In this document: piece by piece, positions 1 through 64,000 of the stretch
How positions within the stretch are numbered: position 1 is the first letter of the stretch
Layout: every line of letters starts with the position of its first letter
IMG/VR virus record: IMGVR_UViG_3300017963_000254
Location: 1-64,000 of that record
Length of the DNA stretch: 64,000 bases
Direction: 5' to 3' (one strand)
Origin: a virus
Notes under the pieces: model-generated
Database searches by the model: none
What the model was told of the DNA's origin: nothing
Seen by the model: only the letters and a program-made list of their open reading frames with translations
Translations under genes and position numbers: made by a program

Positions 1-166
1 CATGTTCACGTGCACACTGCGGCGCACGCTGGCGGTGGCTCGCAACCTCGCGCGCGGTCACACGCCCAGGCGCGCCTGGGAGTTCGCGGTCCTCAACCGA
101 GCGATCCCCGAGGACGCGGCCAAGATGCCCGAGACGCTCAACCGGATCTACGGCACGAAGTGGTAG
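1..166 (+). CDS. C-terminal end of a CobS/MoxR-like AAA+ ATPase (partial)
   Basis: This is the last part of a gene that begins before the window; the open frame ends at TAG 164-166. The visible tail reads RRTLAVARNLARGHTPRRAW and ends in RIYGTKW. It is a basic, helical tail such as AAA+ ATPases of the MoxR/CobS type carry after the ATPase core, but no Walker motif is inside the window. The call leans on the next gene, a CobT-like VWA protein 14 nt downstream, because CobS and CobT form one chelatase complex and are usually neighbours. The call is an inference from context; another AAA+ family is possible. Confidence 0.45.
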   Translation, partial: MFTCTLRRTLAVARNLARGHTPRRAWEFAVLNRAIPEDAAKMPETLNRIYGTKW

Positions 167-180
167 ACCGCCGCGCGCTG

Positions 181-1812
181 ATGGACGCGCAGCAGTCTGT
201 CGTCACCGGGCTGCTGAGCGAAGGGGTGACGGTCGTCTACGATGCCGAGACCCCGTACGCCGATCTCCACTCTCGCGTGATGCACGTCCGTCCGCTGCCG
301 GAGGAGGTCGATGACACGGCGCTTCTGCATCTCCGCGCCGATTGCGATCACGAGATGTGCCACCTCGCGCGATCCGATCCAAAGGTGCTCGACGCGATCG
401 ATCGGCCGATGCTCAAGCTGGTGCACAACGCGATCGAGGACGGCTTCGTCGAGTTCTGGGGGGCGTCCATGTGGCTCGGCGTGGGCGAGAACCTGCGCCG
501 TTCGAACGACCTGGTCAGCGCAGACCTGCGAGAGAAGGCGACCGGCTCGCGCGCGTGCAGGAGGACGCGGGCTATCTCCGCGCTACAGTTCCTCGTCCTG
601 GGCGAGGACGTCTCGATCGCGTGTGCTCGGCTCGGTGAGGACATCCGGCCGATGCTCGAGGAGATCGCCCAGCTGGTGCCCGAGCTGCGCCTGGTGCGAA
701 GCAGTTCAGACGGGCGCGCGGCGGCCGAGAGGATCTGCAACGTCTGGCGATGGGGAAACCGCTCCGAGCCGAAACACAAGCCACTGCGCACCGAGGGGAA
801 GGCTCGCGCGCGCGAGGACAAGGTCGCGGCCTCGCTCGCGCCGATGCCCACCATCGCCAAGGCCAGGAAGGCGGCCATCCGCAAGATCGGGTCGGTGCCG
901 GGCTCCTACCGTGCCTACGTCAACCGAGACATCGTCGAGACCGTGCAGGTCACGGCCGACCACAGGACCGGGGTGGGCGAGTTCCTCCGGTCGGTCCGGC
1001 ACGTGGTGCCCCCGCTCCGGCGACGCCTCCTCATGGAGTTCCGGTCGACCGGCCGGCGCTACGAGTACGACCACAGGAGCGGCCAGCTGGACCGCAGCTC
1101 CCTGCACAGGATTGCGCTCGGCGACGACCGGATCTTCCGGCGGGAGGTCCCTGTTCCGGTGGTCGACGCCGATGTCACCCTGCTGGTGGACATCTCCGGT
1201 TCCATGACCCTCAAGGCCCCGTCCGGCGTGCCTCGTATCCGGCTCGCGGCCCAGGCCGCCGGCGCGACCAGCATGGTGCTGGATCTGATCGGCGTCCCGA
1301 ACGAGTGCCTGGCGTTCACGACCCGGGATGGCTTCGTCCCCCCTGGTGTGCTCGAGGAGTTCGAGGCCGGCGCCTACCAGCGAGTTCGAGCGCTCCGCCA
1401 TCTGGTCATCAAGGACGTCCGGCAGAGCTTCCGGCAGGCCCGAGCCGGCTTCGTGGCCATGGCAGACTTCATGGGCTGCGACGAGAACATCGACGGCGAG
1501 TCTCTGCTATGGGCGTCCCGGCGGCTCCTCGCTCGAGCGAGACGCGGTGTCGTGCCGATCCTGATCGTCTACAGCGATGGCGCTCCCGCCAGCTCGCCCG
1601 AGGACTGTGGGGCTCTGGCGGTTCACCTCAAGCGCGCGGTCGAGCGCGCGACGGCTGCCGGTGTCATCGTGCTGATGGTGGGAATCGGGACCAGCTCCGT
1701 CGAACGCTTCTGCCGGAACACCGTAGTGATCGGCGACATAAGCGAGCTGGTGGAAGCGAGTTACAGCCTACTCCGCCGGGTTCTCCGGCGATCTCAAAAA
1801 GTCCGATTCTGA
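181..1812 (+). CDS. cobT: CobT-like VWA-domain protein
   Basis: The product has 543 residues if it starts at ATG 181; an in-frame GTG at 160 is possible and neither has a clear Shine-Dalgarno site. The C-terminal half is a von Willebrand A domain with an intact MIDAS start (DISGSM, residues 337-342), followed by the FTTR segment seen in CobT. Near the N-terminus is HEMCH (residues 57-61), an HExxH pattern. In cellular CobNST, CobS and CobT remodel CobN to insert cobalt into the corrin ring; phages often carry only CobS and CobT. Here it follows a CobS-like gene end, and the window also holds a B12-type ribonucleotide reductase. Whether it acts on cobalt or as a general AAA/VWA remodelling pair cannot be told from sequence. 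Confidence 0.7.
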   Translation: MDAQQSVVTGLLSEGVTVVYDAETPYADLHSRVMHVRPLPEEVDDTALLHLRADCDHEMCHLARSDPKVLDAIDRPMLKLVHNAIEDGFVEFWGASMWLGVGENLRRSNDLVSADLREKATGSRACRRTRAISALQFLVLGEDVSIACARLGEDIRPMLEEIAQLVPELRLVRSSSDGRAAAERICNVWRWGNRSEPKHKPLRTEGKARAREDKVAASLAPMPTIAKARKAAIRKIGSVPGSYRAYVNRDIVETVQVTADHRTGVGEFLRSVRHVVPPLRRRLLMEFRSTGRRYEYDHRSGQLDRSSLHRIALGDDRIFRREVPVPVVDADVTLLVDISGSMTLKAPSGVPRIRLAAQAAGATSMVLDLIGVPNECLAFTTRDGFVPPGVLEEFEAGAYQRVRALRHLVIKDVRQSFRQARAGFVAMADFMGCDENIDGESLLWASRRLLARARRGVVPILIVYSDGAPASSPEDCGALAVHLKRAVERATAAGVIVLMVGIGTSSVERFCRNTVVIGDISELVEASYSLLRRVLRRSQKVRF

Positions 1813-1822
1813 CGGATGTCCT

Positions 1823-1831
1823 GGGTATAAC
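1823..1831 (+). promoter_or_regulatory. promoter element GGGTATAAC before the ssDNA-binding protein
   Basis: GGGTATAAC is a variant of the element that recurs in this window (extended -10 type). It lies 10 nt after the previous stop codon. The start of transcription would fall near 1837, so this gene would have a leader that includes the AAGAAGGAG sequence at 1869-1877. No convincing -35 box is seen. Confidence 0.55.
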
Positions 1832-1852
1832 GATGCCACGGCCCGTCGTGTT

Positions 1853-2665
1853 GTGACAAAGGCCGAGAAAGAAGGAGAAATGGGTTACTCAGGTGATGGT
1901 GGACCTCCCCCGCCTCCGGGCCAGGGAGGGGGCTTCAAGAGAAACGATCCGCAGTACGGGTTCAGCGAGCAGGTCACGAAGGACGGCAAGACCTTCATGA
2001 AGAGGGTCAAGACCTGGTACCTGCCGCCCGGGGCGAACGACAAGCCGTGCGTGATGCTGGACAGGAAGGGCAACCGCTACACGCTCACGATTCACGAGTT
2101 CGTCGGCCCGGATGGACGGAAGGGTTCGATGGTCCGCTGCATCGCGCGGGCGAACCCGAAGGAGGGCTGTCCGCTCTGCGACGCCCTCGGCAAGGAGGGG
2201 CGCTGGTACTGGGCGCTCACCTGCATCGACAAGAGCCGGTTCATTCCCAAGGAGGGAAGAAACGTCGGCAACGTCTACACCAACTTCCGCCGGCTGGTCC
2301 TCGTCACGTCCAAGGGATTCGACGACATGAAGGCGATCGAGGGCAAGTCCGAGGGCGGCTGGCACGGCCGGCGGTTCGACGTCTCGCGATCCGACGACTC
2401 GAAGAGCGCGAAGATCGGGACCAACTGGTTCCCCAACACTGATCAGCCCTCGCTCACCGACGATGAGATGAAGGCCGAGTTCGCCGAGGCGGCCGACAAC
2501 TACGGCATCCCCATCGAGAAGTTCATCGAGCCGTTCAACTACGATACCGTGCTGGCCCTGCCGAGCTACGACGAGGCCAAGCAGATCGCAGCCGCGATCA
2601 AGGGCACGGTCGATGGCGGTGGCGAGGACTCCCCCGAGGGGGACTCCGGCGCTATTTCGTTTTAG
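1853..2665 (+). CDS. gp32-type single-stranded DNA-binding protein
   Basis: The protein has 270 residues. After a Gly/Pro-rich start it has a central zinc-site pattern with Cys at the end of MVRC and a CPLC pair, in the layout of T4 gp32-like ssDNA-binding proteins. The C-terminus is acidic (EDSPEGDSG) and ends ISF, close to the acidic, Phe-ended tip with which SSB proteins bind partner replication enzymes. It would coat ssDNA during phage replication and recombination. The start is either GTG 1853 or ATG 1880; AAGGAG at 1872-1877 lies too close to 1880 for an ideal site, so both remain open. It has its own promoter element at 1823. Confidence 0.75.
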   Translation: MTKAEKEGEMGYSGDGGPPPPPGQGGGFKRNDPQYGFSEQVTKDGKTFMKRVKTWYLPPGANDKPCVMLDRKGNRYTLTIHEFVGPDGRKGSMVRCIARANPKEGCPLCDALGKEGRWYWALTCIDKSRFIPKEGRNVGNVYTNFRRLVLVTSKGFDDMKAIEGKSEGGWHGRRFDVSRSDDSKSAKIGTNWFPNTDQPSLTDDEMKAEFAEAADNYGIPIEKFIEPFNYDTVLALPSYDEAKQIAAAIKGTVDGGGEDSPEGDSGAISF

Positions 2666-2684
2666 GTAGTATTCCAGAAGCCCG

Positions 2685-2693
2685 TGCTATCAT
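2685..2693 (+). promoter_or_regulatory. possible extended -10 promoter TGCTATCAT
   Basis: TGCTATCAT has the TGn extension and a TATCAT hexamer 24 nt before ATG 2717, with a Shine-Dalgarno sequence (GAGGAGG, 2706-2712) in between. It differs from the GGGTAGAAC type. No clear -35 box is visible, so the call is tentative. Confidence 0.35.
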
Positions 2694-2716
2694 GGTGTCT
2701 CCAGCGAGGAGGCACC

Positions 2717-3490
2717 ATGAGCACGGTAGCGGTTGGAGACGCCTACGGGATGTGGACGGTGGTCACGGCGGCGGAGCCGCTCGTTAGCGGCAAGAAGCGG
2801 AAGCGGAAGCTGCGACGGTGGCTCTGCCGATGCGACTGCGGCAACGAGCGACGTGTTCTGGAGAAGAACCTCAAGAACGGCGGCTCGACCGGGTGCGGGT
2901 GCCAGCTGTCGTACGGGATCCGATGGACCGACGAGTTGATCGAGGAGCGGCTGAGAGAGCATTCGGGAGAGTTGGGGCGTATGCCGACGTCCGTTGAGCT
3001 TTGCGAGCGGGAAGGTGACTCGGCCCTCGCGACGATCGTCGGTCGGCGCGGCGGCTATCGGGTGTGGGCCTACCGGATCGGTCTGCCGCTGTCGGGAGGT
3101 ACGGTTCACCGAGGTGCCGCGTGGGAGGATCACGAGGAGCGCTTCTTCCGGGAGCTGGGTCTTGCGGTCGTCCGACAACGGACCAAGGCGGTGTTCGATC
3201 TGCTGGTTGCCGAGCGTCGGGTAGATGTGAAGTCCGCGAGATGGTCGGCGTATGCGCGGGGCGCGACAACGGTGCGCGGCTACGTGTTCGGTAACCTGCG
3301 CGGTGGGACTGACTGCGACTTCTTCGATCTGCTCTGTATCGAGGATGGCGCCGTCGCTCACCGTTTCATCATTCCAAGCAGCGCGACTCGGGTGCAGACG
3401 CTCACGATCACCGAGCGGACCCTGGGCGGGTTCGGCAAGTACTCCGAGTGGCGGGACCGCATCGACCTGCTGTCTGGCGAGTCTCGATGA
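2717..3490 (+). CDS. putative free-standing homing endonuclease (zinc ribbon plus PD-(D/E)xK-like core)
   Basis: The start is ATG 2717 with GAGGAGG upstream; 257 residues. The N-terminus holds the cysteine cluster WLCRCDCGNE (residues 35-44) and GCGC (59-62), the zinc ribbon common in phage HNH/AP2-type endonucleases. A middle part (about 68-130) looks like a DNA-binding helical module. The C-terminal part has D161 and DVK (170-172) in strand-like surroundings, which suits a PD-(D/E)xK nuclease core. The gene sits alone between replication genes, with its own possible promoter, as free-standing homing endonuclease genes often do. The nuclease call is inferred from a short motif only; no HNH histidines are seen. 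Confidence 0.5.
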   Translation: MSTVAVGDAYGMWTVVTAAEPLVSGKKRKRKLRRWLCRCDCGNERRVLEKNLKNGGSTGCGCQLSYGIRWTDELIEERLREHSGELGRMPTSVELCEREGDSALATIVGRRGGYRVWAYRIGLPLSGGTVHRGAAWEDHEERFFRELGLAVVRQRTKAVFDLLVAERRVDVKSARWSAYARGATTVRGYVFGNLRGGTDCDFFDLLCIEDGAVAHRFIIPSSATRVQTLTITERTLGGFGKYSEWRDRIDLLSGESR

Positions 3491-4380
3491 AAGTTCCATG
3501 GCTCCAGTCGTTCTGCGTCGATGTCCAAGACGGTTGCCCGGACATCCCCGACGCGAGCTGCGACGTGGCGTTCTTCTCACCGCCATACAAGAAGGCGGAT
3601 GGCTACAGCGACGACCTGATGTTCTCGCTCGGCCAGGTGCTCGTCCGCGTGATGAAGCCTGGCGGTCGGATCTTCCTCAACTTCGGCTTCCTCCGGGAGA
3701 GCCTGGGCCGGCCCTACGAAGCGATGGGTCAGCTGGTGGCCGGGAGCTGGTGGAACGCCGACACGATCGGGCACGTCGGCTTCGATCAAGGCACGACGAT
3801 CGCCTGGGTCAAGAGCGCCGCCTTCCCGAGCTGGCGCGAGCTGATCCTCGAGTACCTCAAGGGGCTCCCGCGCGGTAGCAGCACAGCCGCGACGAGCGTG
3901 CTCAGGAAGATCCTCCGGGAGCCGGGCCGGATGACCCAGCGCGGCCACTACCAGCCGATCACCGGTACCGACAAGGTCTTGAACTACTGCTGGGAGCCGG
4001 TGTTCACGCTGTGGAAGCCGCCAGAGCCGGACTTCGATAGGCTCGCGGTCGGTGTCCCGTTCACGCACAAGAGCAACCAGACTCGCGGAACACGCGGGCA
4101 GTATGGCGATCTCCACTGCGCTGGCGATGTGTGGTTCATCCCGCACAAGACGACTGGCAAGGAGAAGAAGAAGAAGCACAAGCACGAGTTCCCCGAGGCG
4201 CTCGTCGAGCGGGTGCTGAAGGTGAGCGGCGTGCCGGTCGGCGGAACGGTCTTTGATCCGTTCCTCGGCTCAGGAACAACCGCCGTGGTCGCGAAGCGAC
4301 TGGGGCTGAACGTCTACGGAACCGACAAAGACCGCCGGGAGCTGCGCGTAGCGCGGACTCGGTGGGCCAAGGAGGTGTAG
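3487..4380 (+). CDS. DNA methyltransferase, beta-class order (SPPY type)
   Basis: The product has 297 residues and starts at ATG 3487, overlapping the stop of the previous gene (ATGA). SPPY (residues 31-34) is the catalytic motif IV and FDPFLGSGTT (about 256-265) is the SAM-binding motif I. With motif IV before motif I this is the beta arrangement. S at the first position of (S/D)PPY is typical for N4-cytosine enzymes, though N6-adenine activity is not excluded. No restriction endonuclease partner is evident apart from the neighbouring putative homing enzyme, so protection of phage DNA from host restriction is the likely role. Confidence 0.85.
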   Translation: MKVPWLQSFCVDVQDGCPDIPDASCDVAFFSPPYKKADGYSDDLMFSLGQVLVRVMKPGGRIFLNFGFLRESLGRPYEAMGQLVAGSWWNADTIGHVGFDQGTTIAWVKSAAFPSWRELILEYLKGLPRGSSTAATSVLRKILREPGRMTQRGHYQPITGTDKVLNYCWEPVFTLWKPPEPDFDRLAVGVPFTHKSNQTRGTRGQYGDLHCAGDVWFIPHKTTGKEKKKKHKHEFPEALVERVLKVSGVPVGGTVFDPFLGSGTTAVVAKRLGLNVYGTDKDRRELRVARTRWAKEV

Positions 4381-4499
4381 CGACTCGATCGTCTTCACGG
4401 CTCCTCGTATCGGCCCGATGAGTATTCGAGGCGACAGAGACCCGGAAACGAGGGGCTTACTTCAGCGTGGTGTGCCGGGCCGCCACTGAGAGAGTTCTC

Positions 4500-7400
4500 A
4501 TGCCACAGCTCATCAAAGACATCGACACCGGCGACGTAGAGCCGGTTCGCCTCATAGACACCGCGCGTTCGCGCGGTGCTTTCGTATTCGATCTCGAGAC
4601 TACAGGTCTCGTGCCCAGGCGTGACCGTATCGAGGGCATCGCCTTCTACGTTCCGCCTGACGAGCCGACGCAGACACCCGAGCTGCGGGCCTGGTACCCG
4701 TTCATCCCCGACTCGTATCGCACGTGGGTTCAGCCTGACGATGGCGGCAAGCCGATCGTCAAGAACCTCCGGGCGGCGATGCCCCAGGCCGAGACGATGG
4801 CAGCGCTCCGGCCGCTGTTCGAGGAGAGCCCGGGAACGATCGCGGTCGCCCACAACTGCCTTCAATACAACACGCGCGTTTTGCTTGCTGATGGCTCAAC
4901 CGAGCTTATCGGGAAGATCGTCAACCAGCGGTTGCCTGTATCTGTCATGTCGTGGGATGGCGAGCGGTTTGTCGCAAAGCGGGTAACGAACTGGTGGCGG
5001 AACGGCCGGAGAGACGACTGGTACAAGCTGACCCTGTCTCACAAACCCGTGGGCGCGTGCCTGTACGTTACCGGCGACCACGAGGTCTACTTGTCGAATG
5101 AGGAGAAGAGGCGAGTAGCAGACCTTCGGCCCGGCGATGTGCTGCTGCGGTCAGAACCGCTTCTCTCTCCAGCGCAGAAGCAAGTGGTGCTCGGGACCGC
5201 GCTCGGAGACGGGAGTTTCACTAGAACATCGGCGAGCGTGAGTCACTTCCTGTCTGTGGGACATGCGCCGTCTCAGGAGGAGTATCTCGACTGGAAGGTC
5301 AGGATGCTCGGGCGCATGGTCAGTTCTCGATGGGAGGAGGCCAACAATCGCGGTTTTAGCGCCGCCGATGGTCGGATCATCAAGCTGCGGACAATCAACA
5401 GTGAGCAGTTCAGTCGTGCTGCCGAGACCGTTGTGGTGAACGGCCGGCGGCGGATTTCAGAAGAGGTGCTGGAAAACCTCGACGCTCGTGGGCTCGCCGT
5501 CTGGTACATGGATGACGGCAGCGTATGCGTCCGTAGAGGCGCGCTCTCCGCTGTTCGTCTACATGTCTACGCCTACCCGATTGACGACGTCGAACGTCTC
5601 TGCCACTGGCTCGCCGAGCGGTGGAGCATCATCGCCAAGAAGAGAAAGAAGACCGATCGCGGCGAATTCAAGGGCTACTACATCGAGATGACTGGAGAGA
5701 ACGCGCTCGCATTCTCCAAACTCGTTGCGCCGTTCGTGGTCCCGTCGATGTCGTACAAGCTGGCGCCCGGCGACCGGGGCGCGTTCGTCGATTGGACCGA
5801 GCGATTCGAGCATCCATCGCCGGCGACAGTGGTCAGCGTGGGTCGTTGTGGTATGCCGTCGAGCTACAGTCGAGTAGGTTTCGATCTGGAAGTGGAGGAC
5901 ACGCACCGATACTTCGCCAGCGGGATTCTCGTCTCGAATTGCAAGTTCGATGTCGCGTTCCTCAAGTACGCGAGCGGCTGCGCTCGCGGCTACTGGATGG
6001 AGCGTTCGGCCGTCGATCAGCTGGGCAACCTGGTCCGAGACGACGCCAACGAAGACCCGGCCCAGTGGTGGTGCAACGGCCTGCTCCTCGCCGACTCGAT
6101 GCTGGCCGACTTCCTCTGCGACGAGAACCTCTACCAGTACGGCCTGAAGCACCGGGTGAAGGACGTGCTCGGCCACGAGATGACGACCTACGTGGACGTG
6201 GCCCGTACCCGCAAGCAGGGCGTGCTGTCGTTCATGGCCGACGACGTCCAGACGCTCGGTTACTACGCGATGGAGGACTGCTACTGGACCTGGCGCCTCT
6301 TCGAGGACCGGATGCGGGAGCTGGACAGTCAGACGCCCGGCAAGCCGATTCCAGAGGAGGCGGTCGACGCGCTCGCCTGGCTCTACGAGGAGGGGCTCAA
6401 GCTCAGCCCGTTCGACAAGACTCGGGCGATGGGCAACCTCGAGCGGCTCTTCTGGGGGATCGACATGAGGATCTGCCAGATTCTCGAAGAGATGGAGAGC
6501 ACTGGCATCCTCATCGACTGGAAGTGGCTCCGGCAGGTCACCAAGGATCTCGAGGAGAAGAAGGAGAAGATCATCCGGCGGATCGAGGAGCGCATCGGCT
6601 GGACGCTGAACCCGAACAGCCAGCCGCAGGTCAGCGCGCTCCTCTTCAGCGCGAAGGAACACGGCGGCCTGGGGCTCAACTCCAAGGGGATCAAGCGCGG
6701 CAAGAGCGGCGGGATCTCGACCGGGTCGAAGGAGATCGGCCACCTACGCCGGGCCGATCCGATCGTGGCCGACATCCTCGACTGGCGATCAGCTGATACC
6801 GTGCGGGCGAACTTCTCCGAGAAGCTCGCTCGGATCGCTCAGGAGGAGCCCGACTGCCGGGTCTACTCTCACTTCAACCAGACCGGGACCGTGATCCATC
6901 GTTTGTCGTGCATCGCCGGATCGTCAAAGCTCGCCGTTCGCGTAGGAAACGACGAATACAAGCGTTCAACCAGAATCTCAGAGCTGTTGCGGTTTAGCGG
7001 CCAGACCGTTACCATCGAGACGCACAAGGGGCGGGAGCGCCGGATTACGCACCTGGTCAACAAGGGTCCGGGCTTCATGTTCGACGTGGAGACCGACGAT
7101 GGCTGCAAGATCCGCTGCACGGCCGACCACCGCTTCCTCACCGAGCGTGGGTGGCGTGCTCTCAAGGACATCCGTGTCGGGGACCGGCTTGTTCGAGCCG
7201 AGTTACGTGCGGCTCCTGCGGCCGGTGGACGGACGACGCTGGGTTCTGGATCGGCCGTCGTTCCTGCGGATCTTCGTGAAGGACACGCGGGCGGTGCGCT
7301 GGAAGATCCCGGACTACGGGCTGTCGAACGGGATCGCGCTGGTCTGCAAGGCGATCTACGGCTGGGAGTTCCCGCACCTGTTTCGGGGAACGCCGACGAA

Positions 7401-9425
7401 GCTGCCGGACCTGGCGGAGATCCTGCCGGAGTTCCCGACGTACGTGAGGCGGGCGCGCTCCAAGGGGTTCGTGCTCTCGCGGGAGTCGTTCCAGGCCGCG
7501 TTCGTGGACAGCGATCTGACGCAGGAGGAGGCGAAGGAGCGGTTCGGCATCGCGCACCAGTCGATGATTCGAGCCGTGAAGCTCTACCGCGAGTTCTCGG
7601 GCCAGCTCAAGGCCAAGCAGGCGCGGCTCATCAGCGCCCGCAAGCTGTCGGCGGAGCCGTTCTTCCCGCAGGAGGAGCTGGAGCGTCGGCTGTCGGCTGG
7701 GATGAGCGTGGAGGAGGTCGCAGCCGATTTGGGAGTCGGGTCATCGCTGGTCCTGATGGATCTGCGGCATCACGGGATCGCGCAGTCGAGCGGGAACGCT
7801 TCGCACTGGCTGGACAGCTTGTCGCAGCCGGAGCTGGATGCGCTGTCGCTGGTGAACCCGGCGATGGGAGCGCTGATCGGGGACGCGGCTACGGACTTTC
7901 CGGCGATGGTCGAGACGTACCAGCGGCTCGCGGAGCTTGCCGCGCTGCTCAAGGCGAGCTGGTCAACGCTCAAGGCGTTGCAGGTGCGCGGCGAGCTGCC
8001 GAAGGCCGCGCTGACCTTTGCCGCGAACGCGCAGGAGATGCGCCTGTCGCGCGCGCTGACGGCGGCCGGGATTCCGCACACACGACTGCTCTGCTTCCAC
8101 AAAAACTGGCAAGCGGACTTCGCGTGGCCGGAGAAGAAGCTGATGGTCGAGGTCGATGGCGAGTTTCACCGGAAGTGCGGGACGACCAAGAAGCGGGACG
8201 CCAGGAAGGCGCGCAAGGCGAAGCAGCTCGGCTACCGAGTCCTGCGCTTCACGACCGAGCAGGTGGACCGGGAGCTGCCGACCGTGGTGCGGCGGATCGC
8301 GGGCGCGCTTGGATGCGCGTTGCCGCGATCACTCCGGTTGGGGTAGAGACCGTCTGGGACATCACGGTCGAGGACGACGAAAGCTACGTCGCGCACGGGT
8401 TCCTGAACCACAACAGCAGCGATCCGGTCAATCTCCAGAACCAGCCGCGCGACCGCAACCTGATCCGCAAGGCGTTCTGCGCCTACTTCGAGGATGAGCT
8501 GGAGCCGGACATGCTCCTGTTCGGTGCCGACTACGGCCAGGTCGAGCTTCGCGTGGCCGCGCACCTGAGCGGCGACGAGGGCATGACCGAGGTCTACCAG
8601 ACCGGCAAGCCGTGCACGCGCGGCCCCGGCGGCGGCGCCTGCGAGCGCTACAAGTGGTGGGAGTGCGAGAACAAGGACGACGACGGGAACTACTGCGGGT
8701 ACACGTGGGTCCCGGAGCAGTGGGATCCGAAGAAGCCCGGCGCCCCTCTCACGTGCCCCAAGTGCGGCGGGCCGGAGATCGGTCATCAGAAGCGGTGCCG
8801 GCACGTCGACCTGCACCAGCGCACGGCCGAGGATGTCGGAGTTCCGAGAAACCCGCTCGCGAAGAACGCGAACTTCGGCTTGCTCTACCGGATGGCCGCT
8901 CCTCGGTTCTGCCAGTACGCTGATCTCTACGACGATCGCGGCGAGCCGATGATCGACTACGCGCAGTCGTTGATCGACGGATGGTTCGCGGCCTACCCGG
9001 CGATCCAGCCGTTCCACGACCGCACCGAGCGCTGGCTGCGCCAGAACGGCTGGTACGCCTGCACACTGACCGGCCGGCGTCGCCGGCTCGACCGGGAGCG
9101 ATGGAAGAACGAGTACCGTGCGGTCACGCAGGGCATCCAGTTTCGCGTCAGCGGTTCGGCACAGGACATTCTCAAGCGTGCCATGGTGGACATCGCCCAG
9201 GAGCGTGAGCGGAGGATCTTCTGGTCGCGGCCAGCTGAGAGCAAGCTCTGGCGAAGGCTCCGCTACATCATCCAGGTGCACGACGAGGTCATGCTCCAGG
9301 GGCCGGCGGTGCTCAAGGACGAGACGATCGATCTGATCAACACGAAGATGTGCGGCGCGGCCACGTTGAGCGTGCCTCTGACGGCGGACTGCAAAAGCGG
9401 GCGCACTTGGGATGACATTCACTGA
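4500..9425 (+). CDS. polA: family A DNA polymerase with two inteins
   Basis: One open frame of 1641 codons from ATG 4500 (an upstream GTG at 4467 is in frame but lacks conserved residues). Removing the two inteins leaves 778 residues. The 3'-5' exonuclease is present: DLETTGL (Exo I), HN-CKFD (Exo II, split by intein 1) and YYAMEDCYW (Exo III). Polymerase motifs are RLS-SSDP..NLQ (split by intein 2), DYGQVELR (motif A), KNANFGLLYR (motif B) and VHDEV (motif C). There is no 5'-3' exonuclease domain, as in replicative phage polymerases of the T7 sort. Between motifs A and B, about 8609-8805, is a Cys-rich insertion with CPKC and several other Cys and His residues, probably a zinc site, which is unusual for this family. 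It should be the replicative polymerase. Activity requires both inteins to splice. Confidence 0.9.
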   Translation: MPQLIKDIDTGDVEPVRLIDTARSRGAFVFDLETTGLVPRRDRIEGIAFYVPPDEPTQTPELRAWYPFIPDSYRTWVQPDDGGKPIVKNLRAAMPQAETMAALRPLFEESPGTIAVAHNCLQYNTRVLLADGSTELIGKIVNQRLPVSVMSWDGERFVAKRVTNWWRNGRRDDWYKLTLSHKPVGACLYVTGDHEVYLSNEEKRRVADLRPGDVLLRSEPLLSPAQKQVVLGTALGDGSFTRTSASVSHFLSVGHAPSQEEYLDWKVRMLGRMVSSRWEEANNRGFSAADGRIIKLRTINSEQFSRAAETVVVNGRRRISEEVLENLDARGLAVWYMDDGSVCVRRGALSAVRLHVYAYPIDDVERLCHWLAERWSIIAKKRKKTDRGEFKGYYIEMTGENALAFSKLVAPFVVPSMSYKLAPGDRGAFVDWTERFEHPSPATVVSVGRCGMPSSYSRVGFDLEVEDTHRYFASGILVSNCKFDVAFLKYASGCARGYWMERSAVDQLGNLVRDDANEDPAQWWCNGLLLADSMLADFLCDENLYQYGLKHRVKDVLGHEMTTYVDVARTRKQGVLSFMADDVQTLGYYAMEDCYWTWRLFEDRMRELDSQTPGKPIPEEAVDALAWLYEEGLKLSPFDKTRAMGNLERLFWGIDMRICQILEEMESTGILIDWKWLRQVTKDLEEKKEKIIRRIEERIGWTLNPNSQPQVSALLFSAKEHGGLGLNSKGIKRGKSGGISTGSKEIGHLRRADPIVADILDWRSADTVRANFSEKLARIAQEEPDCRVYSHFNQTGTVIHRLSCIAGSSKLAVRVGNDEYKRSTRISELLRFSGQTVTIETHKGRERRITHLVNKGPGFMFDVETDDGCKIRCTADHRFLTERGWRALKDIRVGDRLVRAELRAAPAAGGRTTLGSGSAVVPADLREGHAGGALEDPGLRAVERDRAGLQGDLRLGVPAPVSGNADEAAGPGGDPAGVPDVREAGALQGVRALAGVVPGRVRGQRSDAGGGEGAVRHRAPVDDSSREALPRVLGPAQGQAGAAHQRPQAVGGAVLPAGGAGASAVGWDERGGGRSRFGSRVIAGPDGSAASRDRAVERERFALAGQLVAAGAGCAVAGEPGDGSADRGRGYGLSGDGRDVPAARGACRAAQGELVNAQGVAGARRAAEGRADLCRERAGDAPVARADGGRDSAHTTALLPQKLASGLRVAGEEADGRGRWRVSPEVRDDQEAGRQEGAQGEAARLPSPALHDRAGGPGAADRGAADRGRAWMRVAAITPVGVETVWDITVEDDESYVAHGFLNHNSSDPVNLQNQPRDRNLIRKAFCAYFEDELEPDMLLFGADYGQVELRVAAHLSGDEGMTEVYQTGKPCTRGPGGGACERYKWWECENKDDDGNYCGYTWVPEQWDPKKPGAPLTCPKCGGPEIGHQKRCRHVDLHQRTAEDVGVPRNPLAKNANFGLLYRMAAPRFCQYADLYDDRGEPMIDYAQSLIDGWFAAYPAIQPFHDRTERWLRQNGWYACTLTGRRRRLDRERWKNEYRAVTQGIQFRVSGSAQDILKRAMVDIAQERERRIFWSRPAESKLWRRLRYIIQVHDEVMLQGPAVLKDETIDLINTKMCGAATLSVPLTADCKSGRTWDDIH
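4857..5939 (+). mobile_element. intein 1 of the DNA polymerase (LAGLIDADG, Exo II site)
   Basis: The insert has 361 residues, from Cys (TGC 4857) to Asn (AAT 5937-5939). It begins CLQYNTRVLLADG (block A) and has VTGDHEVYL (block B), two LAGLIDADG-type motifs (LGTALGDGS and VWYMDDGSV) and a C-terminal end YFASGILVSN followed by extein Cys. The exteins rejoin as AHN-CKFD, an intact Exo II motif. The penultimate residue is Ser, not the usual His; functional inteins without this His are known. The endonuclease motifs keep their acidic residues, so it may still be able to home. Confidence 0.92.
6909..8414 (+). mobile_element. intein 2 of the DNA polymerase, interrupted by an endonuclease gene in another frame
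   Basis: The intein starts at Cys (TGC 6909) with CIAGSSKLAVRV, has block B (CTADHRFLTERGWRAL), and its N-terminal part ends near 7200. The C-terminal part begins around ATG 8313 (MRVAAITPVGVETVWDI) and ends GFLNHN at 8412-8414, followed by extein Ser. The rejoined extein is RLS-SSDPVNLQNQ, the polymerase motif near motif A. Between the two parts, about 7205-8312, the polymerase frame stays open but encodes Gly/Ala/Arg-rich sequence without recognisable domains, while the +1 frame encodes a nuclease. The C-part looks like a typical split-intein C fragment with its own Met. Confidence 0.85.
7189..8346 (+). CDS. Vsr/DUF559-like homing endonuclease nested in the polymerase intein, +1 frame
   Basis: This frame, shifted +1 from the polymerase, encodes about 385 residues. 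A TTG at 7189 with GGGGA upstream (7179-7183) or a GTG at 7207 are candidate starts. Two helix-turn-helix-like segments (around DLTQEEAKERFGIAHQS and MSVEEVAADLGVG) precede a C-terminal nuclease fold with AGIPHTR, DFAWPEKKLMVEVDGEFH and GYRVLRFT, which matches the Vsr-like homing endonucleases described beside split inteins in so-called fractured genes. It ends at TAG 8344-8346, overlapping the Met-started C-part of the intein by 34 nt. It probably supplies the homing activity that intein 2 lacks in its own frame. How it is translated is unknown. Confidence 0.8.
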   Translation: MFEPSYVRLLRPVDGRRWVLDRPSFLRIFVKDTRAVRWKIPDYGLSNGIALVCKAIYGWEFPHLFRGTPTKLPDLAEILPEFPTYVRRARSKGFVLSRESFQAAFVDSDLTQEEAKERFGIAHQSMIRAVKLYREFSGQLKAKQARLISARKLSAEPFFPQEELERRLSAGMSVEEVAADLGVGSSLVLMDLRHHGIAQSSGNASHWLDSLSQPELDALSLVNPAMGALIGDAATDFPAMVETYQRLAELAALLKASWSTLKALQVRGELPKAALTFAANAQEMRLSRALTAAGIPHTRLLCFHKNWQADFAWPEKKLMVEVDGEFHRKCGTTKKRDARKARKAKQLGYRVLRFTTEQVDRELPTVVRRIAGALGCALPRSLRLG

Positions 9426-9450
9426 GTAAGTAGTTGTGACTGTTGAGCTT

Positions 9451-9662
9451 ATGAGTAACTGCTGTGATGGAGGTGTTCAGCGAAAGGCTACAGCATCCTC
9501 AACGTCCACGAAGACGAGATTCTCCGGCGCGTTCGCGCCGGGGAATCGCTGCCCAAGATCGCGGCCGACTTCGATACGACGCACACCAACCTGCACAGGT
9601 GGCTCGGGACCACCGGCATTCGGGAGGAGCAGATCAAGTGCGTCCTCATCGAGTGTGACGAG
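9451..9662 (+). other. coding sequence upstream of the HNH gene that lacks a start codon in frame
   Basis: In the frame of the next gene, the codons from about 9480 read KGYSILNVHEDEILRRVRAG and continue as an HTH-like segment with a Cys pair, so this is real coding sequence joined to the HNH protein. But the frame has a stop at 9465-9467 and no ATG, GTG or TTG before 9663. ATG 9451 opens a different frame (MSNCCDGGVQR) that would join correctly if one base were gained near GCGAAAGG (about 9480-9487). This suggests a frameshift mutation, a sequencing error in the A run, or programmed frameshifting. Confidence 0.5.
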
Positions 9663-10133
9663 ATGTTCCCGTGGAAGCCGGTCAAACTGGCCTGCTGTCG
9701 TAAGCACATCAAGCGGTACAACGCGCGGGGAAAGTCGCCAGGCGAGCTGCTTCCGTGCTGCCTGCCCGAGTGCGACGAGCTGGTGCTTGTTCCTAATCGC
9801 GTCGATGGGCAGCTGTGGTGGTGCTGCCGAAAACATGGCAACGCGCATTACAAGCGAATCGAGACCGGCTTCTACGATCGACTGCGCGATCCTGGTTACC
9901 GATGCGCCGGGCGGAATCCGAATGGTCGCCCATGCTCCGAGCGCTACTGCATCGACGAGCACCATACGGTGTTCAAGAACGGCACGAGCCACAAGAAGGG
10001 TCCGGTTATCACGCTCTGCCCGACGCATCACATGGCCCTTCATCGCGGTCTCGCCATCTACGACGAGCGCGGCTATCGGTGGATTGTGCGGGGGATCCTC
10101 GACGGGCTGCGAGCGAAGCATCCAACGCTGTAG
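9663..10133 (+). CDS. HNH endonuclease with zinc-binding cysteines (5' part out of frame)
   Basis: From ATG 9663 the protein has 156 residues, with CCRKH, CCLPECDE and WCCRKH clusters and a C-terminal HNH nuclease (CSERYCIDEHHTVFKNG, then LCPTHHMALHRG). This is the layout of phage HNH homing endonucleases. It lies just downstream of the intein-containing polymerase gene. Homologous sequence appears to continue upstream to about 9480, so ATG 9663 is unlikely to be the original start; the N-terminal HTH-like segment is separated by the frame problem described for 9451-9662. Confidence 0.65.
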   Translation: MFPWKPVKLACCRKHIKRYNARGKSPGELLPCCLPECDELVLVPNRVDGQLWWCCRKHGNAHYKRIETGFYDRLRDPGYRCAGRNPNGRPCSERYCIDEHHTVFKNGTSHKKGPVITLCPTHHMALHRGLAIYDERGYRWIVRGILDGLRAKHPTL

Positions 10134-10142
10134 GAGGAGCTG

Positions 10143-10391
10143 GTGAGTAACGAGAAAGTGTTCGCGAAGGTGATCGGCAGCCCCTATCCGACATCCGTTG
10201 GTTTCGTTGTCTCCTGCGCGCGCGGCGAAACAAGGGTCTACGTTGGTGAGGTGAGCATCGAGAGGGCCATGCCGACAACGCGGTTCGTGCTCCAGAAGAA
10301 GGATGCGCGCGTATTCACCAGAGAAGCGGCCGAGGCGCTGGGCGGCGTGCTCTTCCAGCGCGAGACCGAGATCGAGCCGGCTGATGCCTAA
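10143..10391 (+). CDS. small hypothetical protein, 82 aa
   Basis: It starts at GTG 10143 behind a strong Shine-Dalgarno sequence (AGGAGG, 10133-10138) and overlaps the next gene by 8 nt. The sequence alternates strands and charged helices (for example VGFVVSCARGETRVYVGEV), suggesting a small soluble alpha/beta protein. I do not recognise a family. Its tight coupling to the following ParB-methyltransferase gene suggests they are made together. Confidence 0.6.
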   Translation: MSNEKVFAKVIGSPYPTSVGFVVSCARGETRVYVGEVSIERAMPTTRFVLQKKDARVFTREAAEALGGVLFQRETEIEPADA

Positions 10392-11790
10392 GCCGACCGA
10401 CTACCCCAAGACGGCTCTCACCAAGCTGAAGCTCGACAAGAAGGTCAAAGCGCTCGTGCCCCGGCCCTCGAAAGAGGACCGGGCCGCGCTCAAGGCCGGG
10501 CTCAAGGCCGAGGGGCAGAAGAAGCCTGTCACGGTGCTACCCGACCTGACCCTGGTGGACGGCTACACGCGTGTCGAGCTGCTGAAGGAGCTGGGCGTCG
10601 AGCGGATCATGTACGAGGTCGTGGACGCCTTCCCGACCGATGCCGAGCTGCACCTCTACGCGATCTCGACCAACCTCGAGCGGCGCCAGCTAGACGACTT
10701 CCAGCGCGGGGAGCTGATCCTCTCGCGCCAGGCGATCGTTGATCGGGTCCAGGCCGAGGCGGCGAAGGCCAAGGCAGCTGGACAGCGGAAGGGCGGCGCG
10801 GCCACCAAGGGAGTGCCGAAGCGGAAGAAGGACGCACCGGAACGCTCCGGGAACACTCGTCCCCCGAGCGTTCGGAAGGAGGAGGATCGAGGTCCGCGCT
10901 CTCGCGATGTGCTCGCCAAGGCCGGTGGCCTGAAGTCGGGCCGGCAGCTCGAGAAGATCGCCAAGATCAAGAAGGCCGGCTCCACCGAGCAGCAGGAGCG
11001 GGTGCGCTCGAAGAAGGCCACGATCAACCAGGTCTACAACGAGATCCGCAAGGCGGAGAGGGCCAAGGAGGCCGCGAAGAAGGCCGCGAAGGTCAAGGAC
11101 GAGGAGCTGGGCGGCCGGATCATCTGCGCCGACGCCTTCGAGATGGAGATCGAGCACCCCGGCACCGTGGACCTGGTGATCGTGGACCCGCCCTACGGGA
11201 TCGCCCACGAGGGCAAGGGCATCAAGCAGGCCGGCGTCATGGTCTCCGTCTCGGAGGCGCTCTCCGAGTGGGGCCTGGAGGACGGCGTCGCGATCCTGAC
11301 CGACAGCCTGGTGCTCATCGACAAGCTGCTGCGAGAAGGCGGGTCGTTCTACCTGTTCATCGACCGGCTGCTGGTGACGACGGCGTGGGACGTCGCGCTC
11401 CAGCTGAAGCTGAAGCCGCGCAACACGGTCTACTGGCGTAAGACGAACCCGACGCCGTCCGGCCGAGGCAATTGGTCGTCGGCGGTCGAGGTCATGATCT
11501 ACGGAACCAAGCCGGGGAAGAAGCATACGTGGAACCTGTCCGGTGACGCTCCCAACTTCATCGAGACACCGGTGGCCGCCGGCAAGGAGCGTGTCGATCA
11601 CCCGACCCAGAAGCCGGTGAAGCTCTACTCGAAGCTCATCGAGGCCAGCTCCAACCCCGGTGACCTGGTCTGCGACTTCATGGCCGGGTCTGGGACGTGC
11701 GGGGTCGCGGCCCGCGAGCTGAAGCGCCCGTTCGTGCTCGTGGAGAAGCTGAAGAAGAACGTGAACACCATCAAGGCGAGGTTGGCATGA
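10384..11790 (+). CDS. ParB/Srx-like domain fused to a DNA methyltransferase
   Basis: The product has 468 residues. The N-terminal part (about 1-110) has the ParB/sulfiredoxin fold signature (KKPVTVLPDLTLVDGYTR), followed by a Lys/Ala-rich helical linker. The C-terminal part is a methyltransferase with DPPYGI (268-273) and FMAGSGTCG (about 432-440), again in beta order; DPPY is typical of N6-adenine enzymes. Such fusions are common in phages and plasmids. The ParB part may use nucleotide or DNA to aim or regulate the methylase. ATG 10384 is chosen because it begins the conserved part and overlaps the previous stop. Confidence 0.82.
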   Translation: MPKPTDYPKTALTKLKLDKKVKALVPRPSKEDRAALKAGLKAEGQKKPVTVLPDLTLVDGYTRVELLKELGVERIMYEVVDAFPTDAELHLYAISTNLERRQLDDFQRGELILSRQAIVDRVQAEAAKAKAAGQRKGGAATKGVPKRKKDAPERSGNTRPPSVRKEEDRGPRSRDVLAKAGGLKSGRQLEKIAKIKKAGSTEQQERVRSKKATINQVYNEIRKAERAKEAAKKAAKVKDEELGGRIICADAFEMEIEHPGTVDLVIVDPPYGIAHEGKGIKQAGVMVSVSEALSEWGLEDGVAILTDSLVLIDKLLREGGSFYLFIDRLLVTTAWDVALQLKLKPRNTVYWRKTNPTPSGRGNWSSAVEVMIYGTKPGKKHTWNLSGDAPNFIETPVAAGKERVDHPTQKPVKLYSKLIEASSNPGDLVCDFMAGSGTCGVAARELKRPFVLVEKLKKNVNTIKARLA

Positions 11791-12365
11791 GCGCTTTCTT
11801 CTGCACCTGCGGCCGGAAGATCCCCGACAACCTGGTGATCCGCCTCATCCAAGGCGGCGTCACGCTCGACTGCACCGACTGCGGGAAGAAGTGGACTCGC
11901 GGCGCGATCCTCGACCACGGGCTCCAGTGCCCGGTCTGCTCGAGCCGGCTCCAGCGATACCACCGGAAGATCAACTCGGGGATGGCGCGTGTCCTGTTCG
12001 AGCTGTGGTCGCTCTCGGAGCGCGACCTGACCGCCGAGTGGTGGCACCATCGCCAGTTCGATCGCTTCGGCTCGCGCGAGGTCCACAAGCTCGTCTGGTG
12101 GCGCTTCGTCGAGCAGAAGCCAGCCGATCCAGAGGAGACGAAGAAGAAGACGTCCGGCTACTGGCGAATCACCGAGGAGGGCCGCAAGTACGCGTCCGGC
12201 CTTTCGGCTGCCAAGCCGATCGCGATCGTCTACCAGGGAAAGCTGGTCGGCTTCGAGGGAACGCCGGAGCGAATCAGCGGTGCGTTCGGCGAGAAGTTCG
12301 ACTACGGCGAGCTGATGACGGCGCACAAGGCAGGTGAGCTGACGGCGACGACGGGGGCCTCGTAG
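11787..12365 (+). CDS. zinc-ribbon protein with CxCGRxIPD motif (192 aa)
   Basis: It starts at ATG 11787, overlapping the previous stop (ATGA). The N-terminus has two zinc pairs, FCTCGRKIPDN and LDCTDCGKKW, then a third pair CPVC. A winged-helix-like stretch follows (SGYWRITEEGRKYASG). The CxCGRxIP module occurs in two more proteins of this window (15164 and 59683). It is probably a DNA- or RNA-binding protein; no family is recognised beyond the zinc ribbon. Confidence 0.65.
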   Translation: MSAFFCTCGRKIPDNLVIRLIQGGVTLDCTDCGKKWTRGAILDHGLQCPVCSSRLQRYHRKINSGMARVLFELWSLSERDLTAEWWHHRQFDRFGSREVHKLVWWRFVEQKPADPEETKKKTSGYWRITEEGRKYASGLSAAKPIAIVYQGKLVGFEGTPERISGAFGEKFDYGELMTAHKAGELTATTGAS

Positions 12366-12368
12366 AAC
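12339..12368 (+). promoter_or_regulatory. possible promoter CTGACG-N18-TAGAAC overlapping a stop codon
   Basis: TAGAAC at 12363-12368 begins with the TAG stop codon of the preceding gene. CTGACG at 12339-12344 could be a -35 box with an 18-nt spacer. It would drive the small HTH gene at 12436 and the genes behind it. The GGG extension seen elsewhere is missing, so this is weaker than the others. Confidence 0.4.
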
Positions 12369-12375
12369 ACTCGGG

Positions 12376-12394
12376 CGCGGGGGAGGTCCCCGCG
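12376..12394 (+). other. GC-rich hairpin in an mRNA leader
   Basis: CGCGGGG (12376-12382) pairs with CCCCGCG (12388-12394) around the 5-nt loop GAGGT. There is no T run after it, so it is not a good intrinsic terminator. It lies between a possible promoter and the Shine-Dalgarno site AGGAGGTGAGG of the next gene and might affect leader stability or translation. Confidence 0.4.
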
Positions 12395-12435
12395 TCTTCC
12401 AGGCAAGCCCAGGCGAAAAGCTAGGAGGTGAGGCG

Positions 12436-12612
12436 ATGTCCGGCGGTGCGTATGGCGTGCGAGCGAGTGAGAGGGAGAAGGCGAGGATCATGAGGCTCCA
12501 CGAGGAGGGGCTGAACTACGAACAGATCGCTCGGCGGTTCGACCTTACCGCGAGGTCGGTCTCGAGGATCGTCAAGCGAGAGAAGGCGAAGGGAGAGAAG
12601 CAGCCGGCGTGA
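12436..12612 (+). CDS. small helix-turn-helix protein, 58 aa
   Basis: It starts at ATG 12436 behind a very strong Shine-Dalgarno sequence (AGGAGGTGAGG, 12423-12433). The product is nearly one HTH unit: MRLHEEGLNYEQIARRFDLT then ARSVSRIVKREKAKGEK, as in resolvase/Hin-type or sigma region 4-like HTHs. It is likely a small DNA-binding regulator. The stop overlaps the GTG start of the next gene (GTGA). Confidence 0.7.
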   Translation: MSGGAYGVRASEREKARIMRLHEEGLNYEQIARRFDLTARSVSRIVKREKAKGEKQPA

Positions 12613-12881
12613 GTCTCGTTCGGGCGTCGTGCCAGTTCTGTCGCGGTCCGGTCTGGGCGGATGACCGGGGTACGATGGAGCTGCACAAGGACGCAAGGGG
12701 CGCGACATGTGAGGGGGCAGGCCGCCGGATTGACCGGAGCCTGATCCCCTCATGGCACCCGATGCACTCGTGCGGGATTCACTGCGACGGCCAGGACGGC
12801 ATGTTCTCTCGCTGCAACCAGGCGAGGCTGCGAGGGCCACCGTCGGCTGTCGATCAACTCAGCAAGCTGGTGGATGAATGA
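12609..12881 (+). CDS. small Cys-rich hypothetical protein, 90 aa
   Basis: It starts at GTG 12609, overlapping the previous stop, and ends by overlapping the next ATG (ATGA at 12878). Cys residues in CQFC, TCEG, SCGIHC and RCNQ suggest a zinc-binding fold. No family is recognised. Confidence 0.55.
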   Translation: MSLVRASCQFCRGPVWADDRGTMELHKDARGATCEGAGRRIDRSLIPSWHPMHSCGIHCDGQDGMFSRCNQARLRGPPSAVDQLSKLVDE

Positions 12882-13264
12882 GCAAGCTGCGTCGGCAACG
12901 AGCGTTCGAGGACGCCGAGATCCAGTCCAAGCTCCCCGAGGCCGACGCGCCTCAGTCGCGCGCGGTCAGCGCTGGCGATGTTTCTGGCGATCTGCTCACG
13001 ACCGATGATGTCCACCAGCCCTATTGGAACCTGGTGGACTACGGCTTCGACGAGCAGATCGGCCGGCGGTCTTACGACTCCTACCGATCCAGGCTCACCA
13101 TGGTCTGGTCCGAGATCGACCGCGTGCTTGCGCCGAACGGGAAGTTCTGCCTGAACGCGCCGATCATGCCGCTGCGGAAGGCGGTCTCGGCCGAGCACTT
13201 CGGCAAGACGCACACGCGGCTGCTCGAAGAGCCATGCGGAGTGAGCCAACTGAGAGCGCGATGA
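12878..13264 (+). pseudogene. truncated DNA methyltransferase remnant
   Basis: The 128-residue product holds the first half of a beta-class methyltransferase: QPYWNLVDYG, then IGRRSYDSYRSRL and RVLAPNGKFCLNAPIMP, which normally follow a (S/D)PPYWN motif. Here the catalytic position reads VHQPYW, so the first Pro is replaced, and the second half with the FxGxGT SAM-binding motif is absent; the frame ends after unrelated residues at 13264. It is probably inactive. A trans role as a fragment cannot be excluded. Confidence 0.6.
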
Positions 13265-13325
13265 CCAGGGCGACACGGCCACCGGTTCTCGCTTATCTGT
13301 AGTAGTTGCAGTAGGTTGCTTCTCC

Positions 13326-13347
13326 AAGAGGTCTTGCGTAACCTCTT
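13326..13347 (+). terminator. weak hairpin terminator candidate
   Basis: AAGAGGT (13326-13332) pairs perfectly with ACCTCTT (13341-13347) around an 8-nt loop. The following TAGATT is only mildly T-rich. It lies in the 226-nt gap between the methyltransferase remnant and the next gene, where a terminator would be expected. The rest of that gap shows only the promoter at 13431. Confidence 0.4.
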
Positions 13348-13430
13348 TAGATTCGTCCGACTTCGTACACAAGATGCCAGCGATGTGTGCTGTCAGCGAA
13401 CAAGTGCGTCGTGGCATTTTGTGAGCCCAC

Positions 13431-13459
13431 TTGATTCCGCTTGGGAGTTGGCGTAGAAC
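13431..13459 (+). promoter_or_regulatory. promoter TTGATT-N17-TAGAAC
   Basis: TTGATT (13431-13436) and TAGAAC (13454-13459) are spaced by exactly 17 nt, the best sigma-70-like pair in the window. Transcription would start near 13466, giving a leader with the Shine-Dalgarno sequence TGGAGG (13479-13484) before ATG 13491. Confidence 0.65.
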
Positions 13460-13490
13460 CTGAGCGGAACGGTCTCCGACTGGAGGCTGA

Positions 13491-14480
13491 ATGGGAGAGG
13501 CAGAGAAAAGAAAAGTCATCCTTCGAAGCAGGTCTAGGAGCCGGAAGATCGTAACCGAGATCATTACGATCGCGCCGTCGCAGGCCGCGCTGATTCTCGA
13601 ACACCAGAACTATCTGAACAGGACGTTGGTCGAGGAGAGGGCAAAGACCCTCGCCAAGCTGATGACAGACGGCCTGTGGAAGATGAACGGTGACACGATT
13701 CGGTTTGCCATTGGGTCTGTGCGGCTGATGGACGGTCAGCATCGGCTGCGCGCTTGCGTGATCTCCGGGATCCCTCTCACGGTGATCGCGGTGTTCAACC
13801 TGCCCGATGACGCGATGCCGACTATCGACACAGGTGGCGGCAGGACTGCCGCGCAAGCGCTGAACCTCGACCACAAGCAGCGGTTCGGCAAGGGATTCAA
13901 GAACGCCAACGTGACCGCAGCGGTCGTTCGGCTCCTACACGCCTACGACGCTGACCCGCAGATGCCGGCCGTGAACAGGGGTAACTGGGGGAAGATGGCT
14001 CCGATTCGCGTAGTCGGCGCTGTCGACGACTATCCTCGCCTCGACGAGTCCGTCGCGATCGGCGTCGCTGGCGCAAAGGGGTTCTCTCGCACGGGCATGA
14101 CGGCGACGGTCATGGGCTTCGCTCACTACGTGTTCGCGCGGATGAATCGGAAGAGGGCGGACGAGTTCATGGAGGGTCTGATAACAGGTGCGGAGCTGGC
14201 GATCGACGCGCCGGCCTTCGCGCTTCGCAAACGACTCAGCGGCAACACAAGCACCAACCGCCGGGATGGGCCGCTCGGGGCATTCGACGCGATCTACATG
14301 ATCTTCCAGGCGTGGCGCTACTTCTGGAGCGGTGTTCCTCTCCAGAAGTCTCAGACGGCGAAGGCGACCAAGGACGGGTCCAGGCCGGCGCTGCCGGATC
14401 TCTCGAAGAAGGTCACCGAAAAGGAGCGGACCCCTGTGGTCCGCTCCAAGAGGAAGGGTCGACAGAAGTCGACCGTTTAA
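13491..14480 (+). CDS. ParB-like nuclease/partition-domain protein (329 aa)
   Basis: The N-terminal third has GSVRLMDGQHRLRACVISGI, the ParB/Srx signature with DGQHRL. The rest is mostly helical and basic, with a Lys/Arg-rich tail (RSKRKGRQK). It stands alone between its own promoter and a strong terminator, so it is expressed as a single unit. This is one of three ParB-fold proteins in the window; their copies differ too much to be recent duplicates. A role in DNA binding or in modulating host functions is possible. Confidence 0.65.
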   Translation: MGEAEKRKVILRSRSRSRKIVTEIITIAPSQAALILEHQNYLNRTLVEERAKTLAKLMTDGLWKMNGDTIRFAIGSVRLMDGQHRLRACVISGIPLTVIAVFNLPDDAMPTIDTGGGRTAAQALNLDHKQRFGKGFKNANVTAAVVRLLHAYDADPQMPAVNRGNWGKMAPIRVVGAVDDYPRLDESVAIGVAGAKGFSRTGMTATVMGFAHYVFARMNRKRADEFMEGLITGAELAIDAPAFALRKRLSGNTSTNRRDGPLGAFDAIYMIFQAWRYFWSGVPLQKSQTAKATKDGSRPALPDLSKKVTEKERTPVVRSKRKGRQKSTV

Positions 14481-14498
14481 CCAGGAAACCGTTCCCAG

Positions 14499-14533
14499 AA
14501 CCGCCGCCGCGATACCGGCGGCGGTTTTGTTTT
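14499..14533 (+). terminator. strong intrinsic terminator
   Basis: An 11-bp perfect stem (AACCGCCGCCG at 14499-14509 with CGGCGGCGGTT at 14516-14526) and a 6-nt loop are followed by TTTTGTTTT. This is a classic Rho-independent terminator ending the single-gene unit of the ParB-like protein. Confidence 0.9.
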
Positions 14534-14595
14534 ATCAGAACGACGCTTTTCTGCCAATAGTCGGCGAATTTGCAAGATGCGCCGTCAGAGCGGTC

Positions 14596-14604
14596 GGGTA
14601 GAGT
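14596..14604 (+). promoter_or_regulatory. leaderless-type promoter GGGTAGAGT
   Basis: GGGTAGAGT ends 7 nt before ATG 14612. With the usual 6-7 nt from the -10 box to the transcription start, the mRNA would begin at the start codon. It opens the replication operon after the terminator at 14499. Confidence 0.6.
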
Positions 14605-14611
14605 AGGGGTC

Positions 14612-14935
14612 ATGACCGCCGACATCTGGCCGCCGCCCGGCTACTTCTGGTCCAAGAACCCGACCATCACGACGCGGGACAGGACCGACGTGCTCGTTCC
14701 GCTCGAGGCCGTAGCTCTCGGCGAGGTGATGCGCTACCAGCTGCCCGAGACGCCGGCCGAGCCGGGCTCTGTCTTCGTGGACGGCCATCTCTACTCGCTG
14801 GCGACCGGCGAGCTGCTCGACCAGGACGGGACGCTCGCCGGCTCGGTGGACTTCGATACGGGGATGATCGAGATCGACACCTCCGTGAGCCCCGGCCTCA
14901 GCTCGCGCCGCGCCCAGTATGTCGTCGCGGCTTGA
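14612..14935 (+). CDS. hypothetical protein, 107 aa
   Basis: It starts at ATG 14612, directly behind a promoter element. The sequence is rich in strands and turns (SVFVDGHLYSLATGELLDQD, FDTGMIEIDTS), suggesting a small beta protein. It overlaps the next gene by 17 nt. The family is not recognised. Its position as first gene of the operon is the only context. Confidence 0.55.
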   Translation: MTADIWPPPGYFWSKNPTITTRDRTDVLVPLEAVALGEVMRYQLPETPAEPGSVFVDGHLYSLATGELLDQDGTLAGSVDFDTGMIEIDTSVSPGLSSRRAQYVVAA

Positions 14936-15146
14936 GGTGACCGGCGAGTTCGGCCAGGTCGATACGCCAAACGGTCCGATCTCCAAGCACTACGACGTCG
15001 CGATGGAGCCGCTCCGCGTCCTGCTCATGGAGCCGTCAGCGATCGATCGGCTCGCTGCGCTCGAGGATCCAGAGATCGCCGCGCGAGTGGAGCGGGCCGA
15101 CCGCTTCCAGTCCTACTACGGCGTGATAGACGTCACGGCGCTCTAG
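14919..15146 (+). CDS. hypothetical protein, 75 aa
   Basis: It starts at ATG 14919 inside the end of the previous gene and stops 17 nt before the next start. The protein is small and acidic, with a helical second half (SAIDRLAALEDPEIAARVER). No family is recognised. The overlap suggests translational coupling. Confidence 0.5.
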   Translation: MSSRLEVTGEFGQVDTPNGPISKHYDVAMEPLRVLLMEPSAIDRLAALEDPEIAARVERADRFQSYYGVIDVTAL

Positions 15147-15148
15147 CT

Positions 15149-15157
15149 GGGTAGAAC
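15149..15157 (+). promoter_or_regulatory. leaderless-type promoter GGGTAGAAC
   Basis: GGGTAGAAC (hexamer TAGAAC 15152-15157) is followed by exactly 6 nt and then ATG 15164, so the transcript would start at or next to the start codon. Confidence 0.65.
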
Positions 15158-15163
15158 GAGGGA

Positions 15164-15826
15164 ATGGAGTCCTTCTACCCCAGTGCGATCGTCTCCGGTG
15201 GGCAGACGGGGGCCGACCGTGGTGCCCTGATCGCCGCCGCGATCCTCGGTTACCTCCACGGCGGCTGGTGCACCGACGACCGGAAGGCCGAGGACGGCAA
15301 GATCCCCGACTGCTACCCGATGACGCCGTGCGGATCGAATCGCTACCCCGACCGGACGCGCATGAACGTCGAGTGCTCCGACGCGACGATCGTGTTCACC
15401 AGGGAGGAGCATCCGAGCGGTGGGTCGGCGCTGACCTTGAAGCTGGTGCAGGAGAACCGCCGGCCCGGGATGCACGTGTGGCTCGAGCCCGACCGGCCGA
15501 AGGAGTCCAACGCCCGGGTGGCTCGGGTGATCCGGGCCTGGCTGGCCGAGGTCCGGCCCCGGGACCTGAACATCGCCGGCCAGCGCGAGAGCAAGGCTCC
15601 GGGGATCCAGAACCAGGTCGCAGAGGTGATGCTGCTGGCCCTCCAGAGGCCCTCTCGCTGCCTCTGCGGGCGTGAAATCCCTGATTCGGCCTGGGAGTCG
15701 GCCAGGCCCCAGAACAAGCCGCTCGCGTGCTCCCAGTGCGGCCACGAGACCCGGTGGAGCGACTTCGACCTGACCGGCGTAAGTCTTTCAGAATCGGTGA
15801 CAACCTACGTCGGCTCCTCGGGGTAG
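15164..15826 (+). CDS. YpsA/molybdenum-carrier-like (SLOG) protein with C-terminal zinc ribbon
   Basis: The product has 220 residues. The N-terminus has the signature IVSGGQTGADRGAL of the YpsA-like putative molybdenum carrier family (Rossmann-like SLOG fold, nucleotide or ligand binding), followed by ATIVFTREEHPSGGS. After residue 160 comes a zinc ribbon, CLCGREIPDSAW with CSQCGHE, which resembles the N-termini of the proteins at 11787 and 59683. SLOG proteins are thought to sense or process nucleotide-derived ligands, which would suit phage-host conflict, but this is inference. Translation is probably leaderless. The TAG stop is part of the next promoter hexamer. Confidence 0.7.
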   Translation: MESFYPSAIVSGGQTGADRGALIAAAILGYLHGGWCTDDRKAEDGKIPDCYPMTPCGSNRYPDRTRMNVECSDATIVFTREEHPSGGSALTLKLVQENRRPGMHVWLEPDRPKESNARVARVIRAWLAEVRPRDLNIAGQRESKAPGIQNQVAEVMLLALQRPSRCLCGREIPDSAWESARPQNKPLACSQCGHETRWSDFDLTGVSLSESVTTYVGSSG

Positions 15827-15829
15827 AAC
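15821..15829 (+). promoter_or_regulatory. leaderless-type promoter GGGTAGAAC overlapping a stop codon
   Basis: The hexamer TAGAAC (15824-15829) begins with the stop codon TAG of the preceding gene (15824-15826) and is followed by exactly 6 nt and ATG 15836. Confidence 0.65.
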
Positions 15830-15835
15830 GTAGGC

Positions 15836-17302
15836 ATGAGTTCTGCGTCTACGGTCGCGATCATGCGCGGTGAGCTGGGCATCCACCTCAGCGAGCTGGA
15901 CGACGATCAGCGAGAGTTACTCGAGCAACAGCTGACCCTGGTCTCGAGGCCCTGGGGCGACAACCCGCCCAAGACGGTCCGCTGCTACCAGGAGAAGGAC
16001 GGCCGCCTCTGGATCCCGCGCCACTTCGAGCCGATGTCGATGTGGCAGCTCGTGGACAGCTGGGAGTGGAGCACCGGCCGCCATCATCAGTTCCAGGTCC
16101 AGGCGAAGCTCGACCCCGAGCGCGGTCAGGTCAGGGCTGTGCCGGCGATGATCGAGTACCTCAAGCGACACGGCGCCGGCGTCCTTCGTTCTGGCACAGG
16201 CACAGGCAAGACCGTGGTGGGGCTGATCATTGGCGCGGCCTTCGAGTGCTTCATCGGGATCCCGGTCTACAACGGGCACATGATGGACCACTGGACCGAG
16301 GACGCGATGAAGGTGCTCGGCCTGTCCGAGGACGACATCGGAATCGTGCAGAGCGACCGCTGCGATCTGGGCAAGCCGGTCACGATCATGATGGTCCAGA
16401 GCCTCCTCGCGCGCAGGTACCCGGACGAGCTGTACGAGCAGATCGGCTTCCTGATCGGCGATGAGACGCCGCACTTCGGCGCACCCGAGTGGAAGGCGAC
16501 CGTGGGGATGTTCCCGGCGCGCTACCGCCTCGGCCTCACGGCCGATCCGAAACGGAAAGACGGCCTCGGCGCGTTGATCAACTGGACGTTCGGCGAGGTC
16601 GGCTACACCGCCAGGCGCGTCCGCACGAAGGACATCAAGCCGCCGACCGTGACGGCGATCTTCTGGAAGAAGACCTACCCATGGGGCTCCTACTGCAAGT
16701 GGGAGAAGGACTCGACCGGTCAGTGGGCGATGGGCGACGAGGGGCACCCGTCCAAGTACGACAACGTGCTTGCCGCCGACGAAGATCGCACCAGGATGCT
16801 CGTGGCGGAGATCAAGAACGCGGCCGTCAAACAGCGGTCGATCTTGGTGTTCTCGGCGCGCGTCGAGCACTTGGTGGAGATGCGGGAGCTGCTGGCACGC
16901 CAGCTTGACCCGCCGACGGCGATCGAGAGACTAGCGCAGCTCCGGGCACCGCCGCCGAACCTACCCGTGCTTGGTCACCTGAAGAGCGGCCTGAAGAAGA
17001 GTCAACGGGAGTGGGTGCTCAAGGCGGACATCATCTTCGCGACCTACGCGATGGCGCGGGACGCGTTCAACGCGCCCAAGCTCGACACCGAGTTCTTCGC
17101 CACGCCTCCGGGCGATGTCGAGCAGCCCGCCGGCCGTCTCCGCGAGAAAGCCGAGGACCACGACCGCAAGCCGCTGATGATCGTGGAGGTCTACGAGGAT
17201 ACGCCCTACGGACGCGAGAAGTGGGTCAAGCGGCGCGACTGGTACAGGCAGCGAGGCTTCAAGGTCCAGGAGGTCACCCGGACTCCGAGGAGACGCAAGT
17301 GA
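15836..17302 (+). CDS. superfamily 2 DNA/RNA helicase
   Basis: The protein has 488 residues. Walker A is GTGTGKT (around 120-126), followed by a DExx-type motif II in IGDETPHFG (around 207-215), and RYRLGLTADPKRKDG corresponds to motif III. The C-terminal domain has SILVFSARVEHL (motif IV) and FATYAMARDAFNAP (motif V/VI region). This matches DEAD/DEAH helicases of the UvsW kind used by phages in replication and recombination. The motif II is DETPH rather than DEAH. Probably leaderless, first gene of the long operon that leads to the RecA-like protein. Confidence 0.85.
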   Translation: MSSASTVAIMRGELGIHLSELDDDQRELLEQQLTLVSRPWGDNPPKTVRCYQEKDGRLWIPRHFEPMSMWQLVDSWEWSTGRHHQFQVQAKLDPERGQVRAVPAMIEYLKRHGAGVLRSGTGTGKTVVGLIIGAAFECFIGIPVYNGHMMDHWTEDAMKVLGLSEDDIGIVQSDRCDLGKPVTIMMVQSLLARRYPDELYEQIGFLIGDETPHFGAPEWKATVGMFPARYRLGLTADPKRKDGLGALINWTFGEVGYTARRVRTKDIKPPTVTAIFWKKTYPWGSYCKWEKDSTGQWAMGDEGHPSKYDNVLAADEDRTRMLVAEIKNAAVKQRSILVFSARVEHLVEMRELLARQLDPPTAIERLAQLRAPPPNLPVLGHLKSGLKKSQREWVLKADIIFATYAMARDAFNAPKLDTEFFATPPGDVEQPAGRLREKAEDHDRKPLMIVEVYEDTPYGREKWVKRRDWYRQRGFKVQEVTRTPRRRK

Positions 17303-17805
17303 GCGGCGGCGACTGGGCGCAGTTCGTCAGCTACGACTCGGCCGAGGCGCGTCAACGCGCGCTCGAGAGAAAGCGCAAGCGCTACAAGACCGATGAGGAG
17401 TACCGCGAGTCGAAGCGAGCGTCGGCGCGGGCGCGATACAAGCCGAAGGGCCGGAAGGAGCGAAGCGGCCGGGGCCGCAACAGGCCGCGTCCGTACCCCT
17501 ACGAGGGCCGGGTGATCCTCCTCGTCGGGTTGGGCCAGCTCTCCGACGCAACCGGCGTCAGCAAGTCGACCTTACGACGCTACGAGGAGAAGGAGATCAT
17601 TCCCATCAACCGGATCATCGATGCGCGCGGCCGGCGCTGGTACCCGAAGGAGTTTGTGACCTGGCTCGCGCCGCTCCTGCTCGGCCAGGCCCAGAAGAGA
17701 GAGCCCCACTGGCGTCTGAGGACCCGGGTAGAACGTGAGTGGAAGAAGGCTCTGGCCAAGGGTATGCCCGTCCTGAAGGAGGCACGAGATGAGCGAGACG
17801 ACTGA
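17299..17805 (+). CDS. MerR/excisionase-type HTH protein (168 aa)
   Basis: It starts at GTG 17299, overlapping the helicase stop (GTGA). The first half is very basic (ERKRKRYKTDEEYRESKRAS), and the second half has a MerR-type helix-turn-helix and wing (LSDATGVSKSTLRRYEEKEI with RRWYPKEFV). It is probably a DNA-binding regulator or accessory. A GGGTAGAAC element lies inside its 3' part. Its end overlaps the next start by 17 nt. Confidence 0.65.
   Translation: MSGGDWAQFVSYDSAEARQRALERKRKRYKTDEEYRESKRASARARYKPKGRKERSGRGRNRPRPYPYEGRVILLVGLGQLSDATGVSKSTLRRYEEKEIIPINRIIDARGRRWYPKEFVTWLAPLLLGQAQKREPHWRLRTRVEREWKKALAKGMPVLKEARDERDD
17726..17734 (+). promoter_or_regulatory. internal GGGTAGAAC element upstream of the RecA-like genes
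   Basis: GGGTAGAAC lies inside the preceding coding sequence (reading RVER), 54 nt before ATG 17789, which has its own Shine-Dalgarno sequence GAAGGAGG. It could be an internal promoter for 17789 and the recombinase gene, or a chance match in codons. Confidence 0.4.
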
Positions 17806-18151
17806 GGTTACGACCCCTTCGATTGTTGCGGCGACCACGATCACGGTCCTGCGCACCGTCAAGGTGGGGACGGAGGACTCGGACGGTGAGTCCGAGCTGA
17901 CCGAGACCATCGAGGTCCACAAGTTCGCCGTGCCGCCGGCCATCGCCAAGGCCGGGCTGTCCGTGAGGAAGAGCAAGCAGACCGTGCGCGGCGACTGGGT
18001 CGCCGGCGAGGTCACGCTCGGCGCCGACCGGCCCTGCTACATGGAAGAGCTGCCCCAGGCCGCCGAGGTCGCCTACGACCTGGTCAAGGAGCGGATGCAG
18101 GTCGAGCTGCCGAAGATGCTCGCGGCGCTGGACCAGCTGGCCAAGTCCTGA
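17789..18151 (+). CDS. hypothetical protein, 120 aa
   Basis: A strong Shine-Dalgarno sequence (GAAGGAGG) precedes ATG 17789. The N-terminus is Thr/Val-rich and strand-like and the C-terminus is helical (AAEVAYDLVKERMQVELPKM). The stop TGA overlaps the next ATG by one base. The family is not recognised; its coupling to the RecA-like gene suggests a role in recombination or DNA binding. Confidence 0.6.
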   Translation: MSETTEVTTPSIVAATTITVLRTVKVGTEDSDGESELTETIEVHKFAVPPAIAKAGLSVRKSKQTVRGDWVAGEVTLGADRPCYMEELPQAAEVAYDLVKERMQVELPKMLAALDQLAKS

Positions 18152-19389
18152 TGGCGGCTGCCAAGAAGAAGACCGCCAAGAAGACCAAGAGGCCGGCCGT
18201 GAAGAAGGCGGCGCCCAAGAAGGCGGCCAAGAAGAAGGACGAAGACGGATTCGCCGCGTTCACGGCCAAGGCCAAGAAGGCGTGGCCGGACACGATCATC
18301 GTCGCGTCCGAGGGCGTGCAGGAGATCCCCTGCTTCTCGACAGGCAACATCGGCCTCGACATCGCGACGTTCGGCGGCTGGCGGCGTGGGCGCATCCACC
18401 GGATCTACGGGCTCGAGAAGGCCGGCAAGACGGGCACGATGCTCAACTCGGTCCGCGCCTGGCAGCGGCACTGCGGGCTCTGCTACGAGCGCGGCCCATG
18501 CGAGCACGGGAAGGTGTCCGGCGTGGATCGGCCGAAGGCGGCGGCCCTCTACATCGACGCCGAGCACCGGCTGGCCGACATGTGGAAGCGGGTTGCCGAC
18601 CACGGAATCGACCTGGACCGGATCCTTGTCCAGCAGCCGCCGACCGGCCAGCACGTCGTGGACTTCGTGGACTCGGCCCTTCGAGAGAAGGGCGCGAACA
18701 TCGGGCTCGTCATCGTCGATTCGATCGCGCACATCGTGTCGAAGGAGGAGATCGAGAAGGCGACCATGAAGGGCCGCACGATGGCCGTCAACGCGCAGCT
18801 CATCAACAAGGCCGTGCGCAAGTGGACGGCGGCAGTCTGCTCGCTCGGCATCTCGACCGCGAAGAAGCCGACGATTCTCCTGGTCAATCAGCTGAGGCAG
18901 TCTCCCGACCAGTACGTGAAAGAGGTCCAAACGGGCGGCAAGGGTCTCGACTACGCGACCAGCCTCGACCTGCGCCTATCCGCCGGTAAGTACCACTACG
19001 TGGTGCCGACCAAGGACGGCAAGGGGTGGGAGGACAAGATCCCCAAGTTCGGCCCACAGGGCTGGAAGCCGGACGCCGACGCCGCGCCGGACTACGTGGA
19101 GATCAACTACCGCGTGACGAAGTCCGGCGTCTGCCCGAACGGGCGCTTCGGATCGTTCCAGTACTGGCTGCGGCCGACGCACGGGCGCCGGATCGGCGAC
19201 CCAGACAACATGGGCCGGCTGTGGGAGTACGCGAGGAAGTACCTCATGGAGAAGGTCGGTGGCAGCTACACCATCCTCGGTATCGAGGCCAGCACGCAGA
19301 ACAAGCTGAAGCAGAAGTTCACTCACGATCCAGATGCCGTCGAGAAGGCGTGGACGGCCCTTGTGGCGGTGCTGTCGGAGTTGTCGTGA
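18151..19389 (+). CDS. RecA/UvsX-like recombinase with Lys/Ala-rich N-terminal tail
   Basis: The protein has 412 residues. The first 30 are almost only Lys, Ala and Pro, like histone-type tails. The core has Walker A GLEKAGKT (87-94), a short Cys-rich insertion (CGLCYERGPCEHG, 108-120), YIDAEHR (134-140), Walker B LVIVDS (about 188) and the L2-like ILLVNQLRQ. It should form filaments on ssDNA and do strand exchange in phage recombination, working with the ssDNA-binding protein, helicase and resolvases nearby. The tail and Cys insertion are unusual for RecA. Confidence 0.85.
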   Translation: MAAAKKKTAKKTKRPAVKKAAPKKAAKKKDEDGFAAFTAKAKKAWPDTIIVASEGVQEIPCFSTGNIGLDIATFGGWRRGRIHRIYGLEKAGKTGTMLNSVRAWQRHCGLCYERGPCEHGKVSGVDRPKAAALYIDAEHRLADMWKRVADHGIDLDRILVQQPPTGQHVVDFVDSALREKGANIGLVIVDSIAHIVSKEEIEKATMKGRTMAVNAQLINKAVRKWTAAVCSLGISTAKKPTILLVNQLRQSPDQYVKEVQTGGKGLDYATSLDLRLSAGKYHYVVPTKDGKGWEDKIPKFGPQGWKPDADAAPDYVEINYRVTKSGVCPNGRFGSFQYWLRPTHGRRIGDPDNMGRLWEYARKYLMEKVGGSYTILGIEASTQNKLKQKFTHDPDAVEKAWTALVAVLSELS

Positions 19390-19787
19390 GCGGGCCTCGC
19401 TACTTCGACGAGGTTCACGAGGCCGAGGGGCCGGACTACTTCGGCAAGGAGAACAGGCCGAAGACCGGCGACTGGAAACAGCACGAGAAGGACATCGCCG
19501 AGCGCACAGGCGATCAACAAGTGCGCGGGTCCGGCAATCAGCCCGGCCGGCCTGGTGACACGATGGGGGCCGACTTCCTCCGCGACGGAAAACTGTCGCA
19601 CGGGGCCGGGATCACGATCAAGGCCAGCTGGCTCAGGAAGCTCATCGAGGAGGCTCTCAGCATGGGGAAGCGTCCCGTGCTCGAGGTCAGACTCGAGGGC
19701 GCCGAGACGCCTGTTCCTCGGGACTGGGTGTTCGTTCCTGCGGCCGACTACGACGACCTACAGGAGCGCGCCGGATGGTCGACATAG
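19386..19787 (+). CDS. putative Holliday-junction-resolvase-like PD-(D/E)xK protein (133 aa)
   Basis: It starts at GTG 19386, overlapping the RecA-like stop (GTGA). The core reads HEKDIAERTGDQQVRGSGNQ, then GDTMGADFL and DGK, then ITIKASWLRKLIEEAL, in the order seen in small phage resolvase-like nucleases that have GD..G.DFL.E.K. The DGK at the E-x-K position and the spacing are suggestive only. Its place between RecA-like, RecB-like and RuvC-like genes supports a recombination nuclease. Confidence 0.45.
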   Translation: MSGPRYFDEVHEAEGPDYFGKENRPKTGDWKQHEKDIAERTGDQQVRGSGNQPGRPGDTMGADFLRDGKLSHGAGITIKASWLRKLIEEALSMGKRPVLEVRLEGAETPVPRDWVFVPAADYDDLQERAGWST

Positions 19788-20695
19788 CCGACGTCCTGGG
19801 CCTGCTCGACGAGCACGCCATTACTCCGACATCTTCGCTCGTACGGACGCCGGCGTCGGACACGGCCAGCGTGTTCTTGCAGGAATTCTACGAGTGGCTC
19901 GAGGCAGATGAGCGGCGGCGGGAGCCGGACGATCCGAGCTACCTGCGCGCGTCGAGCCTGTACAAGGTCTGCGGCCGGCGCGAGGCGTTCTTCATGGAAC
20001 GGCCGGTGCTGCGGTCGGTGGAGAGCTTCTCACCGGGCCGACGCATGAACTTCGACGTTGGTCACGCGCTCCACTGGTGGTGGCAGAACCGCTACCTCGG
20101 GCCGATGGGCCGTCTGTGGGGCAACTGGTTCTGCTCGCGCTGCGATCGGATCGTGACCCAGGGGCTCATGCCGAAGCGGTGCCCCGGATGCAACCAGGGC
20201 CACAAGAAGGTGCTCACCTACGAGGAGATGTTCCTCAAGGACGAGCGGCTCAAGTACACCGCGCACCCAGACGGCCTTCTGGTCGATGCGCCCGGTCCTC
20301 CGCGCCTGCTTCTCGAGCTGAAGACGAAGAAGTCGGACAAGTTCGAGCCGCTCAAGCGGCCCGACGGCGAGCACGTGATCCAGGTGCTCGCCTACATGCG
20401 CCCGCTCGGCGTGCGCGAGGCGCTGGTGGTCTACATCGACAAGGGCAAGCAGACCTTGTGGAGGCCGATGGCCGGGCGGATCGCGCCCGTGGGGCCTCCG
20501 CGCGTGAAGGTCTTCCACGTCCTGTTCGACGACGAGATCTGGGCCGACGTCGAGAAGCGCATCCTCGATTTCTGGCGGGCAAAGGATGGCGCTCCGCCGG
20601 AAGATCTGTGTAGGATCTGTCCTTCCCCGACGAGCAGCTTCGCGCGGATCTGTCTGGCGAGAGACGACTGTTTCTCTCGGAGTGCGCCATCATGA
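19775..20695 (+). CDS. RecB/Cas4-like exonuclease (306 aa)
   Basis: It begins at ATG 19775 inside the end of the previous gene. An early Cys (YKVCGRREAFF) and a C-terminal Cys cluster (CRIC, ICLARDDC) frame a PD-(D/E)xK core, AHPDGLLV followed by LLLELKTKK and the downstream QVLAYM motif. This is the Cas4/RecB arrangement with a likely Fe-S cluster made by the first and last cysteines. A second zinc pair (CSRC, CPGC) lies in the middle. It probably resects DNA ends for recombination. Confidence 0.75.
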   Translation: MVDIADVLGLLDEHAITPTSSLVRTPASDTASVFLQEFYEWLEADERRREPDDPSYLRASSLYKVCGRREAFFMERPVLRSVESFSPGRRMNFDVGHALHWWWQNRYLGPMGRLWGNWFCSRCDRIVTQGLMPKRCPGCNQGHKKVLTYEEMFLKDERLKYTAHPDGLLVDAPGPPRLLLELKTKKSDKFEPLKRPDGEHVIQVLAYMRPLGVREALVVYIDKGKQTLWRPMAGRIAPVGPPRVKVFHVLFDDEIWADVEKRILDFWRAKDGAPPEDLCRICPSPTSSFARICLARDDCFSRSAPS

Positions 20696-21216
20696 TGCCG
20701 ATTCTCACTCTGGACCTGGGCACGCACACCGGCTGGTCCCTGCGGGATACGAGGGGCAACGTCATAAGCGGCCGGCAGTCGTTCGAGCTGACCCGGTGGG
20801 AGAGCCACGGGATGCGCCAGCTCCGGTTCCGCAAGTGGATCCGTGAGATGCTCGACGAATTCCTTCTGGCGGATGACCCGGAGCAGGCGTTCGTGGCCTA
20901 CGAGCGGCCTATCATCGCGGGCCGGGGGAAGAACCAGCACAGGTCGGGCAACGAGGTCGGGAAGCTCCTGGTCGGGACGCTGCTTCCCGAGCTGGAGGAG
21001 CGCGAACTGCTCCACGCGGCGCCGACGCCGGTTCAGGTGAAGAAGCACGCGACTGGCAAGGGAAACGCGAACAAGCACGCGATGGTCGAAGCGGCCGAGA
21101 ACCGCTGGGAGCACTACTCGCGGCCGAAGGACTACAGCGAGAAGAATGGGGACGACGAGGCGGATGCGCTCGGCATCATGGGATGGGCGATCGACGAGGT
21201 TGGGGCGTCTGGGTAG
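20692..21216 (+). CDS. RuvC-like Holliday junction resolvase
   Basis: The product has 174 residues, and its ATG overlaps the previous stop (ATGATG). It has TLDLGTHTGW near the N-terminus (first catalytic Asp), AYERP in the middle (catalytic Glu) and GDDEADALGIM near the C-terminus (catalytic Asp pair), the classic RuvC/RNase H-fold triad. It would cut branched DNA before packaging. Confidence 0.82.
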   Translation: MMPILTLDLGTHTGWSLRDTRGNVISGRQSFELTRWESHGMRQLRFRKWIREMLDEFLLADDPEQAFVAYERPIIAGRGKNQHRSGNEVGKLLVGTLLPELEERELLHAAPTPVQVKKHATGKGNANKHAMVEAAENRWEHYSRPKDYSEKNGDDEADALGIMGWAIDEVGASG

Positions 21217-21218
21217 GC

Positions 21219-21227
21219 GGGTATAAC
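21219..21227 (+). promoter_or_regulatory. promoter element GGGTATAAC
   Basis: GGGTATAAC is 18 nt before ATG 21246, with a CGGAAG Shine-Dalgarno-like sequence between. TTGGGG at 21200-21205 may act as a -35 box (16-nt spacer). It begins 3 nt after the resolvase stop. Confidence 0.6.
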
Positions 21228-21245
21228 CCAACACGGAAGCTGATC

Positions 21246-21572
21246 ATGTCGCTGCTGAGGGAGTACCTCATTGACGGACGGAGTTGTCGAGACCTTGCGG
21301 CCAAGCACGGCGTGTCTGAGGCTCTTGTCCGGGCTACTCTCGGAGAGCGCGGTATCCGCGTTGACTCTGACAGCGTTCGCGATCCCGTCTGTGCTGCTGT
21401 CGGATGGCTCGGATACGGGTCGTTCTCCCGCTTCGTTCACCAGCGCGGTCTGTCCTCGCTCAACGCCCAGGCTCAAGAGCTGGGGGTCACGAAGGCCCAG
21501 CTCCAACGGGTCTACGGGATCTTCCGGCGGCTAGCGGAAGAGGAAGGCGGCGACGATGGCGCAGGGGCGTAG
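21246..21572 (+). CDS. HTH-type hypothetical protein, 108 aa
   Basis: The chosen start, ATG 21246, lies behind the promoter at 21219. The first 45 residues form an HTH (SCRDLAAKHGVSEALVRATL); a second, similar one follows near the C-terminus (LNAQAQELGVTKAQLQRVYG). It is probably a small DNA-binding protein with two HTH units. Its end overlaps the next start by 17 nt. Confidence 0.55.
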   Translation: MSLLREYLIDGRSCRDLAAKHGVSEALVRATLGERGIRVDSDSVRDPVCAAVGWLGYGSFSRFVHQRGLSSLNAQAQELGVTKAQLQRVYGIFRRLAEEEGGDDGAGA

Positions 21573-22374
21573 GAGTGACGAGCCGGAGGAGATCAGGAAG
21601 CGGCTGCGGGCAAGCAAGAAGGCGATCGACGAGGAGTACATCCGCATGGGGCGCGACCTGTACCAGGTCTACCACAGGCGGCTCTTCCTCGACTGGGGGC
21701 ACGACACCTTCGACGATTTCGCCGAGAACGAGGTCAAGATCTCACGGAAGCGCGCCGAGCGCGTCCGGCTGATCTTCACGCACTTCGTCAAGGAGTGCGG
21801 CTTGAAGCCGTCGGAGCTGAGCGTCCTCGGCTACACGTGCGCGAACGAACTGCGCGGGGCAACGGACCAGAGCAATGTCCGGCAGCGGGTCAAGGCGGCG
21901 AAGGATCTCAGCTGGAGAGCGCTGCGCCGGAAGATCGCCCAGTGGAAGCAGCCTCCCAAGGACGTCACCGACGACATGCCGAAGGTGCCGGACGAGGAAC
22001 CGCCGGTCGACGACGACACAACACCGCTGGCGTCGAACGATGGCCGGATCGTGAGGAACTTCCCCCTCTACCCGTCCCAGCAGAAGGTCGTGCAGGCGGC
22101 GATCGATGAGGCCAAGCGCGGCAAGCCCAACGAGATGGCCGACAACGAAGCGCTCGCCAACATCTCGACCGAGTTCTTGGCGTCGCGGATGTCGAAAGAG
22201 GAGGAGCCGGTCACGCGATGCCGCTACATACTCTCCGTGCTGGAGCGTGTCTACGGCGGCAAGATGATCTGGATCCCGGACGACGAGGCCGCCGAGGCTC
22301 TCGCGAAGTACATGGAGAAGCACCCCGAGCTGTTCAGCGAACCAACCGAGGAACTGGAGGATGACGATGAGTGA
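21556..22374 (+). CDS. hypothetical protein, 272 aa
   Basis: The N-terminal half is helical, with a segment (EEYIRMGRDLYQVYHRRLFL then WGHDTFDDFAENEV) that resembles phage proteins with HTH-like helices, and the C-terminal third is acidic, ending in ELEDDDE. There is a Pro/Asp linker in the middle. I cannot assign a function. It shares an operon with the uracil-DNA glycosylase and lies between recombination and sigma genes. Confidence 0.6.
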   Translation: MAQGRRSDEPEEIRKRLRASKKAIDEEYIRMGRDLYQVYHRRLFLDWGHDTFDDFAENEVKISRKRAERVRLIFTHFVKECGLKPSELSVLGYTCANELRGATDQSNVRQRVKAAKDLSWRALRRKIAQWKQPPKDVTDDMPKVPDEEPPVDDDTTPLASNDGRIVRNFPLYPSQQKVVQAAIDEAKRGKPNEMADNEALANISTEFLASRMSKEEEPVTRCRYILSVLERVYGGKMIWIPDDEAAEALAKYMEKHPELFSEPTEELEDDDE

Positions 22375-22681
22375 GGCAGGGGACAAGAGGACGCGGAACG
22401 TCACGCCGCTCCACTACAGGCTGGTGGCGGTCTCGCGGGATGAGTCCGGCGAGCCGACTCGCTTCGATGTGGTGCCGGCGCCGGACGGCGTGAAGGACCC
22501 GAAGCGCAGGGACCAGTACAAGCGCTCGGTGCGGGCCGTGCTCGAGGCGGCCGAGGACGCTGACGCGGTCCAAGCCTACAACGGCAAGCAGTTGACCGTG
22601 GTCGCCTTCCCCGATCCGTTCATGTTCAAGGCGGAGGTCAAGGAGGAGACGATCCGCACGGTCCACATCACCGAGAGCTAG
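22361..22681 (+). CDS. hypothetical protein, 106 aa
   Basis: GGAGG (22354-22358) precedes two close ATG codons (22361 and 22367); the second has the better spacing. The protein is basic at first and strand-rich later (FDVVPAPDG, LTVVAFPDPF). The stop overlaps the next GTG start by one base. The family is not recognised. Confidence 0.55.
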   Translation: MTMSEAGDKRTRNVTPLHYRLVAVSRDESGEPTRFDVVPAPDGVKDPKRRDQYKRSVRAVLEAAEDADAVQAYNGKQLTVVAFPDPFMFKAEVKEETIRTVHITES

Positions 22682-23430
22682 TGACCGGCGCCGGCGCGGA
22701 TCCTCTCTTCGAGCTGCGGCTCGAGATCAAAGCCTGCACGGGCTGTCATCTGCGGCACACGAGCAAGCAACGCGTGCCGGGTGACGGGAGCAGGGCCGCG
22801 CCGATCATGTTGATTGGGGAGGCTCCCGGCTACTACGAGGACAGGGACGGCCGGGCGTTTATCGGCAAGGCCGGTCAGAAGCTCGACGCGTGGCTGGATC
22901 TCGTTGGTCTTGATCGGCACAAGCACCTGTTCATCACCAACGTCCTTCGCTGCCGCCCTCCGAACAATCGCTTCCCGGAGTACGAGCGCGGCGGTCCGGT
23001 TGACTCCTGTATGCCGTGGCTCGTGCGTCAGCTGGAGCTGGTCAACCCGTGGGCCGTGATCCTCGCGGGGAAGCGAGCGCTCCACCACGTGCTGCTGGAC
23101 GGCTCGGTCGAGATGGCCGATCCGTTCCGGCCGTGGGTAGGGCGCGTCTGCCGGCGGCGCGACCTCTACGGCGAGGTGCGCTTCTACCCGATCTGGCACC
23201 CGGCCTACATCCTGCGGAACAGGAACCCCTACGAGGAGGAGAAGTGCACCGAGGCCCTCACCGCCGCCTTCGATTACGTCGCCGCGAAGCAAGGAGGCGG
23301 CGGCGCGCCGGTGGAGGATCTCTACGAGGTCCGGCCTGTTGGCTTCGTGCAGCACCAGCAGCGGTTCCGGCTGTTCGGCGCGCCGAAGCCGATCCAGGAG
23401 CCGGAGCAGGAGACGGGAGCGGGAGCATGA
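22681..23430 (+). CDS. uracil-DNA glycosylase, family 4-like
   Basis: The product has 249 residues from GTG 22681. It shows the family 4/5 signature: a Cys pair near the N-terminus (CTGCHLR), IMLIGEAPGYYEDRDGRAF, FITNVLRCRPPNNR with a third Cys, and IWHPAYILRN near the end. These enzymes carry a 4Fe-4S cluster and remove uracil from DNA. In a phage it may be tied to repair or uracil metabolism during replication. The tail after residue 215 is Pro/Gln-rich and variable. Confidence 0.82.
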   Translation: MTGAGADPLFELRLEIKACTGCHLRHTSKQRVPGDGSRAAPIMLIGEAPGYYEDRDGRAFIGKAGQKLDAWLDLVGLDRHKHLFITNVLRCRPPNNRFPEYERGGPVDSCMPWLVRQLELVNPWAVILAGKRALHHVLLDGSVEMADPFRPWVGRVCRRRDLYGEVRFYPIWHPAYILRNRNPYEEEKCTEALTAAFDYVAAKQGGGGAPVEDLYEVRPVGFVQHQQRFRLFGAPKPIQEPEQETGAGA

Positions 23431-23699
23431 CGCCAGAGAAGGTACACGCCTTTGTCGAGGAGCTGGACAAGATCAACGACCTGCTTCTCGAGGTCCAGGC
23501 TGACGGCGCTTCCGATGGCGGGAGTGTGAACACGAAACTGGACATGCTATGCTACGCGGTCGCTGCGCTCGTCCGGCTTGAGAGCGAGCGGCTCTCGGCC
23601 GAGCTGAGCGACCACGAACAGGCGGAACCGGATGTCCCGACTCAGCTCGAGTTGTTTCCCGATTTACCGCCTCCAACTCCCGACGTGACCGAGACTTAG
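23427..23699 (+). CDS. small protein with possible sliding-clamp-binding motif (90 aa)
   Basis: It starts at ATG 23427, overlapping the glycosylase stop (ATGA). It is helical and acidic with a C-terminal QLELFPDLPPP. QLELF fits the short consensus by which proteins bind the bacterial beta sliding clamp (QLxLF). The rest is not recognised. It could link repair or replication proteins to the clamp, or take over the host clamp. Confidence 0.5.
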   Translation: MTPEKVHAFVEELDKINDLLLEVQADGASDGGSVNTKLDMLCYAVAALVRLESERLSAELSDHEQAEPDVPTQLELFPDLPPPTPDVTET

Positions 23700-23728
23700 G
23701 TCGCTCAGGAGAAAAACTACAAATTGGC

Positions 23729-23757
23729 GTGACAGGCTAGAGGCGTTTCGCTATTCT
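23729..23757 (+). promoter_or_regulatory. promoter GTGACA-N17-TATTCT before the sigma-like gene
   Basis: GTGACA (23729-23734) and TATTCT (23752-23757) are 17 nt apart, a host sigma-70-like arrangement unlike the GGGTAGAAC series. Just downstream, GGGTAG and CTACC (23761-23773) form a small dyad that might be an operator. The Shine-Dalgarno sequence GAGGAGGGA precedes GTG 23795. Confidence 0.5.
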
Positions 23758-23794
23758 GGGGGGTAGCTCTACCACCCGAGGAGGGACGCCGAAC

Positions 23795-25084
23795 GTGCTA
23801 TCTGTCGCTTACCGGGCTCCCTGGCCGCCGGCCAGGGTCCCTTCTACCCACAAGCCGTGCTCCGAGTGCGGGCGCGTGTTGCCCCGCGCCACTCACTACC
23901 GTCTCCGCTACGCCGACAACCCGTTCAACCTGCCCGACGGGGAAGAGGACGGCTCCGACGTGCCGGGCGATCGTGTGCTCTGCGTGCAGCCGCGCTGCAT
24001 CGCGTGCGACAACCTGCGCCGGGAGCGCAGCCGCGCGGTGACGGAGCTGCGGCGGAAGCTCTCCAAGTACAAGTCGGCCGTCGTCAAGCACGACAGCCTC
24101 TACCACACGGTCGAGATTCGCGGACGCGTGCCGCGCGCCATCCGGGAGATGCTGCTCGAGCCTGCGGCCCGTGCCGGCCTGATCGTCGTGGATGAGAAAG
24201 GAGAGCCGTTTCTGCCGAAGGATCCCGAGGCCGCGCTCCGCGTCTGCTACGCCGGCGTGCTTCCGATCTACATCAAGAAGGCCGGGTCGAGCCAGAAGAT
24301 CCGGCCGTCGCGGATCGGGCATTTCGGCCGCGAGCAGATCGCGTTGCTGAAGGCGATCCCGGGGCTCGTCAACAAGCTGCCGGACAAGCATCCGTTCGCC
24401 AAGCTCGCTCAGGACGTGGTCGACGTCGCGCTCGTCCGGGAGTGGGGCGACCACTCCGAGGAGGCGATGGATGCGATCATCGGTCGTCTCCGCCGGAAGC
24501 TGTGGAAGTTCGCCAGGGCGATGGTCGACTCGAAGATGCTCCGCCCGGACGAGGCGGAGACGCGGTTCGTGGAGGGGATCTATGACGGCGTACGAACGTG
24601 GGATCCTCTCCACCCCTCGTGCGCCGCGCTACTGACGCACTGCGGGCACCGGGTGAAGAGGTCGCTCCAGCTGCGCGGCCGGAAGGACCATCGGATCGCT
24701 GCGCGGAAGGACTCCGATGGCCGGTTCCGTGGAGGGGCGGCCAGTCTCGATACCCTGATGCCGCCCAAGATCGCGGACGAAGGCGCGTTCGTTCCTCATG
24801 CCCGGAGTTACTCGACTGGCGCAGGCGCGGTGCCGAGCGTTCAGTCCGACCGCCGCGAGGAGTCCCGCCGCCTGGCCATCCAGTCGGACGTGGCCGAGGC
24901 GCTCGAGGTGCTCGATCCCGTCAGCCGGCGGATCGTCGAGGGCGTCTTCCTGTCCGATTTCTCGATCGGACGGATGTCGGAGGAGCTTGGTATGACCACT
25001 GGTGAGCTGCGCAGGCGGGTCTCCGAGATCAAGGAAACGCTCCAGGTCGCGCTTGCGTCTTACCAGGAGGCGATGTCCGTATGA
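23795..25084 (+). CDS. sigma-70-family-like protein with N-terminal zinc site (429 aa)
   Basis: The N-terminus has two Cys pairs (CSECGRV, CIACDN). The middle (about 225-300) is helical with WKFARAMVDS and GIYDGVRTWDPLH, resembling sigma region 2, and the C-terminus (about 365-425) is a region 4-like HTH (LDPVSRRIVEGVFLSDFS, then GRMSEELGMTTGELRRRVSE). It is likely a phage sigma factor directing RNA polymerase to phage promoters, perhaps the GGGTAGAAC class. Its own promoter looks host-type, which would suit a regulatory cascade. The similarity is weak enough that a related DNA-binding role is possible. Confidence 0.6.
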   Translation: MLSVAYRAPWPPARVPSTHKPCSECGRVLPRATHYRLRYADNPFNLPDGEEDGSDVPGDRVLCVQPRCIACDNLRRERSRAVTELRRKLSKYKSAVVKHDSLYHTVEIRGRVPRAIREMLLEPAARAGLIVVDEKGEPFLPKDPEAALRVCYAGVLPIYIKKAGSSQKIRPSRIGHFGREQIALLKAIPGLVNKLPDKHPFAKLAQDVVDVALVREWGDHSEEAMDAIIGRLRRKLWKFARAMVDSKMLRPDEAETRFVEGIYDGVRTWDPLHPSCAALLTHCGHRVKRSLQLRGRKDHRIAARKDSDGRFRGGAASLDTLMPPKIADEGAFVPHARSYSTGAGAVPSVQSDRREESRRLAIQSDVAEALEVLDPVSRRIVEGVFLSDFSIGRMSEELGMTTGELRRRVSEIKETLQVALASYQEAMSV

Positions 25085-25551
25085 CGACCGACAACGGGAA
25101 CCTGCAAGCGGCGCTGGACGCGCTCGGCGGCGCACATCAGCAGAAGAAGGAGGGCACCGGCCCCATCGAGCCCACGCTCGTCTCGAGCGGCAGCGCGGTC
25201 GAGGATCTGGGCAAGCTGGTCGAGCGGAACGCCGGCGTCCCGCAGGGCGTCCTGGCGATGGCCGCGCGCGCTGCGCAGGCGGCAGACGAGGCGCGCGAGG
25301 CTGACGCGAAGGCCAAGATGCTCAAGGCCGAGCTGACCGAGGCGATGAAGGCAGCTGAGGTCAAGAAGATCCACATGGAGGATCGACAGCCGATCGCGTT
25401 CAAGACGAAGAGCGACCGGCAGACGACGCGCAAGGCGATCATCGGTGTGATCGGCGAGGAGGTCGGGACGAAGCTCTGGGCCAACCTGCCTACGCCGACC
25501 AAGGTCTACTTGGACATTCCCAAGAGGGAGGTCGACGACCCCGAACAGTGA
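25081..25551 (+). CDS. hypothetical protein, 156 aa
   Basis: The ATG overlaps the sigma-like stop (ATGA). A long Ala-rich helix (MAARAAQAADEAREADAKAK) is followed by a basic stretch and a strand-rich end. The helix suggests a coiled coil. The family is not recognised; it is co-transcribed with the sigma-like gene. Confidence 0.55.
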   Translation: MTTDNGNLQAALDALGGAHQQKKEGTGPIEPTLVSSGSAVEDLGKLVERNAGVPQGVLAMAARAAQAADEAREADAKAKMLKAELTEAMKAAEVKKIHMEDRQPIAFKTKSDRQTTRKAIIGVIGEEVGTKLWANLPTPTKVYLDIPKREVDDPEQ

Positions 25552-25555
25552 GCCA

Positions 25556-25912
25556 GTGAGCCAGTTCGTCGCCACCAAGCCGTTCTGCAAGCCGCCGCCC
25601 GGCGAGAATCCGAAGCTCATCATCCTCGATTCGGCCGGAACGAGCCCGGGGATGTACTGGAGCTACCGGGCCTGCCTGTTGGAGCGCGGCGACATGGTGG
25701 TCTGGCACTCCGTAGAGCACGGCGACCGTCTGGCCCGGGTGTCGAGACCTGATGGGACCGGCCCATGGGACCCTGTCCATATCCGGCTGCTGCGGCCTGT
25801 CGAGATCCCCAACGGTCGTGGCTCGGTCGATCGGCGATGGGGGTTCACGGCCGAGCAGGGCGATCTGTCTGAACCCAGTGCTGTAGATCTACTTGCGGAC
25901 CTGGGCAGGTGA
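25556..25912 (+). CDS. hypothetical protein, 118 aa
   Basis: It starts at GTG 25556. The protein is strand-rich with Pro/Gly turns and contains SYRACLLERGDMVVWHSVEHG. No family is recognised. It ends 33 nt before the next start. Confidence 0.5.
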   Translation: MSQFVATKPFCKPPPGENPKLIILDSAGTSPGMYWSYRACLLERGDMVVWHSVEHGDRLARVSRPDGTGPWDPVHIRLLRPVEIPNGRGSVDRRWGFTAEQGDLSEPSAVDLLADLGR

Positions 25913-25945
25913 TCTGGTAGCCTCTAGGGAACCCTGGAGGCGCCG

Positions 25946-26836
25946 ATGACCGAGGTTACGCTCACCGAGGCCCAGCAGCAGGCCCTCGACGAGTTCAACA
26001 AGTTCCCCATCTGGGGCGAAGCGCGGATGCTCCCGATCGATTCGCTCGAGTTCACCGACTGGAACGTGAACGAGATGGGCGATGCGGAGTTCTCCGAGCT
26101 GGTCGAGGAGGTTGACAAGGGCGGCTTCGATGAGCCGCTCGGCGTCATCCCGATTCCAGGCGAGACCGACAAGTACCTCGTCCCATCCGGCGAGCACCGC
26201 GCCCGAGCTGCCATCGCGCTCGAGATGGAGTCGGTACCGGCCGTCCTGAAGATCCACCTCACCGAGAAGGAGGAGCACGAGATCCAGGAGTGGTCGGTCA
26301 AGCGGAACCACATCCGGGGCAAGGTCAACGAGCAGAAGTGGCGGAAACTGGAGAAGCGCATTACCGAGCGAACCGGCCATCGGGCCGAAATCGTGCGCCA
26401 GCGCGCTCTCCTGCGCGAGGAGATGCTGCTCCAGCTGGCGAAGGGGAGGGAGGATCGGGACTCGCGCAGGCGCTCTGCGGCCAACAAGAAGAAGGGCAGC
26501 GCTGACCAGGATCCTCCGGCCGGAGACGCCCCTCCTAGCGGTCCACCGGCCGATGGCGACAAGGCCGACGCAGACCGGGCGCGTGCCAACCTCGGTCGGG
26601 CGTTCAAGGCCGCCTGGGAGGAGGCGCTCGTGAATAGCGCCGACACAGTGGAGAATGGCTACCTCATCCTCGCCGATGGGAAGGACGAGAGGGTCCACGT
26701 GGTCGTCGACACGAGCAAGTACCTGGCGCCGCTCGTCAAGCGCATGGTGGCCGCGTGTCGCGCCAGCTCGTCGCACATCGACGAGTTCCTCGTGACCGCG
26801 CTCACGAAGGAGCTGAAGGAGTGGGAGGACAAGTGA
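25946..26836 (+). CDS. ParB/Srx-like domain protein (296 aa)
   Basis: GGAGG lies just before ATG 25946. The first 100 residues are a ParB-type domain with LPIDSLEFTDWNVNEM, GVIPIPGETDKYLVPSGEHR (the GEHR form of the ParB box) and a following helix; then come a basic region, a Pro/Asp-rich linker and a helical C-terminal domain. It precedes a sigma-like gene and the terminase genes, so a role in DNA recognition for packaging or gene control is possible. Confidence 0.68.
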   Translation: MTEVTLTEAQQQALDEFNKFPIWGEARMLPIDSLEFTDWNVNEMGDAEFSELVEEVDKGGFDEPLGVIPIPGETDKYLVPSGEHRARAAIALEMESVPAVLKIHLTEKEEHEIQEWSVKRNHIRGKVNEQKWRKLEKRITERTGHRAEIVRQRALLREEMLLQLAKGREDRDSRRRSAANKKKGSADQDPPAGDAPPSGPPADGDKADADRARANLGRAFKAAWEEALVNSADTVENGYLILADGKDERVHVVVDTSKYLAPLVKRMVAACRASSSHIDEFLVTALTKELKEWEDK

Positions 26837-27720
26837 ACGATCTTGCCGAGGCCGCGATCGACGCGCATCTCTTCTTCTCGCGCTACCCCCTCGTGGAAGG
26901 GGCCGGCGAGATCGAGAAGCTGGCTGTGAAGGCCATCGCCGGTGACATGGCGGCGCTCGGCGATCTGGTGACGAAGCTCGATCGGAACCTCAAGGCTACG
27001 GCTCGCGCGCGCGGCAGAGGTGCGCTCTCGAAGGAGGATGTCGAGGACGTCGTGCAGGACGCCTTGACCAAGCTGCTTGAGCCCGGCCAGCTGGCCAAGT
27101 TCAAGGACGACCCAGGCGGCATCGTGCCATGGCTCCATCGGTCCGTGATGAACGCGACGTTCAACCTGCGGAAGCAGAAGGCGCGTCGCGGTACAGTCGG
27201 CCTATCCGTGGATGTTCCGACCGGCGGCCTGGGCGCCGTCTCCGGCCTCACGCGGAAGAAGATGTCCGCCACCAAGCGCGAGATCGTGCACGGGGCCGTC
27301 AAGCGGGCGCTCGCTGGTCATTTCACCAAGCCCGAGCAGGAGTTCATCCTCAAGCTGTTCGGCAGCGATGACGATTTCAAGATGCCAACCAAGGGCGATG
27401 CCGAAGGCGCGGCCAAGGAGATCGGCCGCAAGGGAACGAAGCGCGCGATCGAGGCGTGGTCCTCGCGCGTGAAGAAGAAGTTCCTGAAGGCGCTCTGCAC
27501 CGATCGCCAGCTCTGCGACCTGCTGCCATCCCACAGGGGCGTCACAGGCCGTGTCCGCAAGAACGTCAAATACGCCTGCCGTGGCGTGGCCGGTTCATGT
27601 GTCGAGTCCGAGATCATCGAGTTCGCGTCAGCGCTGACCGAGGACAACGGAAAACTAGATGAGGGCGCGGCTTGCGAGCTGGTGCTATCCTGGTTGAAGG
27701 AGGTGCTGGCCGAGGAATGA
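26833..27720 (+). CDS. second sigma-like protein (region 2 type), 295 aa
   Basis: The GTG start overlaps the previous stop (GTGA). Residues about 30-115 match sigma region 2: GDMAALGDLVTKLDRNLKAT, then SKEDVEDVVQDALTKLL and PWLHRSVMNATFNLRKQKAR, the pattern of ECF-type sigma factors. A region 4 is not obvious; instead helices and two Cys pairs follow. It may act as a divergent sigma or as a DNA-binding protein for late gene control, and it lies directly before the terminase genes. Confidence 0.55.
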   Translation: MNDLAEAAIDAHLFFSRYPLVEGAGEIEKLAVKAIAGDMAALGDLVTKLDRNLKATARARGRGALSKEDVEDVVQDALTKLLEPGQLAKFKDDPGGIVPWLHRSVMNATFNLRKQKARRGTVGLSVDVPTGGLGAVSGLTRKKMSATKREIVHGAVKRALAGHFTKPEQEFILKLFGSDDDFKMPTKGDAEGAAKEIGRKGTKRAIEAWSSRVKKKFLKALCTDRQLCDLLPSHRGVTGRVRKNVKYACRGVAGSCVESEIIEFASALTEDNGKLDEGAACELVLSWLKEVLAEE

Positions 27721-28385
27721 GCAACGGGACCGGCAACAACCCGAAGCGCTCTCTGGTGACACCGACGCAGGCGGCTGCGATCGGCCGGAACAAGCGTCGC
27801 TACCGGTCGCTGATCGATAAGAGGCGGCTCGCCGTATGGGAGGCTCGTCTCGCCGGCGTGCCGGTCTATCAGCTGGCCAAGGACCACGGCGTCTCCACGA
27901 AGACGATCGAGCGGGACATCAGGTGGTGGGAGGATCGGCTCGGCTACCGAGCTGACGAGCTGAAGGATCCGAAGAACGCCGCGATCGATGTCGGCATGAC
28001 GATGGCCAAGCTCCAGAAGGTGGCCGAGGATGCCTACGTCGAGTTCCTGGGGGCCGACAACGGTCACCTCAAGGCCAAGTTCCTGATGGTGATGAACAAC
28101 GCGCTCGTCAACAGGCACAAGATCGGCGCCGACGCCGGGTTCTTGCCGAAGGTCGGTCAGGACCACGAGTGGCGAGAAGAGGTCAAGGTCACCTTCACTC
28201 AGCGGTTCGGCAAGGAGTCCCCGCAGGCCGTGTTCGATGACGACAAGAGCCGGCGCCGTGTTCTCGAGGCGACCGAGGCGATTCTCAAGGAGAGCGCCAG
28301 GTCGGGTGTTCCAGTCAAGGCCCTTCTCGAGCAGGCGTCGGCCAAGCCGGTGGAAGGCCAAGTTGTCGACACTGACGATGTGTAA
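27717..28385 (+). CDS. terminase small subunit-like protein
   Basis: The ATG overlaps the previous stop; the product has 222 residues and is followed immediately by the terminase large subunit (stop and start share one base). The N-terminal part has an HTH (VYQLAKDHGVSTKTIERDIR), as small terminase subunits use to bind DNA, and the middle is helical (FLMVMNNALVNRHKIGADAG). The call depends on position and HTH together. Confidence 0.6.
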   Translation: MSNGTGNNPKRSLVTPTQAAAIGRNKRRYRSLIDKRRLAVWEARLAGVPVYQLAKDHGVSTKTIERDIRWWEDRLGYRADELKDPKNAAIDVGMTMAKLQKVAEDAYVEFLGADNGHLKAKFLMVMNNALVNRHKIGADAGFLPKVGQDHEWREEVKVTFTQRFGKESPQAVFDDDKSRRRVLEATEAILKESARSGVPVKALLEQASAKPVEGQVVDTDDV

Positions 28386-29908
28386 TGATCAGCTACGAGC
28401 ACGGGCGTTGGCGGTCGGTTCGGACTAATACCGAGAAGCTGAACGCCGCGCTTGAAGCCGTGCGTCAGCTGACGGTCGATGAGAGGGCCGCGTTAGGGAT
28501 CGTCCTCGGCGAGTTCGAGGACACCGGCACCAGCCAGACAGCCGACGAAGCGGCCGAGTTCGAGTGGGAGGAGACGCCTCTCCCGATCGAGGAGTGGATC
28601 CTGTCTGAGTACCACGTCGGCGAGACCGGTAAGGATCTCTACCCGATCCTACGCAAGGACATCTGCGAGCTGTTCCACGCGGGCGCACTCAAGAAGGGTG
28701 GCTACGCGGAGGCCGTGCTCTGCTTGCACCCAGACACGCGGGTGCCTCTTCTCGATGGGACTGCTCCTACGATCGCCGAGCTGGCAGAGCGCTGGCAGCG
28801 TGACTCGGTGCCGTTCTGGGTCTACTCCTACGTCAACGGAGAGCTGGGGCGGGCGCAGGCGGTCCAGCCCCGGCAGACCGGCGTGGACGACTACTACCAG
28901 GTAACCCTGGACGACGGTTCGACGTTCATCGGGAACTCCAGACACCAGATGCTCCGGCGCACTGGCGAGAAGGTGATGATCCGGGACATGCGGCCCGGCG
29001 ATTCGCTGATGCCATTCGAGGTGAAGTTCTCATCGACGAGCGCCGGCGACGATTTGGACGGCTACGAGAAAACTCAGCTTCTGTCAGGAGAGTGGGCTTA
29101 CACGCACCGACTCGTTGCCAAGGCATTGTGCGAGCAGGAAAGCGAGCGGCACAGTGTCGTTCACCATGAGGATCTGGACAAGCGCAACAACACACCAGAG
29201 AACCTCACGTGGATGAAGTGGCTCGATCACTTCAGGTTGCACCACCAGGAGCGGCGAGTAGACATCACGATTGATGCGATTCGCGCTACTGGTGCCGCGA
29301 GTCTACAGGAGGCGGCGGAGGCGCTTGAGTGTAGTTACTCACGCATTCGTTACGTGCTCCAGAAGAACGGCTACACGCAGACCGAGTTCTTCGGCAACCG
29401 GCGCGGCAGACGGCGCGGTAAAGACGACCTGACGATGGCTGCCGTGCGATTGGTGATCGAGGGTGGGGCGAGGACAGCCCGCGAAGCGGCCAAGCATCTT
29501 GATCGGGACCGCTCGACGCTTCATCGGTTCCTGCGGGCACGCGGTACCACTTGGACGAAGCTGCTGCGCGGGCACGACAAGAAGCTCACGGTGGAGCGCG
29601 TGGTTGCTGCGATCCAGTCTGGTGCCGCCACTGTTACAGCGGCGGCGCACTCACTTGGTTGTTACAAGAGCACGATCTACAAGCTGCTCAACCGCGAGGG
29701 GCTTGAGTGGGCCGAACTAGGCGGAGTGGTCGGCAATCACTTCGTCGTGAGTGTCGAGAAGATAGGAAGAGGTCCGGTCTACTGCTTGTCTGTTCCCGGC
29801 GCGGGGAACTTCGCCATCAGCACTCAACACAGCGAGGAGGAAGAGGTCAGTCCCATCCATCGCTCTGGTGTTTTTTCGTCGAACACCGGAGCCATCGGAT
29901 GGGGCTGA
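28385..29908 (+). CDS. terL: terminase large subunit, N-terminal part with intein
   Basis: This frame gives 112 residues of extein ending AEAVL, then an intein, then TGAIGWG directly followed by TGA 29906-29908. EAVL-TGAIGWG is the start of the terminase ATPase Walker A. The remainder of the protein continues in another frame from AAG 29922 (KDYFATFATMRVLYELLCL). If the 16 nt at 29906-29921 are skipped, the joined sequence reads GAIGWG-KDYFATF with normal terminase spacing, giving a 675-residue protein after splicing. As written, the gene is broken at its ATPase motif. Confidence 0.8.
   Translation: MISYEHGRWRSVRTNTEKLNAALEAVRQLTVDERAALGIVLGEFEDTGTSQTADEAAEFEWEETPLPIEEWILSEYHVGETGKDLYPILRKDICELFHAGALKKGGYAEAVLCLHPDTRVPLLDGTAPTIAELAERWQRDSVPFWVYSYVNGELGRAQAVQPRQTGVDDYYQVTLDDGSTFIGNSRHQMLRRTGEKVMIRDMRPGDSLMPFEVKFSSTSAGDDLDGYEKTQLLSGEWAYTHRLVAKALCEQESERHSVVHHEDLDKRNNTPENLTWMKWLDHFRLHHQERRVDITIDAIRATGAASLQEAAEALECSYSRIRYVLQKNGYTQTEFFGNRRGRRRGKDDLTMAAVRLVIEGGARTAREAAKHLDRDRSTLHRFLRARGTTWTKLLRGHDKKLTVERVVAAIQSGAATVTAAAHSLGCYKSTIYKLLNREGLEWAELGGVVGNHFVVSVEKIGRGPVYCLSVPGAGNFAISTQHSEEEEVSPIHRSGVFSSNTGAIGWG
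28721..29884 (+). mobile_element. intein in the terminase large subunit (HNH plus HTH repeats)
   Basis: The intein has 388 residues, from Cys (TGC 28721) to Asn (AAC 29882-29884), followed by extein Thr. Block A is CLHPDTRVPLLDG, block B is FIGNSRHQML and block F is VYCLSVPGAGNFAIS, with an end VFSSN. The endonuclease is HNH type (VVHHEDLDKRNNTPENLTW, then LDHFRLHH), followed by three HTH repeats of the NUMOD type. This class differs from the LAGLIDADG inteins elsewhere in the window. The insertion point is just before the Walker A glycine. Confidence 0.88.
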
Positions 29909-31592
29909 CCTCGAAATTCTCAAGGACTACTTCGCCACCTTCGCGACGATGCGTGTGCTCTACGAGCTGCTCTGTCTGAAGAACCCTCAGCACACGTTAG
30001 GGCTGGGCGCCGGCGAGCCCATTCACGTCGTCCCCATCTCTCGCACGGTCGCTCAGGCGAAGCGCGTCGTCTTCGGCGGCCTCTGCAAGAAGCTCAACCT
30101 CGCCGACTGGTTCCGTGGCAAGTTCGTCGAGACGATGGAGGAGGTCCGCTTCAAGGAGAAGGGCGTCTACATCGTCGGCGGCGCGTCACAGGATGCAAGC
30201 GCACTCGGGTTGAACGTAATTTGTGCATTGGTTGATGAATCGAATTTCATGGGAGAAGGCAAAGTCGCTACAGGAAGCGCCAGCGGTGAGGCGTATGATA
30301 AAGCAACAATGATCTACAACGCGCTCGCCCGGCGCGTGAAATCGCGCTACGAGCGACACGGAGTCTCCGGCCTGGTGTTCCTCATCTCGTCGAAGCGCTC
30401 GACGGAGGACTTCACCGAGCGCCATCTGAAGCAGGCGATGAAGGACGACGACCCGACCGTCTTCGCCCGCGACTATGCGACATGGCACGTGCACCCCGAG
30501 CCGTTCGCGGACCAGAAGTGGCACAAGGTGATGGTGTCTCCGAAGAGCGGCAAGAGCAGGCTGCTCGAGGATGGCGAGGAAGTCGAGGAAGACGAGAACA
30601 CGATCGTCTTCGAGTATCCCGATGACTATCACGAGGAGTTCATCAACGACACGGACGGCGCGGTCCGCGACTTCGGTGGCATCGCGACCGACTTCGCCGG
30701 CAAGCTGTGGATCACCAGGCGGCAGGCGATCGACGAGATGTTCGATCACGCCAGGCCGCAGTGGTTCGGTACCTCCGAGTGGAGGACCGACAGGATGCTG
30801 CGGTTCAACTGGAAGATGTGCATGGGGGAGAACGTCGACAAGGAGCCGGTGCCGGCCTGTTGTCCTGGCTCGGTCCGCCACGTCCACATCGATCTCTCCA
30901 CGAGCCAGTGCGCGACCGGGTTCTGCATGGGGCATGTGGCCGGCTCGGTTCCGGTGACCCGGCGCGACCCGGAGACGGGCGAGCAGCGCCGCGAGGATGC
31001 GGTGGTGGTCCACATCGACTGCATCCTGCGGATCGTGGCGCCAGACGGCGGCGATGTCGATCACGGCGAGGTGCGCAGCCTGGTCTACAAGCTGATGAAG
31101 GGCGGGGTCCCGATCCGGTCGGTCTCGATGGACCAGTACCTCGCCCCGTCCAACCTCCAGATGTTCAAACGCAAGGGGTTGCGCACCGAGGAGATCGGTG
31201 AGCGGCGCTTCAAGCTCAAGCCCTACATCGCGACCCGGCAGGCGCTCTACGAGGGCCGGGTGGTGGCTCCGGTCTCCGAGAACCTGGCGTCCGAGCTGAA
31301 GGTGCTCGAGCTGCACCCGTCCGGCAAGAAGGTCATCGTCCCCGCGAAGCAGTCGAAGGATCTGGCGGACGCGCTGTGCGGCGTGGTCTACTACATCTCG
31401 GAGCACATGAGGGCCGGCGTCGTCCTCGCGCCGACTCTGGGAACGTCCGGGAGCGCACGGCCGGTCGGTCCTCAATGGAGTTCCGGCGGCCATGTCGACT
31501 GGGGCGACGATGACGATTACGGTTACGATCCTCCGCTCACGTCCGATGGCTCTGGTGATGGGGGGTTCTCGTCGTGGATCATCCTCGGCTGA
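29868..31592 (+). CDS. terL: terminase large subunit, C-terminal part (out of frame with the N-part)
   Basis: The frame opens at GTG 29868, but terminase sequence proper begins at AAG 29922 (KDYFATFATMRV). It includes VVFGGL, a Walker B-like NVICALVDES, LISSKRST (coupling motif) and the nuclease part with HVHIDLS (first Asp), IDCILRI and DALCGVVYYI. This matches phage TerL proteins that translocate and cut DNA at the portal. A start near 29868 would not give an intact ATPase, so function requires the frame break at 29906-29921 to be bypassed, or the break is a mutation or sequence error. Confidence 0.78.
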   Translation: MFFRRTPEPSDGADLEILKDYFATFATMRVLYELLCLKNPQHTLGLGAGEPIHVVPISRTVAQAKRVVFGGLCKKLNLADWFRGKFVETMEEVRFKEKGVYIVGGASQDASALGLNVICALVDESNFMGEGKVATGSASGEAYDKATMIYNALARRVKSRYERHGVSGLVFLISSKRSTEDFTERHLKQAMKDDDPTVFARDYATWHVHPEPFADQKWHKVMVSPKSGKSRLLEDGEEVEEDENTIVFEYPDDYHEEFINDTDGAVRDFGGIATDFAGKLWITRRQAIDEMFDHARPQWFGTSEWRTDRMLRFNWKMCMGENVDKEPVPACCPGSVRHVHIDLSTSQCATGFCMGHVAGSVPVTRRDPETGEQRREDAVVVHIDCILRIVAPDGGDVDHGEVRSLVYKLMKGGVPIRSVSMDQYLAPSNLQMFKRKGLRTEEIGERRFKLKPYIATRQALYEGRVVAPVSENLASELKVLELHPSGKKVIVPAKQSKDLADALCGVVYYISEHMRAGVVLAPTLGTSGSARPVGPQWSSGGHVDWGDDDDYGYDPPLTSDGSGDGGFSSWIILG

Positions 31593-31864
31593 GTCGTAGG
31601 CCGCTCAAGACCTTGAGCGAGATCGCAACGACCCGCGAGCCCCACAAGGCCGACCGTCTGACCAACCGGATGCGGCGGCTCTCGGACAAGTTCGCGTCCC
31701 GCCGGTTCAACCGGGCCGGCTACAACCGGCAGGAGCGGACGAACTATCACAAGCGGATCCGCCAGTCCCAGGACAAGCGGCGGATGCACCCAGCTGACGC
31801 CTCCGGCAAGAAGCGCGTCGCGCCCGAGAAGCGCGCCGGCGCGGGCAGGCTCCGCCGTCGATGA
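31574..31864 (+). CDS. small basic protein with RRPLKTL motif (96 aa)
   Basis: It starts at GTG 31574 inside the terminase end. The sequence is extremely Arg/Lys-rich and contains SRRPLKTLSEI, a peptide that recurs as TRRPLKTLDEA (gene at 40990) and DRRPLKTLRS (end of the gene at 48493). LSE followed by I could be an L-x-E cleavage site. It is likely a DNA-binding or head-associated protein. Confidence 0.55.
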   Translation: MDHPRLSRRPLKTLSEIATTREPHKADRLTNRMRRLSDKFASRRFNRAGYNRQERTNYHKRIRQSQDKRRMHPADASGKKRVAPEKRAGAGRLRRR

Positions 31865-32115
31865 GATGCCCTCGCTGCACGCACCACGGCTCGAAGGTCA
31901 CCAAGACTACGCGTCCAATCGACGAGGGCTCGTTCGAGTTCGGTAACCTGAAGAAGCGCGAGCGCAAGTGTGGTGAGTGCAACGGCCGGTTCTTCACCTA
32001 CGAGATCCACGAGGATGCGTTTCGTAGAATGCTCACCCTTACCGAGGGTAAACCTGTCCGCCGGTCGCTCCGAACGGGGGGCAAGAAGCCGAGCTATCGA
32101 GCGTCGCACCTGTAG
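31861..32115 (+). CDS. NrdR-like zinc-ribbon protein lacking the ATP-cone (84 aa)
   Basis: MRCPRC at the N-terminus, a linker with arginines and RKCGECNGRFFTYE match the NrdR zinc ribbon (CPxC...RRRxC..C..RFTTYE). The ATP-cone domain that NrdR uses to sense dATP is missing: the protein ends about 30 residues later. NrdR represses ribonucleotide reductase genes, and this phage carries a class II reductase. A short NrdR-like protein might bind the same operators, but without the regulatory domain; this is inference. ATG overlaps the previous stop. Confidence 0.6.
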   Translation: MRCPRCTHHGSKVTKTTRPIDEGSFEFGNLKKRERKCGECNGRFFTYEIHEDAFRRMLTLTEGKPVRRSLRTGGKKPSYRASHL

Positions 32116-32122
32116 GGACAGC

Positions 32123-35100
32123 ATGAACTGGGCAACCCTGATCGAAGCCGACTGCGACAAGGACATCAAGATCAAGGATCCGACGCCGAAGCCGGAGGTC
32201 CAGGCGTCTCCGGTCATCCTGGCGCGTGTCTCGACCACGATCATCAGCCGTCGCAAGGGTCTGGACGCCCAGCTGGCAAAGATGGCCAAGAAGAAGGCCA
32301 AGGCCGGCAAGGCGAAGACTGACAAGGCCAAGCACAAGGCCGACGTCGCGGTTGCGTGCGACGAGCTGCGCGTGAAGGCGCGCGCGGCCGACCTGGAGCT
32401 GGCGCTCAACAGGTGGAAGAACCTCGAGCCGATGGCCAAGAGCAACCTGGAGAAGTACCAAGGCCAGCGCGCGAACCTGGCTGCCAAGGGCAAGGATACC
32501 TCCAAGGTCGACGAGACCATCGCGAGCATCGAGGCGTGGCTCCACTTCGGCGGCAAGCAGTCCGGCGCCGGCCAGGAGCACCTTGGCGGCTACAGCGATG
32601 AGAACTTCAAGCCCCCGCCGCTGGACAACGTCTCCTACGACTTCGGCAAGAACAAGGTGTTCGGGCCGAGCGGCGAGGAGTTCGATGTCGTCGCGCACGT
32701 CGCGGCCGAGAAGGAGAAGGCGGCGACCGCTACGGCAACGGCCGTGCTCGAGCCGCCGCCAGAGCCCAAGCCGGCGGAGCCGGTGGCGAAATCGGTGGAT
32801 GCCCTGACGGCCTCCGAGCTGGCCGCGCTCAAGACCGATCTCAAGGCCGCCTACCTTGATGGTGTGAGCAAGGGAACCCTCAACCCGTTGCCGCACGATG
32901 TGTTCAAGAAGGCCGGTGTCGCTACACCCGTGGTCGGCTGGATGCTTCCGTCATCGAGCGAGACCGCCTCCAATCAGCTATGGACGTCCATCAAGGACGA
33001 GGTCGCGGTTTCCTCGCTCGACGATCTCGATATGGAGGAGGCGACGAAGCTGGTCTCGACGGCAATGAAGATCGTGTCGGACCAGATGAAGCTGGACGTG
33101 GCGGCCAGTAGCGCTTTCAAGAAGGTCACCGCCGTCAAGGCCATGCGGACCGCCAGCGCTGGCGTGATCGGCAAAGTTCTCGGCCTGAAGCCAGCGCTGG
33201 CGTTCATCGATCAGGCGCGTGACAAGTGGTACTCGGTACCGAAGCCGCTGCACGCCTACACGCCGAGCAAGCAATCTCAGATCAAAGGCATCGCGAAGTC
33301 GCTGGCGATTGAGTCCGCGTTTGCCGATCTCGGTCACGGGCCACTGGCGAGCAAGATAAAGGACAAGGCATCTACGGAGGGGCTGGGTCTATCGGCGGTA
33401 GCGGCTAGTGAGCTATCCATGGACGCTGTGGTGTCCTACACCAACCTCGGCCTCGAGCAGCTCAACGCGGATCAGAAACAGGCCGTGATGGCGGTAGCCA
33501 AGAAGGCCGTCGACTCCGGCAAGAGCGTTCACGATGCGCTCAAGGCTGCCGGGATCGTCCACCTCAACAAGTCCGGGATGAAGCAGCTCCAGGACGAGGT
33601 GGGAGCGAAGCCTGACGAGGCCGGCTTCCTGAAGGAGATCGAGGACGCGCTGGATTCGATCGCGCCGGGCGATGTGATTCCGCTCGAGCCGGCCGCCATC
33701 ATCTCGCACATCGACCAGTTCTGGGGGATGCCGTTCATCGGGTTGATGAGCAAGTACCACATCGAGAAGGTCAAGGGCACGAAGCTCGAGAACGACGTGA
33801 AGGCCAAGGCTCTCTACGTCGTGCTCAAGCGGTGGAATCCCGAGAAGCTCATCCAGTTCGTTCACGACGAGTGGGACTTCGCGTTTGGCGATAAGGAGAC
33901 CGCGCCTGGCGAGGGGTACGCGCTTCACTACGTGGATGGCGTCTTCACCATGAACACTCCATCCGTCGTCAAGCTCGGCGGATGGCCGGAGGCGATCAAA
34001 GAGATCACGAAGAAGCACCATCAGGAGTGGTTGGCCGAGAAAGCCTGGCCGCCGTGGAGCGCGAAGTGGGACAAGGATCACCCCACGGCTCCTACCCAGG
34101 ATGACATCGACAACTTCGCCGATTGGGTCATCGCAGACCCGGAGTTCATACCGCCCGGTGTTATTCCCAGTGGTAGCGCACTGCACAACGCGGTGATCAA
34201 GTGGGCCGAGGATCATCTTGGTGGTGACATGGGTCCCATCACGGATGCGATCCACAAGAAGTCTGAGACTGCGCCGATCGATATTAGCTCGGATGAGGAA
34301 CTTGGCGCGGCCAGCATCTCGATCAACGCGACGGAGACCGGCGACACCGAGCCGAAGCCGTTGCCGCAGAAGCCCGCACTACCGACCGTCTCGGGCAAGA
34401 CGAAGGTCACGAAGATCTCCAAGCCGCACCACCTGACCGGCGAGCAGAAGAAGCTCCTCGACGGATTGGTATCGGTGGCCATCGGCGGAGGTCTGCCGTT
34501 CACGAAGACCGGCGCGCTCAAGACCCAGCTGGGCTCAGTTGCCGGCGGCATCGCCAAGCAGTTCAAGGATGCCCATCTTGCGGCCGGCACCAAGCTCACG
34601 ATCGGCAAGCCGCTCGTGCAGGCGGCGCTCGAGAAGGCGCTTGTCGGGATCAAGCACTCCGACTGGCTGGCATATGAGACCTACAAGGCGCTGTCGGCCG
34701 AGGTCATCTCGAGTGCGCTGACCAATTCTCAGCTCGCGGCCCTCGGAGATCTGGTCAACGAGTGCTTCACCCATGAGACCTATCAGAAGAAGGAGGGTGG
34801 CGGCTACTACGGCGGTCCGTTCAAGAACAAGAAGCAGAAGCAGCTCTTCAACGAGCTGATCTCCAAGTGCGAGGCGGTCGCGGCGGCCCCGACTGTGCCG
34901 GAGCAGGTGACAGGGCCGGCCGGAGCCGCCTACGGCGGGTCGATGTCCGTGGCCGAGCTGTTCGGCATGAGCAAGCCGGACTTGGACGAGTTCGCCAGCC
35001 TGGGGCTGGTCTCCGGGATGACGACGGCTCCTCCGATCGACAGCTCGTGGACCAGCTCGAGTAGTGATCTCGATGACAGCGGCGGTTCCCAGGGGAGCAC

Positions 35101-38100
35101 CAAGAAGTTCCTGTCGGCCGCACTCGACGGCAAGAAGCACACCGGAGCTGGCGCCGCGCCGGCTCAGTTCCTCTTCAAGCACGACGGTTACCGAGCGCTC
35201 GGCGAGGCGGCTGCCAACCGGGTCCAGTCGCTTCTCGGTCTGGGAGGCGTCGGCACGAACAGCTACGTCATGTCGCGAGGCGGCAAGACCGGCTTCGTGC
35301 AGTTCTTCCGCGTCACCAAGAACCTGCGGCACAAGTACGGTCACGGCGGTAAGCCGTGGCTGGGTCTTCCGGGGAGCGGCAAGGCCAACCCGCCCGAGGA
35401 TGAGCGGAAGCGCCTGGCGCAGGGCCTTCAGCTGGCTCTCGTGGGCAACTGGCTGATCGACGACAAGGACGATCACGGCGGCAACTTCGTGTTCGACGAG
35501 TCCGATCAGATCACCGGGATCGACCACGGGCAGTGCTGCAAGTTCTTCGACTCGGGCGGTACTCTGCTCTCCCACTGGGACTGGTCTACCGGCAAGATCG
35601 CCAACAAGGATGGCAAGGCCACGCTCGAGGCCAACAAGGGGTGGCCGAAGCGGATGCTCTACGACTGGGCGGCCGGCGCTGACCTGGGTCCCGACCAGAC
35701 CGCGATCCCTCTCCTGGCGCTGACAGACCCGGCGTTCGAGAAGATGATCCAGCGCGCCGAGGGCATTCCCGACGACGTCTACGACAAGATGTGGCGTCCA
35801 TATGCCGAGGGAGCCGTGTCGGCCGCGCAACGGGACGGTGAGCAGCGGCTCTCGCGATACTCCCACAACCCGAAGGACAGGACGGTCGAAGGCTTCCTCG
35901 ACGGGATGCAGAAGCGGCGCAAGTCGATCCGCAAGCAGGTCGCTGAGCTGTACTCGATGCTGGCGAAGAAGCGCGCACAGGCGCTCGCCGCGCACGGGGA
36001 CACGAGACCCCTGGCCGAGATCGAGGCCGACGTCCGCGAGCAGCTCGGCTTAGACAAGTTCGCGGCCGGAGCGGTTACCGACAAGCAAGCGGCCAAGATG
36101 TCGCCGCTGGCCGACGAGATCCAGGGCAGCGCTGACGCGCCCGGATGGGACGAGTCGAAGCTGCCCGAGTCATCTCACGTGCCGACGGCGGAGACGATCG
36201 CCGAGTGGGGCGTGAAGGGCTACGACATGGCCGTGGGCGGTGATGCCATCAAGGACGGTCGTGTCACGTTCCGACAGGTTGGCGAGATCCCGATGGTGGA
36301 CTTCCGGCTGGACAACCAGGCTCGCGCGGCGTTGCAGTCCCGTCTGCCCGGGTATTCGGGTGGGTCCACTGCGCCGCCCAAGCCGGCAGAGCCGTACTTG
36401 CCGCCGTTCACGCCTCCACCCAAGCCTACGTTCAACCAGTCGAACGAGTCTCTGGGAATGCAAGCGCTGACCGGTGGCGATCCAGGCGGCATGACCGGGC
36501 TCGCCAAGGGCGGCGTCACCGGAGATAACTGGACGAAGGTCGAGAAGTACGTCAGCAAGCACTACCTGCTGGATGGCGGGCCGGTCAAGCAGCCGAAGGG
36601 TTCGGTCTACTGGCTGAAGGGGCTGAAGGCCAGCCGCGATATGAAGCTGAGCGCGGATCCGGTAGTTGCGGCGGCCGGAGCGCACTACGAGAAGGAGCTG
36701 CTGAAGTTCGGCGAGGAGGGCGGCGAGGACGGGTTCGTGTTCAAGGCCAAGGACGATGTGCCAGAGGCCGATCGTACGATCACGCCGTTCAAGCTGACGC
36801 CGGAGCTGAAGAAGCTCCAAGACGCGGCGAAGGCAGATGTCGAGGCAGCGCACGCGAAGTCTGTCGAGGAGGCTAAGGCGGCGCACGAGAAGGAGGTGGA
36901 GGGGATCAAGGACAAGCACGCCGCAGCGATGGTCGTGTGGCAGGAGAAGTATGACGCCTGGAGCAGTGGGGGAGAGGCGGCAAGCGTCATCAAGGACGCC
37001 GTCAAGTACCCTCGGCCCCAGCAGCCGATCGGCGCGAAGCAGGAATCTGCCGGCGGTAAGGCTGGAGGAGGCTCGAAGTGGGACGGGTCGTGGGGCAACG
37101 CCTGGTACGCCGGAGGATCCGCTTACGAGATCGATCTGACGGATGCTGTAACACAGCTGGGCGGAGTCGCGACGGGCGAGAAGGATAGCCGTTTCGTGAT
37201 TCGCTACAACACCGGAAAGACGGCGGACGTCGATCCTAAGTCGGTGTCACAGAGCACAGCCGGGCTGCCCACCTTCTCCGGTAAGACCACCATTCAGTTC
37301 CCAAAGGGGTCGAACAAGGAGCAGATGCGCGCCATGATGAAGCGCGCGTTCGAGGTATTGGGCATCGACGCGCGGCCGGCCTCGGAAGAGGACCACGAGC
37401 TGAACTATGTGCGCAAGATGGCCTGGCTCCTCGGTATCGAGGGCGCGCACGGGACGGCGGTGAGCGGCGGCGCGGATGCTCGGTGGCACAAGGTCGAGCC
37501 GGCCGGTGGCACCCGCAGGGAGCGCATCGACTTCTGGATCGGCAAGCTCAAGAAGAAGGTCGGCTACGATCCGCGATATGCTCCGCAGCTGGCGAAGAAC
37601 GGGACACCCAAGACGGTACCGGGCAGCCACGGCAAGGTGATGATGCAGGGAGACGGCAAGGTGCCGAATCCCGCGTGGCGTCCACAGGCCAAGCGTGTTG
37701 CGAATCGCGTCGCCCACCGGCGGTTCGATTACACCGACGAGGCAATGATCCACCAGCTCTCGCTGGCCGATCCGCATGTTCCGGTGCAGCAGTCGAGCGA
37801 CCGGCTCGGCAAGATCCTCCAGGGCACGATGATGTCGTCGGCCGAGCGCACGGCGAACGGTATTCTGACGCCGTCCGGTGGTACAGAAGGCTCGGCCAGC
37901 GCCGACGCGGCGACTGGTGGAGGGCTTTCGGTGTTCCTCTACAACCGAAAGGTCAGTACTCACCACGTCATGGGCACAATGGGCAGAGTGGAGACGCGGA
38001 TGGTGTTCCACCCGTCCATTCACCTGTACACGAACACCTACGCCGTGCCCGGCGATTCCTACGGCTCGAAGGTCTCCAAGAGCTGGACCGAAAAACGGCA

Positions 38101-38383
38101 CAGGTCGCTGGACGAGGAGCGGCTGCTCACGGAGATTCGTCAGCACTCGTCTGGTTCTGCCGAGACGATGGCGATGGACCAGATCGACATCTTCCACCAC
38201 GTCCTGTTCTACAAGCTGGCCGAGCCGAAGCGCTCGAATACGATCAAGAAGCTCAAGAAGGCCGGCATCGACACGATCGGTATGCCTCCCCGTCCGGTGG
38301 AAGAGGTCATCGTCTCCCAGTTCAGCGAGAGCGACATGAAGGCCGTGCTGAAGGCGAGCGCCAAGAGCAAGGAGTGGAGCTGA
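32123..38383 (+). CDS. giant 2086-residue protein with PI3/4-kinase-like core and presequence-like N-terminus
   Basis: The start ATG 32123 follows a GTAGGGA sequence. The N-terminus MNWATLIEADCDK contains LIE followed by A, like the cleavage site of T4 capsid-targeting presequences. Residues 30-200 are Lys-rich and coiled-coil-like; Pro-rich linkers separate several helical domains. Around 992-1230 is a kinase-like domain: FLFKHDGYRALGEAAANRVQ (N-lobe Lys), DKDDHGGNFVF (1114-1124) and GIDHG (1132-1136), which matches the D-x-H-x-x-N and I-D-x-G catalytic loops of PI3/PI4-kinase and HipA-type folds. The C-terminal 450 residues are unassigned. It directly follows the terminase and could be a head protein injected with DNA. 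No portal signature was seen. Confidence 0.7.
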   Translation: MNWATLIEADCDKDIKIKDPTPKPEVQASPVILARVSTTIISRRKGLDAQLAKMAKKKAKAGKAKTDKAKHKADVAVACDELRVKARAADLELALNRWKNLEPMAKSNLEKYQGQRANLAAKGKDTSKVDETIASIEAWLHFGGKQSGAGQEHLGGYSDENFKPPPLDNVSYDFGKNKVFGPSGEEFDVVAHVAAEKEKAATATATAVLEPPPEPKPAEPVAKSVDALTASELAALKTDLKAAYLDGVSKGTLNPLPHDVFKKAGVATPVVGWMLPSSSETASNQLWTSIKDEVAVSSLDDLDMEEATKLVSTAMKIVSDQMKLDVAASSAFKKVTAVKAMRTASAGVIGKVLGLKPALAFIDQARDKWYSVPKPLHAYTPSKQSQIKGIAKSLAIESAFADLGHGPLASKIKDKASTEGLGLSAVAASELSMDAVVSYTNLGLEQLNADQKQAVMAVAKKAVDSGKSVHDALKAAGIVHLNKSGMKQLQDEVGAKPDEAGFLKEIEDALDSIAPGDVIPLEPAAIISHIDQFWGMPFIGLMSKYHIEKVKGTKLENDVKAKALYVVLKRWNPEKLIQFVHDEWDFAFGDKETAPGEGYALHYVDGVFTMNTPSVVKLGGWPEAIKEITKKHHQEWLAEKAWPPWSAKWDKDHPTAPTQDDIDNFADWVIADPEFIPPGVIPSGSALHNAVIKWAEDHLGGDMGPITDAIHKKSETAPIDISSDEELGAASISINATETGDTEPKPLPQKPALPTVSGKTKVTKISKPHHLTGEQKKLLDGLVSVAIGGGLPFTKTGALKTQLGSVAGGIAKQFKDAHLAAGTKLTIGKPLVQAALEKALVGIKHSDWLAYETYKALSAEVISSALTNSQLAALGDLVNECFTHETYQKKEGGGYYGGPFKNKKQKQLFNELISKCEAVAAAPTVPEQVTGPAGAAYGGSMSVAELFGMSKPDLDEFASLGLVSGMTTAPPIDSSWTSSSSDLDDSGGSQGSTKKFLSAALDGKKHTGAGAAPAQFLFKHDGYRALGEAAANRVQSLLGLGGVGTNSYVMSRGGKTGFVQFFRVTKNLRHKYGHGGKPWLGLPGSGKANPPEDERKRLAQGLQLALVGNWLIDDKDDHGGNFVFDESDQITGIDHGQCCKFFDSGGTLLSHWDWSTGKIANKDGKATLEANKGWPKRMLYDWAAGADLGPDQTAIPLLALTDPAFEKMIQRAEGIPDDVYDKMWRPYAEGAVSAAQRDGEQRLSRYSHNPKDRTVEGFLDGMQKRRKSIRKQVAELYSMLAKKRAQALAAHGDTRPLAEIEADVREQLGLDKFAAGAVTDKQAAKMSPLADEIQGSADAPGWDESKLPESSHVPTAETIAEWGVKGYDMAVGGDAIKDGRVTFRQVGEIPMVDFRLDNQARAALQSRLPGYSGGSTAPPKPAEPYLPPFTPPPKPTFNQSNESLGMQALTGGDPGGMTGLAKGGVTGDNWTKVEKYVSKHYLLDGGPVKQPKGSVYWLKGLKASRDMKLSADPVVAAAGAHYEKELLKFGEEGGEDGFVFKAKDDVPEADRTITPFKLTPELKKLQDAAKADVEAAHAKSVEEAKAAHEKEVEGIKDKHAAAMVVWQEKYDAWSSGGEAASVIKDAVKYPRPQQPIGAKQESAGGKAGGGSKWDGSWGNAWYAGGSAYEIDLTDAVTQLGGVATGEKDSRFVIRYNTGKTADVDPKSVSQSTAGLPTFSGKTTIQFPKGSNKEQMRAMMKRAFEVLGIDARPASEEDHELNYVRKMAWLLGIEGAHGTAVSGGADARWHKVEPAGGTRRERIDFWIGKLKKKVGYDPRYAPQLAKNGTPKTVPGSHGKVMMQGDGKVPNPAWRPQAKRVANRVAHRRFDYTDEAMIHQLSLADPHVPVQQSSDRLGKILQGTMMSSAERTANGILTPSGGTEGSASADAATGGGLSVFLYNRKVSTHHVMGTMGRVETRMVFHPSIHLYTNTYAVPGDSYGSKVSKSWTEKRHRSLDEERLLTEIRQHSSGSAETMAMDQIDIFHHVLFYKLAEPKRSNTIKKLKKAGIDTIGMPPRPVEEVIVSQFSESDMKAVLKASAKSKEWS

Positions 38384-39105
38384 TGGACCTTGCACAGTTC
38401 AAGGCGCAGATCGACAGCGGCAAGTACGGTCTCGTGCGCGAGTTCCCGGAGGTCGGCGCAGAGGAGCTGTTTGGCGAGGTCATGGATGTCATCGTCGGCA
38501 GGTCCAGGCTCGCGGTCATCATCGGCAACGACGAGGAGTCCGGGCCTGGGCCTTTCCGTGTGCGTACTCTTCGTGTCAGCGAGGTCATCTCGCTTGGGCC
38601 GGACAAGGTCACGGTGGTCGAGGATGTGGGCTGGCCGGTGACCGCGTGGCAGTTCGTCAGGCGGAAGCCAGGCGAGGATGCCGTGTGGAACACCAGGCTC
38701 GCGTACTACGACGACTACGAGGACGCAGCCGAATCGCTCGCTACGCAGAAGTTGTCCGAGATGCCGGCTCACCGAGAGTCCGAGCTGCAACGCTTCGATT
38801 ACGTCCAGTGGTCGGTCATCGTCGGCGGCGAGGTGATGCCGGCCGGGGTGCTCCTCCGCCACCCGGACGGTGTCCTTCGCGTCGAGGAGTTCCATGGGCA
38901 CGAGGACGATGCCGACTACTGGAGCAGTCGCTACGAGTTCGTGCCGGAGAACTTCCTCGACGACATCAATCACTCATCAGGCCGAGACGAGGTGTTCTCG
39001 GAGACCAAGGTGGTGCTCGCCAATTCGTTTGCGGATGCGCTGGACAGGGCCAAGTACGCTTTCGCGAAGGAGCACTACGAGCAGACAGGAAGGAGCCTCT
39101 TCTGA
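38383..39105 (+). CDS. hypothetical protein, 240 aa
   Basis: The start shares one base with the previous stop (TGATG). The protein is acidic and strand-rich (LAVIIGNDEESG, VTVVEDVGWPVTAW), possibly a small beta-barrel domain followed by helices. The family is not recognised. Context is the structural module. Confidence 0.6.
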   Translation: MDLAQFKAQIDSGKYGLVREFPEVGAEELFGEVMDVIVGRSRLAVIIGNDEESGPGPFRVRTLRVSEVISLGPDKVTVVEDVGWPVTAWQFVRRKPGEDAVWNTRLAYYDDYEDAAESLATQKLSEMPAHRESELQRFDYVQWSVIVGGEVMPAGVLLRHPDGVLRVEEFHGHEDDADYWSSRYEFVPENFLDDINHSSGRDEVFSETKVVLANSFADALDRAKYAFAKEHYEQTGRSLF

Positions 39106-40142
39106 TGGACGAGCAACAGCTGATCGACGCGGTGGCGACGCTCTCCACCTCGTCCGCGTTCCGGCACGGTGACGCCGGCACGTTCTCTGTCGCGTTCCTC
39201 CGGCACCAGGCTGAGCTGCCGGGGCCGGCTGATCCGCAGAGGTACCTCCGGTCCATGGAGGGACAGCTCGGGTTCAAGGTGGCCGAGGACGACAGTGTCG
39301 CGATCGTCGGCGCAGGGAACGGCGGGCTGGTGGCCGAGGCGCTCCTGGCCGGAGCCGAGCAGGCCGTCGCGATCGAGCCTCGCGCGCGCTATCGCGAGGC
39401 GGTCGACCAGGTGGTCTCGCTCCTGCGCGAGACCCACGAGCGGGTCGATGTCAAGACCTACCTCGGCTGGCCGAGCCCCAAGTCCACCCTCGGCCCGTTC
39501 GACCTGATCCTCTGGCCGGAGGGGCTCGACGAGTGCACCGATCCGGCCGTCGTCCTGGCCAACCTGCTCAAGTGCCTCCGGCCAGAGGGGTTGCTGTGTG
39601 TCGAGGTCACCCACGGCGAGAACACCAAGCTCGAGGCGCCGCTCAACTCGTTCCGGCCGACCGAGGACGCGTGGGCCGAGCTGCTCGACCAGCTGGGCGT
39701 CAAGGTCGCGGCGCAGGGCTCCGGCCGCGCGCAGAACCGCGTGCTCTACCGGCTCGATGCGGGGAAGGCCGTGAAGGCGCCGGCTCCAAAGCCGAAGCCG
39801 AAGCCCGCGCCCCTGCCGCCGTTCCCGAAGCCCGTGCCCCCCAAGGCCGCGCCCAAGCCGATGACGACGCCGATGCCCGAGAAGGATCTGTCGGTTCGCG
39901 CGCCCGACCCGGAGCCCAAGGTCGAGGAGACGAAGCCGCCGAAGCTGGTACCGAAGCCCGTGGCGAAGCCGAAGGCGGTTCCGAAGGTGGTCGAGGGGCC
40001 GAAGCCGGCCGAGAAGCCGAAGGTCACCAAGAAGAAGACCAGCAAGAAGACGTCGAGCCGGGTCAAGAAGGAGGAGGCAGCTCCGCCGCCTCCGGCGCCG
40101 GCCGAGAAGCCGAAGGCCGAGCCGAAGGACGAGACCGAGTAG
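39105..40142 (+). CDS. SAM-methyltransferase-like domain with Pro/Lys-rich tail (346 aa)
   Basis: The start shares one base with the previous stop. The first 215 residues contain VAIVGAGNGGLVAEALLAGA, the Gly-rich SAM-binding loop, then AVAIEPRARYREAV (acidic end of the second strand) and FDLILWPEGLDE, a Rossmann-type methyltransferase. There is no DNA-methylase PPY motif. From about 220 to the end the protein is Pro/Lys/Ala-rich and very basic, likely disordered and nucleic-acid- or capsid-binding. The substrate is unknown. Confidence 0.6.
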   Translation: MDEQQLIDAVATLSTSSAFRHGDAGTFSVAFLRHQAELPGPADPQRYLRSMEGQLGFKVAEDDSVAIVGAGNGGLVAEALLAGAEQAVAIEPRARYREAVDQVVSLLRETHERVDVKTYLGWPSPKSTLGPFDLILWPEGLDECTDPAVVLANLLKCLRPEGLLCVEVTHGENTKLEAPLNSFRPTEDAWAELLDQLGVKVAAQGSGRAQNRVLYRLDAGKAVKAPAPKPKPKPAPLPPFPKPVPPKAAPKPMTTPMPEKDLSVRAPDPEPKVEETKPPKLVPKPVAKPKAVPKVVEGPKPAEKPKVTKKKTSKKTSSRVKKEEAAPPPPAPAEKPKAEPKDETE

Positions 40143-40169
40143 CGCATACCGCGATTAGGCTCAAGTAGT

Positions 40170-40175
40170 TAGAAT
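40170..40175 (+). promoter_or_regulatory. promoter hexamer TAGAAT
   Basis: TAGAAT at 40170-40175, 27 nt before GTG 40203 with the Shine-Dalgarno sequence GCGGAGG in between. It lacks the GGG extension but lies in a true intergenic gap. Confidence 0.4.
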
Positions 40176-40202
40176 CCACGGTCAGTAGCGGAGGTCGCGC
40201 CT

Positions 40203-40562
40203 GTGTCGAAGACCGTCAAGATCCAAGCTCAGTTCCAGGTGATCGACGCTGACGGTACGCAGGCCATCAACCGGGTCACCAGGGATGAGGTCAGCATCGA
40301 GGAGGGCACCGGCGTCTTCCCTGAGAAGATCGCGCCCTCGACGGTCGATCATCCGGTCCAGTTCTCCGGCGTCACCAACGGCAAGCGCGTCTTCCTGCGC
40401 TCGAACCAGGAGGTCACGCTCAAGATCAACAACATCGGGGACATCGGCTTCCCGTTTGGCCCCGGAGATGGCTACCTCACCAGCTACACCGGAATCACCG
40501 CGCTCTACGTCACTACCGGCGGGAGCGAGACCGAGTTCGAGGCCGTGGTCACCGGAGATTGA
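40203..40562 (+). CDS. putative virion beta protein, 119 aa
   Basis: It starts at GTG 40203 behind GGAGG. The sequence is nearly all beta strands and turns (VQFSGVTNGKRVFLRSNQEV, LYVTTGGSETEFEAVVTG), as in small capsid-decoration or fibre proteins. No family match is claimed. It pairs with a similar protein next door. Confidence 0.5.
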   Translation: MSKTVKIQAQFQVIDADGTQAINRVTRDEVSIEEGTGVFPEKIAPSTVDHPVQFSGVTNGKRVFLRSNQEVTLKINNIGDIGFPFGPGDGYLTSYTGITALYVTTGGSETEFEAVVTGD

Positions 40563-40577
40563 GCGAGGAGATAGGGC

Positions 40578-40955
40578 ATGGCTCACCAGCACCACTTCCA
40601 CGTCAAGACCGACGACTGGCCGGTGGTCTCGAACACCGATCAGCTGATGATCGTGCACCGCAATCAGCTCGCGATCAACGCGGTGCTCTACATCGGCGCG
40701 CACAAGGAGTCCGTGGTGGAGATCCGGTCGGCGACCGATCGGGAGACCGTCGAGACGGCCACCATCCCAGCCACAGGCGGGTCGGCGCTGACCATCCCCG
40801 CCGGCGGTATGGTCAAGTTCGACCTTCCCGGAGGTGGCACCACGCCACTCGACCTGGTCACGAAGCTCTCGCTTCTCAGGGGGAGCGTCTTCGTGCACAT
40901 CTCGTCGTCGGGCGAGTTCGACACGCATCTCAAGCAGGTGGACACAGGCATCTAG
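40578..40955 (+). CDS. putative virion beta protein, 125 aa
   Basis: GAGGAGATAG precedes ATG 40578. It has a His-rich N-terminus (MAHQHHFHVK) and a strand-rich body with Gly/Thr turns (IPAGGMVKFDLPGGG). It probably forms a small beta-sandwich of the decoration-protein kind, like its neighbour at 40203. Confidence 0.5.
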   Translation: MAHQHHFHVKTDDWPVVSNTDQLMIVHRNQLAINAVLYIGAHKESVVEIRSATDRETVETATIPATGGSALTIPAGGMVKFDLPGGGTTPLDLVTKLSLLRGSVFVHISSSGEFDTHLKQVDTGI

Positions 40956-40989
40956 TCACTAGGGCCTCCCATTCACGATGGAGGAAGCA

Positions 40990-41277
40990 ATGAGCACGTT
41001 CGACAAGCTGGCCGGCATCGATGAGGGCGTGACCCTCACGCGTCGTCCGCTCAAGACCCTCGACGAGGCGGGCGGCGGCAAGAAGGTCACGACGGCAGCG
41101 ACGACCGACTACGGCCCCACGCCGCCGAACACCAAGCTCGGTACGCCGAACAGTGCGTTCCGGCCGATGCCGAGTTCCCAGATCGGCGGAGCGCCGCCGT
41201 TCCCCGTCAAGCGGCGTCAGGTCCGTACCGGGAAGGTGGCGTCGCCGCGCCAGCCGATTCCCGTGCGGAAGGAGTAG
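40990..41277 (+). CDS. small basic protein with presequence-like N-terminus (95 aa)
   Basis: Start ATG 40990 is chosen because GGAGGAA lies just before it; an in-frame ATG at 40978 is part of that site. The product begins MSTFDKLAGIDEG, with IDE followed by G, then TRRPLKTLDEAGGG with LDE followed by A. The rest is Pro/Thr/Arg-rich and likely disordered. It fits a packaged internal head protein better than an enzyme. Confidence 0.55.
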   Translation: MSTFDKLAGIDEGVTLTRRPLKTLDEAGGGKKVTTAATTDYGPTPPNTKLGTPNSAFRPMPSSQIGGAPPFPVKRRQVRTGKVASPRQPIPVRKE

Positions 41278-41313
41278 CGCAACTCCTCCCAACCGCGTCT
41301 GGAGGTCGCGCTA

Positions 41314-41655
41314 GTGGGCTATCTGTCTGACAACCTGGCTCCGGGGAAGTCCGTCGCGGACTGCCCGGAGCTTTACCCGTATGCGATGGTCGTCGAGTAC
41401 TCGCGCAACGACCCGTTCTTCGCACCCGGGCCGGTTGACCAGATCGCGTTAGCCATCCGCGAAGCGCTTCCCGATGTCGAGGTCTGGCAGCGTTCGATCG
41501 TCCGCCCCGACGAGAACCGCGTGAAGTTCCGGTTCCGTTCCGAGGGCGAACGCACTCAGGGCAGCGACGCTCTCACCTCCGTCGATCCGTCGATCTCGAT
41601 CCGCCGGATCGTCTTCCTGAACCCGCCCGATCGAGCGAGACGAGGAATCCCATGA
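41314..41655 (+). CDS. hypothetical protein, 113 aa
   Basis: It starts at GTG 41314 with TGGAGG upstream. The protein is an alpha/beta mix (PVDQIALAIREALPDVEVW, then VKFRFRSEGERTQG) without recognised motifs. Its end overlaps the next gene (ATGA). Confidence 0.5.
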   Translation: MGYLSDNLAPGKSVADCPELYPYAMVVEYSRNDPFFAPGPVDQIALAIREALPDVEVWQRSIVRPDENRVKFRFRSEGERTQGSDALTSVDPSISIRRIVFLNPPDRARRGIP

Positions 41656-43850
41656 GCGAGCCGTCCAAGACCACGCTCCCGCCGCAGATGCTCAAGAACG
41701 CGAAGAAGTGGGCGAAGATCAGCGGGAAGACGCTGTACGTTTACTGGAGCCCGGCGATGGGCCGGCCGATGTTCGCCGAGGGTCCGCCCAGCGATCCCAA
41801 GCGGTTCAAGGTGCTGGCGATCGTCTCCCCGGACGGCAGCGTCAAGAAGATGCACGGCAAGAAGGCGACGGCCGTCGCCGAGGCGCAGGACCCGTTCGAT
41901 GTCATGGTGGACCTGTCGCGCGGCGCGTTCGCCGGCTACCAGGGGCCGTTAGCCGAGGCCAAGGCGCCTCCGAAGCCGGTCGGCAAGGCGCAGATCGCGC
42001 TGATGACCTACCTCAAGAAGTCGCACACGGCCGGCGGTCCGATGTTCCCCAAGAACGAGCTGACGGATGTGGTGCGCCACCCGATGTTCCGGGCGATGCA
42101 CTTCGGCAAAGTGAGCAAGGCGGCTTCGGTCCTGGCCAAGAAGGGTCTGGTCAAGTTCGACGGTCTGAAGATCTCGCTCGTGGAGGGCTCGACGAAGCAC
42201 GGCCAGTCGATGTCGTCCGGGTTCTCCCGAGACGCCAAGCTGATGGCGCCCGGCACCCGCGAGCTGGTGCTCAAGAGCCGCATGACCGAGATCGAGGCGT
42301 TCGCCGAGGATCGCGGCTACGACCCTGCGATGGTGTTCGCCGTCGCCGAGGTCTCCATGCGGATGGGCCGAGTCCCCGACCTCCGGCAGTACGGCTTCGC
42401 CGGTGAGGATGCGAAGGCCGTCCGCCACTTCGTCGCCGGCGACATCCTCAACATCGCGGTCGAGGACGTGCAGCATCTCCGACGAGCGCCCGGCTGTTCC
42501 TACGGGTCAGCTGGCGCGCTGCCGGTTGATCTCGAGGAGGACCAGCTGGAGGAGGGCCGCCAGGATCGGCAGCTCGGGCTCCACACGAACAGCGATGGCT
42601 CGGGGTTCACTGCCCTGACCCACTCGGCCAGCAAGACGTTCAAGAGCCGGGGCGGCGCGGTCCGCTGGCTCAAGAAGCGCGGCTACGACGAGAAGGGCGG
42701 CCGGATCAAGCAGGAGGACGAGGACTGGTCCGAGGCCGAGGCCCTCTGCGAGGCGACCGCTCTGCGAGCGCCCGGCGCCGCTCATGTGCTGGCCAACTCG
42801 CTCTCCGGTGATCTGGACGAGGACCGGGTTCACCGGAACGCGGCCGGCCCGGCGATGACCGAGACCGCCTACAACATCCTCGCGACGCCGGCCGCCGCGC
42901 CGACCGGCAGCGACGTGGACAAGATGGCGAAGGAGATCGAGAAGGCCCTCGCGCCTCTCTACAAGGGTCGCTACCTCTCGGTCAAGGCGCAGGACGTGTT
43001 CGGCCAGGCGAAGTCGGTCCACATCCGCGCCGGCAACATCACCCCCGCGATGATCAAGCACAACGTGGCGTGGCACAACGACCCCTACAAGTTCCAGGCG
43101 ATCGTGGGCGGATTCCTGAAGGACGGCTCGGCCGGCCCGAAGATCAACGTCGAGCAGATCGCCGGCCACTACAACAAGAAGAGGATGCGCAAGAAGACCA
43201 TCAAGCCCGGCAAGGAGTCCTTGATGGTCCAGCACATCAAGAAGTACGTGACCGGGCTGATGAAGGACGCTCCCGCGCCTCGCGCCGAAGACGTGGGGGC
43301 GCTCGACGAGGCCAAGGTCAAGCCGAAGATCCGGCGCGAGAAGATGCTTGGGCACCAGCTCTGGGTCGTTTCTCTGTCAGGAAAGGACATCGGTTCGATC
43401 AGCAAGCCTGGGCGCGACACCAAGGCGTCGAAGTCGGCGTGGGCGGCCTACGTGGGCATCGGCAGCAAAGCGCGCCACGTCGGCAACTACTGGGACAAGA
43501 AGAAGGCGGCCAACGAGGTTGTCAAGGCGGCGGCCGTGGCCGAAGACGTGGAAGCGCTGGCCGAGGAGGGTCTCTCCGAGGTCTCCCCGCCCGGCTGGTC
43601 CGGCTCCGTCAGGGCGATGAAGGGCGAGCCGGCGGAGAAGCTCAAGAAGTACGCCGACGAGCCCAAGAGCGACGACGAGAAGAGCATCGACAACCCGTGG
43701 GCGCTCGCCTGGTACATGCACAAGAAGGGCGCGAAGCCCCACTACAAGCCCGAGAAGGGCAAGCCGAAGTACACGCCGCCGAAGAAGAAGAAGGAGGAGG
43801 ACGCCGATCTCAGATCGGCCGTCGCCGCCTTCCGCGCGATGGAGGACTAA
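41652..43850 (+). CDS. large basic structural-module protein with L-x-E sites (732 aa)
   Basis: The ATG overlaps the previous stop. The protein is Lys/Ala-rich with several small domains; a winged-helix-like segment lies near 115-180 (QIALMTYLKKSHTAGG, then AASVLAKKGLVKFDG). It contains L-x-E sites followed by Ala, Gly or Glu (PLAEAK, SLVEGS, ALDEAK, ALAEEG, ALCEAT). The Pro/Lys tail ends in FRAMED. I take it for a head-internal or DNA-associated protein; no enzyme motif is seen. Confidence 0.5.
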   Translation: MSEPSKTTLPPQMLKNAKKWAKISGKTLYVYWSPAMGRPMFAEGPPSDPKRFKVLAIVSPDGSVKKMHGKKATAVAEAQDPFDVMVDLSRGAFAGYQGPLAEAKAPPKPVGKAQIALMTYLKKSHTAGGPMFPKNELTDVVRHPMFRAMHFGKVSKAASVLAKKGLVKFDGLKISLVEGSTKHGQSMSSGFSRDAKLMAPGTRELVLKSRMTEIEAFAEDRGYDPAMVFAVAEVSMRMGRVPDLRQYGFAGEDAKAVRHFVAGDILNIAVEDVQHLRRAPGCSYGSAGALPVDLEEDQLEEGRQDRQLGLHTNSDGSGFTALTHSASKTFKSRGGAVRWLKKRGYDEKGGRIKQEDEDWSEAEALCEATALRAPGAAHVLANSLSGDLDEDRVHRNAAGPAMTETAYNILATPAAAPTGSDVDKMAKEIEKALAPLYKGRYLSVKAQDVFGQAKSVHIRAGNITPAMIKHNVAWHNDPYKFQAIVGGFLKDGSAGPKINVEQIAGHYNKKRMRKKTIKPGKESLMVQHIKKYVTGLMKDAPAPRAEDVGALDEAKVKPKIRREKMLGHQLWVVSLSGKDIGSISKPGRDTKASKSAWAAYVGIGSKARHVGNYWDKKKAANEVVKAAAVAEDVEALAEEGLSEVSPPGWSGSVRAMKGEPAEKLKKYADEPKSDDEKSIDNPWALAWYMHKKGAKPHYKPEKGKPKYTPPKKKKEEDADLRSAVAAFRAMED

Positions 43851-43851
43851 C

Positions 43852-45339
43852 GTGACAACGCATCAGGAAGAAGGAGCGGGCGCTGTGGGCAAGATGGAAG
43901 AGGCCACGATGGGCGGCGCCGGCATGGGCGCCCACATGCAGCTCGGCTCGGCGTTCATGCGGCGTCCATCCTCGATGATCCCCTACAACCAGTGGGCGGA
44001 GACCGACGACGATGACCTGTCGGCCGTCGCGTCCGGCCCGGCCATCTCCGCGTTCCAGCCGTTCAGCGTGCGCGACATGCTGCGGCTCGACGACGTCGAG
44101 CAGGACGGCGAGCCGATCGATGAGGCCGCCGATCCCGAGAAGATCTGGGCCAAGGTGCAGGAGCTTCGCAAGAAGTACCCCACCAAGACCCTCGTCGCCT
44201 TGCAGAAGATGGCCGAGCGAGCGCTGCGCCACGAGGGCGTCGAGGGTGCCTCGTCGCTGCGGGAGGGCAAGACGCGCGCGCAGCGGAAGAAGGAGAACAA
44301 GGCCCGCTTCGCCAAGATGTCGCCGGAGCAGAAGGCGGCCACGAAGGGCGACGAGCCGTTCCACCCCGAGGCCGGGAAGAGCGAGGACGAGGATCTCGAC
44401 GAGTCGCGCGACTCCTACGGGCAGGCCCCGTCCCTCGGCGAGATCTTCACCGCCAAGAACGCTGCGAGAGCAGGCGACTTCCTCGCCAAGTGGATGAAGA
44501 AGCCCAAGCCCAAGACGAAGGGCAAGAAGCAGGAGGACGAGGAGCTGGTCGAGGCGTTCGACGCGACCAAGTTCGCGAAGGGCCTGGCGATGCACATGAT
44601 GTCCGGCTCGATGAAGGGGAAGCTCCCCTCGAGCAAGGTCATCTGGCTCAGCTCGGTCGCCGCCGCGTTCGTGAAGAAGAACGAGGCGAAGATCCGCAAG
44701 CAGCTCGAGACCGGGTCGCTGGACCCCAAGGCGTTCATGGCGTCGTTCAAGAAGTACGCCGAGAACGCGGCCAAGAAGTCCGAGGAGGCGCCTGTCAGCG
44801 CTGACGTCACTGGCGCCTCTGCGCTGCGAGAGGGCAGCAAGTGGCAAGGCGCGATGTCGGCGCACGAGAAGCGCGTTTCGGCGAAGACCAGCACGATGTC
44901 TGACATCAAGGCCGTCAAGAAAGGCGCGCCGAAGTCGGCAGCCGACCTCAAGCATTACGCAGAGTCGGTCTGCGCTACGGTCCTGCGAGAGGCGCGGCCG
45001 AACCCCAAGACGCATCCGAAGATGAAGGCGCACGTCAACAGCCCCAAGTTCCGGGCGCACATCGGTGACCCGAAGGACCAGGAGAAGCCCTACCACAAGG
45101 GCAAGGGCATCCAGTCCGATGAGGCGCCCGTCGGTGCCGGCGTGCTTCGCGAGGGCGGGAAGGAGAAGTGGATCGCCGGTGCGATCAAGCGGCCCGGTGC
45201 GCTCAAGGCGAAGATCGAGAAGCGCACCAAGAAGGGCACGATCCCGGCAGCTGAGCTGGCGAAGGCCGCGAAGAAGCCGGGGCTCACTGGGCAGCAGGCC
45301 CGGCTGGCGAAGACGCTCAGGAAGATCGGCAAGAAGTGA
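43852..45339 (+). CDS. Lys/Ala-rich protein with four repeated LRE-type sites (495 aa)
   Basis: The frame opens at GTG 43852, but GTG 43885 has the better Shine-Dalgarno spacing (AAGGAG at 43871-43876), so the protein may start MGKMEEATMGG. The sequence is basic and helical, with four spaced sites: SLREGK, ALREGS, VLREAR and VLREGG. Each would fit an L-x-E cleavage site. It looks like a polyprotein-like head component, cut into pieces during maturation; this is inference from pattern only. Confidence 0.5.
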   Translation: MTTHQEEGAGAVGKMEEATMGGAGMGAHMQLGSAFMRRPSSMIPYNQWAETDDDDLSAVASGPAISAFQPFSVRDMLRLDDVEQDGEPIDEAADPEKIWAKVQELRKKYPTKTLVALQKMAERALRHEGVEGASSLREGKTRAQRKKENKARFAKMSPEQKAATKGDEPFHPEAGKSEDEDLDESRDSYGQAPSLGEIFTAKNAARAGDFLAKWMKKPKPKTKGKKQEDEELVEAFDATKFAKGLAMHMMSGSMKGKLPSSKVIWLSSVAAAFVKKNEAKIRKQLETGSLDPKAFMASFKKYAENAAKKSEEAPVSADVTGASALREGSKWQGAMSAHEKRVSAKTSTMSDIKAVKKGAPKSAADLKHYAESVCATVLREARPNPKTHPKMKAHVNSPKFRAHIGDPKDQEKPYHKGKGIQSDEAPVGAGVLREGGKEKWIAGAIKRPGALKAKIEKRTKKGTIPAAELAKAAKKPGLTGQQARLAKTLRKIGKK

Positions 45340-45608
45340 GCCTGACCGACTCCATCCGCCGGTTCCGATCGATCGACGAGGCGACTACCTCGGCGATGCT
45401 CGGTTCACGTACGACCGGCGGTCTCCCGTTCTACGGTCGGCGCGGGCTGGCCACGATCGAGCGGGAGCGCAAGGAGCGGATGAAGCGCCGCAGGAAGTGC
45501 AAGGGCTACGACCCCAAGTGTCGCGACAAGGAGTGGGAGGTACCGGCCCCGGTCGGCGGCGTTGCGCTTCTCCGCCGCAGTCCCATCACGAGTCTATCGC
45601 CAAGTTGA
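45336..45608 (+). CDS. small basic protein with presequence-like N-terminus (90 aa)
   Basis: GTG 45336 overlaps the previous stop. It begins MSLTDSIRRFRSIDEATT, with IDE followed by A, and continues Arg/Lys-rich with two Cys. The LSDAIRRFRG segment inside the next protein (after 47041) is closely similar to its N-terminus. Probably a packaged internal protein. Confidence 0.55.
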   Translation: MSLTDSIRRFRSIDEATTSAMLGSRTTGGLPFYGRRGLATIERERKERMKRRRKCKGYDPKCRDKEWEVPAPVGGVALLRRSPITSLSPS

Positions 45609-45628
45609 TCGACCCCCCAGCTGTGAGC

Positions 45629-45637
45629 GGGTAAGAT
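45629..45637 (+). promoter_or_regulatory. promoter-like GGGTAAGAT
   Basis: GGGTAAGAT (hexamer TAAGAT 45632-45637) is 18 nt before ATG 45656. TTGATC at 45605-45610 is upstream but 21 nt away, which is long. It resembles the GGGTAGAAC series loosely. Confidence 0.4.
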
Positions 45638-45655
45638 GTTGAGCCGAGGCCACCT

Positions 45656-47578
45656 ATGAGCGATTCGATCGACAAGCTGCTGCACCTGGCGATGGCAGGT
45701 CCGTTTGCCGACTTCGCGTTACCCGAGGAAGCGGCCGAAGCGGATCAGCTGGACGAAGCGCTTGACCCGTTCCAGCGCATGACCGTGGACGACATGATCC
45801 GGGCCTGGATCAAGAAGCACGGGAAGACCGGCCTCGACAGGCTCATCAAGACGATCAAGAAGAAGGTCCGGGGCATCGAGAGCGCCAGCATCAACAAGCG
45901 GCTCGCGATCGTCGGCGGCATCTCCGAGGGCGACGACCTCGACATGCTCTCGCCCGAGGAGAGGATGCTCCTGGGCCTCGAGCGCGGCTCGAGTTCCGGC
46001 CCGTGGTTCGGTGACGACATGCCGGCCGGTCCCCGGCCGCTGATGGAGGGGGACACCTCGGGCTACTTCCCCCAGCCGATGACGCTGGACGAGCACCGCT
46101 CGGACGCTCTGCCGCTCGTCGAGGAGGTGCTCGACTGCGCCGAGCCGACCGTGTCGTTCTCGGCCGGCCCGTGCTTGGACGAGACCTACACGCCGGAGCA
46201 GATGAAGCGCTACAAGCGCGGCGGCGGCAAGCCTGGCAGTGTCGGCGACTGGCTCTACCACTTCGACGAGATGGACATCCGGCCGCAGTGGGTGAAGAGG
46301 GCCAGGTCGATGATGGGGGCCGAGGAGTTCGACTCGTCCTGCGTCAAGGCGCTCGCGCGCAAGGACCAGAAGCAGGTCGTCGAGTTCCTGGAGGGGAACA
46401 AGAAGGCCGAGGCGATGGCCAAGGTCTTGAACTACGCGTCGGGCGCGAAGACCGAGGAGCTGATCCACGAGGAGCGCTCTTTCAAGCGCGGCGATGTGGT
46501 CAAGTTCAAGGGCAAGCGCGAGCGGCGGCGCTACGTGATCACGTTCGTCGACCAGTTCGGTATGCACAACATGGTCGCGCTGTCCGGCAGCGAGCGCGGG
46601 TCGGCGCCGTCCGGGCACAAGACGAGCGAGCTGGAGCTGGACAAGGACCAGTCGATCGTGTTCTCCGGGAAGAAGGCCAAGCAGCTGTTCCGCCGCTATG
46701 ACCAGTACCAGGGTGCCCACTGGGGCGGCAAGATCAACAAGCCGCACAAGGTCTCCGAGGACGAGGCGCTGTCCGAGATGGAGGCCGGCGACATCGACGG
46801 CCAGATGAAGATCATCCGCGCGAAGGTCATCAAGGGCGCGAAGCCCACTCGCGCCCGCCGGCTCGCCGGCTGCCTGCGCGCACTGCGCACGGGCGGGATC
46901 ACCGTCTCCGGCCAGTCCCAGACCAACCTGAACCCGGTGCCCAAGGCCGAGAGGAACAAGGAAGACCAGCCGAAGGACGACACGCCCGGCGAGGTGGACG
47001 AGGACACCGGCCCGCCGGACCAAGTGAACACGGAGGATGTCATGAACCTGAGTGATGCGATCCGGCGCTTCCGGGGCGAGGACGAAGAGCCCGCTCCGAG
47101 GCCCGCAAGGAAGCCCCAGACGGAGTCCCATGGCGCGCGGCCGGCTTACGGCGAGTCGTTCGACGACCTGCGCGACAAGGGAATGGCGCTCGATGACTTC
47201 GGCTCGTTCGACGACGACGGTGACGTCGAGTTCGCCGAGGCGATGCTGAACAACGACCCGACCCTGACCGGGATGGACCGCCGGCTGGCCCAGCTGGAGG
47301 CCAACATCCCCGTGAAGGGCGGCAAGTCCAAGAGCAAGTTCCGCCAGCCCTACAAGGGTCCGGGCAAGGGCGTGTACGGTCCGGTTTCGACCCCGGCCGA
47401 TCCCGAGGCGAAGGCGGCTGCCACGCGCAGCACCGCCGGCGTGAAGGGTCCGGGCTACACCCCGGACGGTCGTGAGGAGGTCGATGTTCGGACCGAGCAG
47501 CGTGAGCCTGCTACAGCCCACGAGCTGGATCTCTTCGCCGAAGGCATGGAGTACCCGACCGACCTGATCGGCCGCTAG
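45656..47578 (+). CDS. 640-aa structural-module protein with many L-x-E sites
   Basis: The protein starts MSDSIDKLLHLA and has QLDEAL, PLMEGD, TLDEHR and CLDETY. Its middle (about 280-350) holds a small SH3-like barrel (FKRGDVVKFKGKRERRRYVI). A second gene-start-like segment, MNLSDAIRRFRGED, lies in frame at about 47042, as if two genes had fused; it resembles the N-terminus of the gene at 45336. The C-terminus is Gly/Lys/Pro-rich. Likely a head or internal protein; function unknown. Confidence 0.5.
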   Translation: MSDSIDKLLHLAMAGPFADFALPEEAAEADQLDEALDPFQRMTVDDMIRAWIKKHGKTGLDRLIKTIKKKVRGIESASINKRLAIVGGISEGDDLDMLSPEERMLLGLERGSSSGPWFGDDMPAGPRPLMEGDTSGYFPQPMTLDEHRSDALPLVEEVLDCAEPTVSFSAGPCLDETYTPEQMKRYKRGGGKPGSVGDWLYHFDEMDIRPQWVKRARSMMGAEEFDSSCVKALARKDQKQVVEFLEGNKKAEAMAKVLNYASGAKTEELIHEERSFKRGDVVKFKGKRERRRYVITFVDQFGMHNMVALSGSERGSAPSGHKTSELELDKDQSIVFSGKKAKQLFRRYDQYQGAHWGGKINKPHKVSEDEALSEMEAGDIDGQMKIIRAKVIKGAKPTRARRLAGCLRALRTGGITVSGQSQTNLNPVPKAERNKEDQPKDDTPGEVDEDTGPPDQVNTEDVMNLSDAIRRFRGEDEEPAPRPARKPQTESHGARPAYGESFDDLRDKGMALDDFGSFDDDGDVEFAEAMLNNDPTLTGMDRRLAQLEANIPVKGGKSKSKFRQPYKGPGKGVYGPVSTPADPEAKAAATRSTAGVKGPGYTPDGREEVDVRTEQREPATAHELDLFAEGMEYPTDLIGR

Positions 47579-47594
47579 CTCCGGGGAGGTCACC

Positions 47595-48104
47595 GTGGGC
47601 CTGAAGGACGTGGCCGAGGATCTCGCCGGCTTCCTCGCGGAGGCTGCCCCCGACCCCGAGCAGGGGTCGGTTCCGCCTGTACTCACCGAGGAGCAGGTCG
47701 GCGAGGCCGCGACAGCTGTGCTGGACTACGTGCTCAGTCGGATGGAGAGCGACGACACCCCGGCAACGCTGGGCGAGGCTCTCATCATCGGCGCGCGCGC
47801 CGTCGGCGTGGATCTCGATCAGGATGACGACCGGATCGCGCAGGCGGCCGTCGCCCGGCTCGAGGACATCGCCCGCTCGGCTCGCGCGGCGCTCGAGGCG
47901 AACGAGGGGCCGATCGAGGAGGCGGCGGCCCCCGAGACCAGCGCGATCCTCGACCTCCTCCGCAAGAAGAAGGGGGCGAAGCTGCGTGAGATCGCCAAGG
48001 CGATCGGCAGCGATGTGAAGGCGGCGGCCAAGGCGCTCAAGAAGCTCCAGGCGCAGGGGCGGCTCAGCTACAACCTCAAGACCGGCTACTCGGTGGCGCA
48101 GTGA
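47595..48104 (+). CDS. protein with presequence-like N-terminus and C-terminal winged helix (169 aa)
   Basis: GTG 47595 has GGGGAGGT upstream. The N-terminus MGLKDVAEDLAGFLAEAAPD ends the first helix with LAE followed by A. The C-terminal 55 residues form a winged-helix-like domain (ILDLLRKKKGAKLREIAKAI, then KKLQAQGRLSYNL), suggesting DNA binding. A DNA-binding protein carried inside the head and released into the cell would fit both features. Confidence 0.55.
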   Translation: MGLKDVAEDLAGFLAEAAPDPEQGSVPPVLTEEQVGEAATAVLDYVLSRMESDDTPATLGEALIIGARAVGVDLDQDDDRIAQAAVARLEDIARSARAALEANEGPIEEAAAPETSAILDLLRKKKGAKLREIAKAIGSDVKAAAKALKKLQAQGRLSYNLKTGYSVAQ

Positions 48105-48496
48105 GCCTCTACGACCGGGTTACCCTGGCCGAAGGCACGGCCGAGACGATCCTCAAGCAGCTCCGAAAGGCGCTTGGCTGGATCGACTACGGCGCGATGG
48201 GCATCAAGAACGTGTTCTCGTTCAAGGGTGACCAGAAGTTCCTGGGCGCCGAGGACACGACCGGACCGGGCGTCCAGTTCGACGTTCGCGGGCACTGGAA
48301 GGGCCGCGTCCTGATTCGGCTCGACCCGAGCGACACCTACACGATCATCTTCGGCCGCACGCGGCGGAAGAAGGACAAGAAGCTCGGCATCTTCACGCCC
48401 TACTGGCACGTGGACAAGAAGCTGAAAGGCGTCTACGTCTCCGAGCTGGGCAAGATCGTCAAGGACCACGTGCTAGGAACGGCGCTGAGGAAGTGA
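48101..48496 (+). CDS. 131-aa protein with presequence-like N-terminus
   Basis: GTG 48101 overlaps the previous stop. The N-terminus is MSLYDRVTLAEGTAET, with LAE followed by G at residues 9-12. The body is an alpha/beta domain with RGHWKGRVLIRLDPSDTYTI and KDKKLGIFTPYWHVDKKLKG, not assigned to a family. The first ten residues closely match those of the genes at 48493 and 63530. Confidence 0.55.
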   Translation: MSLYDRVTLAEGTAETILKQLRKALGWIDYGAMGIKNVFSFKGDQKFLGAEDTTGPGVQFDVRGHWKGRVLIRLDPSDTYTIIFGRTRRKKDKKLGIFTPYWHVDKKLKGVYVSELGKIVKDHVLGTALRK

Positions 48497-49980
48497 GTCT
48501 CTACGATCGAGTTCTGGCGGAGAGAGCTGCGGCCACGAAGGCCGCCGGCTTCGCATCCTTGTCTGCCGATCAGCGCGGTGCCCTCGCCGATGCGTGGGAT
48601 CGCTGGCGCTCAAGACCGTCCTGGTCGAAGCGCGGACAGAACGCGTGGTACGACTGCCCGCGCGTGAAGGCCGCGCTAGGTCTGATGCCGGGCGACAAGG
48701 TGCCCGGCTTCATCAAGCGTCTCAAGCGGAAGGATCTGAAGGAGGCGAAGCGGGGAAGCGCTGCGGCGTCCAAGAAGCTCAGCGGGACGTGGGGCCATCC
48801 GCGCCGGCACGGCAAGAAGGCGGCCAGCAAGAAGCGCCGGCAACAGGGCAAGAGGCTGGACGAGGGCAAGGCCGCGTCCAGTTCCCAGATCTCCTACGCC
48901 CAGCACCTCGCCAAGCAGCAGAAGCTCAAGAGCCCAACCGCCGACGAGATCGCGGCGATGGACGACGTCGCCATCAGCAAGCTGATCGACGGCCTCAAGA
49001 AGAAGCGCGGCGAGCCGGTGTTCTACGGCAACGGCAAGTTCAAGGGCTGGGTCAAGAAGGGCGAGCTGTGGCCCAAGGGCAAGAAGGAGTCGCTCGACGA
49101 GGCCGCCTGGGGCATGTTCACCGGCGGGGCGGCACCGCTGGATGTTCCCTACCACGTGGGCGGAGACTGGAAGGAAGGCGCGGCGCAACTGCTCCGTCGA
49201 GAGATCGCGAAGCTCAAGGGGAAGGTCACGATGGAGCGAGCGCGGCTCGCTTTCCTCGCCGACGCGCTGGAGCGGGGCGACCTCAAGACAGCCAAACGCT
49301 TCTACAAGAAGCTGTCGAAGTCCGCGCGGAACCGATACGTCACGGTGGCGGCCCGCGAGAAACTGGCCGAGGGTGCCATCAAGAAGATCACCCTGGTTCA
49401 GCCGTCCGATGCTGAGGTCAAAGCGCTGAGGAAGGAGATCCTCAAGCTCGTCGACTCAGGGGTCAGCAAGAGCGGCGGTCCAGGCGGCAAGCCGGACAAG
49501 CCGTCGGTGCGAAACATCAAGCGTGGCAGCACAGCTCCGTCCATCGAGATCCGCCGCTACACGCCATTCACGCCCGAGGAGGGTGTGCGGATCGTCAAGC
49601 TGCTGATGTCGAAGGGCTACGTCGATGCGCTCGGAGCGGTTCCCTGGCCGGAGTTCCTGCGCAAACCGTTCCACCACCCGTCCATCATCGCCGGCAAGCC
49701 CGCGAGCAGCGTGTCCGAAGCTGTGGAGCGATTCCGCGAGCTACCCCTCACTGAGTACGGCGGCATCGGCGGCCGGATCGCCGGTGGTCGTCATCCCTAC
49801 CGGGTGCCTCCGTCGAACACGATCCCGCCGGCCAACGTGATCGTCAGCCCCAAGGACATGACGGCCGAGCTGATGGCGAAACGGCAGCGGGAGCTGGAGC
49901 AGCGAGCCGAAACGCGGGAGCGGATGCGCCAGCTGGCGATCGAGTGCGACCGCCGGCCGCTGAAGACCCTGAGATCATAG
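48493..49980 (+). CDS. 495-aa basic protein with presequence-like N-terminus
   Basis: GTG 48493 overlaps the previous stop. It starts MSLYDRVLAERAAATK (LAE followed by R), then has RLDEGK, SLDEAA and KLAEGA as further L-x-E sites. Residues 15-75 resemble a small Arg/Trp-rich fold (WDRWRSRPSWSKRGQNAWYD) and the C-terminal third has helical segments ending DRRPLKTLRS. Probably a processed internal head protein. No catalytic motif is seen. Confidence 0.5.
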   Translation: MSLYDRVLAERAAATKAAGFASLSADQRGALADAWDRWRSRPSWSKRGQNAWYDCPRVKAALGLMPGDKVPGFIKRLKRKDLKEAKRGSAAASKKLSGTWGHPRRHGKKAASKKRRQQGKRLDEGKAASSSQISYAQHLAKQQKLKSPTADEIAAMDDVAISKLIDGLKKKRGEPVFYGNGKFKGWVKKGELWPKGKKESLDEAAWGMFTGGAAPLDVPYHVGGDWKEGAAQLLRREIAKLKGKVTMERARLAFLADALERGDLKTAKRFYKKLSKSARNRYVTVAAREKLAEGAIKKITLVQPSDAEVKALRKEILKLVDSGVSKSGGPGGKPDKPSVRNIKRGSTAPSIEIRRYTPFTPEEGVRIVKLLMSKGYVDALGAVPWPEFLRKPFHHPSIIAGKPASSVSEAVERFRELPLTEYGGIGGRIAGGRHPYRVPPSNTIPPANVIVSPKDMTAELMAKRQRELEQRAETRERMRQLAIECDRRPLKTLRS

Positions 49981-50000
49981 GCCGACCAGTCGATCATCTC

Positions 50001-50009
50001 GGGTAGAAC
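50001..50009 (+). promoter_or_regulatory. promoter element GGGTAGAAC
   Basis: A perfect GGGTAGAAC in the 190-nt gap after the structural module. No ATG lies 6-9 nt downstream; only very short GTG frames follow, so it may drive the dNMP kinase gene at 50171 with a longer leader. Confidence 0.55.
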
Positions 50010-50037
50010 GTGGGTACGTCGTGAGAGCAGGTCAGCG

Positions 50038-50205
50038 CTGACCGAGTGCTCGTGCGGCTGTGGTTGCGAGTGCGACGCGCTCGACTACGACAGCGGCGAG
50101 CCTCTCAGTATCGACTGCTGGCAGGATGGTTTCGCGAAGCGGTGCCGGGCTCGCCGAGAGGAGACGCTACGTGGTTACACGGGTTCTAGTGGTCGTGGCG
50201 GGTAA
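50038..50205 (+). other. Cys-rich open frame without a normal start codon
   Basis: A frame open through 50205 reads ECSCGCGCECDALDYDSGEP and then IDCWQDGFAKRC, which looks like a small metal-binding protein rather than random sequence, and its end overlaps the kinase start. But there is no ATG, GTG or TTG in frame; CTG 50038 behind GCAGG would be the only start. It may be a chance frame. Confidence 0.25.
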
Positions 50206-50947
50206 CGCCAAACACGGAAAAGACACGACGGCCGACGTGCTGGCCGAGCTGCTCCCGGACGCGCGGCGGGATGCCTACGCGGCACCCCTGAAGGTGTGCG
50301 TCCACCTCAAGACGGGGATCCCGATGGACGTGCTCAATGGGCCGCAGTCGGTCAAGGAGGACCCCAAGTTCGGCCGTTACGGGCAGACTCCGCGTAAACT
50401 CATGCAGGACGAGGGCCAGGAGGCCCGGGACCGGATCGGGGAGACCGTCTGGATGGACAGGCTCGTAGAACGCACACGGGCCGCCCAGGAGCGCTGCACG
50501 ATCGTCAGCGACGGACGACACCCAAACGAGGAGATCGTTGGCGTACGGGCCGCGCTGGGCTCCCACGGGGTCGTCCTGGGTGTACGCGTGGTCCGACAGA
50601 GCGTGCCCGTCGTCCGGGGGCACCCCTCCGAGGACAAGATCGCCGACGCGCCGGACTCCCTGTTCGACGTCATCATCCGTAACGACGGAACACTGGAGGA
50701 CTTACGGGCGATGGTCCAGCAGGTCGCCGACCTGGCGGTGCTCCGGGCCAAGACGGGTGGCCGGAAGAAGGCTCCCGAGGGCTGGATCGTCCGGTGTCCG
50801 AGCGGTGGGCGGTCGGCCGAGCCGCTCGAGCTGGAGCAGACGGCGAGGGTCGTCGCCGCGCAGCCGATGGTGCCGTGCCCGGTCTGCGGGACTCACGATT
50901 CTCACGAAGTCGAGCCGGTCAGCTACGACCTGATCGAGATCGTTTGA
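50171..50947 (+). CDS. deoxynucleoside monophosphate kinase (T4 gp1-like)
   Basis: Start GTG 50171 is chosen because VVTRVLVVVAGNAKHGKDTT begins the fold; an in-frame upstream ATG at 50060 adds only low-complexity residues. GNAKHGKDT is the P-loop, TPRKLMQDEGQEARDRIG is the substrate-lid region and VSDGRHPNEE follows, as in phage dNMP kinases. There is an added C-terminal zinc pair (CPVCGTHDSHE). It phosphorylates dNMPs for phage DNA synthesis and stands before the ribonucleotide reductase. Confidence 0.8.
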   Translation: MVTRVLVVVAGNAKHGKDTTADVLAELLPDARRDAYAAPLKVCVHLKTGIPMDVLNGPQSVKEDPKFGRYGQTPRKLMQDEGQEARDRIGETVWMDRLVERTRAAQERCTIVSDGRHPNEEIVGVRAALGSHGVVLGVRVVRQSVPVVRGHPSEDKIADAPDSLFDVIIRNDGTLEDLRAMVQQVADLAVLRAKTGGRKKAPEGWIVRCPSGGRSAEPLELEQTARVVAAQPMVPCPVCGTHDSHEVEPVSYDLIEIV

Positions 50948-51017
50948 GTTAGCGAATCAGTGCTGATTTCGGTCTCCGGTGCCCTCATGATGCGGGCAGC
51001 ATCGTTCGGAAGGCCCC

Positions 51018-51048
51018 GGTAGAATACGTCCTGCTGGACACCCAGCAG
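51018..51048 (+). promoter_or_regulatory. promoter GGTAGAAT with hairpin at the mRNA start, before nrdJ
   Basis: TAGAAT (51020-51025) is followed by a perfect 7-bp hairpin, CTGCTGG (51031-51037) and CCAGCAG (51042-51048), right at the expected 5' end of the transcript. The Shine-Dalgarno sequence TGGAG and ATG 51075 follow. The leader is too short for a B12 riboswitch; the hairpin may protect the 5' end. Confidence 0.5.
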
Positions 51049-51074
51049 TCCCTCTACCACCTCTGGAGACCGGT

Positions 51075-54000
51075 ATGTCGCCCGCTTTAAGTGCTGCTAG
51101 CGCCAATACTTCTGCCGTTCAGCTCAAGCCCTACTTCACCGACACCGACGACCCCTTCGAGGGGGTCGAGTGGGATCGTCGCCGAGCTGTGATCCAGAAC
51201 ACCGACGGCTCGGTCGTGTTCGAGATGGACGACGTCGAGGTGCCCGCGAGCTGGAGCCAGCGCGCGACCGACATCGTCGTCTCGAAGTACTTCCGCAAGG
51301 GCGGCGTGCCCGAGACCAGGACCGAGAAGTCGGTCCGGCAGGTCGTGCATCGGATCGCCAGCGCGCTAGCGTCGTCCGGCCAGCAGCAGGGCTACTTCTC
51401 CGCCACGACTGCGCGCGTCTTCTACCGCGAGCTGGCCTACCTGCTCGTGAACCAGGTTGGCTGCTTCAACTCGCCCGTCCTGTTCAACGTCGGCCTGGCC
51501 GAGATCTACGGCATCAAGGGCGAGTCGGCTGGTAACTGGGCCTGGGTCGAGTCGCTGAACGAGGCGGTGCAGACGAGCGACGGCTACTCGAGACCGCAGT
51601 CGTCGGCCTGCCAGCCATACCACTCGCTCGTTCTGACCGAGCGCGGCCTGATGCCCATCGGTCGGATCGTCGAGGAGAACGCTGTGGGCCTTCGTGTTCA
51701 CGACGGGGCGGGGTGGACTGAGGTCAAGGCGACCAAGGACAACAACACGAAACTGGTCTACAAGATCCAACTTGCCGATGGGCGGCAGGTCGAGGCGACG
51801 GCCGACCACCTGGTCTGTGCGCACACTCAGCGCCGCAAGAAGACCGAGGAGTGGGTGCCCGTTGGCGACCTTCAGCCGGGCATGTACATGCGCGCCTGTG
51901 TGAAGGCCGAGGAGGCCGCCTGGGATACGCGCACGGCGTCTGTCGCGGATGTGGCCAAGGCGGCGTTGGCCGGGTGGCTTCAGACGGATGGCTACGTCGG
52001 TCAACCTGAGAGCGCCGCGTCGCTCATCGTCGAGTTCGAGACGATCAACGAGCAGGAGCGGAATTGGGTGCTCCAGCACCTGCCTGTGGTGTTTGGCGAT
52101 GCCCACTACAACGTGATCGACGTAGAGACCGACGATCCGAAGGTGGACTACAAGCGCATTCGTCTCTACGGCGAGCACCTGCGACCGTTCGTCGATGACT
52201 ACGGGCTCATGGTGCGCAATCCGTCCCAGGTCGTCCCGCAGCGCGTGCTGACTGGAACACCGACCGAGCAGGTCGCCTATCTCCGCAGCGTGTTCCAGGC
52301 TGACGGTTACGTGAGTCTGAGGCGAAGCGCGGCGCTGGTCGCTGTCTCGAAGTGCTCTCGGAAGATGATGCAGGGCGTTCAGCAGATCCTCGCACGGCTC
52401 GGCGTCTACGCGCGATTGCGGCGGGCCGAGGAGAAGCGCGCCGGCCGCCACGACCGGTGGGTTGTGGCCATCGCCAACCTGTCGGAGCGCGAGCGGTTTG
52501 CGGACCTGATCGGGTTCATCGCTGCTGACAAGCAGGCCAAGCTGGACGAGAGCCTGGATCTCGATGGCAAGACCTGTCCTCCCGTGCGCTACGTGCCCGT
52601 CGAATCGATCGCCTGTGTTGGGGAGCGTCGGGTCTACGACATCCAGACCGGGACGGGAAAGTACCTCTGCGGCGACGTGCTCGTCCACAACTGCTTCATC
52701 CGCTCGGTCGAAGATGACCTCATGTCGATCGCCGAAGGGATCAAGACCGAGATGCGCCTCTTCAAGTGGGGTTCTGGCACCGGCACGAACTTCTCCAGGC
52801 TGCGCGCGCTGGGTGAGCCCCTCTCGGGCGGCGGATCGTCGTCGGGCGTGATGTCGTTCCTGCGCGCGTACGACACGGCGGCGGGTTCGGTGAAGTCCGG
52901 TGGGACGACGCGTCGGGCGGCGAAGATGGTGATTCTCGACGCCGACCACCCGGACGTTGAGCGGTTCATCGACTGGAAGGTGCAGGAGGAGAAGAAGGCG
53001 AAGGTACTCCTCGCGGCCGGCTTCTCTGGAGGCATCGACGGTGAAGCCTACCGCACCGTCTCCGGGCAGAACGCGAACAACACGGTGCGGGTGACCGATG
53101 GGTTCATGCGAGCTGCCGAGAAGGGCGAGTCGTGGTCCACGCGATTCCGCACGTCTGGTGAGGTGGCTACTAAGCTCGAGGCGAGGAGGCTGCTCCGCAA
53201 GATCGCGTCGGCCGTCTGGGAATGCGGAGATCCCGGCATCCAGTTCCACGACACGATCAACAGGTGGAACCCGACGCCGAACGCGGGCGAGATTCGGGCC
53301 ACGAACCCCTGCGTCAGCGGCGATACGCTCGTCGCTACCGCAGACGGACTACTTCCGATTCGGGATCTCGTCGGTCGCGCGCCTCGGGTGGTGACCACAG
53401 AGGGCGAGCAGGTAGCAACCGACGTGTTCTCGACGGGCCACAAGCCGGTGTACCGTCTCCGCACCAAATCGGGCTACTCGCTGAAGGTGACGGCCGATCA
53501 CCCCATCTGGGCTGCGGATCGCAACTGCTACGTGAAGGCGGCCGACCTCAAGCCTGGAAACAAGCTCCAGCTGGTGGAAGGACGGTTCGGTCAGGAGAGT
53601 CTGCCCCCTGCTCTGGCCGAGGCGATCGGCTATGCCATCGGCGACGGGTGCATCAGCGGCGGGGTGCTGATGCTTACTGCCGGTCGAGAGGGCGCCGATT
53701 TCCTCGGCGCCGTGGTGGAGACGCTCAACCGACACAAGCAGCGGCTTGCCGCCAAGAGCGGGGACGGACGGACCGGACGGCCTGTCTCCGTGGTCGAGGT
53801 GCCGACCGGCTGGCGAGTCGCGACTGAGGCGCTGGAGGTAGTCTCGATGTTCTCGGCCCACGGCGTACTGGACCGGGGGTCAGAGCACAAGGCGCTCACG
53901 GACCTGGCGCTTCGGCTCGACTCGCCGTCCATCGCGGCGCTGCTGCGTGGGCTGTTCACAGCCGATGGTACCGTGAGCTGCGACGGACCCGGGGGAAAGA

Positions 54001-56006
54001 ACGCGTACGTCGGGCTCGACAGCACCAGCATCAAGCTGCTGCGACAAGTCCAGGTCGTGCTCCTGGGATTCGGTATCAAATCGAAGCTCTACCTGAACCG
54101 TGGCGGTGATGACACGAAGGCGATGCCGGACGGACGCGGCGGTCTCAAGGACTACGAGACCAAGCCCCGGCACTCGCTCAGGATCAGCCGCTCGTCTCGG
54201 GTGGTGTTCGAGCAACGGATCGGATTCTCCCCGATGAGCCGGAGGCAGGGCGCCCTGGAGGAGATGAACCAGACGGTCGGCGCCTATGCCGACAAGATGA
54301 TCGATGCTTTCGAGGAGCTGGAACCGCTCGGCACTGAGGAAGTCTTCGACCTGCGGGTGCCCGCAGCGGCGCAGTTCGTGGCCAACGGCGTCCACGTTCA
54401 CAACTGCGGCGAGTACGGCTTCGTGGACGAGTCGGCCTGCAACCTCGCCAGCCTGAATCTGGTCAAGTTCCTCCGGCCAGATGGCTCGTTCGACACCGAG
54501 AGCTTCCGACGCGCGTGTCGGATCTTCATCCTCGCCCAGGAGATCATCGTCGATTACGCGAGCTACCCGACGAAGAAGATCGCCGAGAACAGCCACCAGC
54601 TCCGGCCCCTCGGGCTCGGCTACGCGAACCTCGGCGGCCTGCTCATGCGGCTTGGCCTGCCCTACGACAGCGACGACGGCCGCGCAGTCTGCTCGGCCGT
54701 CACGGCGCTCATGGGAGGAACCGCCTGGGAGATGTCGGCGGAGATCGCCGCGAAGGTCGGCTCGTTCGCCGGTTTCCCGTTCAACCGGGATTCCATGCTC
54801 CGCGTCGGCAAGATGCACCAGGACGCGCTCGACGACTTACCCCAGTGCCCGATCCGCGACGAGGCGAAGCTCACCTGGGAGCGCGCGCTGGACCTCGGCC
54901 GCGAGCACGGCTTCCGCAACGCGCAGTTGTCCTTGCTCGCCCCCACGGGAACCATTTCGTTCCTGATGGACTGCGACACGACGGGGATCGAGCCGACCTT
55001 CGCGTTGATCACTCAGAAGAAGCTCGCCGGCGGCGGCATGATGAAGATCACCAGCGGCGCGGTGATCGAGGCGCTCCAGACGCTCGGCTACTCGCCGGAT
55101 GAGCAGCGCGCGGTGGCCGAGTACATCGACGACAACGGGAAGATCGAGGACGCGCCGCACGTCAAGCCCGAGCACTACCCCGTATTCGCGTGCGCCACCG
55201 GCAGCAACGCGATCTCACCGGCCGGACACCTCGGGATGATGGCCGCCGCGCAGCCGTACCTCTGTGGCGGGATCTCCAAGACGTGCAACCTGCCGGAGAC
55301 GGCGACCGTCGAGGACATCGAGCGGCTCTACATGGACGCCTGGAAGATGGGGCTCAAGGCGGTGGCCGTGTTCCGTGCTGGGAGCAAGGGCTGCCAGGTG
55401 CTCACGTCGGGCCGGAAGAAGCGTCAGCCGGACGAGCCGGAGGCCGAGAAGGCGCAGGATGAGCAGGTCCGCGCGCGCCGCCGCCGCCACCGTCTGCCGA
55501 AGCGGCGGACTGGCTTCACCCAGGAAGCGACGATCGGCGGTCACAAGGTCTACCTGCGAACCGGCGAGTACGAGGATGGCTCCCTGGGGGAGATCTTCAT
55601 CGACATGCACAAGGAGGGAGCGACGTTGAGGAGTCTCCTCAACACGGTCGCCATCTCCATCTCGCTGGGGCTCCAGCACGGGGTGCCGCTCGAGGAGTAC
55701 GTGGACGCGTTCACGTGGACGCGGTTCCTGCCGGCCGGTCCGGTCGTCGGCCACGAGCACGTCAAGACGGCGACCTCGATCATCGACTACATCTTCAAGG
55801 TGCTTGCGGTCGAGTATCTCGGCAGGCATGACCTGGCTCACGTACACCCGCTCAAGAACAAGGGCGACAACAACGGGCAACCGCCGCCTCCGATAAACGG
55901 AGCTTCGCGCGAGGCTCAGATCTGTCCGCGCTGCGGTGGCCTGACGCAGACGAGCGGAACGTGCAGCGTGTGCGTTTCGTGCGGGGAGACCACAGGCTGC
56001 TCCTAA
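51075..56006 (+). CDS. nrdJ: class II (B12-dependent) ribonucleotide reductase with two inteins
   Basis: One frame of 1643 codons; after removal of the inteins 917 residues remain. Key motifs: GCFNSPVLFNVG, SSA-CFIRSVEDD (joined across intein 1), NP-CGEYGF with NLASLNL (joined across intein 2), LLAPTGTISFLMDCDTTGIE and KLAGGGMMKI, which mark the adenosylcobalamin-dependent NrdJ family. The C-terminal tail has CPRC and CVSC pairs and ends CS, the redox-active cysteines. It makes dNTPs without oxygen requirement. No class I or III genes are nearby. The CobS/CobT-like genes at the window start and the NrdR-like protein may connect to it. Confidence 0.92.
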   Translation: MSPALSAASANTSAVQLKPYFTDTDDPFEGVEWDRRRAVIQNTDGSVVFEMDDVEVPASWSQRATDIVVSKYFRKGGVPETRTEKSVRQVVHRIASALASSGQQQGYFSATTARVFYRELAYLLVNQVGCFNSPVLFNVGLAEIYGIKGESAGNWAWVESLNEAVQTSDGYSRPQSSACQPYHSLVLTERGLMPIGRIVEENAVGLRVHDGAGWTEVKATKDNNTKLVYKIQLADGRQVEATADHLVCAHTQRRKKTEEWVPVGDLQPGMYMRACVKAEEAAWDTRTASVADVAKAALAGWLQTDGYVGQPESAASLIVEFETINEQERNWVLQHLPVVFGDAHYNVIDVETDDPKVDYKRIRLYGEHLRPFVDDYGLMVRNPSQVVPQRVLTGTPTEQVAYLRSVFQADGYVSLRRSAALVAVSKCSRKMMQGVQQILARLGVYARLRRAEEKRAGRHDRWVVAIANLSERERFADLIGFIAADKQAKLDESLDLDGKTCPPVRYVPVESIACVGERRVYDIQTGTGKYLCGDVLVHNCFIRSVEDDLMSIAEGIKTEMRLFKWGSGTGTNFSRLRALGEPLSGGGSSSGVMSFLRAYDTAAGSVKSGGTTRRAAKMVILDADHPDVERFIDWKVQEEKKAKVLLAAGFSGGIDGEAYRTVSGQNANNTVRVTDGFMRAAEKGESWSTRFRTSGEVATKLEARRLLRKIASAVWECGDPGIQFHDTINRWNPTPNAGEIRATNPCVSGDTLVATADGLLPIRDLVGRAPRVVTTEGEQVATDVFSTGHKPVYRLRTKSGYSLKVTADHPIWAADRNCYVKAADLKPGNKLQLVEGRFGQESLPPALAEAIGYAIGDGCISGGVLMLTAGREGADFLGAVVETLNRHKQRLAAKSGDGRTGRPVSVVEVPTGWRVATEALEVVSMFSAHGVLDRGSEHKALTDLALRLDSPSIAALLRGLFTADGTVSCDGPGGKNAYVGLDSTSIKLLRQVQVVLLGFGIKSKLYLNRGGDDTKAMPDGRGGLKDYETKPRHSLRISRSSRVVFEQRIGFSPMSRRQGALEEMNQTVGAYADKMIDAFEELEPLGTEEVFDLRVPAAAQFVANGVHVHNCGEYGFVDESACNLASLNLVKFLRPDGSFDTESFRRACRIFILAQEIIVDYASYPTKKIAENSHQLRPLGLGYANLGGLLMRLGLPYDSDDGRAVCSAVTALMGGTAWEMSAEIAAKVGSFAGFPFNRDSMLRVGKMHQDALDDLPQCPIRDEAKLTWERALDLGREHGFRNAQLSLLAPTGTISFLMDCDTTGIEPTFALITQKKLAGGGMMKITSGAVIEALQTLGYSPDEQRAVAEYIDDNGKIEDAPHVKPEHYPVFACATGSNAISPAGHLGMMAAAQPYLCGGISKTCNLPETATVEDIERLYMDAWKMGLKAVAVFRAGSKGCQVLTSGRKKRQPDEPEAEKAQDEQVRARRRRHRLPKRRTGFTQEATIGGHKVYLRTGEYEDGSLGEIFIDMHKEGATLRSLLNTVAISISLGLQHGVPLEEYVDAFTWTRFLPAGPVVGHEHVKTATSIIDYIFKVLAVEYLGRHDLAHVHPLKNKGDNNGQPPPPINGASREAQICPRCGGLTQTSGTCSVCVSCGETTGCS
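51609..52691 (+). mobile_element. intein 1 of NrdJ (LAGLIDADG)
   Basis: 361 residues from Cys (TGC 51609) to Asn (AAC 52689-52691), followed by extein Cys. Block A is CQPYHSLVLTERG, block B has TADHLVCAHT, LAGLIDADG-type motifs are LAGWLQTDGY and LRSVFQADGY, and the end is GDVLVHN. It is inserted in SSA-CFI, a conserved site around the active-site region. Confidence 0.93.
53310..54404 (+). mobile_element. intein 2 of NrdJ (LAGLIDADG)
   Basis: 365 residues from Cys (TGC 53310) to Asn (AAC 54402-54404), followed by extein Cys. Block A is CVSGDTLVATADG, block B VTADHPIWAA, LAGLIDADG-type motifs IGYAIGDGCI and LRGLFTADGT, and the end is NGVHVHN. It sits between NP and CGE of the conserved NPCGE motif, a site known for ribonucleotide reductase inteins. 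Confidence 0.93.
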
Positions 56007-56033
56007 TTCGGTCGTAGGGCCGGTTCACGGATA

Positions 56034-56063
56034 GGCCGCTGGGCCGCTGGGCCGCTGGGCCGC
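56034..56063 (+). repeat. 8-bp tandem repeat GGCCGCTG, about 3.75 copies
   Basis: Three full units of GGCCGCTG and a final GGCCGC lie between nrdJ and the promoter at 56071. It could be a slippage-prone spacer, a protein-binding array or part of a terminator region. No hairpin with a T run is visible. Confidence 0.85.
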
Positions 56064-56070
56064 AGGTTGT

Positions 56071-56076
56071 TACTAT
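56071..56076 (+). promoter_or_regulatory. leaderless-type promoter TACTAT
   Basis: TACTAT is followed by exactly 6 nt and ATG 56083, the same spacing as in the GGGTAGAAC leaderless promoters, although the GGG extension is missing. Confidence 0.5.
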
Positions 56077-56082
56077 CGGCGT

Positions 56083-56736
56083 ATGAACGAAGCGCTCATG
56101 GCGGCCTTTATCGCGATGGCCCTCGCGCTGGTCGAGGGCTTCAAGTACGCCATCGGCCGGCTCAAAGAGCGCGACGCCGAGAAGAAGGCCCAACAGCAGG
56201 CCGAGCAGGACAAGAAGGACCGGAAGGACCGGAAGGTTCTAAGCCCAGAGGACAAGCTGAACAGCATCCTCGAGCTGGTGTCCGCTGTCCGAACAGAGAG
56301 CGCGGACCTTCACAAGTGGCACGCCGTGGAGGACCCCGCCCAACCAGGCGTGAAGCTCTGGTGGAATACCGAGAAGCAGCAGGCGCTCCAGCTGGAGATC
56401 GACGAGAAGATCGACTCGCTGACAACGATGCTCTCGAGCATGAGAGAGGTCCATCGGACGTGCAACGAGAGCCAGGTCGGCTTCATTCAGAGGATGCGGG
56501 ACGAAAACGAAGCACTTAGGAAGCGCATCGACGAGTTGCACGAGCTTCGAGTGGTTGACCGAGATACGCTGTATGAGCGTGTCATCGGTGTTACTGAGTC
56601 TTTCTCTCGGCGGATCGAGGAGGGAATCTCCGGCACTGGGACTGGATCAGGAAGCGGACCTGTTGATAGCACGGCTACCACTAGGTTCACGAGGCCACAG
56701 CCACCTTCGGGCGAAGATAACGGGGAAGAGGTGTGA
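56083..56736 (+). CDS. membrane-anchored coiled-coil protein (217 aa)
   Basis: Residues 4-20 (ALMAAFIAMALALVEGF) form one hydrophobic helix at the N-terminus, followed by a Lys/Gln/Glu-rich coiled coil (DAEKKAQQQAEQDKKDRKDR) and another near 140-165 (RDENEALRKRIDELHEL). The tail is Gly/Ser/Thr-rich. One anchor plus coiled coil is the layout of i-spanin-like lysis proteins or holin-associated proteins, but no lysin is nearby. Translation is probably leaderless. Confidence 0.5.
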   Translation: MNEALMAAFIAMALALVEGFKYAIGRLKERDAEKKAQQQAEQDKKDRKDRKVLSPEDKLNSILELVSAVRTESADLHKWHAVEDPAQPGVKLWWNTEKQQALQLEIDEKIDSLTTMLSSMREVHRTCNESQVGFIQRMRDENEALRKRIDELHELRVVDRDTLYERVIGVTESFSRRIEEGISGTGTGSGSGPVDSTATTRFTRPQPPSGEDNGEEV

Positions 56737-57026
56737 GTATGACCGTTCAGCCGCCGACCAAGCGTGAGCCCACCAAGAGCGAATCCGGGCGAGAGCGCGA
56801 GCTGCAAGATCGGCTGCGGGCGGCCGAGGCGCGTCTCGTCCAGACGGCGGTCAAACTCCTCAAGCACGCGAAGCGCGAGGACGTCGTACGCCAGGTGGTG
56901 TTGGAGGCCGCCGGCGAGGTGTCACCGATGAACGGCAACTCGCCGGTGCATGACATCGTTCCGTTCTGGGCTGACCTGTCGGACACCCAGAAGCACAAGG
57001 TTGGCGGGATACTGCGCGACGTCTAA
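56733..57026 (+). CDS. hypothetical helical protein, 97 aa
   Basis: GTG 56733 overlaps the previous stop; ATG 56739 is an alternative. A charged helix (ERELQDRLRAAEARLVQTAV) is followed by a more globular end. It converges on the next, minus-strand gene with a 4-nt overlap and no terminator between. Confidence 0.5.
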   Translation: MSMTVQPPTKREPTKSESGRERELQDRLRAAEARLVQTAVKLLKHAKREDVVRQVVLEAAGEVSPMNGNSPVHDIVPFWADLSDTQKHKVGGILRDV

Positions 57027-57637
57027 GCGCGGCGCTTCCGCCGCCTCGTTCCGAGGATCTCGAACGCCTCGTCGCTGACCGCCTCCTCCAGATCGACTGG
57101 TAGCCGCCGCAGCAGTCCCTTGAACTCGCGCTTGAGCACCGTGTTCTCGTGCTCCAGCTCCCTGAGCCGCGCGGCCCACTCGTTCTCGCGCTGGACGCTG
57201 TCCTTGACCTCGAGCGATGGGGCCAGGTCCCGGAGGAGCTGCTTGTAGGTGGCCTTCGAGAGCCTGCCGCGCCCGGACTTCCCGATGCGCTTGAGCACCT
57301 CGTCGTGAACGGCCTTCCGCTCGCGCACCTTGGGCACGCGCTCGAGAAGGGAGACGCCGCCGCTCCAGCCGAGGCGCTCCCAGATCGCCTTCTCGGGCAC
57401 GCTCTTGAGCGCCGAGATCATCCGGCGGGCCGTCTTGATCTTGTTGCTGTCGAGGCCGAGACCATCAGCTGGATCGGCCAGGAACTCCCGGAACTCGTCC
57501 GGGGAGGTGCAGTCCGTCCAGAGGCCCTGGTAGCCCTTGGCCAGGTCCCACTCGGCTCCGCCGACCTTCTTGATCGCCTTCGCGATCTTGGTCTTGTGGG
57601 TCTGGAACTTCTCCAGCTTGAATCGCGGTGTAGCCAT
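57023..57637 (-). CDS. hypothetical basic protein, 204 aa
   Basis: It starts with ATG at 57637, 6 nt after a TAGAAC hexamer on the minus strand. The body is helical and basic (HKTKIAKAIKKVGGAEWDLA), with a C-terminal coiled coil (ELEHENTVLKREFKGLL) and an Arg-rich end (GTRRRKRRA). It may bind DNA. No family is recognised. Confidence 0.55.
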   Translation of the reverse strand: MATPRFKLEKFQTHKTKIAKAIKKVGGAEWDLAKGYQGLWTDCTSPDEFREFLADPADGLGLDSNKIKTARRMISALKSVPEKAIWERLGWSGGVSLLERVPKVRERKAVHDEVLKRIGKSGRGRLSKATYKQLLRDLAPSLEVKDSVQRENEWAARLRELEHENTVLKREFKGLLRRLPVDLEEAVSDEAFEILGTRRRKRRA

Positions 57638-57643
57638 GGTGAC

Positions 57644-57652
57644 GTTCTACCT
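57644..57652 (-). promoter_or_regulatory. leaderless-type promoter TAGAAC (minus strand) overlapping a stop codon
   Basis: On the minus strand GAGGTAGAAC is followed by exactly 6 nt and the ATG at 57637. The TAG of the hexamer (57649-57647) is also the stop codon of the upstream gene. Confidence 0.65.
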
Positions 57653-59008
57653 CGCTCTTCTGTTTTCGGAACGCTCGTCCACCGTTCTGGGGACCAGCTC
57701 CGTTCGCAGGTACTTGAGATCCCGGGTGACCTCGTCCACGCGGGCGTCCAGCTCCGAGACCTGCTTGGATCCTTCGTGGCCGAGGGCATCTCGCAGTTCC
57801 CCGCCGGTCTCGATCTCCTCGACGAGGGTCTCTGCGATGCCGCTTACCACCTTGAGGCTCTCGAGCGCCGCCTTCAGGCGCTCGCGCACTCGGTGGGGAT
57901 AGAACTCCATGCCGTCCACGATCACACGGCCGTCGCCGCGCCGGCGGTCGACCGCCTGGGCGAGTCTGGGAGAGCGTTCGCTCTCCTCATCCTCCTCGTT
58001 GTTGTAGCCGTTGACGAAGAAGCCGAGATCGGCGAGGGACAGGTCGTGCTCGGCCAGGAGGCCCTCGACCTGGAGGATGGCTGCGCCGATCGCGTGGTAC
58101 TCGACGGGGGCGTCGATGCCGGCTTCGTAGGCCGCGCGCGCCGCGCGCTTCTCGAGTGGCGCCTCCCAGTCGCGCTCCTCCTCGAAGGGCGGCGCCAGGC
58201 CGACTACCTCGACCTGCCCGAGCGCGGACTTGATCGCCTCGTCTTCGCATGTCCGACAGAGCCGGCGGCCGTCCTGTTTGGATCGGACCTTACAGACGGG
58301 ACAGAGCATGTTCTCCAGGCGCAGCCGCTCCAGCTCGGCCTCGCGCTCCTCCTGCTCGCGCTTGATCCGCGCAGCCTCTTCCTCCGCCCGGCGCTGGCGC
58401 TCGTTCTCCTCTTCCTCCTGCACGATGATCTGGAGCGCGTCGAGCTGCGTGATGCGCTCGGCACGCTTCTGTTCGGCCTCATCGACGAATTCCTTGATCG
58501 CTAACGGGTCGTCGGTGAGCACGGCGCCGCACCGCTCGTGGTAGTGGACGATGTCGATCAGCTTCGCGACCGCGTTCGGGATCTTGCACCCGCCGCGCTG
58601 CCACGAGAGCACGTCTTCCGAGTCGAGGCCGCTCGCGCGGGCTACGCCGCGATGCCCCTCCTGGACCATCGCGCAGACCGCCTGCACGTCCTGGGCGTAC
58701 ATGATCCGCATGACGTCGGCGAGATTGACGTTGTCGTCCACGGCGCGAATGTAGACGTTCTCGATGCGGTCGCCCTTCCAGGCAACTGACGACTGGAACT
58801 CGTCCATGTCGGCGAGGAGCGAGAGAGCTGCCACGAGCCGCTCGGTTGCCGCTTTACGGTCGCTCCCATTGGTCTGACCGCAGGCGTGAAGGAGCGCCTT
58901 GACCTTGACGGTAATGAACCGGTGCGCGCCGACGTCCGTGGGCAGATCGAGGATGGTCCGGCGAACGGCGTCGGCGTCGAGGAAGACCGTCTTGGGGATG
59001 TCGCTCAT
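57647..59008 (-). CDS. coiled-coil protein with central zinc site (453 aa)
   Basis: It starts with ATG at 59008 behind AGGAG. The N-terminal 130 residues are a helical domain with an HTH-like part (GVARASGLDSEDVLSWQRGG); a long Glu/Arg coiled coil follows (EEEENERQRRAEEEAARIKR), then two Cys pairs (CPVC and CRTC) and a further helical domain. The coiled coil plus zinc site suggests a DNA-binding or scaffold-like regulator. Family unknown. It is one of three genes in a minus-strand block. Confidence 0.55.
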   Translation of the reverse strand: MSDIPKTVFLDADAVRRTILDLPTDVGAHRFITVKVKALLHACGQTNGSDRKAATERLVAALSLLADMDEFQSSVAWKGDRIENVYIRAVDDNVNLADVMRIMYAQDVQAVCAMVQEGHRGVARASGLDSEDVLSWQRGGCKIPNAVAKLIDIVHYHERCGAVLTDDPLAIKEFVDEAEQKRAERITQLDALQIIVQEEEENERQRRAEEEAARIKREQEEREAELERLRLENMLCPVCKVRSKQDGRRLCRTCEDEAIKSALGQVEVVGLAPPFEEERDWEAPLEKRAARAAYEAGIDAPVEYHAIGAAILQVEGLLAEHDLSLADLGFFVNGYNNEEDEESERSPRLAQAVDRRRGDGRVIVDGMEFYPHRVRERLKAALESLKVVSGIAETLVEEIETGGELRDALGHEGSKQVSELDARVDEVTRDLKYLRTELVPRTVDERSENRRAR

Positions 59009-59049
59009 GTCTTGTTCCTGCTCCTCACACCCCTGGTTTTACCCAGGGC

Positions 59050-59616
59050 TCACTCGCGCTTCGGTTTCTTCTGGTCGGCGCTGACCTTCTTCGCGAACCG
59101 GATGCCGAGTTTCGTCATCCCGCGCTCCGCCTGCTTGACCACGGCCGGGCCGATGCCCGGCGTCTCGCTGAGCTGCCTCTTTGTCATGCCGGCCAGCTGG
59201 TTGATGGTCTTGATGCCGGCCTTCTTCAGGCGCCACGTGTAGCAGCTCTTGATGGGGAGGGATTCGATCGGCCGCCAGAACTCCGACAGCCGAGCATCAG
59301 GCGGTGGGGGTTCGGGAGTACCGAGCGACACCCTCGCCGAGCACTCGCTCGAGGTGACGGTGGAATGTGGGTAGCCGCTGGTCGTTGTGGCGCCTGACTC
59401 GCTGGCTGGTACAGGTATCAACCCCCGGATCATGCGCTTCTCGGCGCGATCGATCAGCTCTTCCATTCGACGTACGTGCTCGCCGATCTGGGCCGGCGAC
59501 TCGACCGCCATCTCCCAGGGCGTGTTTGGGTGGATCTGGAAGAGTCTCGCGATCAACCCGTTGTCCGAGATCACGTGGACGCCTCCCACTACGGCGATCG
59601 TGAGCTTGTGCTTCAT
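59050..59616 (-). CDS. protein with RNA polymerase alpha-CTD-like domain (188 aa)
   Basis: It starts with ATG at 59616 with TGGAGG upstream. The last 65 residues (WRPIESLPIKSCYTWRLKKA, then GIKTINQLAGMTKRQLSE and PGIGPAVVKQAERGMTKLGI) closely follow the alpha-CTD pattern: I..L......L..AGI.T...L...T...L....G.G......I...L. Alpha-CTD binds UP-element DNA and activators. The N-terminal 110 residues are unrelated and include a Ser/Thr linker. It could interact with host RNA polymerase or bind DNA through its helix-hairpin-helix-like fold. Confidence 0.65.
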   Translation of the reverse strand: MKHKLTIAVVGGVHVISDNGLIARLFQIHPNTPWEMAVESPAQIGEHVRRMEELIDRAEKRMIRGLIPVPASESGATTTSGYPHSTVTSSECSARVSLGTPEPPPPDARLSEFWRPIESLPIKSCYTWRLKKAGIKTINQLAGMTKRQLSETPGIGPAVVKQAERGMTKLGIRFAKKVSADQKKPKRE

Positions 59617-59635
59617 CGGATATGCCTCCAGTGAG

Positions 59636-59673
59636 GTTCTACCCGGGTCTCCGTCGGCTGGTCCGGGTATAAC
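59636..59673. promoter_or_regulatory. divergent promoter pair GGGTAGAAC / GGGTATAAC
   Basis: On the minus strand GGGTAGAAC (59644-59636) lies 19 nt before the ATG at 59616, with TGGAGG between. On the plus strand GGGTATAAC (59665-59673) is 9 nt before ATG 59683. The two face away from each other across about 20 nt. Confidence 0.65.
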
Positions 59674-59682
59674 CTCAGTGAG

Positions 59683-60117
59683 ATGAGGGAAAAACTGACG
59701 TGCGACTGCGGCCGGAACATCCCGGTGATCGCGTTCTGGACGGCCCTCGCCCAGGAGAAGGCGCTGAGATGCACGGAGTGCCGGGCCAAGATCACCAGGC
59801 AGAGCCTAATCGATAGGGCCGACACCGGGCTGATCTACGCTCGCGTAGTACTTGCGATCTACCGGCAGCTGCTCCAGTTCGGCTGGACCTCGTCGGACGT
59901 GATCACCAACGCTGTGCCGCACGCCGACGACGGCCAGGCGCTCGGCGGCCTGCTCGCCGGCCTGGTCCGCGCGGGACTGATCCAGCGCGGCGATCCGCCA
60001 CCATCCGCATCATCGGCCTTCGCTGGCCTCGTTTCAGTTCCATCGAGCCCGGTCTTCGTGCCGGGGCCGATGTTCCCCGCGCAGGAGGATGAGAGTGTCG
60101 GGAGCCACCAGAGCTAA
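59683..60117 (+). CDS. zinc-ribbon protein with CxCGRxIP motif (144 aa)
   Basis: It starts at ATG 59683, 9 nt after GGGTATAAC, and has TCDCGRNIPVIAFW and LRCTECRAKI at the N-terminus, a close relative of the modules in the genes at 11787 and 15164. A helical winged-helix-like part follows (VVLAIYRQLLQFGWTSSDVI). The C-terminal 40 residues are Ser/Pro-rich. Function unknown. Confidence 0.6.
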   Translation: MREKLTCDCGRNIPVIAFWTALAQEKALRCTECRAKITRQSLIDRADTGLIYARVVLAIYRQLLQFGWTSSDVITNAVPHADDGQALGGLLAGLVRAGLIQRGDPPPSASSAFAGLVSVPSSPVFVPGPMFPAQEDESVGSHQS

Positions 60118-60556
60118 CCAGACGATCCGAGACGCGCTGCGATGCCCAAAGTGCGGCCAGCGCGGCAAGATTCGGCCCTCCGCGTCCGGCGCACACGATC
60201 CGGGCGTCTCGATCCGGCTGGCCTGCGCCGACTGCGGGATGCTCGGCACGTTCGTGCCGCCCGACCCTGTCGCCTGGAGCATGATCCTGCCAGCTGATGC
60301 GGTCGAGAAGATCCAGGCGTTCCTCGACAACAGCGGCCTGCCCGAGAACGCGGTGGACCTCCTCGCGACGATGCGCCGGAAGGACGAGCGGGTCGAGGAG
60401 CTGGAGGCGGAGATCCGGCAGATCGCCCAGATGGTCCACCAGGCGTACCACGGCGGCCGGCCGCCCGACGACCTCTGCGACGTGACGTGGGACAAGTGCG
60501 CGCTCGGGATCTGCCGCCGCGCTCAACACGTCCTGGGGGTGAGCGACGATTCGTGA
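60089..60556 (+). CDS. zinc-ribbon protein, 155 aa
   Basis: AGGAGG precedes ATG 60089 (GTG 60095 is an alternative). It has CPKCGQRGKIRP and LACADCGML, a two-pair zinc ribbon, then a coiled-coil-like segment and another Cys pair (CALGIC). It resembles the next gene (60553) in layout, so they may be old duplicates. Confidence 0.6.
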   Translation: MRVSGATRANQTIRDALRCPKCGQRGKIRPSASGAHDPGVSIRLACADCGMLGTFVPPDPVAWSMILPADAVEKIQAFLDNSGLPENAVDLLATMRRKDERVEELEAEIRQIAQMVHQAYHGGRPPDDLCDVTWDKCALGICRRAQHVLGVSDDS

Positions 60557-61080
60557 TCATCACGGAGCTGGGGCCGTGGAACCTCAAGGACCACCTGGAT
60601 GAGTCGATGGTCGCGGTCGGGGTGCTCGAGAACATCCGGTGCCCGGAGTGCGATCGACAGGCGCGAGTCGGCTGGAAGCGAGTGGGCGTCTCCTCGACCG
60701 AGTTCTACTGCGTGGACTGCGGCTACCTCGCGACGTTCGCTGGCACCTTCGAGCTGGAGACGGTCATCCCGTCAGGCATCTGCATGGCCGACCATGTTGG
60801 AGGACTGTCGTTGATAGCGCAGACGAGGCTCACCGAGGCGCGGATCGGTCAGTCGGCCGTGGACAAGCTGGCGAAGATCGCCTACGACGATCTGGTCGGG
60901 AAGCTCAAGCCGCTCATCGTGCGGCAGGACGAGCTGGAGAAGGCGCTCGAGGAGCTGGCGCAGTTCCGGCACCAGCGGCACGTCGTGCAGACGCACATCG
61001 ACGGCTGGCGCGATTGCTGGAAGCCGGAGTGCAAGCGGATGCAGAATCTCTTTGCGGCGAGGGTGGAGATCGATGAGTGA
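60553..61080 (+). CDS. zinc-ribbon protein, 175 aa
   Basis: GTG 60553 overlaps the previous stop. It has IRCPECDRQARVGWKRVGVS with FYCVDCGYLATF, then a coiled coil (LIVRQDELEKALEELAQFRH) and a closing Cys pair (CWKPEC). The layout repeats that of the gene before. A nucleic-acid-binding role is likely; no family is claimed. Confidence 0.6.
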   Translation: MIITELGPWNLKDHLDESMVAVGVLENIRCPECDRQARVGWKRVGVSSTEFYCVDCGYLATFAGTFELETVIPSGICMADHVGGLSLIAQTRLTEARIGQSAVDKLAKIAYDDLVGKLKPLIVRQDELEKALEELAQFRHQRHVVQTHIDGWRDCWKPECKRMQNLFAARVEIDE

Positions 61081-61441
61081 CGACCCGCTTCAGATCAGCG
61101 TGAGCTACCCGATGGACGGTCTGCCGAACAAGAACGGCCGGGTCTATCCCCCCGAGCTGTTCAAGGAGGCGATGGAGAAGGCCGTGCGCGAGGGCAAACT
61201 CAAGGTCGAGATCGGTGGCCAGTGCGAGCCGTGGCTGAAGAACAAGCCGATCTCCCTCGGCGGCAAGCGCTTCGTCAATCCCAAGATGCAGATCGAGAGC
61301 ATGGACCTGGGACCGGACGGGCTACAGGCCGTGGTCCGCGTCGAGGAGCAGGCGGGAGCGGTGGATCAGCTGGCGTCGCTCGCCGACGAGGACGAGTCGA
61401 AGTCCAGCTCGGTTTCCGAGGGCGACGGCCAGACGCGCTGA
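61073..61441 (+). CDS. small protein with prohead-protease-like N-terminus (122 aa)
   Basis: ATG 61073 overlaps the previous end. It begins ISVSYPMDGLPNKNGRVYPP followed by ELFKEAMEKAV, which recalls the start of T4 gp21-type prohead proteases and related scaffold proteins (N-x-N-G-R-x-Y-P). The remainder is too short for a full protease and ends in a Ser/Asp-rich tail. It may be a remnant or a small relative. Its last 76 nt overlap the convergent minus-strand gene. Confidence 0.4.
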   Translation: MSDDPLQISVSYPMDGLPNKNGRVYPPELFKEAMEKAVREGKLKVEIGGQCEPWLKNKPISLGGKRFVNPKMQIESMDLGPDGLQAVVRVEEQAGAVDQLASLADEDESKSSSVSEGDGQTR

Positions 61442-62175
61442 AACCCGTAGCCGCGCTCGGACACCACGAGGATGTAGATGCGGCCGTTGATCCGCGCTCG
61501 GTAGAGCGCTTCCCCGTTCTCGTGGAAGCGTCCGTCGTAGCCGGGCGCCTGGCATCCGGCGACCTTCAGAGCGGTCTCCAAGACCTCATCCAGCATCTCG
61601 AGCCGGCGGGATAGCGCGTCTCGGTAGTCCCGAGCAGCGTCGAACTCGTCTCCCAGCGCGATCTCCTCTGGCCGCGCGATGGCGGTCAGCCGGTCGATCG
61701 CGCTCGTCAGGCCCTTCCGATCGCCCCACTCCTCGAGCGTGTATGTCTCGCTGTTGCCCCGATCGTCCCACTCTGTGAACTGCCGCTCGTGGCTCGACCA
61801 GTGTCGGTGGTAGATGCGGCCGAGCGCTTTCGATCGCTCCCAGACGTCTTCCCAGACCGGAAGCGCGACCTCGTAGAGCCGCCGGGCGATGCGCCATCGA
61901 AGCGCCTCGATCCGCCGGACATCGTTGAGCTTGTCGCGGCGAACGAGCCAGGCAGCGCGGTAGCCTGACTTCCCGATCTCGGCGTACCAGCGGCCGATCA
62001 CGCGCTTGCGCCGGTAGACGCTCCCGTCGTCGGCTAGCTGGGTGCGGTGGCCGTAGTCCTCGATCGGCAACATCCCGTGGACGCTTCCGTCGTCCCGGAT
62101 GATGCCGACGTACGGGTAGATGGAGCGCTTGTAGTCCTGTAGCTCGCGGTTCGTTCGGAGTGCGGTGGCTGTCAC
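61366..62175 (-). CDS. hypothetical protein, 269 aa
   Basis: It starts with GTG at 62175, exactly 6 nt after TAGAAC on the minus strand, so translation is probably leaderless. The protein has a basic, Trp/Arg-rich middle (ALRWRIARRLYEVALPVWED) and a strand-rich domain near the end (ARINGRIYILVVSERGYGF). The Ser-rich tail overlaps the convergent gene. I do not recognise a family. Confidence 0.55.
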   Translation of the reverse strand: MTATALRTNRELQDYKRSIYPYVGIIRDDGSVHGMLPIEDYGHRTQLADDGSVYRRKRVIGRWYAEIGKSGYRAAWLVRRDKLNDVRRIEALRWRIARRLYEVALPVWEDVWERSKALGRIYHRHWSSHERQFTEWDDRGNSETYTLEEWGDRKGLTSAIDRLTAIARPEEIALGDEFDAARDYRDALSRRLEMLDEVLETALKVAGCQAPGYDGRFHENGEALYRARINGRIYILVVSERGYGFQRVWPSPSETELDFDSSSSASDAS

Positions 62176-62181
62176 ACCACC

Positions 62182-62190
62182 GTTCTACCC
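62182..62190 (-). promoter_or_regulatory. leaderless-type promoter GGGTAGAAC (minus strand) overlapping a stop codon
   Basis: GGGTAGAAC on the minus strand, followed by 6 nt and the GTG at 62175. The TAG of the hexamer (62187-62185) is the stop codon of the upstream gene. Confidence 0.65.
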
Positions 62191-62496
62191 GGCGCCGTCC
62201 TCCGTCAGCACCTGGGGCGCGGCCTTCTCGCGCGGGTCGTAGGTGCGGAGCGCGCCCATGGGCACGCGCACGCTACCTAGCCCGCCACACGTCGCGCACT
62301 GGGAGCCCTGCTTCGTCTGAGAGCACGCTGGGCAACTCAGGACGACCGTGACCTCGGTCGATTCACGTGGCGGGTTCCGATCGCAGCTCGCGCACTTCCA
62401 CGATCCGTCGTCGTTCTCCACTGCATTCACGACGGCATCCCGATGCAACCCGCACCCTGGGCAGTGGGTCTGGGGGCCGACTTCATTCATCGTCAT
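62185..62496 (-). CDS. zinc-ribbon protein, 103 aa
   Basis: It starts with ATG at 62496 (a second ATG two codons later is possible). Four Cys pairs (CPGC, CASC, CPAC, CATCGG) suggest two zinc ribbons, the last of the DnaJ-like CxxCxG type. Its start overlaps the end of the upstream gene by 14 nt. Function unknown. Confidence 0.6.
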   Translation of the reverse strand: MTMNEVGPQTHCPGCGLHRDAVVNAVENDDGSWKCASCDRNPPRESTEVTVVLSCPACSQTKQGSQCATCGGLGSVRVPMGALRTYDPREKAAPQVLTEDGAG

Positions 62497-62959
62497 CTTC
62501 CTCGCTATCCGTCGCCGGACCGCCGGCGGCGATGATGCTACCTGGTTCCGCCTTCGTCGCCGAGCGTCCGATCTTCTCGAAGCCCGGCGGGGCTAACGGG
62601 AAAGCCTCCCGTATGGAGACGCACAAGTTGATCGCCTGGACCTCGTGCATGTCCGGGGTCTCGTCTTCGAGGACGATCGTTCGGGCGGCGATCCCGTAGA
62701 CACACGCCTCCCAGTCGCTCCTCTCGGCTAACGCGGCCCAGGCCCGGCGGAGCTGGCTTAGCGCTCGTTTCCTGGTCTTCTGATCGCACCGCACCTCGCG
62801 GATCAGCTTACGGTTCTCCTGGAGGAAGTTGGCGATGGGCACGCGTACGTTCCAGCCAGCGTTCTGGCAGGCGACGTACATTCGCCGCCACGCGATGCAG
62901 GCATCCCAGTCCCCCTGATCGTAGGGCCTTGGGGTGTCTTTCCGTCGTGATCGACCCAT
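62483..62959 (-). CDS. hypothetical protein, 158 aa
   Basis: ATG at 62959 is chosen: GGAG lies just upstream and the longer frame overlaps the neighbouring gene with low-complexity sequence. The protein is basic and helical (WRRMYVACQNAGWNVRVPIA) with an acidic end (TDSEEDDDE). The family is not recognised. Confidence 0.55.
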   Translation of the reverse strand: MGRSRRKDTPRPYDQGDWDACIAWRRMYVACQNAGWNVRVPIANFLQENRKLIREVRCDQKTRKRALSQLRRAWAALAERSDWEACVYGIAARTIVLEDETPDMHEVQAINLCVSIREAFPLAPPGFEKIGRSATKAEPGSIIAAGGPATDSEEDDDE

Positions 62960-63027
62960 TCCCGGATTCTCCGGTCGGGCAGCTGGCGAGTCCAGAACCG
63001 AGACGGTAGTAGATCCGTACAAAGCGG

Positions 63028-63348
63028 CTACGAAGTCTTCGTGACCGGAGCAGTCGAAACAGCCGGAGCGTTCCGAAAAAGCGGCCGGTTCTGGTCGTCG
63101 ATTGCGACCATCGAAAAGACGTTCTCCGACCACAGGATCCCCTGCACGATGCCGACCCGCTGCCAGAGCTTCTGCTCCGGCCACTTGTCCCTGACCGCGT
63201 TCTGCTTGATGTCGTCGATCATCCACCTGGCGTGAGCCAGACGAAGGTCACCGGACTGAGCCGTGTGCGGCTCCTCGCGGCGGTGCACACCCTGAATCGA
63301 GAGGGTGTTCTCGTAGAGCTGTAGCAGCTCGGTGATCTGCTCGTTCAT
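63028..63348 (-). CDS. hypothetical protein, 106 aa
   Basis: ATG at 63348 has GGAGG upstream and a GGTAGAAC promoter 18 nt before it. The sequence (HARWMIDDIKQNAVRDKWPE, then GIVQGILWSENVFSM) resembles small conserved phage proteins of unknown function. It is the first gene of this minus-strand block. Confidence 0.6.
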   Translation of the reverse strand: MNEQITELLQLYENTLSIQGVHRREEPHTAQSGDLRLAHARWMIDDIKQNAVRDKWPEQKLWQRVGIVQGILWSENVFSMVAIDDQNRPLFRNAPAVSTAPVTKTS

Positions 63349-63366
63349 AAGTCCTCCAGAGATGGC

Positions 63367-63396
63367 GTTCTACCGAATCGGTCCGACGTATAGAAT
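63367..63396. promoter_or_regulatory. divergent promoters GGTAGAAC (minus) and TATAGAAT (plus)
   Basis: On the minus strand GGTAGAAC (63374-63367) serves the gene ending its leader at 63348. On the plus strand TAGAAT (63391-63396) is followed by 8 nt and GTG 63405. This is the second divergent pair of the same type in the window. Confidence 0.55.
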
Positions 63397-63404
63397 GGAT
63401 TTCC

Positions 63405-63533
63405 GTGAAGTTACCGAACTGGGTCCGTCGGCTCATCTGCCGATTCCTAGGCCACATCCCTCTCGTAGTGAGGGAGAGACCGGATAAGGTCGTAATGTGC
63501 AAGCGGTGCTGGACCAGGCTGGAGGGACGATGA
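63405..63533 (+). CDS. small basic protein, 42 aa
   Basis: The frame from GTG 63405 reads MKLPNWVRRLICRFLGHIPL and then VRERPDKVVMCKRCWTRLEG; the CxxC suggests a small zinc finger. It starts 8 nt after TAGAAT and its stop overlaps the next ATG (ATGA), both in line with a real gene. Confidence 0.55.
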   Translation: MKLPNWVRRLICRFLGHIPLVVRERPDKVVMCKRCWTRLEGR

Positions 63534-63865
63534 GCCTATTCGACCGAGTCGTACTGGCCGAATCGACCTCCTCCGACGTATCGGAGATCGTTGAGCACCT
63601 CAAGGACGGCATCAAGCGCGGGAAGTTCTCCCCCGGCGTCAGCATCGACGAAGTATTCGCGACGCTTCCAGTGGAGATCACCATGCGCAGGTTCTCATCG
63701 TTGCTGCGTAAGCACGCCGACGAGATCGGGAAGCGGCTGGGAGTGAAGGGATTCGCTGTGGGCGGCGGCAAGTATGTTCACTCGACTAAGAAGGAGAATT
63801 GGGGGAACATGCCGCACAACAAGGCCGGCGGGTTGCGGGCAGGAACGCTGTGGTGGGCGCGATGA
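63530..63865 (+). CDS. 111-aa protein with presequence-like N-terminus
   Basis: ATG 63530 overlaps the previous stop. It begins MSLFDRVVLAESTSSD, with LAE followed by S, nearly identical to the starts of the genes at 48101 and 48493. The body is helical with RFSSLLRKHADEIGKRLGVK. Probably another internal head protein; function unknown. Confidence 0.6.
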   Translation: MSLFDRVVLAESTSSDVSEIVEHLKDGIKRGKFSPGVSIDEVFATLPVEITMRRFSSLLRKHADEIGKRLGVKGFAVGGGKYVHSTKKENWGNMPHNKAGGLRAGTLWWAR

Positions 63866-64000
63866 GCCTGCTCGATCGAGTCGTAGGCGAAGCGATCGGC
63901 GCGGCCGGCTCGTGGGACCAGACCAACCCGGTCGGCGTCTCCAAGCAATCGCGCAAGGTGGTCGGGAACTTCCCGCTGCCGCTCCGGCGCAGGCGCGAGA
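63862..64000 (+). CDS. gene start with MSLLDRV N-terminus (partial)
   Basis: ATG 63862 overlaps the previous stop (ATGA). The visible 46 residues begin MSLLDRVVGEAIGAAG, with GEA in the place where the LAE site sits in its relatives. The gene runs past the window end, so nothing can be said about its body. Confidence 0.5.
   Translation, partial: MSLLDRVVGEAIGAAGSWDQTNPVGVSKQSRKVVGNFPLPLRRRRE

What the first reader, a model, noticed from the sequence alone, without database searches (positions are those of the whole stretch)
6909..8414. Polymerase intein whose homing endonuclease is encoded in a different reading frame
The N- and C-parts of intein 2 lie in the polymerase frame, but the region between them encodes a Vsr/DUF559-like nuclease with HTH modules in the +1 frame (7189-8346). 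The polymerase frame stays open through all of it (about 370 codons of Gly/Ala/Arg-rich sequence), so the host gene is never interrupted. In the described fractured genes the nuclease gene separates two split-intein genes; here the pieces seem to be nested. Either the polymerase is made as one chain with a long dummy insert and splices in cis, or the C-part is also started at ATG 8313 and splices in trans. Long stop-free shadow frames are common at this GC, so the open frame alone is not proof of selection.
Basis: partly seen in the sequence, partly recalled or inferred. Interest (0 to 1): 0.85.

Follow-up and report, generated by a model that had tools for sequence, protein, structure and literature searches.

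The report
Intein hiding an out-of-frame homing nuclease
A self-splicing insert in a phage DNA polymerase carries its DNA-cutting 'homing' gene in a different reading frame, while the polymerase frame is kept free of stop codons by selection across about 370 otherwise meaningless codons; four phages share this arrangement, and a second, unrelated version sits in a helicase of one of them and of a cultured phage.

Summary
Confirmed, and more than chance. Intein 2 of the phage polymerase (6909-8414) has intact splicing blocks in the polymerase frame. Between them a 385-396-aa DUF559/I-Bth0305I-like nuclease lies in the +1 frame, while the polymerase frame stays open.

Three other virus contigs (nuclease 57-61% identical, GC 55-62%) have the same nesting. 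In all four, nuclease codons ending in T never precede GA/AG/AA (0 of 60, 81, 74, 72 chances; Fisher p 0.011 to 2e-8), so the polymerase frame is kept open by selection. The filler shows no protein-level constraint. No start for the C-part is conserved, so cis splicing is far likelier than trans. A near relative (L006, polymerase 92% identical) has a 134-aa mini-intein at the same site without nuclease or filler. The unit is more similar between phages than the polymerase around it, as expected of a mobile element.

A second case, a LAGLIDADG nuclease in the +2 frame of a helicase intein, occurs in one of these phages and in cultured Xanthomonas phage FoX3; split 'fractured' versions occur in Pectobacterium and Escherichia phages. 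The closest precedent, the ShiLan domain, lacks splicing domains. Splicing and cleavage are inferred, not shown.

The parts
4467..9425 (+). Host gene: family A DNA polymerase with two inteins, one uninterrupted open frame (frame 0)
   Evidence: ORF and Pfam DNA_pol_A 2e-52
6909..8414 (+). Intein 2, 502 codons in the polymerase frame, inserted at RLS^SSDP of the polymerase
   Evidence: Cys1 ... NHN|Ser; Pfam Intein_splicing 55 bits; empty site in L009, L010, L013
6909..7202 (+). N-terminal splicing part (Cys1 to block B and GDRLVRAE)
   Evidence: Conserved in four phages, alignments A4 and A5
7156..8346 (+). Homing endonuclease gene in the +1 frame, GTG start to TAG stop, 396 aa; overlaps both splicing parts. 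DUF559 domain near the C-end
   Evidence: Pfam DUF559 in 4 of 4; conserved GTG and TAG; fold match to I-Bth0305I
7099..7101 (+). Alternative nuclease start ATG with Shine-Dalgarno-like GGAG upstream
   Evidence: An ATG at this or the neighbouring codon in all four; forced in part by the Asp-Gly of block B
7203..8312 (+). Filler: 370 codons of the polymerase frame with no stop, no domain and no detectable protein constraint
   Evidence: Stop-avoidance tests; neutrality test; disordered model
8313..8414 (+). C-terminal splicing part (blocks F and G), ends NHN before Ser+1
   Evidence: Alignments
7172..8332 (+). Stretch absent from the mini-intein of the near relative L006/L017
   Evidence: blastn blocks end at 7171 and resume at 8333

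Best explanation
Intein 2 is a cis-splicing intein whose homing endonuclease gene overlaps it out of frame. The ribosome reads the polymerase frame straight through and makes one precursor in which a roughly 370-residue unstructured filler takes the place usually held by an in-frame endonuclease domain; the splicing halves excise the whole 502-residue intein. The nuclease is made separately from the same DNA in the +1 frame, most likely by internal initiation at GTG 7156 (ATG 7099 possible). It cuts intein-less polymerase alleles so that repair copies the whole unit in. Because the polymerase is needed, selection removes every stop from the polymerase frame but leaves the filler's sequence free. 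Shown: anatomy, conservation in four phages, selection for an open frame, purifying selection on the nuclease, horizontal spread of the unit. Inferred: splicing, nuclease activity and target, start codon.
For: Same nesting in three independent contigs at 57-61% nuclease identity. No stops where 7-18 are expected, and T-ending codons absent only where they would make a stop. Third-position divergence and neutrality of the filler. Intact splicing motifs and Pfam Intein_splicing above cut-off in all four. Mini-intein without nuclease at the same site in L006. Unit more alike than its host gene: N-intein 77% and nuclease 59% against polymerase 31%, window and L002. Nuclease fold matches homing endonuclease I-Bth0305I. 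Same logic in a helicase intein with another nuclease family.
Against: No experiment shows splicing or cleavage. The window's own stop avoidance is borderline (P=0.011 by context, 0.07 by within-gene permutation). Only four sequences, not fully independent. No canonical Shine-Dalgarno sequence precedes GTG 7156. The nuclease model has low confidence (pLDDT 57). L003 ends in NKN rather than NHN.
Confidence: 0.85

Rival explanations
1. Split intein with splicing in trans: the C-part is translated separately from ATG 8313 and joins the N-part in trans, as in fractured genes.
For: ATG 8313 exists in the window. True split versions of a similar out-of-frame arrangement exist in helicase genes of other phages.
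Against: The ATG is absent in all three homologues. Trans-splicing gives no reason to keep the polymerase frame free of stops, yet it is.
Confidence: 0.04
2. The nuclease is made by a programmed +1 frameshift near the invariant TTCGAGCCGAG (7192-7202), giving an N-extein/N-intein/nuclease fusion; in-frame ribosomes make the polymerase.
For: NTT CGA followed by GAG is invariant at the junction in all four, and CGA is a low-frequency arginine codon.
Against: The invariance is also explained by dual coding (RAE and FEP). Synonymous conservation begins about 50 bases earlier, at 7140-7158. The codon before CGA varies (GTT, CTT, ATT, CTT).
Confidence: 0.08
3. Chance shadow frame at high GC, or assembly errors that shift an in-frame endonuclease.
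Against: Same frames in four separate assemblies. At GC 0.55-0.57 some 17-18 stops are expected and none is seen.
Confidence: 0.01
4. An RNA intron inside the intein removes the nuclease region before translation.
For: Phage introns often carry out-of-frame nuclease genes (general knowledge).
Against: No Rfam match at E<=1 in 4400-10200. The nuclease frame overlaps both splicing parts, so an intron holding it would remove intein motifs. An intron would not need an open host frame.
Confidence: 0.01

Closest known systems
[quoted passage not shown]
   Same: Homing-type nuclease in another frame of an insertion; host frame without stops; filler modelled as poorly structured; GTG start proposed; patchy distribution.
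   Different: ShiLan has no splicing domains and stays in the protein; its nuclease is HNH in the third frame. Here the insertion lies inside a complete intein, the nuclease is DUF559/I-Bth0305I-like, the overlap is about twice as long, and selection for the open frame is measured.
Fractured genes: split inteins with a homing endonuclease gene between the halves (Dassa et al. 2009, known from citations and memory; text not held)
   Same: Intein halves flank a separately read homing endonuclease gene; the nuclease catalytic domain matches I-Bth0305I, which to my knowledge represents the nuclease family described with fractured genes.
   Different: Host frame is not broken, no conserved start for the C-part, nuclease overlaps both halves.
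Canonical bifunctional intein with in-frame endonuclease (for example intein 1 of the same gene, LAGLIDADG)
   Same: Splicing blocks and the place of insertion between blocks B and F.
   Different: The endonuclease is not in the intein's frame; that frame encodes a filler.
Helicase DE^C inteins of G001 (L055) and Xanthomonas phage FoX3 gp40, found here
   Same: Open host frame, splicing parts, nuclease out of frame.
   Different: LAGLIDADG_2 nuclease, +2 frame, different host gene.

Membership tests
Intein (Hint, Cys1 class) | Cys1, block B TxxH, C-terminal Asn, +1 Ser/Thr/Cys | tested here: met
   C...RCTADH...NHN|S in the window; same residues in L001 and L002; L003 has NKN|S
Intein (Hint, Cys1 class) | Splicing domain recognised by profile | tested here: met
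   Intein_splicing above the curated cut-off in all four and in the mini-intein L006
Intein (Hint, Cys1 class) | Protein splicing activity | not testable with these tools
   Needs expression
Bifunctional intein | Endonuclease domain in the same frame as the splicing blocks | tested here: not met
   Frame 0 of 7203-8312 has no Pfam match; DUF559 lies in the +1 frame
Fractured gene / split intein | Host frame interrupted between the halves, C-half with its own start | tested here: not met
   0 stops in four phages; ATG 8313 not conserved
Fractured gene / split intein | Nuclease of the I-Bth0305I type | tested here: met
   Best Foldseek match 3r3p, TMt 0.78, E 2.6e-3 on a low-confidence model; profile E 0.011
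ShiLan-type out-of-frame insertion | Nuclease out of frame in an insertion with open host frame | tested here: met
   definition from PMC11855218
ShiLan-type out-of-frame insertion | No splicing domains; HNH nuclease | tested here: not met
   Intein_splicing present; nuclease is DUF559
DUF559 nucleases | Pfam DUF559 above cut-off | tested here: met
   4 of 4 members match, best E 5e-12; 41.5 bits in the window against a cut-off of 20.6
EDxHD homing endonucleases | EDxHD catalytic motif | tested here: inconclusive
   Conserved DFAW...VEVDG..H resembles the PD-(D/E)XK core; residue mapping to I-Bth0305I not established
Group I/II intron | Intron RNA structure | tested here: not met
   No Rfam match

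The most novel reading that the evidence does not exclude
Out-of-frame nesting is a recurrent state of phage inteins, reached independently with different nucleases, frames and host genes, and it is the missing step between contiguous inteins and fractured genes: once the nuclease is read from its own frame, a single stop in the unconstrained filler plus a start before the C-part turns the intein into a split intein. The helicase DE^C site shows both states (open in FoX3 and G001; split, with the nuclease still overlapping both halves in the same +2 register, in Pectobacterium and Escherichia phages).
Probability: 0.4. Interest if true: 0.88.

Novelty: new variant of a known kind. Interest (0 to 1): 0.8.

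Why it matters
It shows that a parasite gene can be written over its own removable wrapper in another frame, so that nuclease and splicing domain are expressed and evolve apart while the host only has to keep one frame stop-free. It gives a selected 370-codon overlap in which one frame seems to encode nothing but the absence of stops, a rare clean case for overlapping-gene theory. It offers a concrete, testable route to naturally split inteins. Annotation by longest ORF hides such nucleases, as it does in the cultured phage FoX3, so they are probably under-counted.

Tried and rejected
Nuclease searches in genome contigs and phages found no relative; plasmids gave only a partial match. Two DNA-pattern scans and further viral scans with the nuclease returned only the same nested loci. 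Filler as a conserved domain: rejected (no Pfam; its similarity is no greater than that of the third frame). TTG 7189 as conserved nuclease start and ATG 8313 as C-part start: rejected. RNA intron: no Rfam match. Other inteins in the related records were screened by eye for alternate-frame ORFs; only the helicase intein of G001 gave a second case. AlphaFold of the whole frame-0 intein was uninformative beyond a disordered insert. Dassa et al. 2009 is not in the library. An ungapped identity between window and L006 N-inteins is meaningless because L006 has a small deletion; the search alignment gives 75%.

Full report
Observation. The window is part of a 74.5-kb virus record. The polymerase ORF 4467-9425 is a single open frame with DNA_pol_A, an ordinary LAGLIDADG intein (4857-5939) and intein 2 at 6909-8414. 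Intein 2 has Cys1, block B (RCTADH), block F and a terminal NHN followed by Ser; Pfam Intein_splicing scores 55 bits on the interrupted sequence (cut-off 35.8). Between the halves the +1 frame encodes a DUF559 protein (E=1.3e-10) with weak helix-turn-helix matches. The polymerase frame has no stop there; the third frame has 12.

Relatives. A scan of viral contigs with the nuclease found L001, L002 and L003 (57-61% identity over nearly the full length). In each, the nuclease is again in the +1 frame inside an intein at the same polymerase site, and the polymerase frame runs through. Their inteins have GC 0.565, 0.62 and 0.55, where long shadow frames are not expected. Assembly error is excluded by this repetition.

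Is the open frame selected? With nuclease codons redrawn from each phage's own codon usage, the polymerase frame should carry 6.9, 18.0, 11.4 and 17.3 stops (window, L001, L002, L003); the chance of none is 0.0006 for the window and below 1 in 20,000 for the others. In this register a stop arises only when a nuclease codon ends in T before GA, AG or AA. That happens 0 of 60, 81, 74 and 72 times, although T-ending codons elsewhere in the same genes number 19/234, 48/207, 34/221 and 43/208 (Fisher p 0.011, 2e-8, 3e-5, 8e-7). Using control genes' rates for the same context gives P 0.011, 7e-9, 2e-5 and 1e-9. Shuffling synonymous codons within the gene gives P 0.07 for the window but 0.0004 or less for the others. 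The sequences are related, so these values should not simply be multiplied.

Is the filler a protein? Differences concentrate at the nuclease's third codon positions (0.40-0.52, against 0.17-0.28 at second positions), which are the filler's first positions. The filler's pairwise similarity exceeds a synonymous-shuffle null to about the same degree as the third frame does, so shared ancestry explains it. It has no Pfam match and is modelled as disordered from a shallow alignment. The nuclease frame carries the information; the polymerase frame is only kept open.

How the nuclease starts and ends. The only start codon at one position in all four is GTG 7156; an ATG at one of two neighbouring codons (7099 in the window) also occurs in all four with a Shine-Dalgarno-like GGAG or AGGTGG upstream. 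Synonymous sites of the polymerase frame become conserved from about 7140 (76/87 identical, against 174/284 upstream, p=2e-6; pairs are not independent), which fits dual coding from the GTG onward better than from the ATG. The nuclease stops with TAG inside the C-part in all four, so its gene overlaps both splicing halves. Programmed frameshifting at the invariant TTCGAGCCGAG is possible but less likely.

Cis or trans. ATG 8313 is not conserved (WMRV in the window; WARV, GARI, WTRV in homologues), and a selected open frame makes sense only if the polymerase is read through it. I conclude that one precursor is made and the 502-residue intein is excised in cis; this is inferred, not shown.

Mobility. 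L006, from a phage whose polymerase N-extein is 92% identical to the window's, has a 134-aa mini-intein at the same site with neither nuclease nor filler; blastn places the missing stretch at 7172-8332. L009, L010 and L013 have the empty site. Between window and L002 the polymerase is 31% identical but the N-intein 77% and the nuclease 59%, so the unit has most likely moved between phages.

The nuclease. The modelled nuclease (mean pLDDT only 57; higher, mostly 56-81, in its C-terminal domain) best matches the catalytic domain of the homing endonuclease I-Bth0305I (3r3p, TM 0.78 by target length), then the DUF559-like structure 3hrl and Vsr. A profile search of PDB sequences independently gives the same first two.

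A second, unrelated case. Screening other inteins of the related records showed that the phage of L001 also has a helicase intein (Intein_splicing E=1.9e-10) with a LAGLIDADG_2 nuclease (E=1.9e-16) in the +2 frame and an open host frame (stop null P=0.004). The cultured Xanthomonas phage FoX3 has the same at the same helicase site: gp40 is annotated as one helicase, and the nuclease (E=1e-21) is hidden out of frame (stop null P=0.015). At the same site Pectobacterium phages Amona and Ymer have split versions: an N-gene, a nuclease overlapping it by 166 bases and the C-gene by 71, in the same +2 register, and a C-gene; Escherichia phage AN_ECEAS has the same layout, though its nuclease is not annotated. 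Open and fractured states of one intein site therefore both exist, which suggests, but does not prove, a route by which fractured genes arise.

Known systems. The ShiLan domain (PMC11855218) is an out-of-frame HNH insertion in an open methylase frame without splicing domains. Fractured genes break the host frame. No paper found in the held library describes an intein with an out-of-frame endonuclease, but the library lacks subscription journals and the 2009 fractured-gene paper. I file this as a new variant of a known kind.

Noticed in passing
L055:979-3789 (minus), record G001; L070:1884-4250 (Xanthomonas phage FoX3 gp40): Helicase inteins at motif II (DE^C) with a LAGLIDADG_2 nuclease in the +2 frame and an open host frame: a second, independent out-of-frame intein nuclease, one of them in a cultured phage where it is not annotated.
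   Followed up: yes
L066, L067 (Pectobacterium phages Amona, Ymer), L068 (Escherichia phage AN_ECEAS): Same helicase site as split 'fractured' genes, the nuclease overlapping both halves in the same +2 register; in AN_ECEAS the nuclease ORF (about 2372-3247) is not annotated.
   Followed up: partly
window 2656-3486, 4857-5939, 7172-8332, 9426-10383: Four stretches absent from the otherwise colinear relative L006/L017: an ORF of unknown family, intein 1, the nested nuclease, and a stretch with an HNH-like gene; insertions cluster around the polymerase.
   Followed up: partly
window 9480-10133; L001:12006-12671; L003:9555-10205: HNH-like protein encoded right after the polymerase in three of the four phages with the nested intein (55-56% identity).
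   Followed up: no
L001:4482-11873: One polymerase gene with four inteins (nested-nuclease, HNH-like, and two with LAGLIDADG-like middles by eye).
   Followed up: no
L011, L012: A different, in-frame intein sits one residue earlier (RL^S instead of RLS^S) in the same polymerase motif, so two inteins exploit adjacent sites.
   Followed up: no
window 51075-56006: A 1643-aa ORF with further intein splicing matches at 51717-51887 and 53415-54404.
   Followed up: no
L056 (record G001:39000-45000, minus strand): A gene whose intein C-end (SVHNSTRWG) is followed by a frame change into the next ORF, with intein matches on both sides of an upstream stop: possibly another split or shifted intein gene.
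   Followed up: no

What the first reader, a model, noticed from the sequence alone, without database searches (positions are those of the whole stretch)
28721..31592. Terminase reading frame broken by 16 nt directly after the Walker A start
The frame with the intein ends ..TGAIGWG followed by TGA. The rest of the terminase starts in another frame with KDYFATF. Removing exactly 29906-29921 (tgacctcgaaattctc) restores GAIGWG-KDYFATFATMRV, with normal helix spacing to LYELLCL. The options are a sequencing or assembly error, a damaging insertion (perhaps left by intein homing, as it lies 21 nt from the intein end), or translational bypassing. The stop directly after a glycine codon recalls the take-off site in T4 gene 60, but no matching landing codon is visible. 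A simple +1 shift at GGC-TGA-C would insert DLEIL and spoil the P-loop.
Basis: partly seen in the sequence, partly recalled or inferred. Interest (0 to 1): 0.72.

Follow-up and report, generated by a model that had tools for sequence, protein, structure and literature searches.

The report
Hairpin-templated break in phage terminase gene
In this virus of bacteria, the gene for the DNA-packaging motor is broken by 16 extra letters inside its ATP-binding loop, next to a protein-splicing element; the letters look partly copied from a nearby hairpin, so this is probably a mutation or assembly variant, yet Streptomyces phages carry a gap at the same codon boundary that their ribosomes are thought to skip.

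Summary
The intein (28721-29884) and its host codons TGAIGWG are followed by TGA at 29906. TerL resumes in the +1 frame with KDYF, and 29906-29921 are exactly the extra bases. Intein-free relatives and about a dozen same-site intein relatives, all intact in frame, have nothing between GxG and K.

Its first 7 nt are the reverse complement of intein DNA 29843-29849 (chance about 2e-4). Its last 6 nt plus AAGGA match terS (weak evidence). This is the signature of a quasi-palindrome template-switch insertion. I favour a frame-breaking mutation in the phage, or less likely an amplification or assembly error, that leaves this record's only terL untranslatable as one chain.

Programmed bypassing is not excluded. 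Streptomyces phages phiHau3, GreenWeasel and BroPlease carry a 10-nt gap at the same Walker-A boundary (GGC | AAG GAC), also 1 mod 3; in phiHau3 bypassing has been proposed. They have a Gly landing codon; the window has none (CTC), which argues against a gene-60-type hop.

Single +1 frameshifting would put DLEIL into the P-loop. Raw reads decide between variant and artefact; a reporter assay decides on bypassing.

The parts
28385..28720 (+). N-extein: first 112 codons of the large terminase subunit (TerL)
   Evidence: 88% identical to L002/L005 TerL residues 1-112; TerL profile match 28388-28723
28721..29884 (+). intein, 388 aa, with HNH endonuclease domain; C1, block-B His and terminal Asn present, +1 residue Thr
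   Evidence: Pfam Intein_splicing and HNH_3 (sub-threshold); PHROG HNH endonuclease; NCBIfam intein_Nterm (sub-threshold); 33-43% identical to same-site inteins L022, L070, L071, L072
29843..29912 (+). 30-bp imperfect hairpin (7-nt loop) that spans the intein C-terminal junction, the Walker-A codons GAIGWG, the TGA and the first 7 nt of the insert
29885..29905 (+). C-extein codons TGAIGWG, first part of Walker A
   Evidence: identical peptide in L001-L004
29906..29921 (+). 16-nt insert tgacctcgaaattctc, starting with in-frame TGA; the frame changes by +1 across it
   Evidence: absent from all relatives
29906..29912 (+). TGACCTC, reverse complement of GAGGTCA at 29843-29849 (8 bp if the preceding C is counted)
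   Evidence: frequency of this 7-mer in the window 25/127,986
29916..29921 (+). ATTCTC; with the following AAGGA an 11-nt match to terS 28281-28291 (possible second template, weak)
29922..31592 (+). remainder of TerL from the Walker-A lysine (KDYFATF...), intact open frame
   Evidence: TerL profile match 29919-31583; 92% identical to L002, 73% L003, 67% L004

Best explanation
The 16 nt are a templated insertion mutation at a quasi-palindrome. Codons for SGV (intein end) and N|TG (junction) are reverse complements, so the intein/extein junction can form a short hairpin. In this genome the intein loop before it also pairs with the Walker-A codons, extending the hairpin. A polymerase that stalled there switched template, copied TGACCTC from the 5' arm, added a few more bases (possibly from terS), and rejoined at AAGGA. 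The result is a TGA in place of the Walker-A lysine codon and a +1 shift, so this copy of terL cannot be read conventionally into one ATPase. Shown: the insert, its absence in relatives, the hairpin, the copied 7-mer. Inferred: the event, and that the allele is non-functional.
For: The insert is absent from 6 intein-free TerL loci and about a dozen same-site intein relatives. The hairpin 29843-29912 is the most stable in the window, z = -7.1. The 7-mer next to the old arm end is its exact reverse complement, p about 2e-4; none of 5000 random local 16-mers makes as stable a hairpin. Without the insert the hairpin is already strong (-35.4 kcal/mol, z = -4.6), so a quasi-palindrome existed to seed the event. 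The inner SGV/NTG stem also occurs in L068. None of 12 relatives has the outer stem, so a conserved functional RNA is not indicated. Quasi-palindrome mutations in E. coli and T4 make imperfect inverted repeats more perfect (PMC7202029; PMC8794818). The exact ATTCTCAAGGA match in terS fits a second template, weakly.
Against: Only 7 of 16 nt are convincingly templated. The older 5' arm differs from an exact inverted copy at about 4 positions, so at least two events are needed. A lethal terL allele should not dominate a phage population, unless it is helped in trans, rare, or an artefact. The same codon boundary is interrupted in phiHau3 and two relatives, which are isolated phages; chance does not explain that well.
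Confidence: 0.48

Rival explanations
1. Amplification, library or assembly artefact: the hairpin stalls polymerase or lowers coverage, and the contig records a rare or in-vitro template-switch product; the real phage has an intact terL.
For: The same phage in another sample (G001, one mismatch with the window over 23.3 kb, 30159-53504) has a contig that turns into L002-type sequence and ends just upstream of the intein site, so assembly is troubled exactly here. No second terL in the 74.5-kb record. A lethal allele should not be the consensus.
Against: Complementarity is imperfect (2 G.U pairs, one mismatch, one bulge), unlike a fresh snap-back artefact; the insert does not continue as the copy of the bases before 29843; long genes elsewhere in the window are intact and no other clear mid-gene break of a core gene was found against G002.
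Confidence: 0.22
2. Programmed translational bypassing: the ribosome stops at GGC with TGA in the A site, slides 16 nt, helped by the 5' hairpin refolding behind it, and resumes at AAG to give an intact Walker A.
For: phiHau3, GreenWeasel and BroPlease have a 10-nt gap at the same boundary GGC|AAG GAC, also 1 mod 3; for phiHau3 bypassing is called likely in PMC5009743. A stop after the P-site Gly codon and a 5' stem-loop that zips behind the ribosome are features of T4 gene 60 (PMC11194080; PMC5009743). The two TerL families show no overall sequence similarity, so the shared position looks independent.
Against: No Gly codon precedes AAG (CTC); no matched take-off and landing pair gives an intact P-loop. 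The hairpin is not conserved. No homologue with this insert.
Confidence: 0.15
3. Homing scar or shield: an intein endonuclease cut the P-loop, and error-prone repair left the insert, which now protects the site.
For: TerL P-loops are favoured intein sites (PMC5050341). L048, L062 and L065 carry a second intein right after the Walker-A lysine, 3 nt downstream of the insert position. The gene-60 gap has been proposed to protect against cleavage by the nuclease that spreads the 5' homing endonuclease gene (PMC5009743).
Against: No cleavage site is known; the resident intein already splits its own target; GK|D cannot accept a standard intein (needs C, S or T at +1). Nothing in the sequence distinguishes this from replication slippage.
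Confidence: 0.1
4. Programmed +1 frameshift at GGC-TGA-C giving GWG-DLEIL-KDYF.
For: UGA-C in the A site is a poor stop context (general knowledge); the frame is correct.
Against: It would put five residues between the Gly and Lys of Walker A; tRNA-Gly on GGC does not re-pair well on GCU; no relative has such residues.
Confidence: 0.02

Closest known systems
phiHau3 / GreenWeasel / BroPlease TerL coding gap (Streptomyces phages, Hautrevirus)
   Same: short frame-breaking insert at the same Walker-A boundary GGC | AAG GAC (GWG|KD), length 1 mod 3, absent from close relatives
   Different: 10 nt not 16; contains TTA rather than a TGA right after GGC; has landing codon GGT before AAG; kept in three isolated phages; no intein at the site; no 30-bp hairpin
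T4 gene 60 translational bypass
   Same: stop codon directly after the P-site Gly codon; 5' stem-loop at the take-off region
   Different: 50-nt gap with matched GGA take-off and landing, take-off loop, nascent-peptide signal; none of the landing features is here
Quasi-palindrome-associated template-switch mutation
   Same: the insert makes an imperfect inverted repeat longer and more perfect; breaks the frame
   Different: only 7 (8) of 16 nt are explained by the hairpin template; not observed as an event
Walker-A TerL inteins (mycobacteriophage TerL1-a/-b; IMG/VR L022, L041, L065 and others)
   Same: intein near the P-loop of TerL; those found here have the same insertion site, before TGAIG
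   Different: in all others found here the P-loop continues in frame after the intein

Membership tests
intein | N-terminal nucleophile (C/S), block-B His, C-terminal Asn and +1 C/S/T | tested here: met
   C1, H75, N388, +1 Thr in alignment A7; splicing itself not testable
intein | match to curated intein model above cut-off | tested here: inconclusive
   Pfam Intein_splicing 23.4 bits against cut-off 35.8; TIGR01445 21.4 against 24.5; the close homologue L065 also falls just short (24.2)
large terminase subunit (TerL) | homology to known TerL over ATPase and nuclease parts | tested here: met
   88% of the query covered in annotated phage terminases, E 2e-59
[quoted passage not shown]
   no matched or wobble pair gives an intact P-loop
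translational bypassing (gene 60 type) | stop or hungry codon in the A site after take-off | tested here: met
   GGC TGA
translational bypassing (gene 60 type) | product spanning the gap is made | not testable with these tools
   needs mass spectrometry or a reporter
phiHau3-type TerL gap | same position, frame change +1 | tested here: met
phiHau3-type TerL gap | TTA codon in the gap and a second Gly codon before AAG | tested here: not met
   window gap has TGA and CTC
quasi-palindrome template-switch mutation | new sequence is the reverse complement of the opposite arm, contiguous with a pre-existing imperfect repeat | tested here: met
   7 nt of 16
quasi-palindrome template-switch mutation | ancestor with the imperfect repeat and without the insert | tested here: inconclusive
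   no close intein-bearing relative found

The most novel reading that the evidence does not exclude
The insert is a second, independent case of a translated-over gap at the Walker-A GWG|K boundary of a phage terminase: the ribosome bypasses 16 nt with an unmatched landing codon, driven by a 30-bp hairpin that refolds behind it, in a gene that also needs protein splicing. P-loop gaps would then be a recurrent way to shield terminase from homing endonucleases.
Probability: 0.1. Interest if true: 0.88.

Novelty: new member of a known kind. Interest (0 to 1): 0.42.

Why it matters
If it is only a mutation, it shows that an intein junction can become a mutational hotspot, because codons of the splice motif and of the host P-loop are complementary. 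If the insert proves fixed and translated over, terminase P-loops would be a recurrent site of ribosome bypassing, and the phiHau3 proposal, named in PMC5009743 among the best candidates for a regulatory bypass, would gain an independent case that can be tested with one reporter.

Tried and rejected
Exact search of IMG/VR for the insert and for N|TGAIGWG: none besides the window. Intein protein search for near relatives: only 36-39% relatives. Genome contigs with the intein alignment: none. Genome contigs for GWG-gap-KD: 73 hits, by record title unrelated to Streptomyces and probably chance; not opened one by one. Rfam: only sub-threshold miRNA-like hits to the hairpin. The idea that the intein loop was a large insertion (from SP-15 alone) was dropped: against L065, L051 and L057 it is only 4 aa longer. 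A conserved hairpin in the intein family was tested and rejected. Bypass with other take-off codons was enumerated and rejected. A second terL in the record: none.

Full report
Observation. The window carries terL at 28385-31592 in two frames. The first frame encodes 112 residues of TerL, an intein of 388 aa (28721-29884) and the codons TGAIGWG, then TGA at 29906. The second frame, shifted +1, encodes the rest of TerL from the Walker-A lysine. The 16 bases 29906-29921 are extra: L001 (same phage downstream), L002/L005 (92%), L003 (73%), L004 (67%) and L018 (57%) read GAIGWGKD without a break and have no intein. A profile of these proteins finds only these two pieces of TerL in the 74.5-kb record.

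Is the insert a normal companion of the intein? No. Inteins at the same N|TG[AGS]IGxGK site were found in L022/L054, L041, L043, L046, L047/L056, L051/L072, L053, L057/L071, L060, L061, L062, L065/L070 and L068; in all of them the reading frame runs straight into GK. L022, L070, L071 and L072 are 33-43% identical to the window intein, which keeps C1, H75, N388 and an HNH motif. Bacillus phage SP-15 has a related intein two codons further upstream. L048, L062 and L065 carry a second intein right after the Walker-A lysine.

The hairpin. A repeat search showed that 29843-29858 in the intein and 29897-29912 across Walker A and the insert are complementary. Folding extends this to a 30-bp hairpin with a 7-nt loop, one C.C mismatch, one bulge and two G.U pairs: -53.5 kcal/mol, z = -7.1 against dinucleotide shuffles and against synonymous recodings; it is the most stable 80-nt stretch of the window. 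The inner stem follows from the protein motif: SGV and N|TG have complementary codons, and L068 shows the same inner stem. The outer stem is special to the window: none of 12 relatives reaches z below -2.7, while the window without the insert has z = -4.6 and with it -7.1.

Origin of the insert. Its first seven bases, TGACCTC, extend the 3' arm flush and are the exact reverse complement of 29843-29849; that 7-mer occurs with frequency 2e-4 in the window, and 0 of 5000 random local 16-mers gave an equally stable hairpin. The last six bases with the following AAGGA match terS at 28281-28291; by my estimate about 0.5 such 11-mer matches are expected in 64 kb and about 0.02 within 2 kb, so this is only suggestive. 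Insertions that lengthen an imperfect inverted repeat are what template switching at quasi-palindromes produces in E. coli and T4 (PMC7202029), and the same process can create hairpins (PMC8794818). I infer that mechanism; it was not observed.

Real or artefact? G001, from another sample, equals the window over 30159-53504 with one mismatch, but its last stretch towards the intein site is L002-type and the contig then ends. Either a recombinant lacking intein and insert exists, or the assembler joined two phages across a 68-nt identical tract. Both show that this spot is heterogeneous or hard to assemble. Other long genes of the window are intact, and comparison with G002 showed no other clear mid-gene break of a core gene; the candidates found lie at gene ends or in spurious antisense frames, as I read them. 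Reads are needed.

Bypassing. A review (PMC5009743) states that the terminase of Streptomyces phage phiHau3 is probably decoded by bypassing, after codons for KGWG. I read that gene: GGT TGG GGC | TTACTCCGGT | AAG GAC. GreenWeasel and BroPlease share the 10 nt (with one base change), and Yosif, Endor1 and Marav lack them. The window has GGA TGG GGC | 16 nt | AAG GAC. The two TerL families show no overall sequence similarity, so two apparently independent frame-breaking gaps, both 1 mod 3, sit at the same Walker-A boundary. That is unlikely by chance along a 2-kb gene and is the best argument for function, or for a shared hotspot such as endonuclease cleavage. Against it, phiHau3 has a Gly codon (GGT) in front of AAG and so could re-pair the same tRNA, whereas the window has CTC and no matched pair gives an intact P-loop. 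A 5' stem-loop that refolds behind the ribosome does help T4 gene 60 (PMC11194080), and the window hairpin is placed to do so, but it is not conserved. I give bypassing 0.15.

Verdict. A confirmed, unusual, frame-breaking insert, best explained as a hairpin-templated mutation (or less likely an artefact) in a phage terL that also carries an apparently intact intein. It matters mainly because the same codon boundary is interrupted in phages where the gene must work.

Noticed in passing
30159-30340: Patch of terL around Walker B (ALVDESNFMGEG), partly low in G+C for this gene, 93-100% identical to L002 in 60-nt bins while most of the gene is 72-92% identical; looks like a gene-conversion tract, perhaps from a past intein at the Walker-B site.
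   Followed up: partly
L001 1-384: Mosaic: identical to L002 up to about the 68-nt shared tract, then identical to the window; recombinant or assembly chimera.
   Followed up: partly
L002 4977-5025: The intein-free P-loop site of L002/L001 has many synonymous differences from the window (acgggagctattgggtggggtaaggat), possibly coconversion or escape from homing.
   Followed up: no
4467-9425: Single 1652-aa ORF with DNA polymerase matches at its C-terminal part and a LAGLIDADG homing-endonuclease match at residues 233-433: a polymerase gene with probably at least one intact intein.
   Followed up: no
29764-29774 and 29838-29848: 11-nt direct repeat AGGAAGAGGTC; the second copy falls where the window intein has 4 extra residues against its relatives, possibly another templated insertion.
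   Followed up: partly
L081 2890-2960 (phiHau3), L083 (GreenWeasel): Second 10-nt gap in terL, CGG[TCTTTAACGG]TCC, with repeated CGG and an upstream 10-bp hairpin whose 3' arm contains the first CGG; BroPlease has the hairpin but not the gap.
   Followed up: partly
L065, L062, L048: Two inteins in one P-loop: one before TGAIGxGK and one after the lysine, 24 nt apart in the coding sequence (in L048 only the second is visible).
   Followed up: partly
L008 1662-4380 (Bacillus phage SP-15): TerL with an intein next to Walker A ends about 50 codons later and a gene annotated as Holliday junction resolvase follows; the rest of terL matches about 3 kb downstream, so it seems interrupted more than once.
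   Followed up: no
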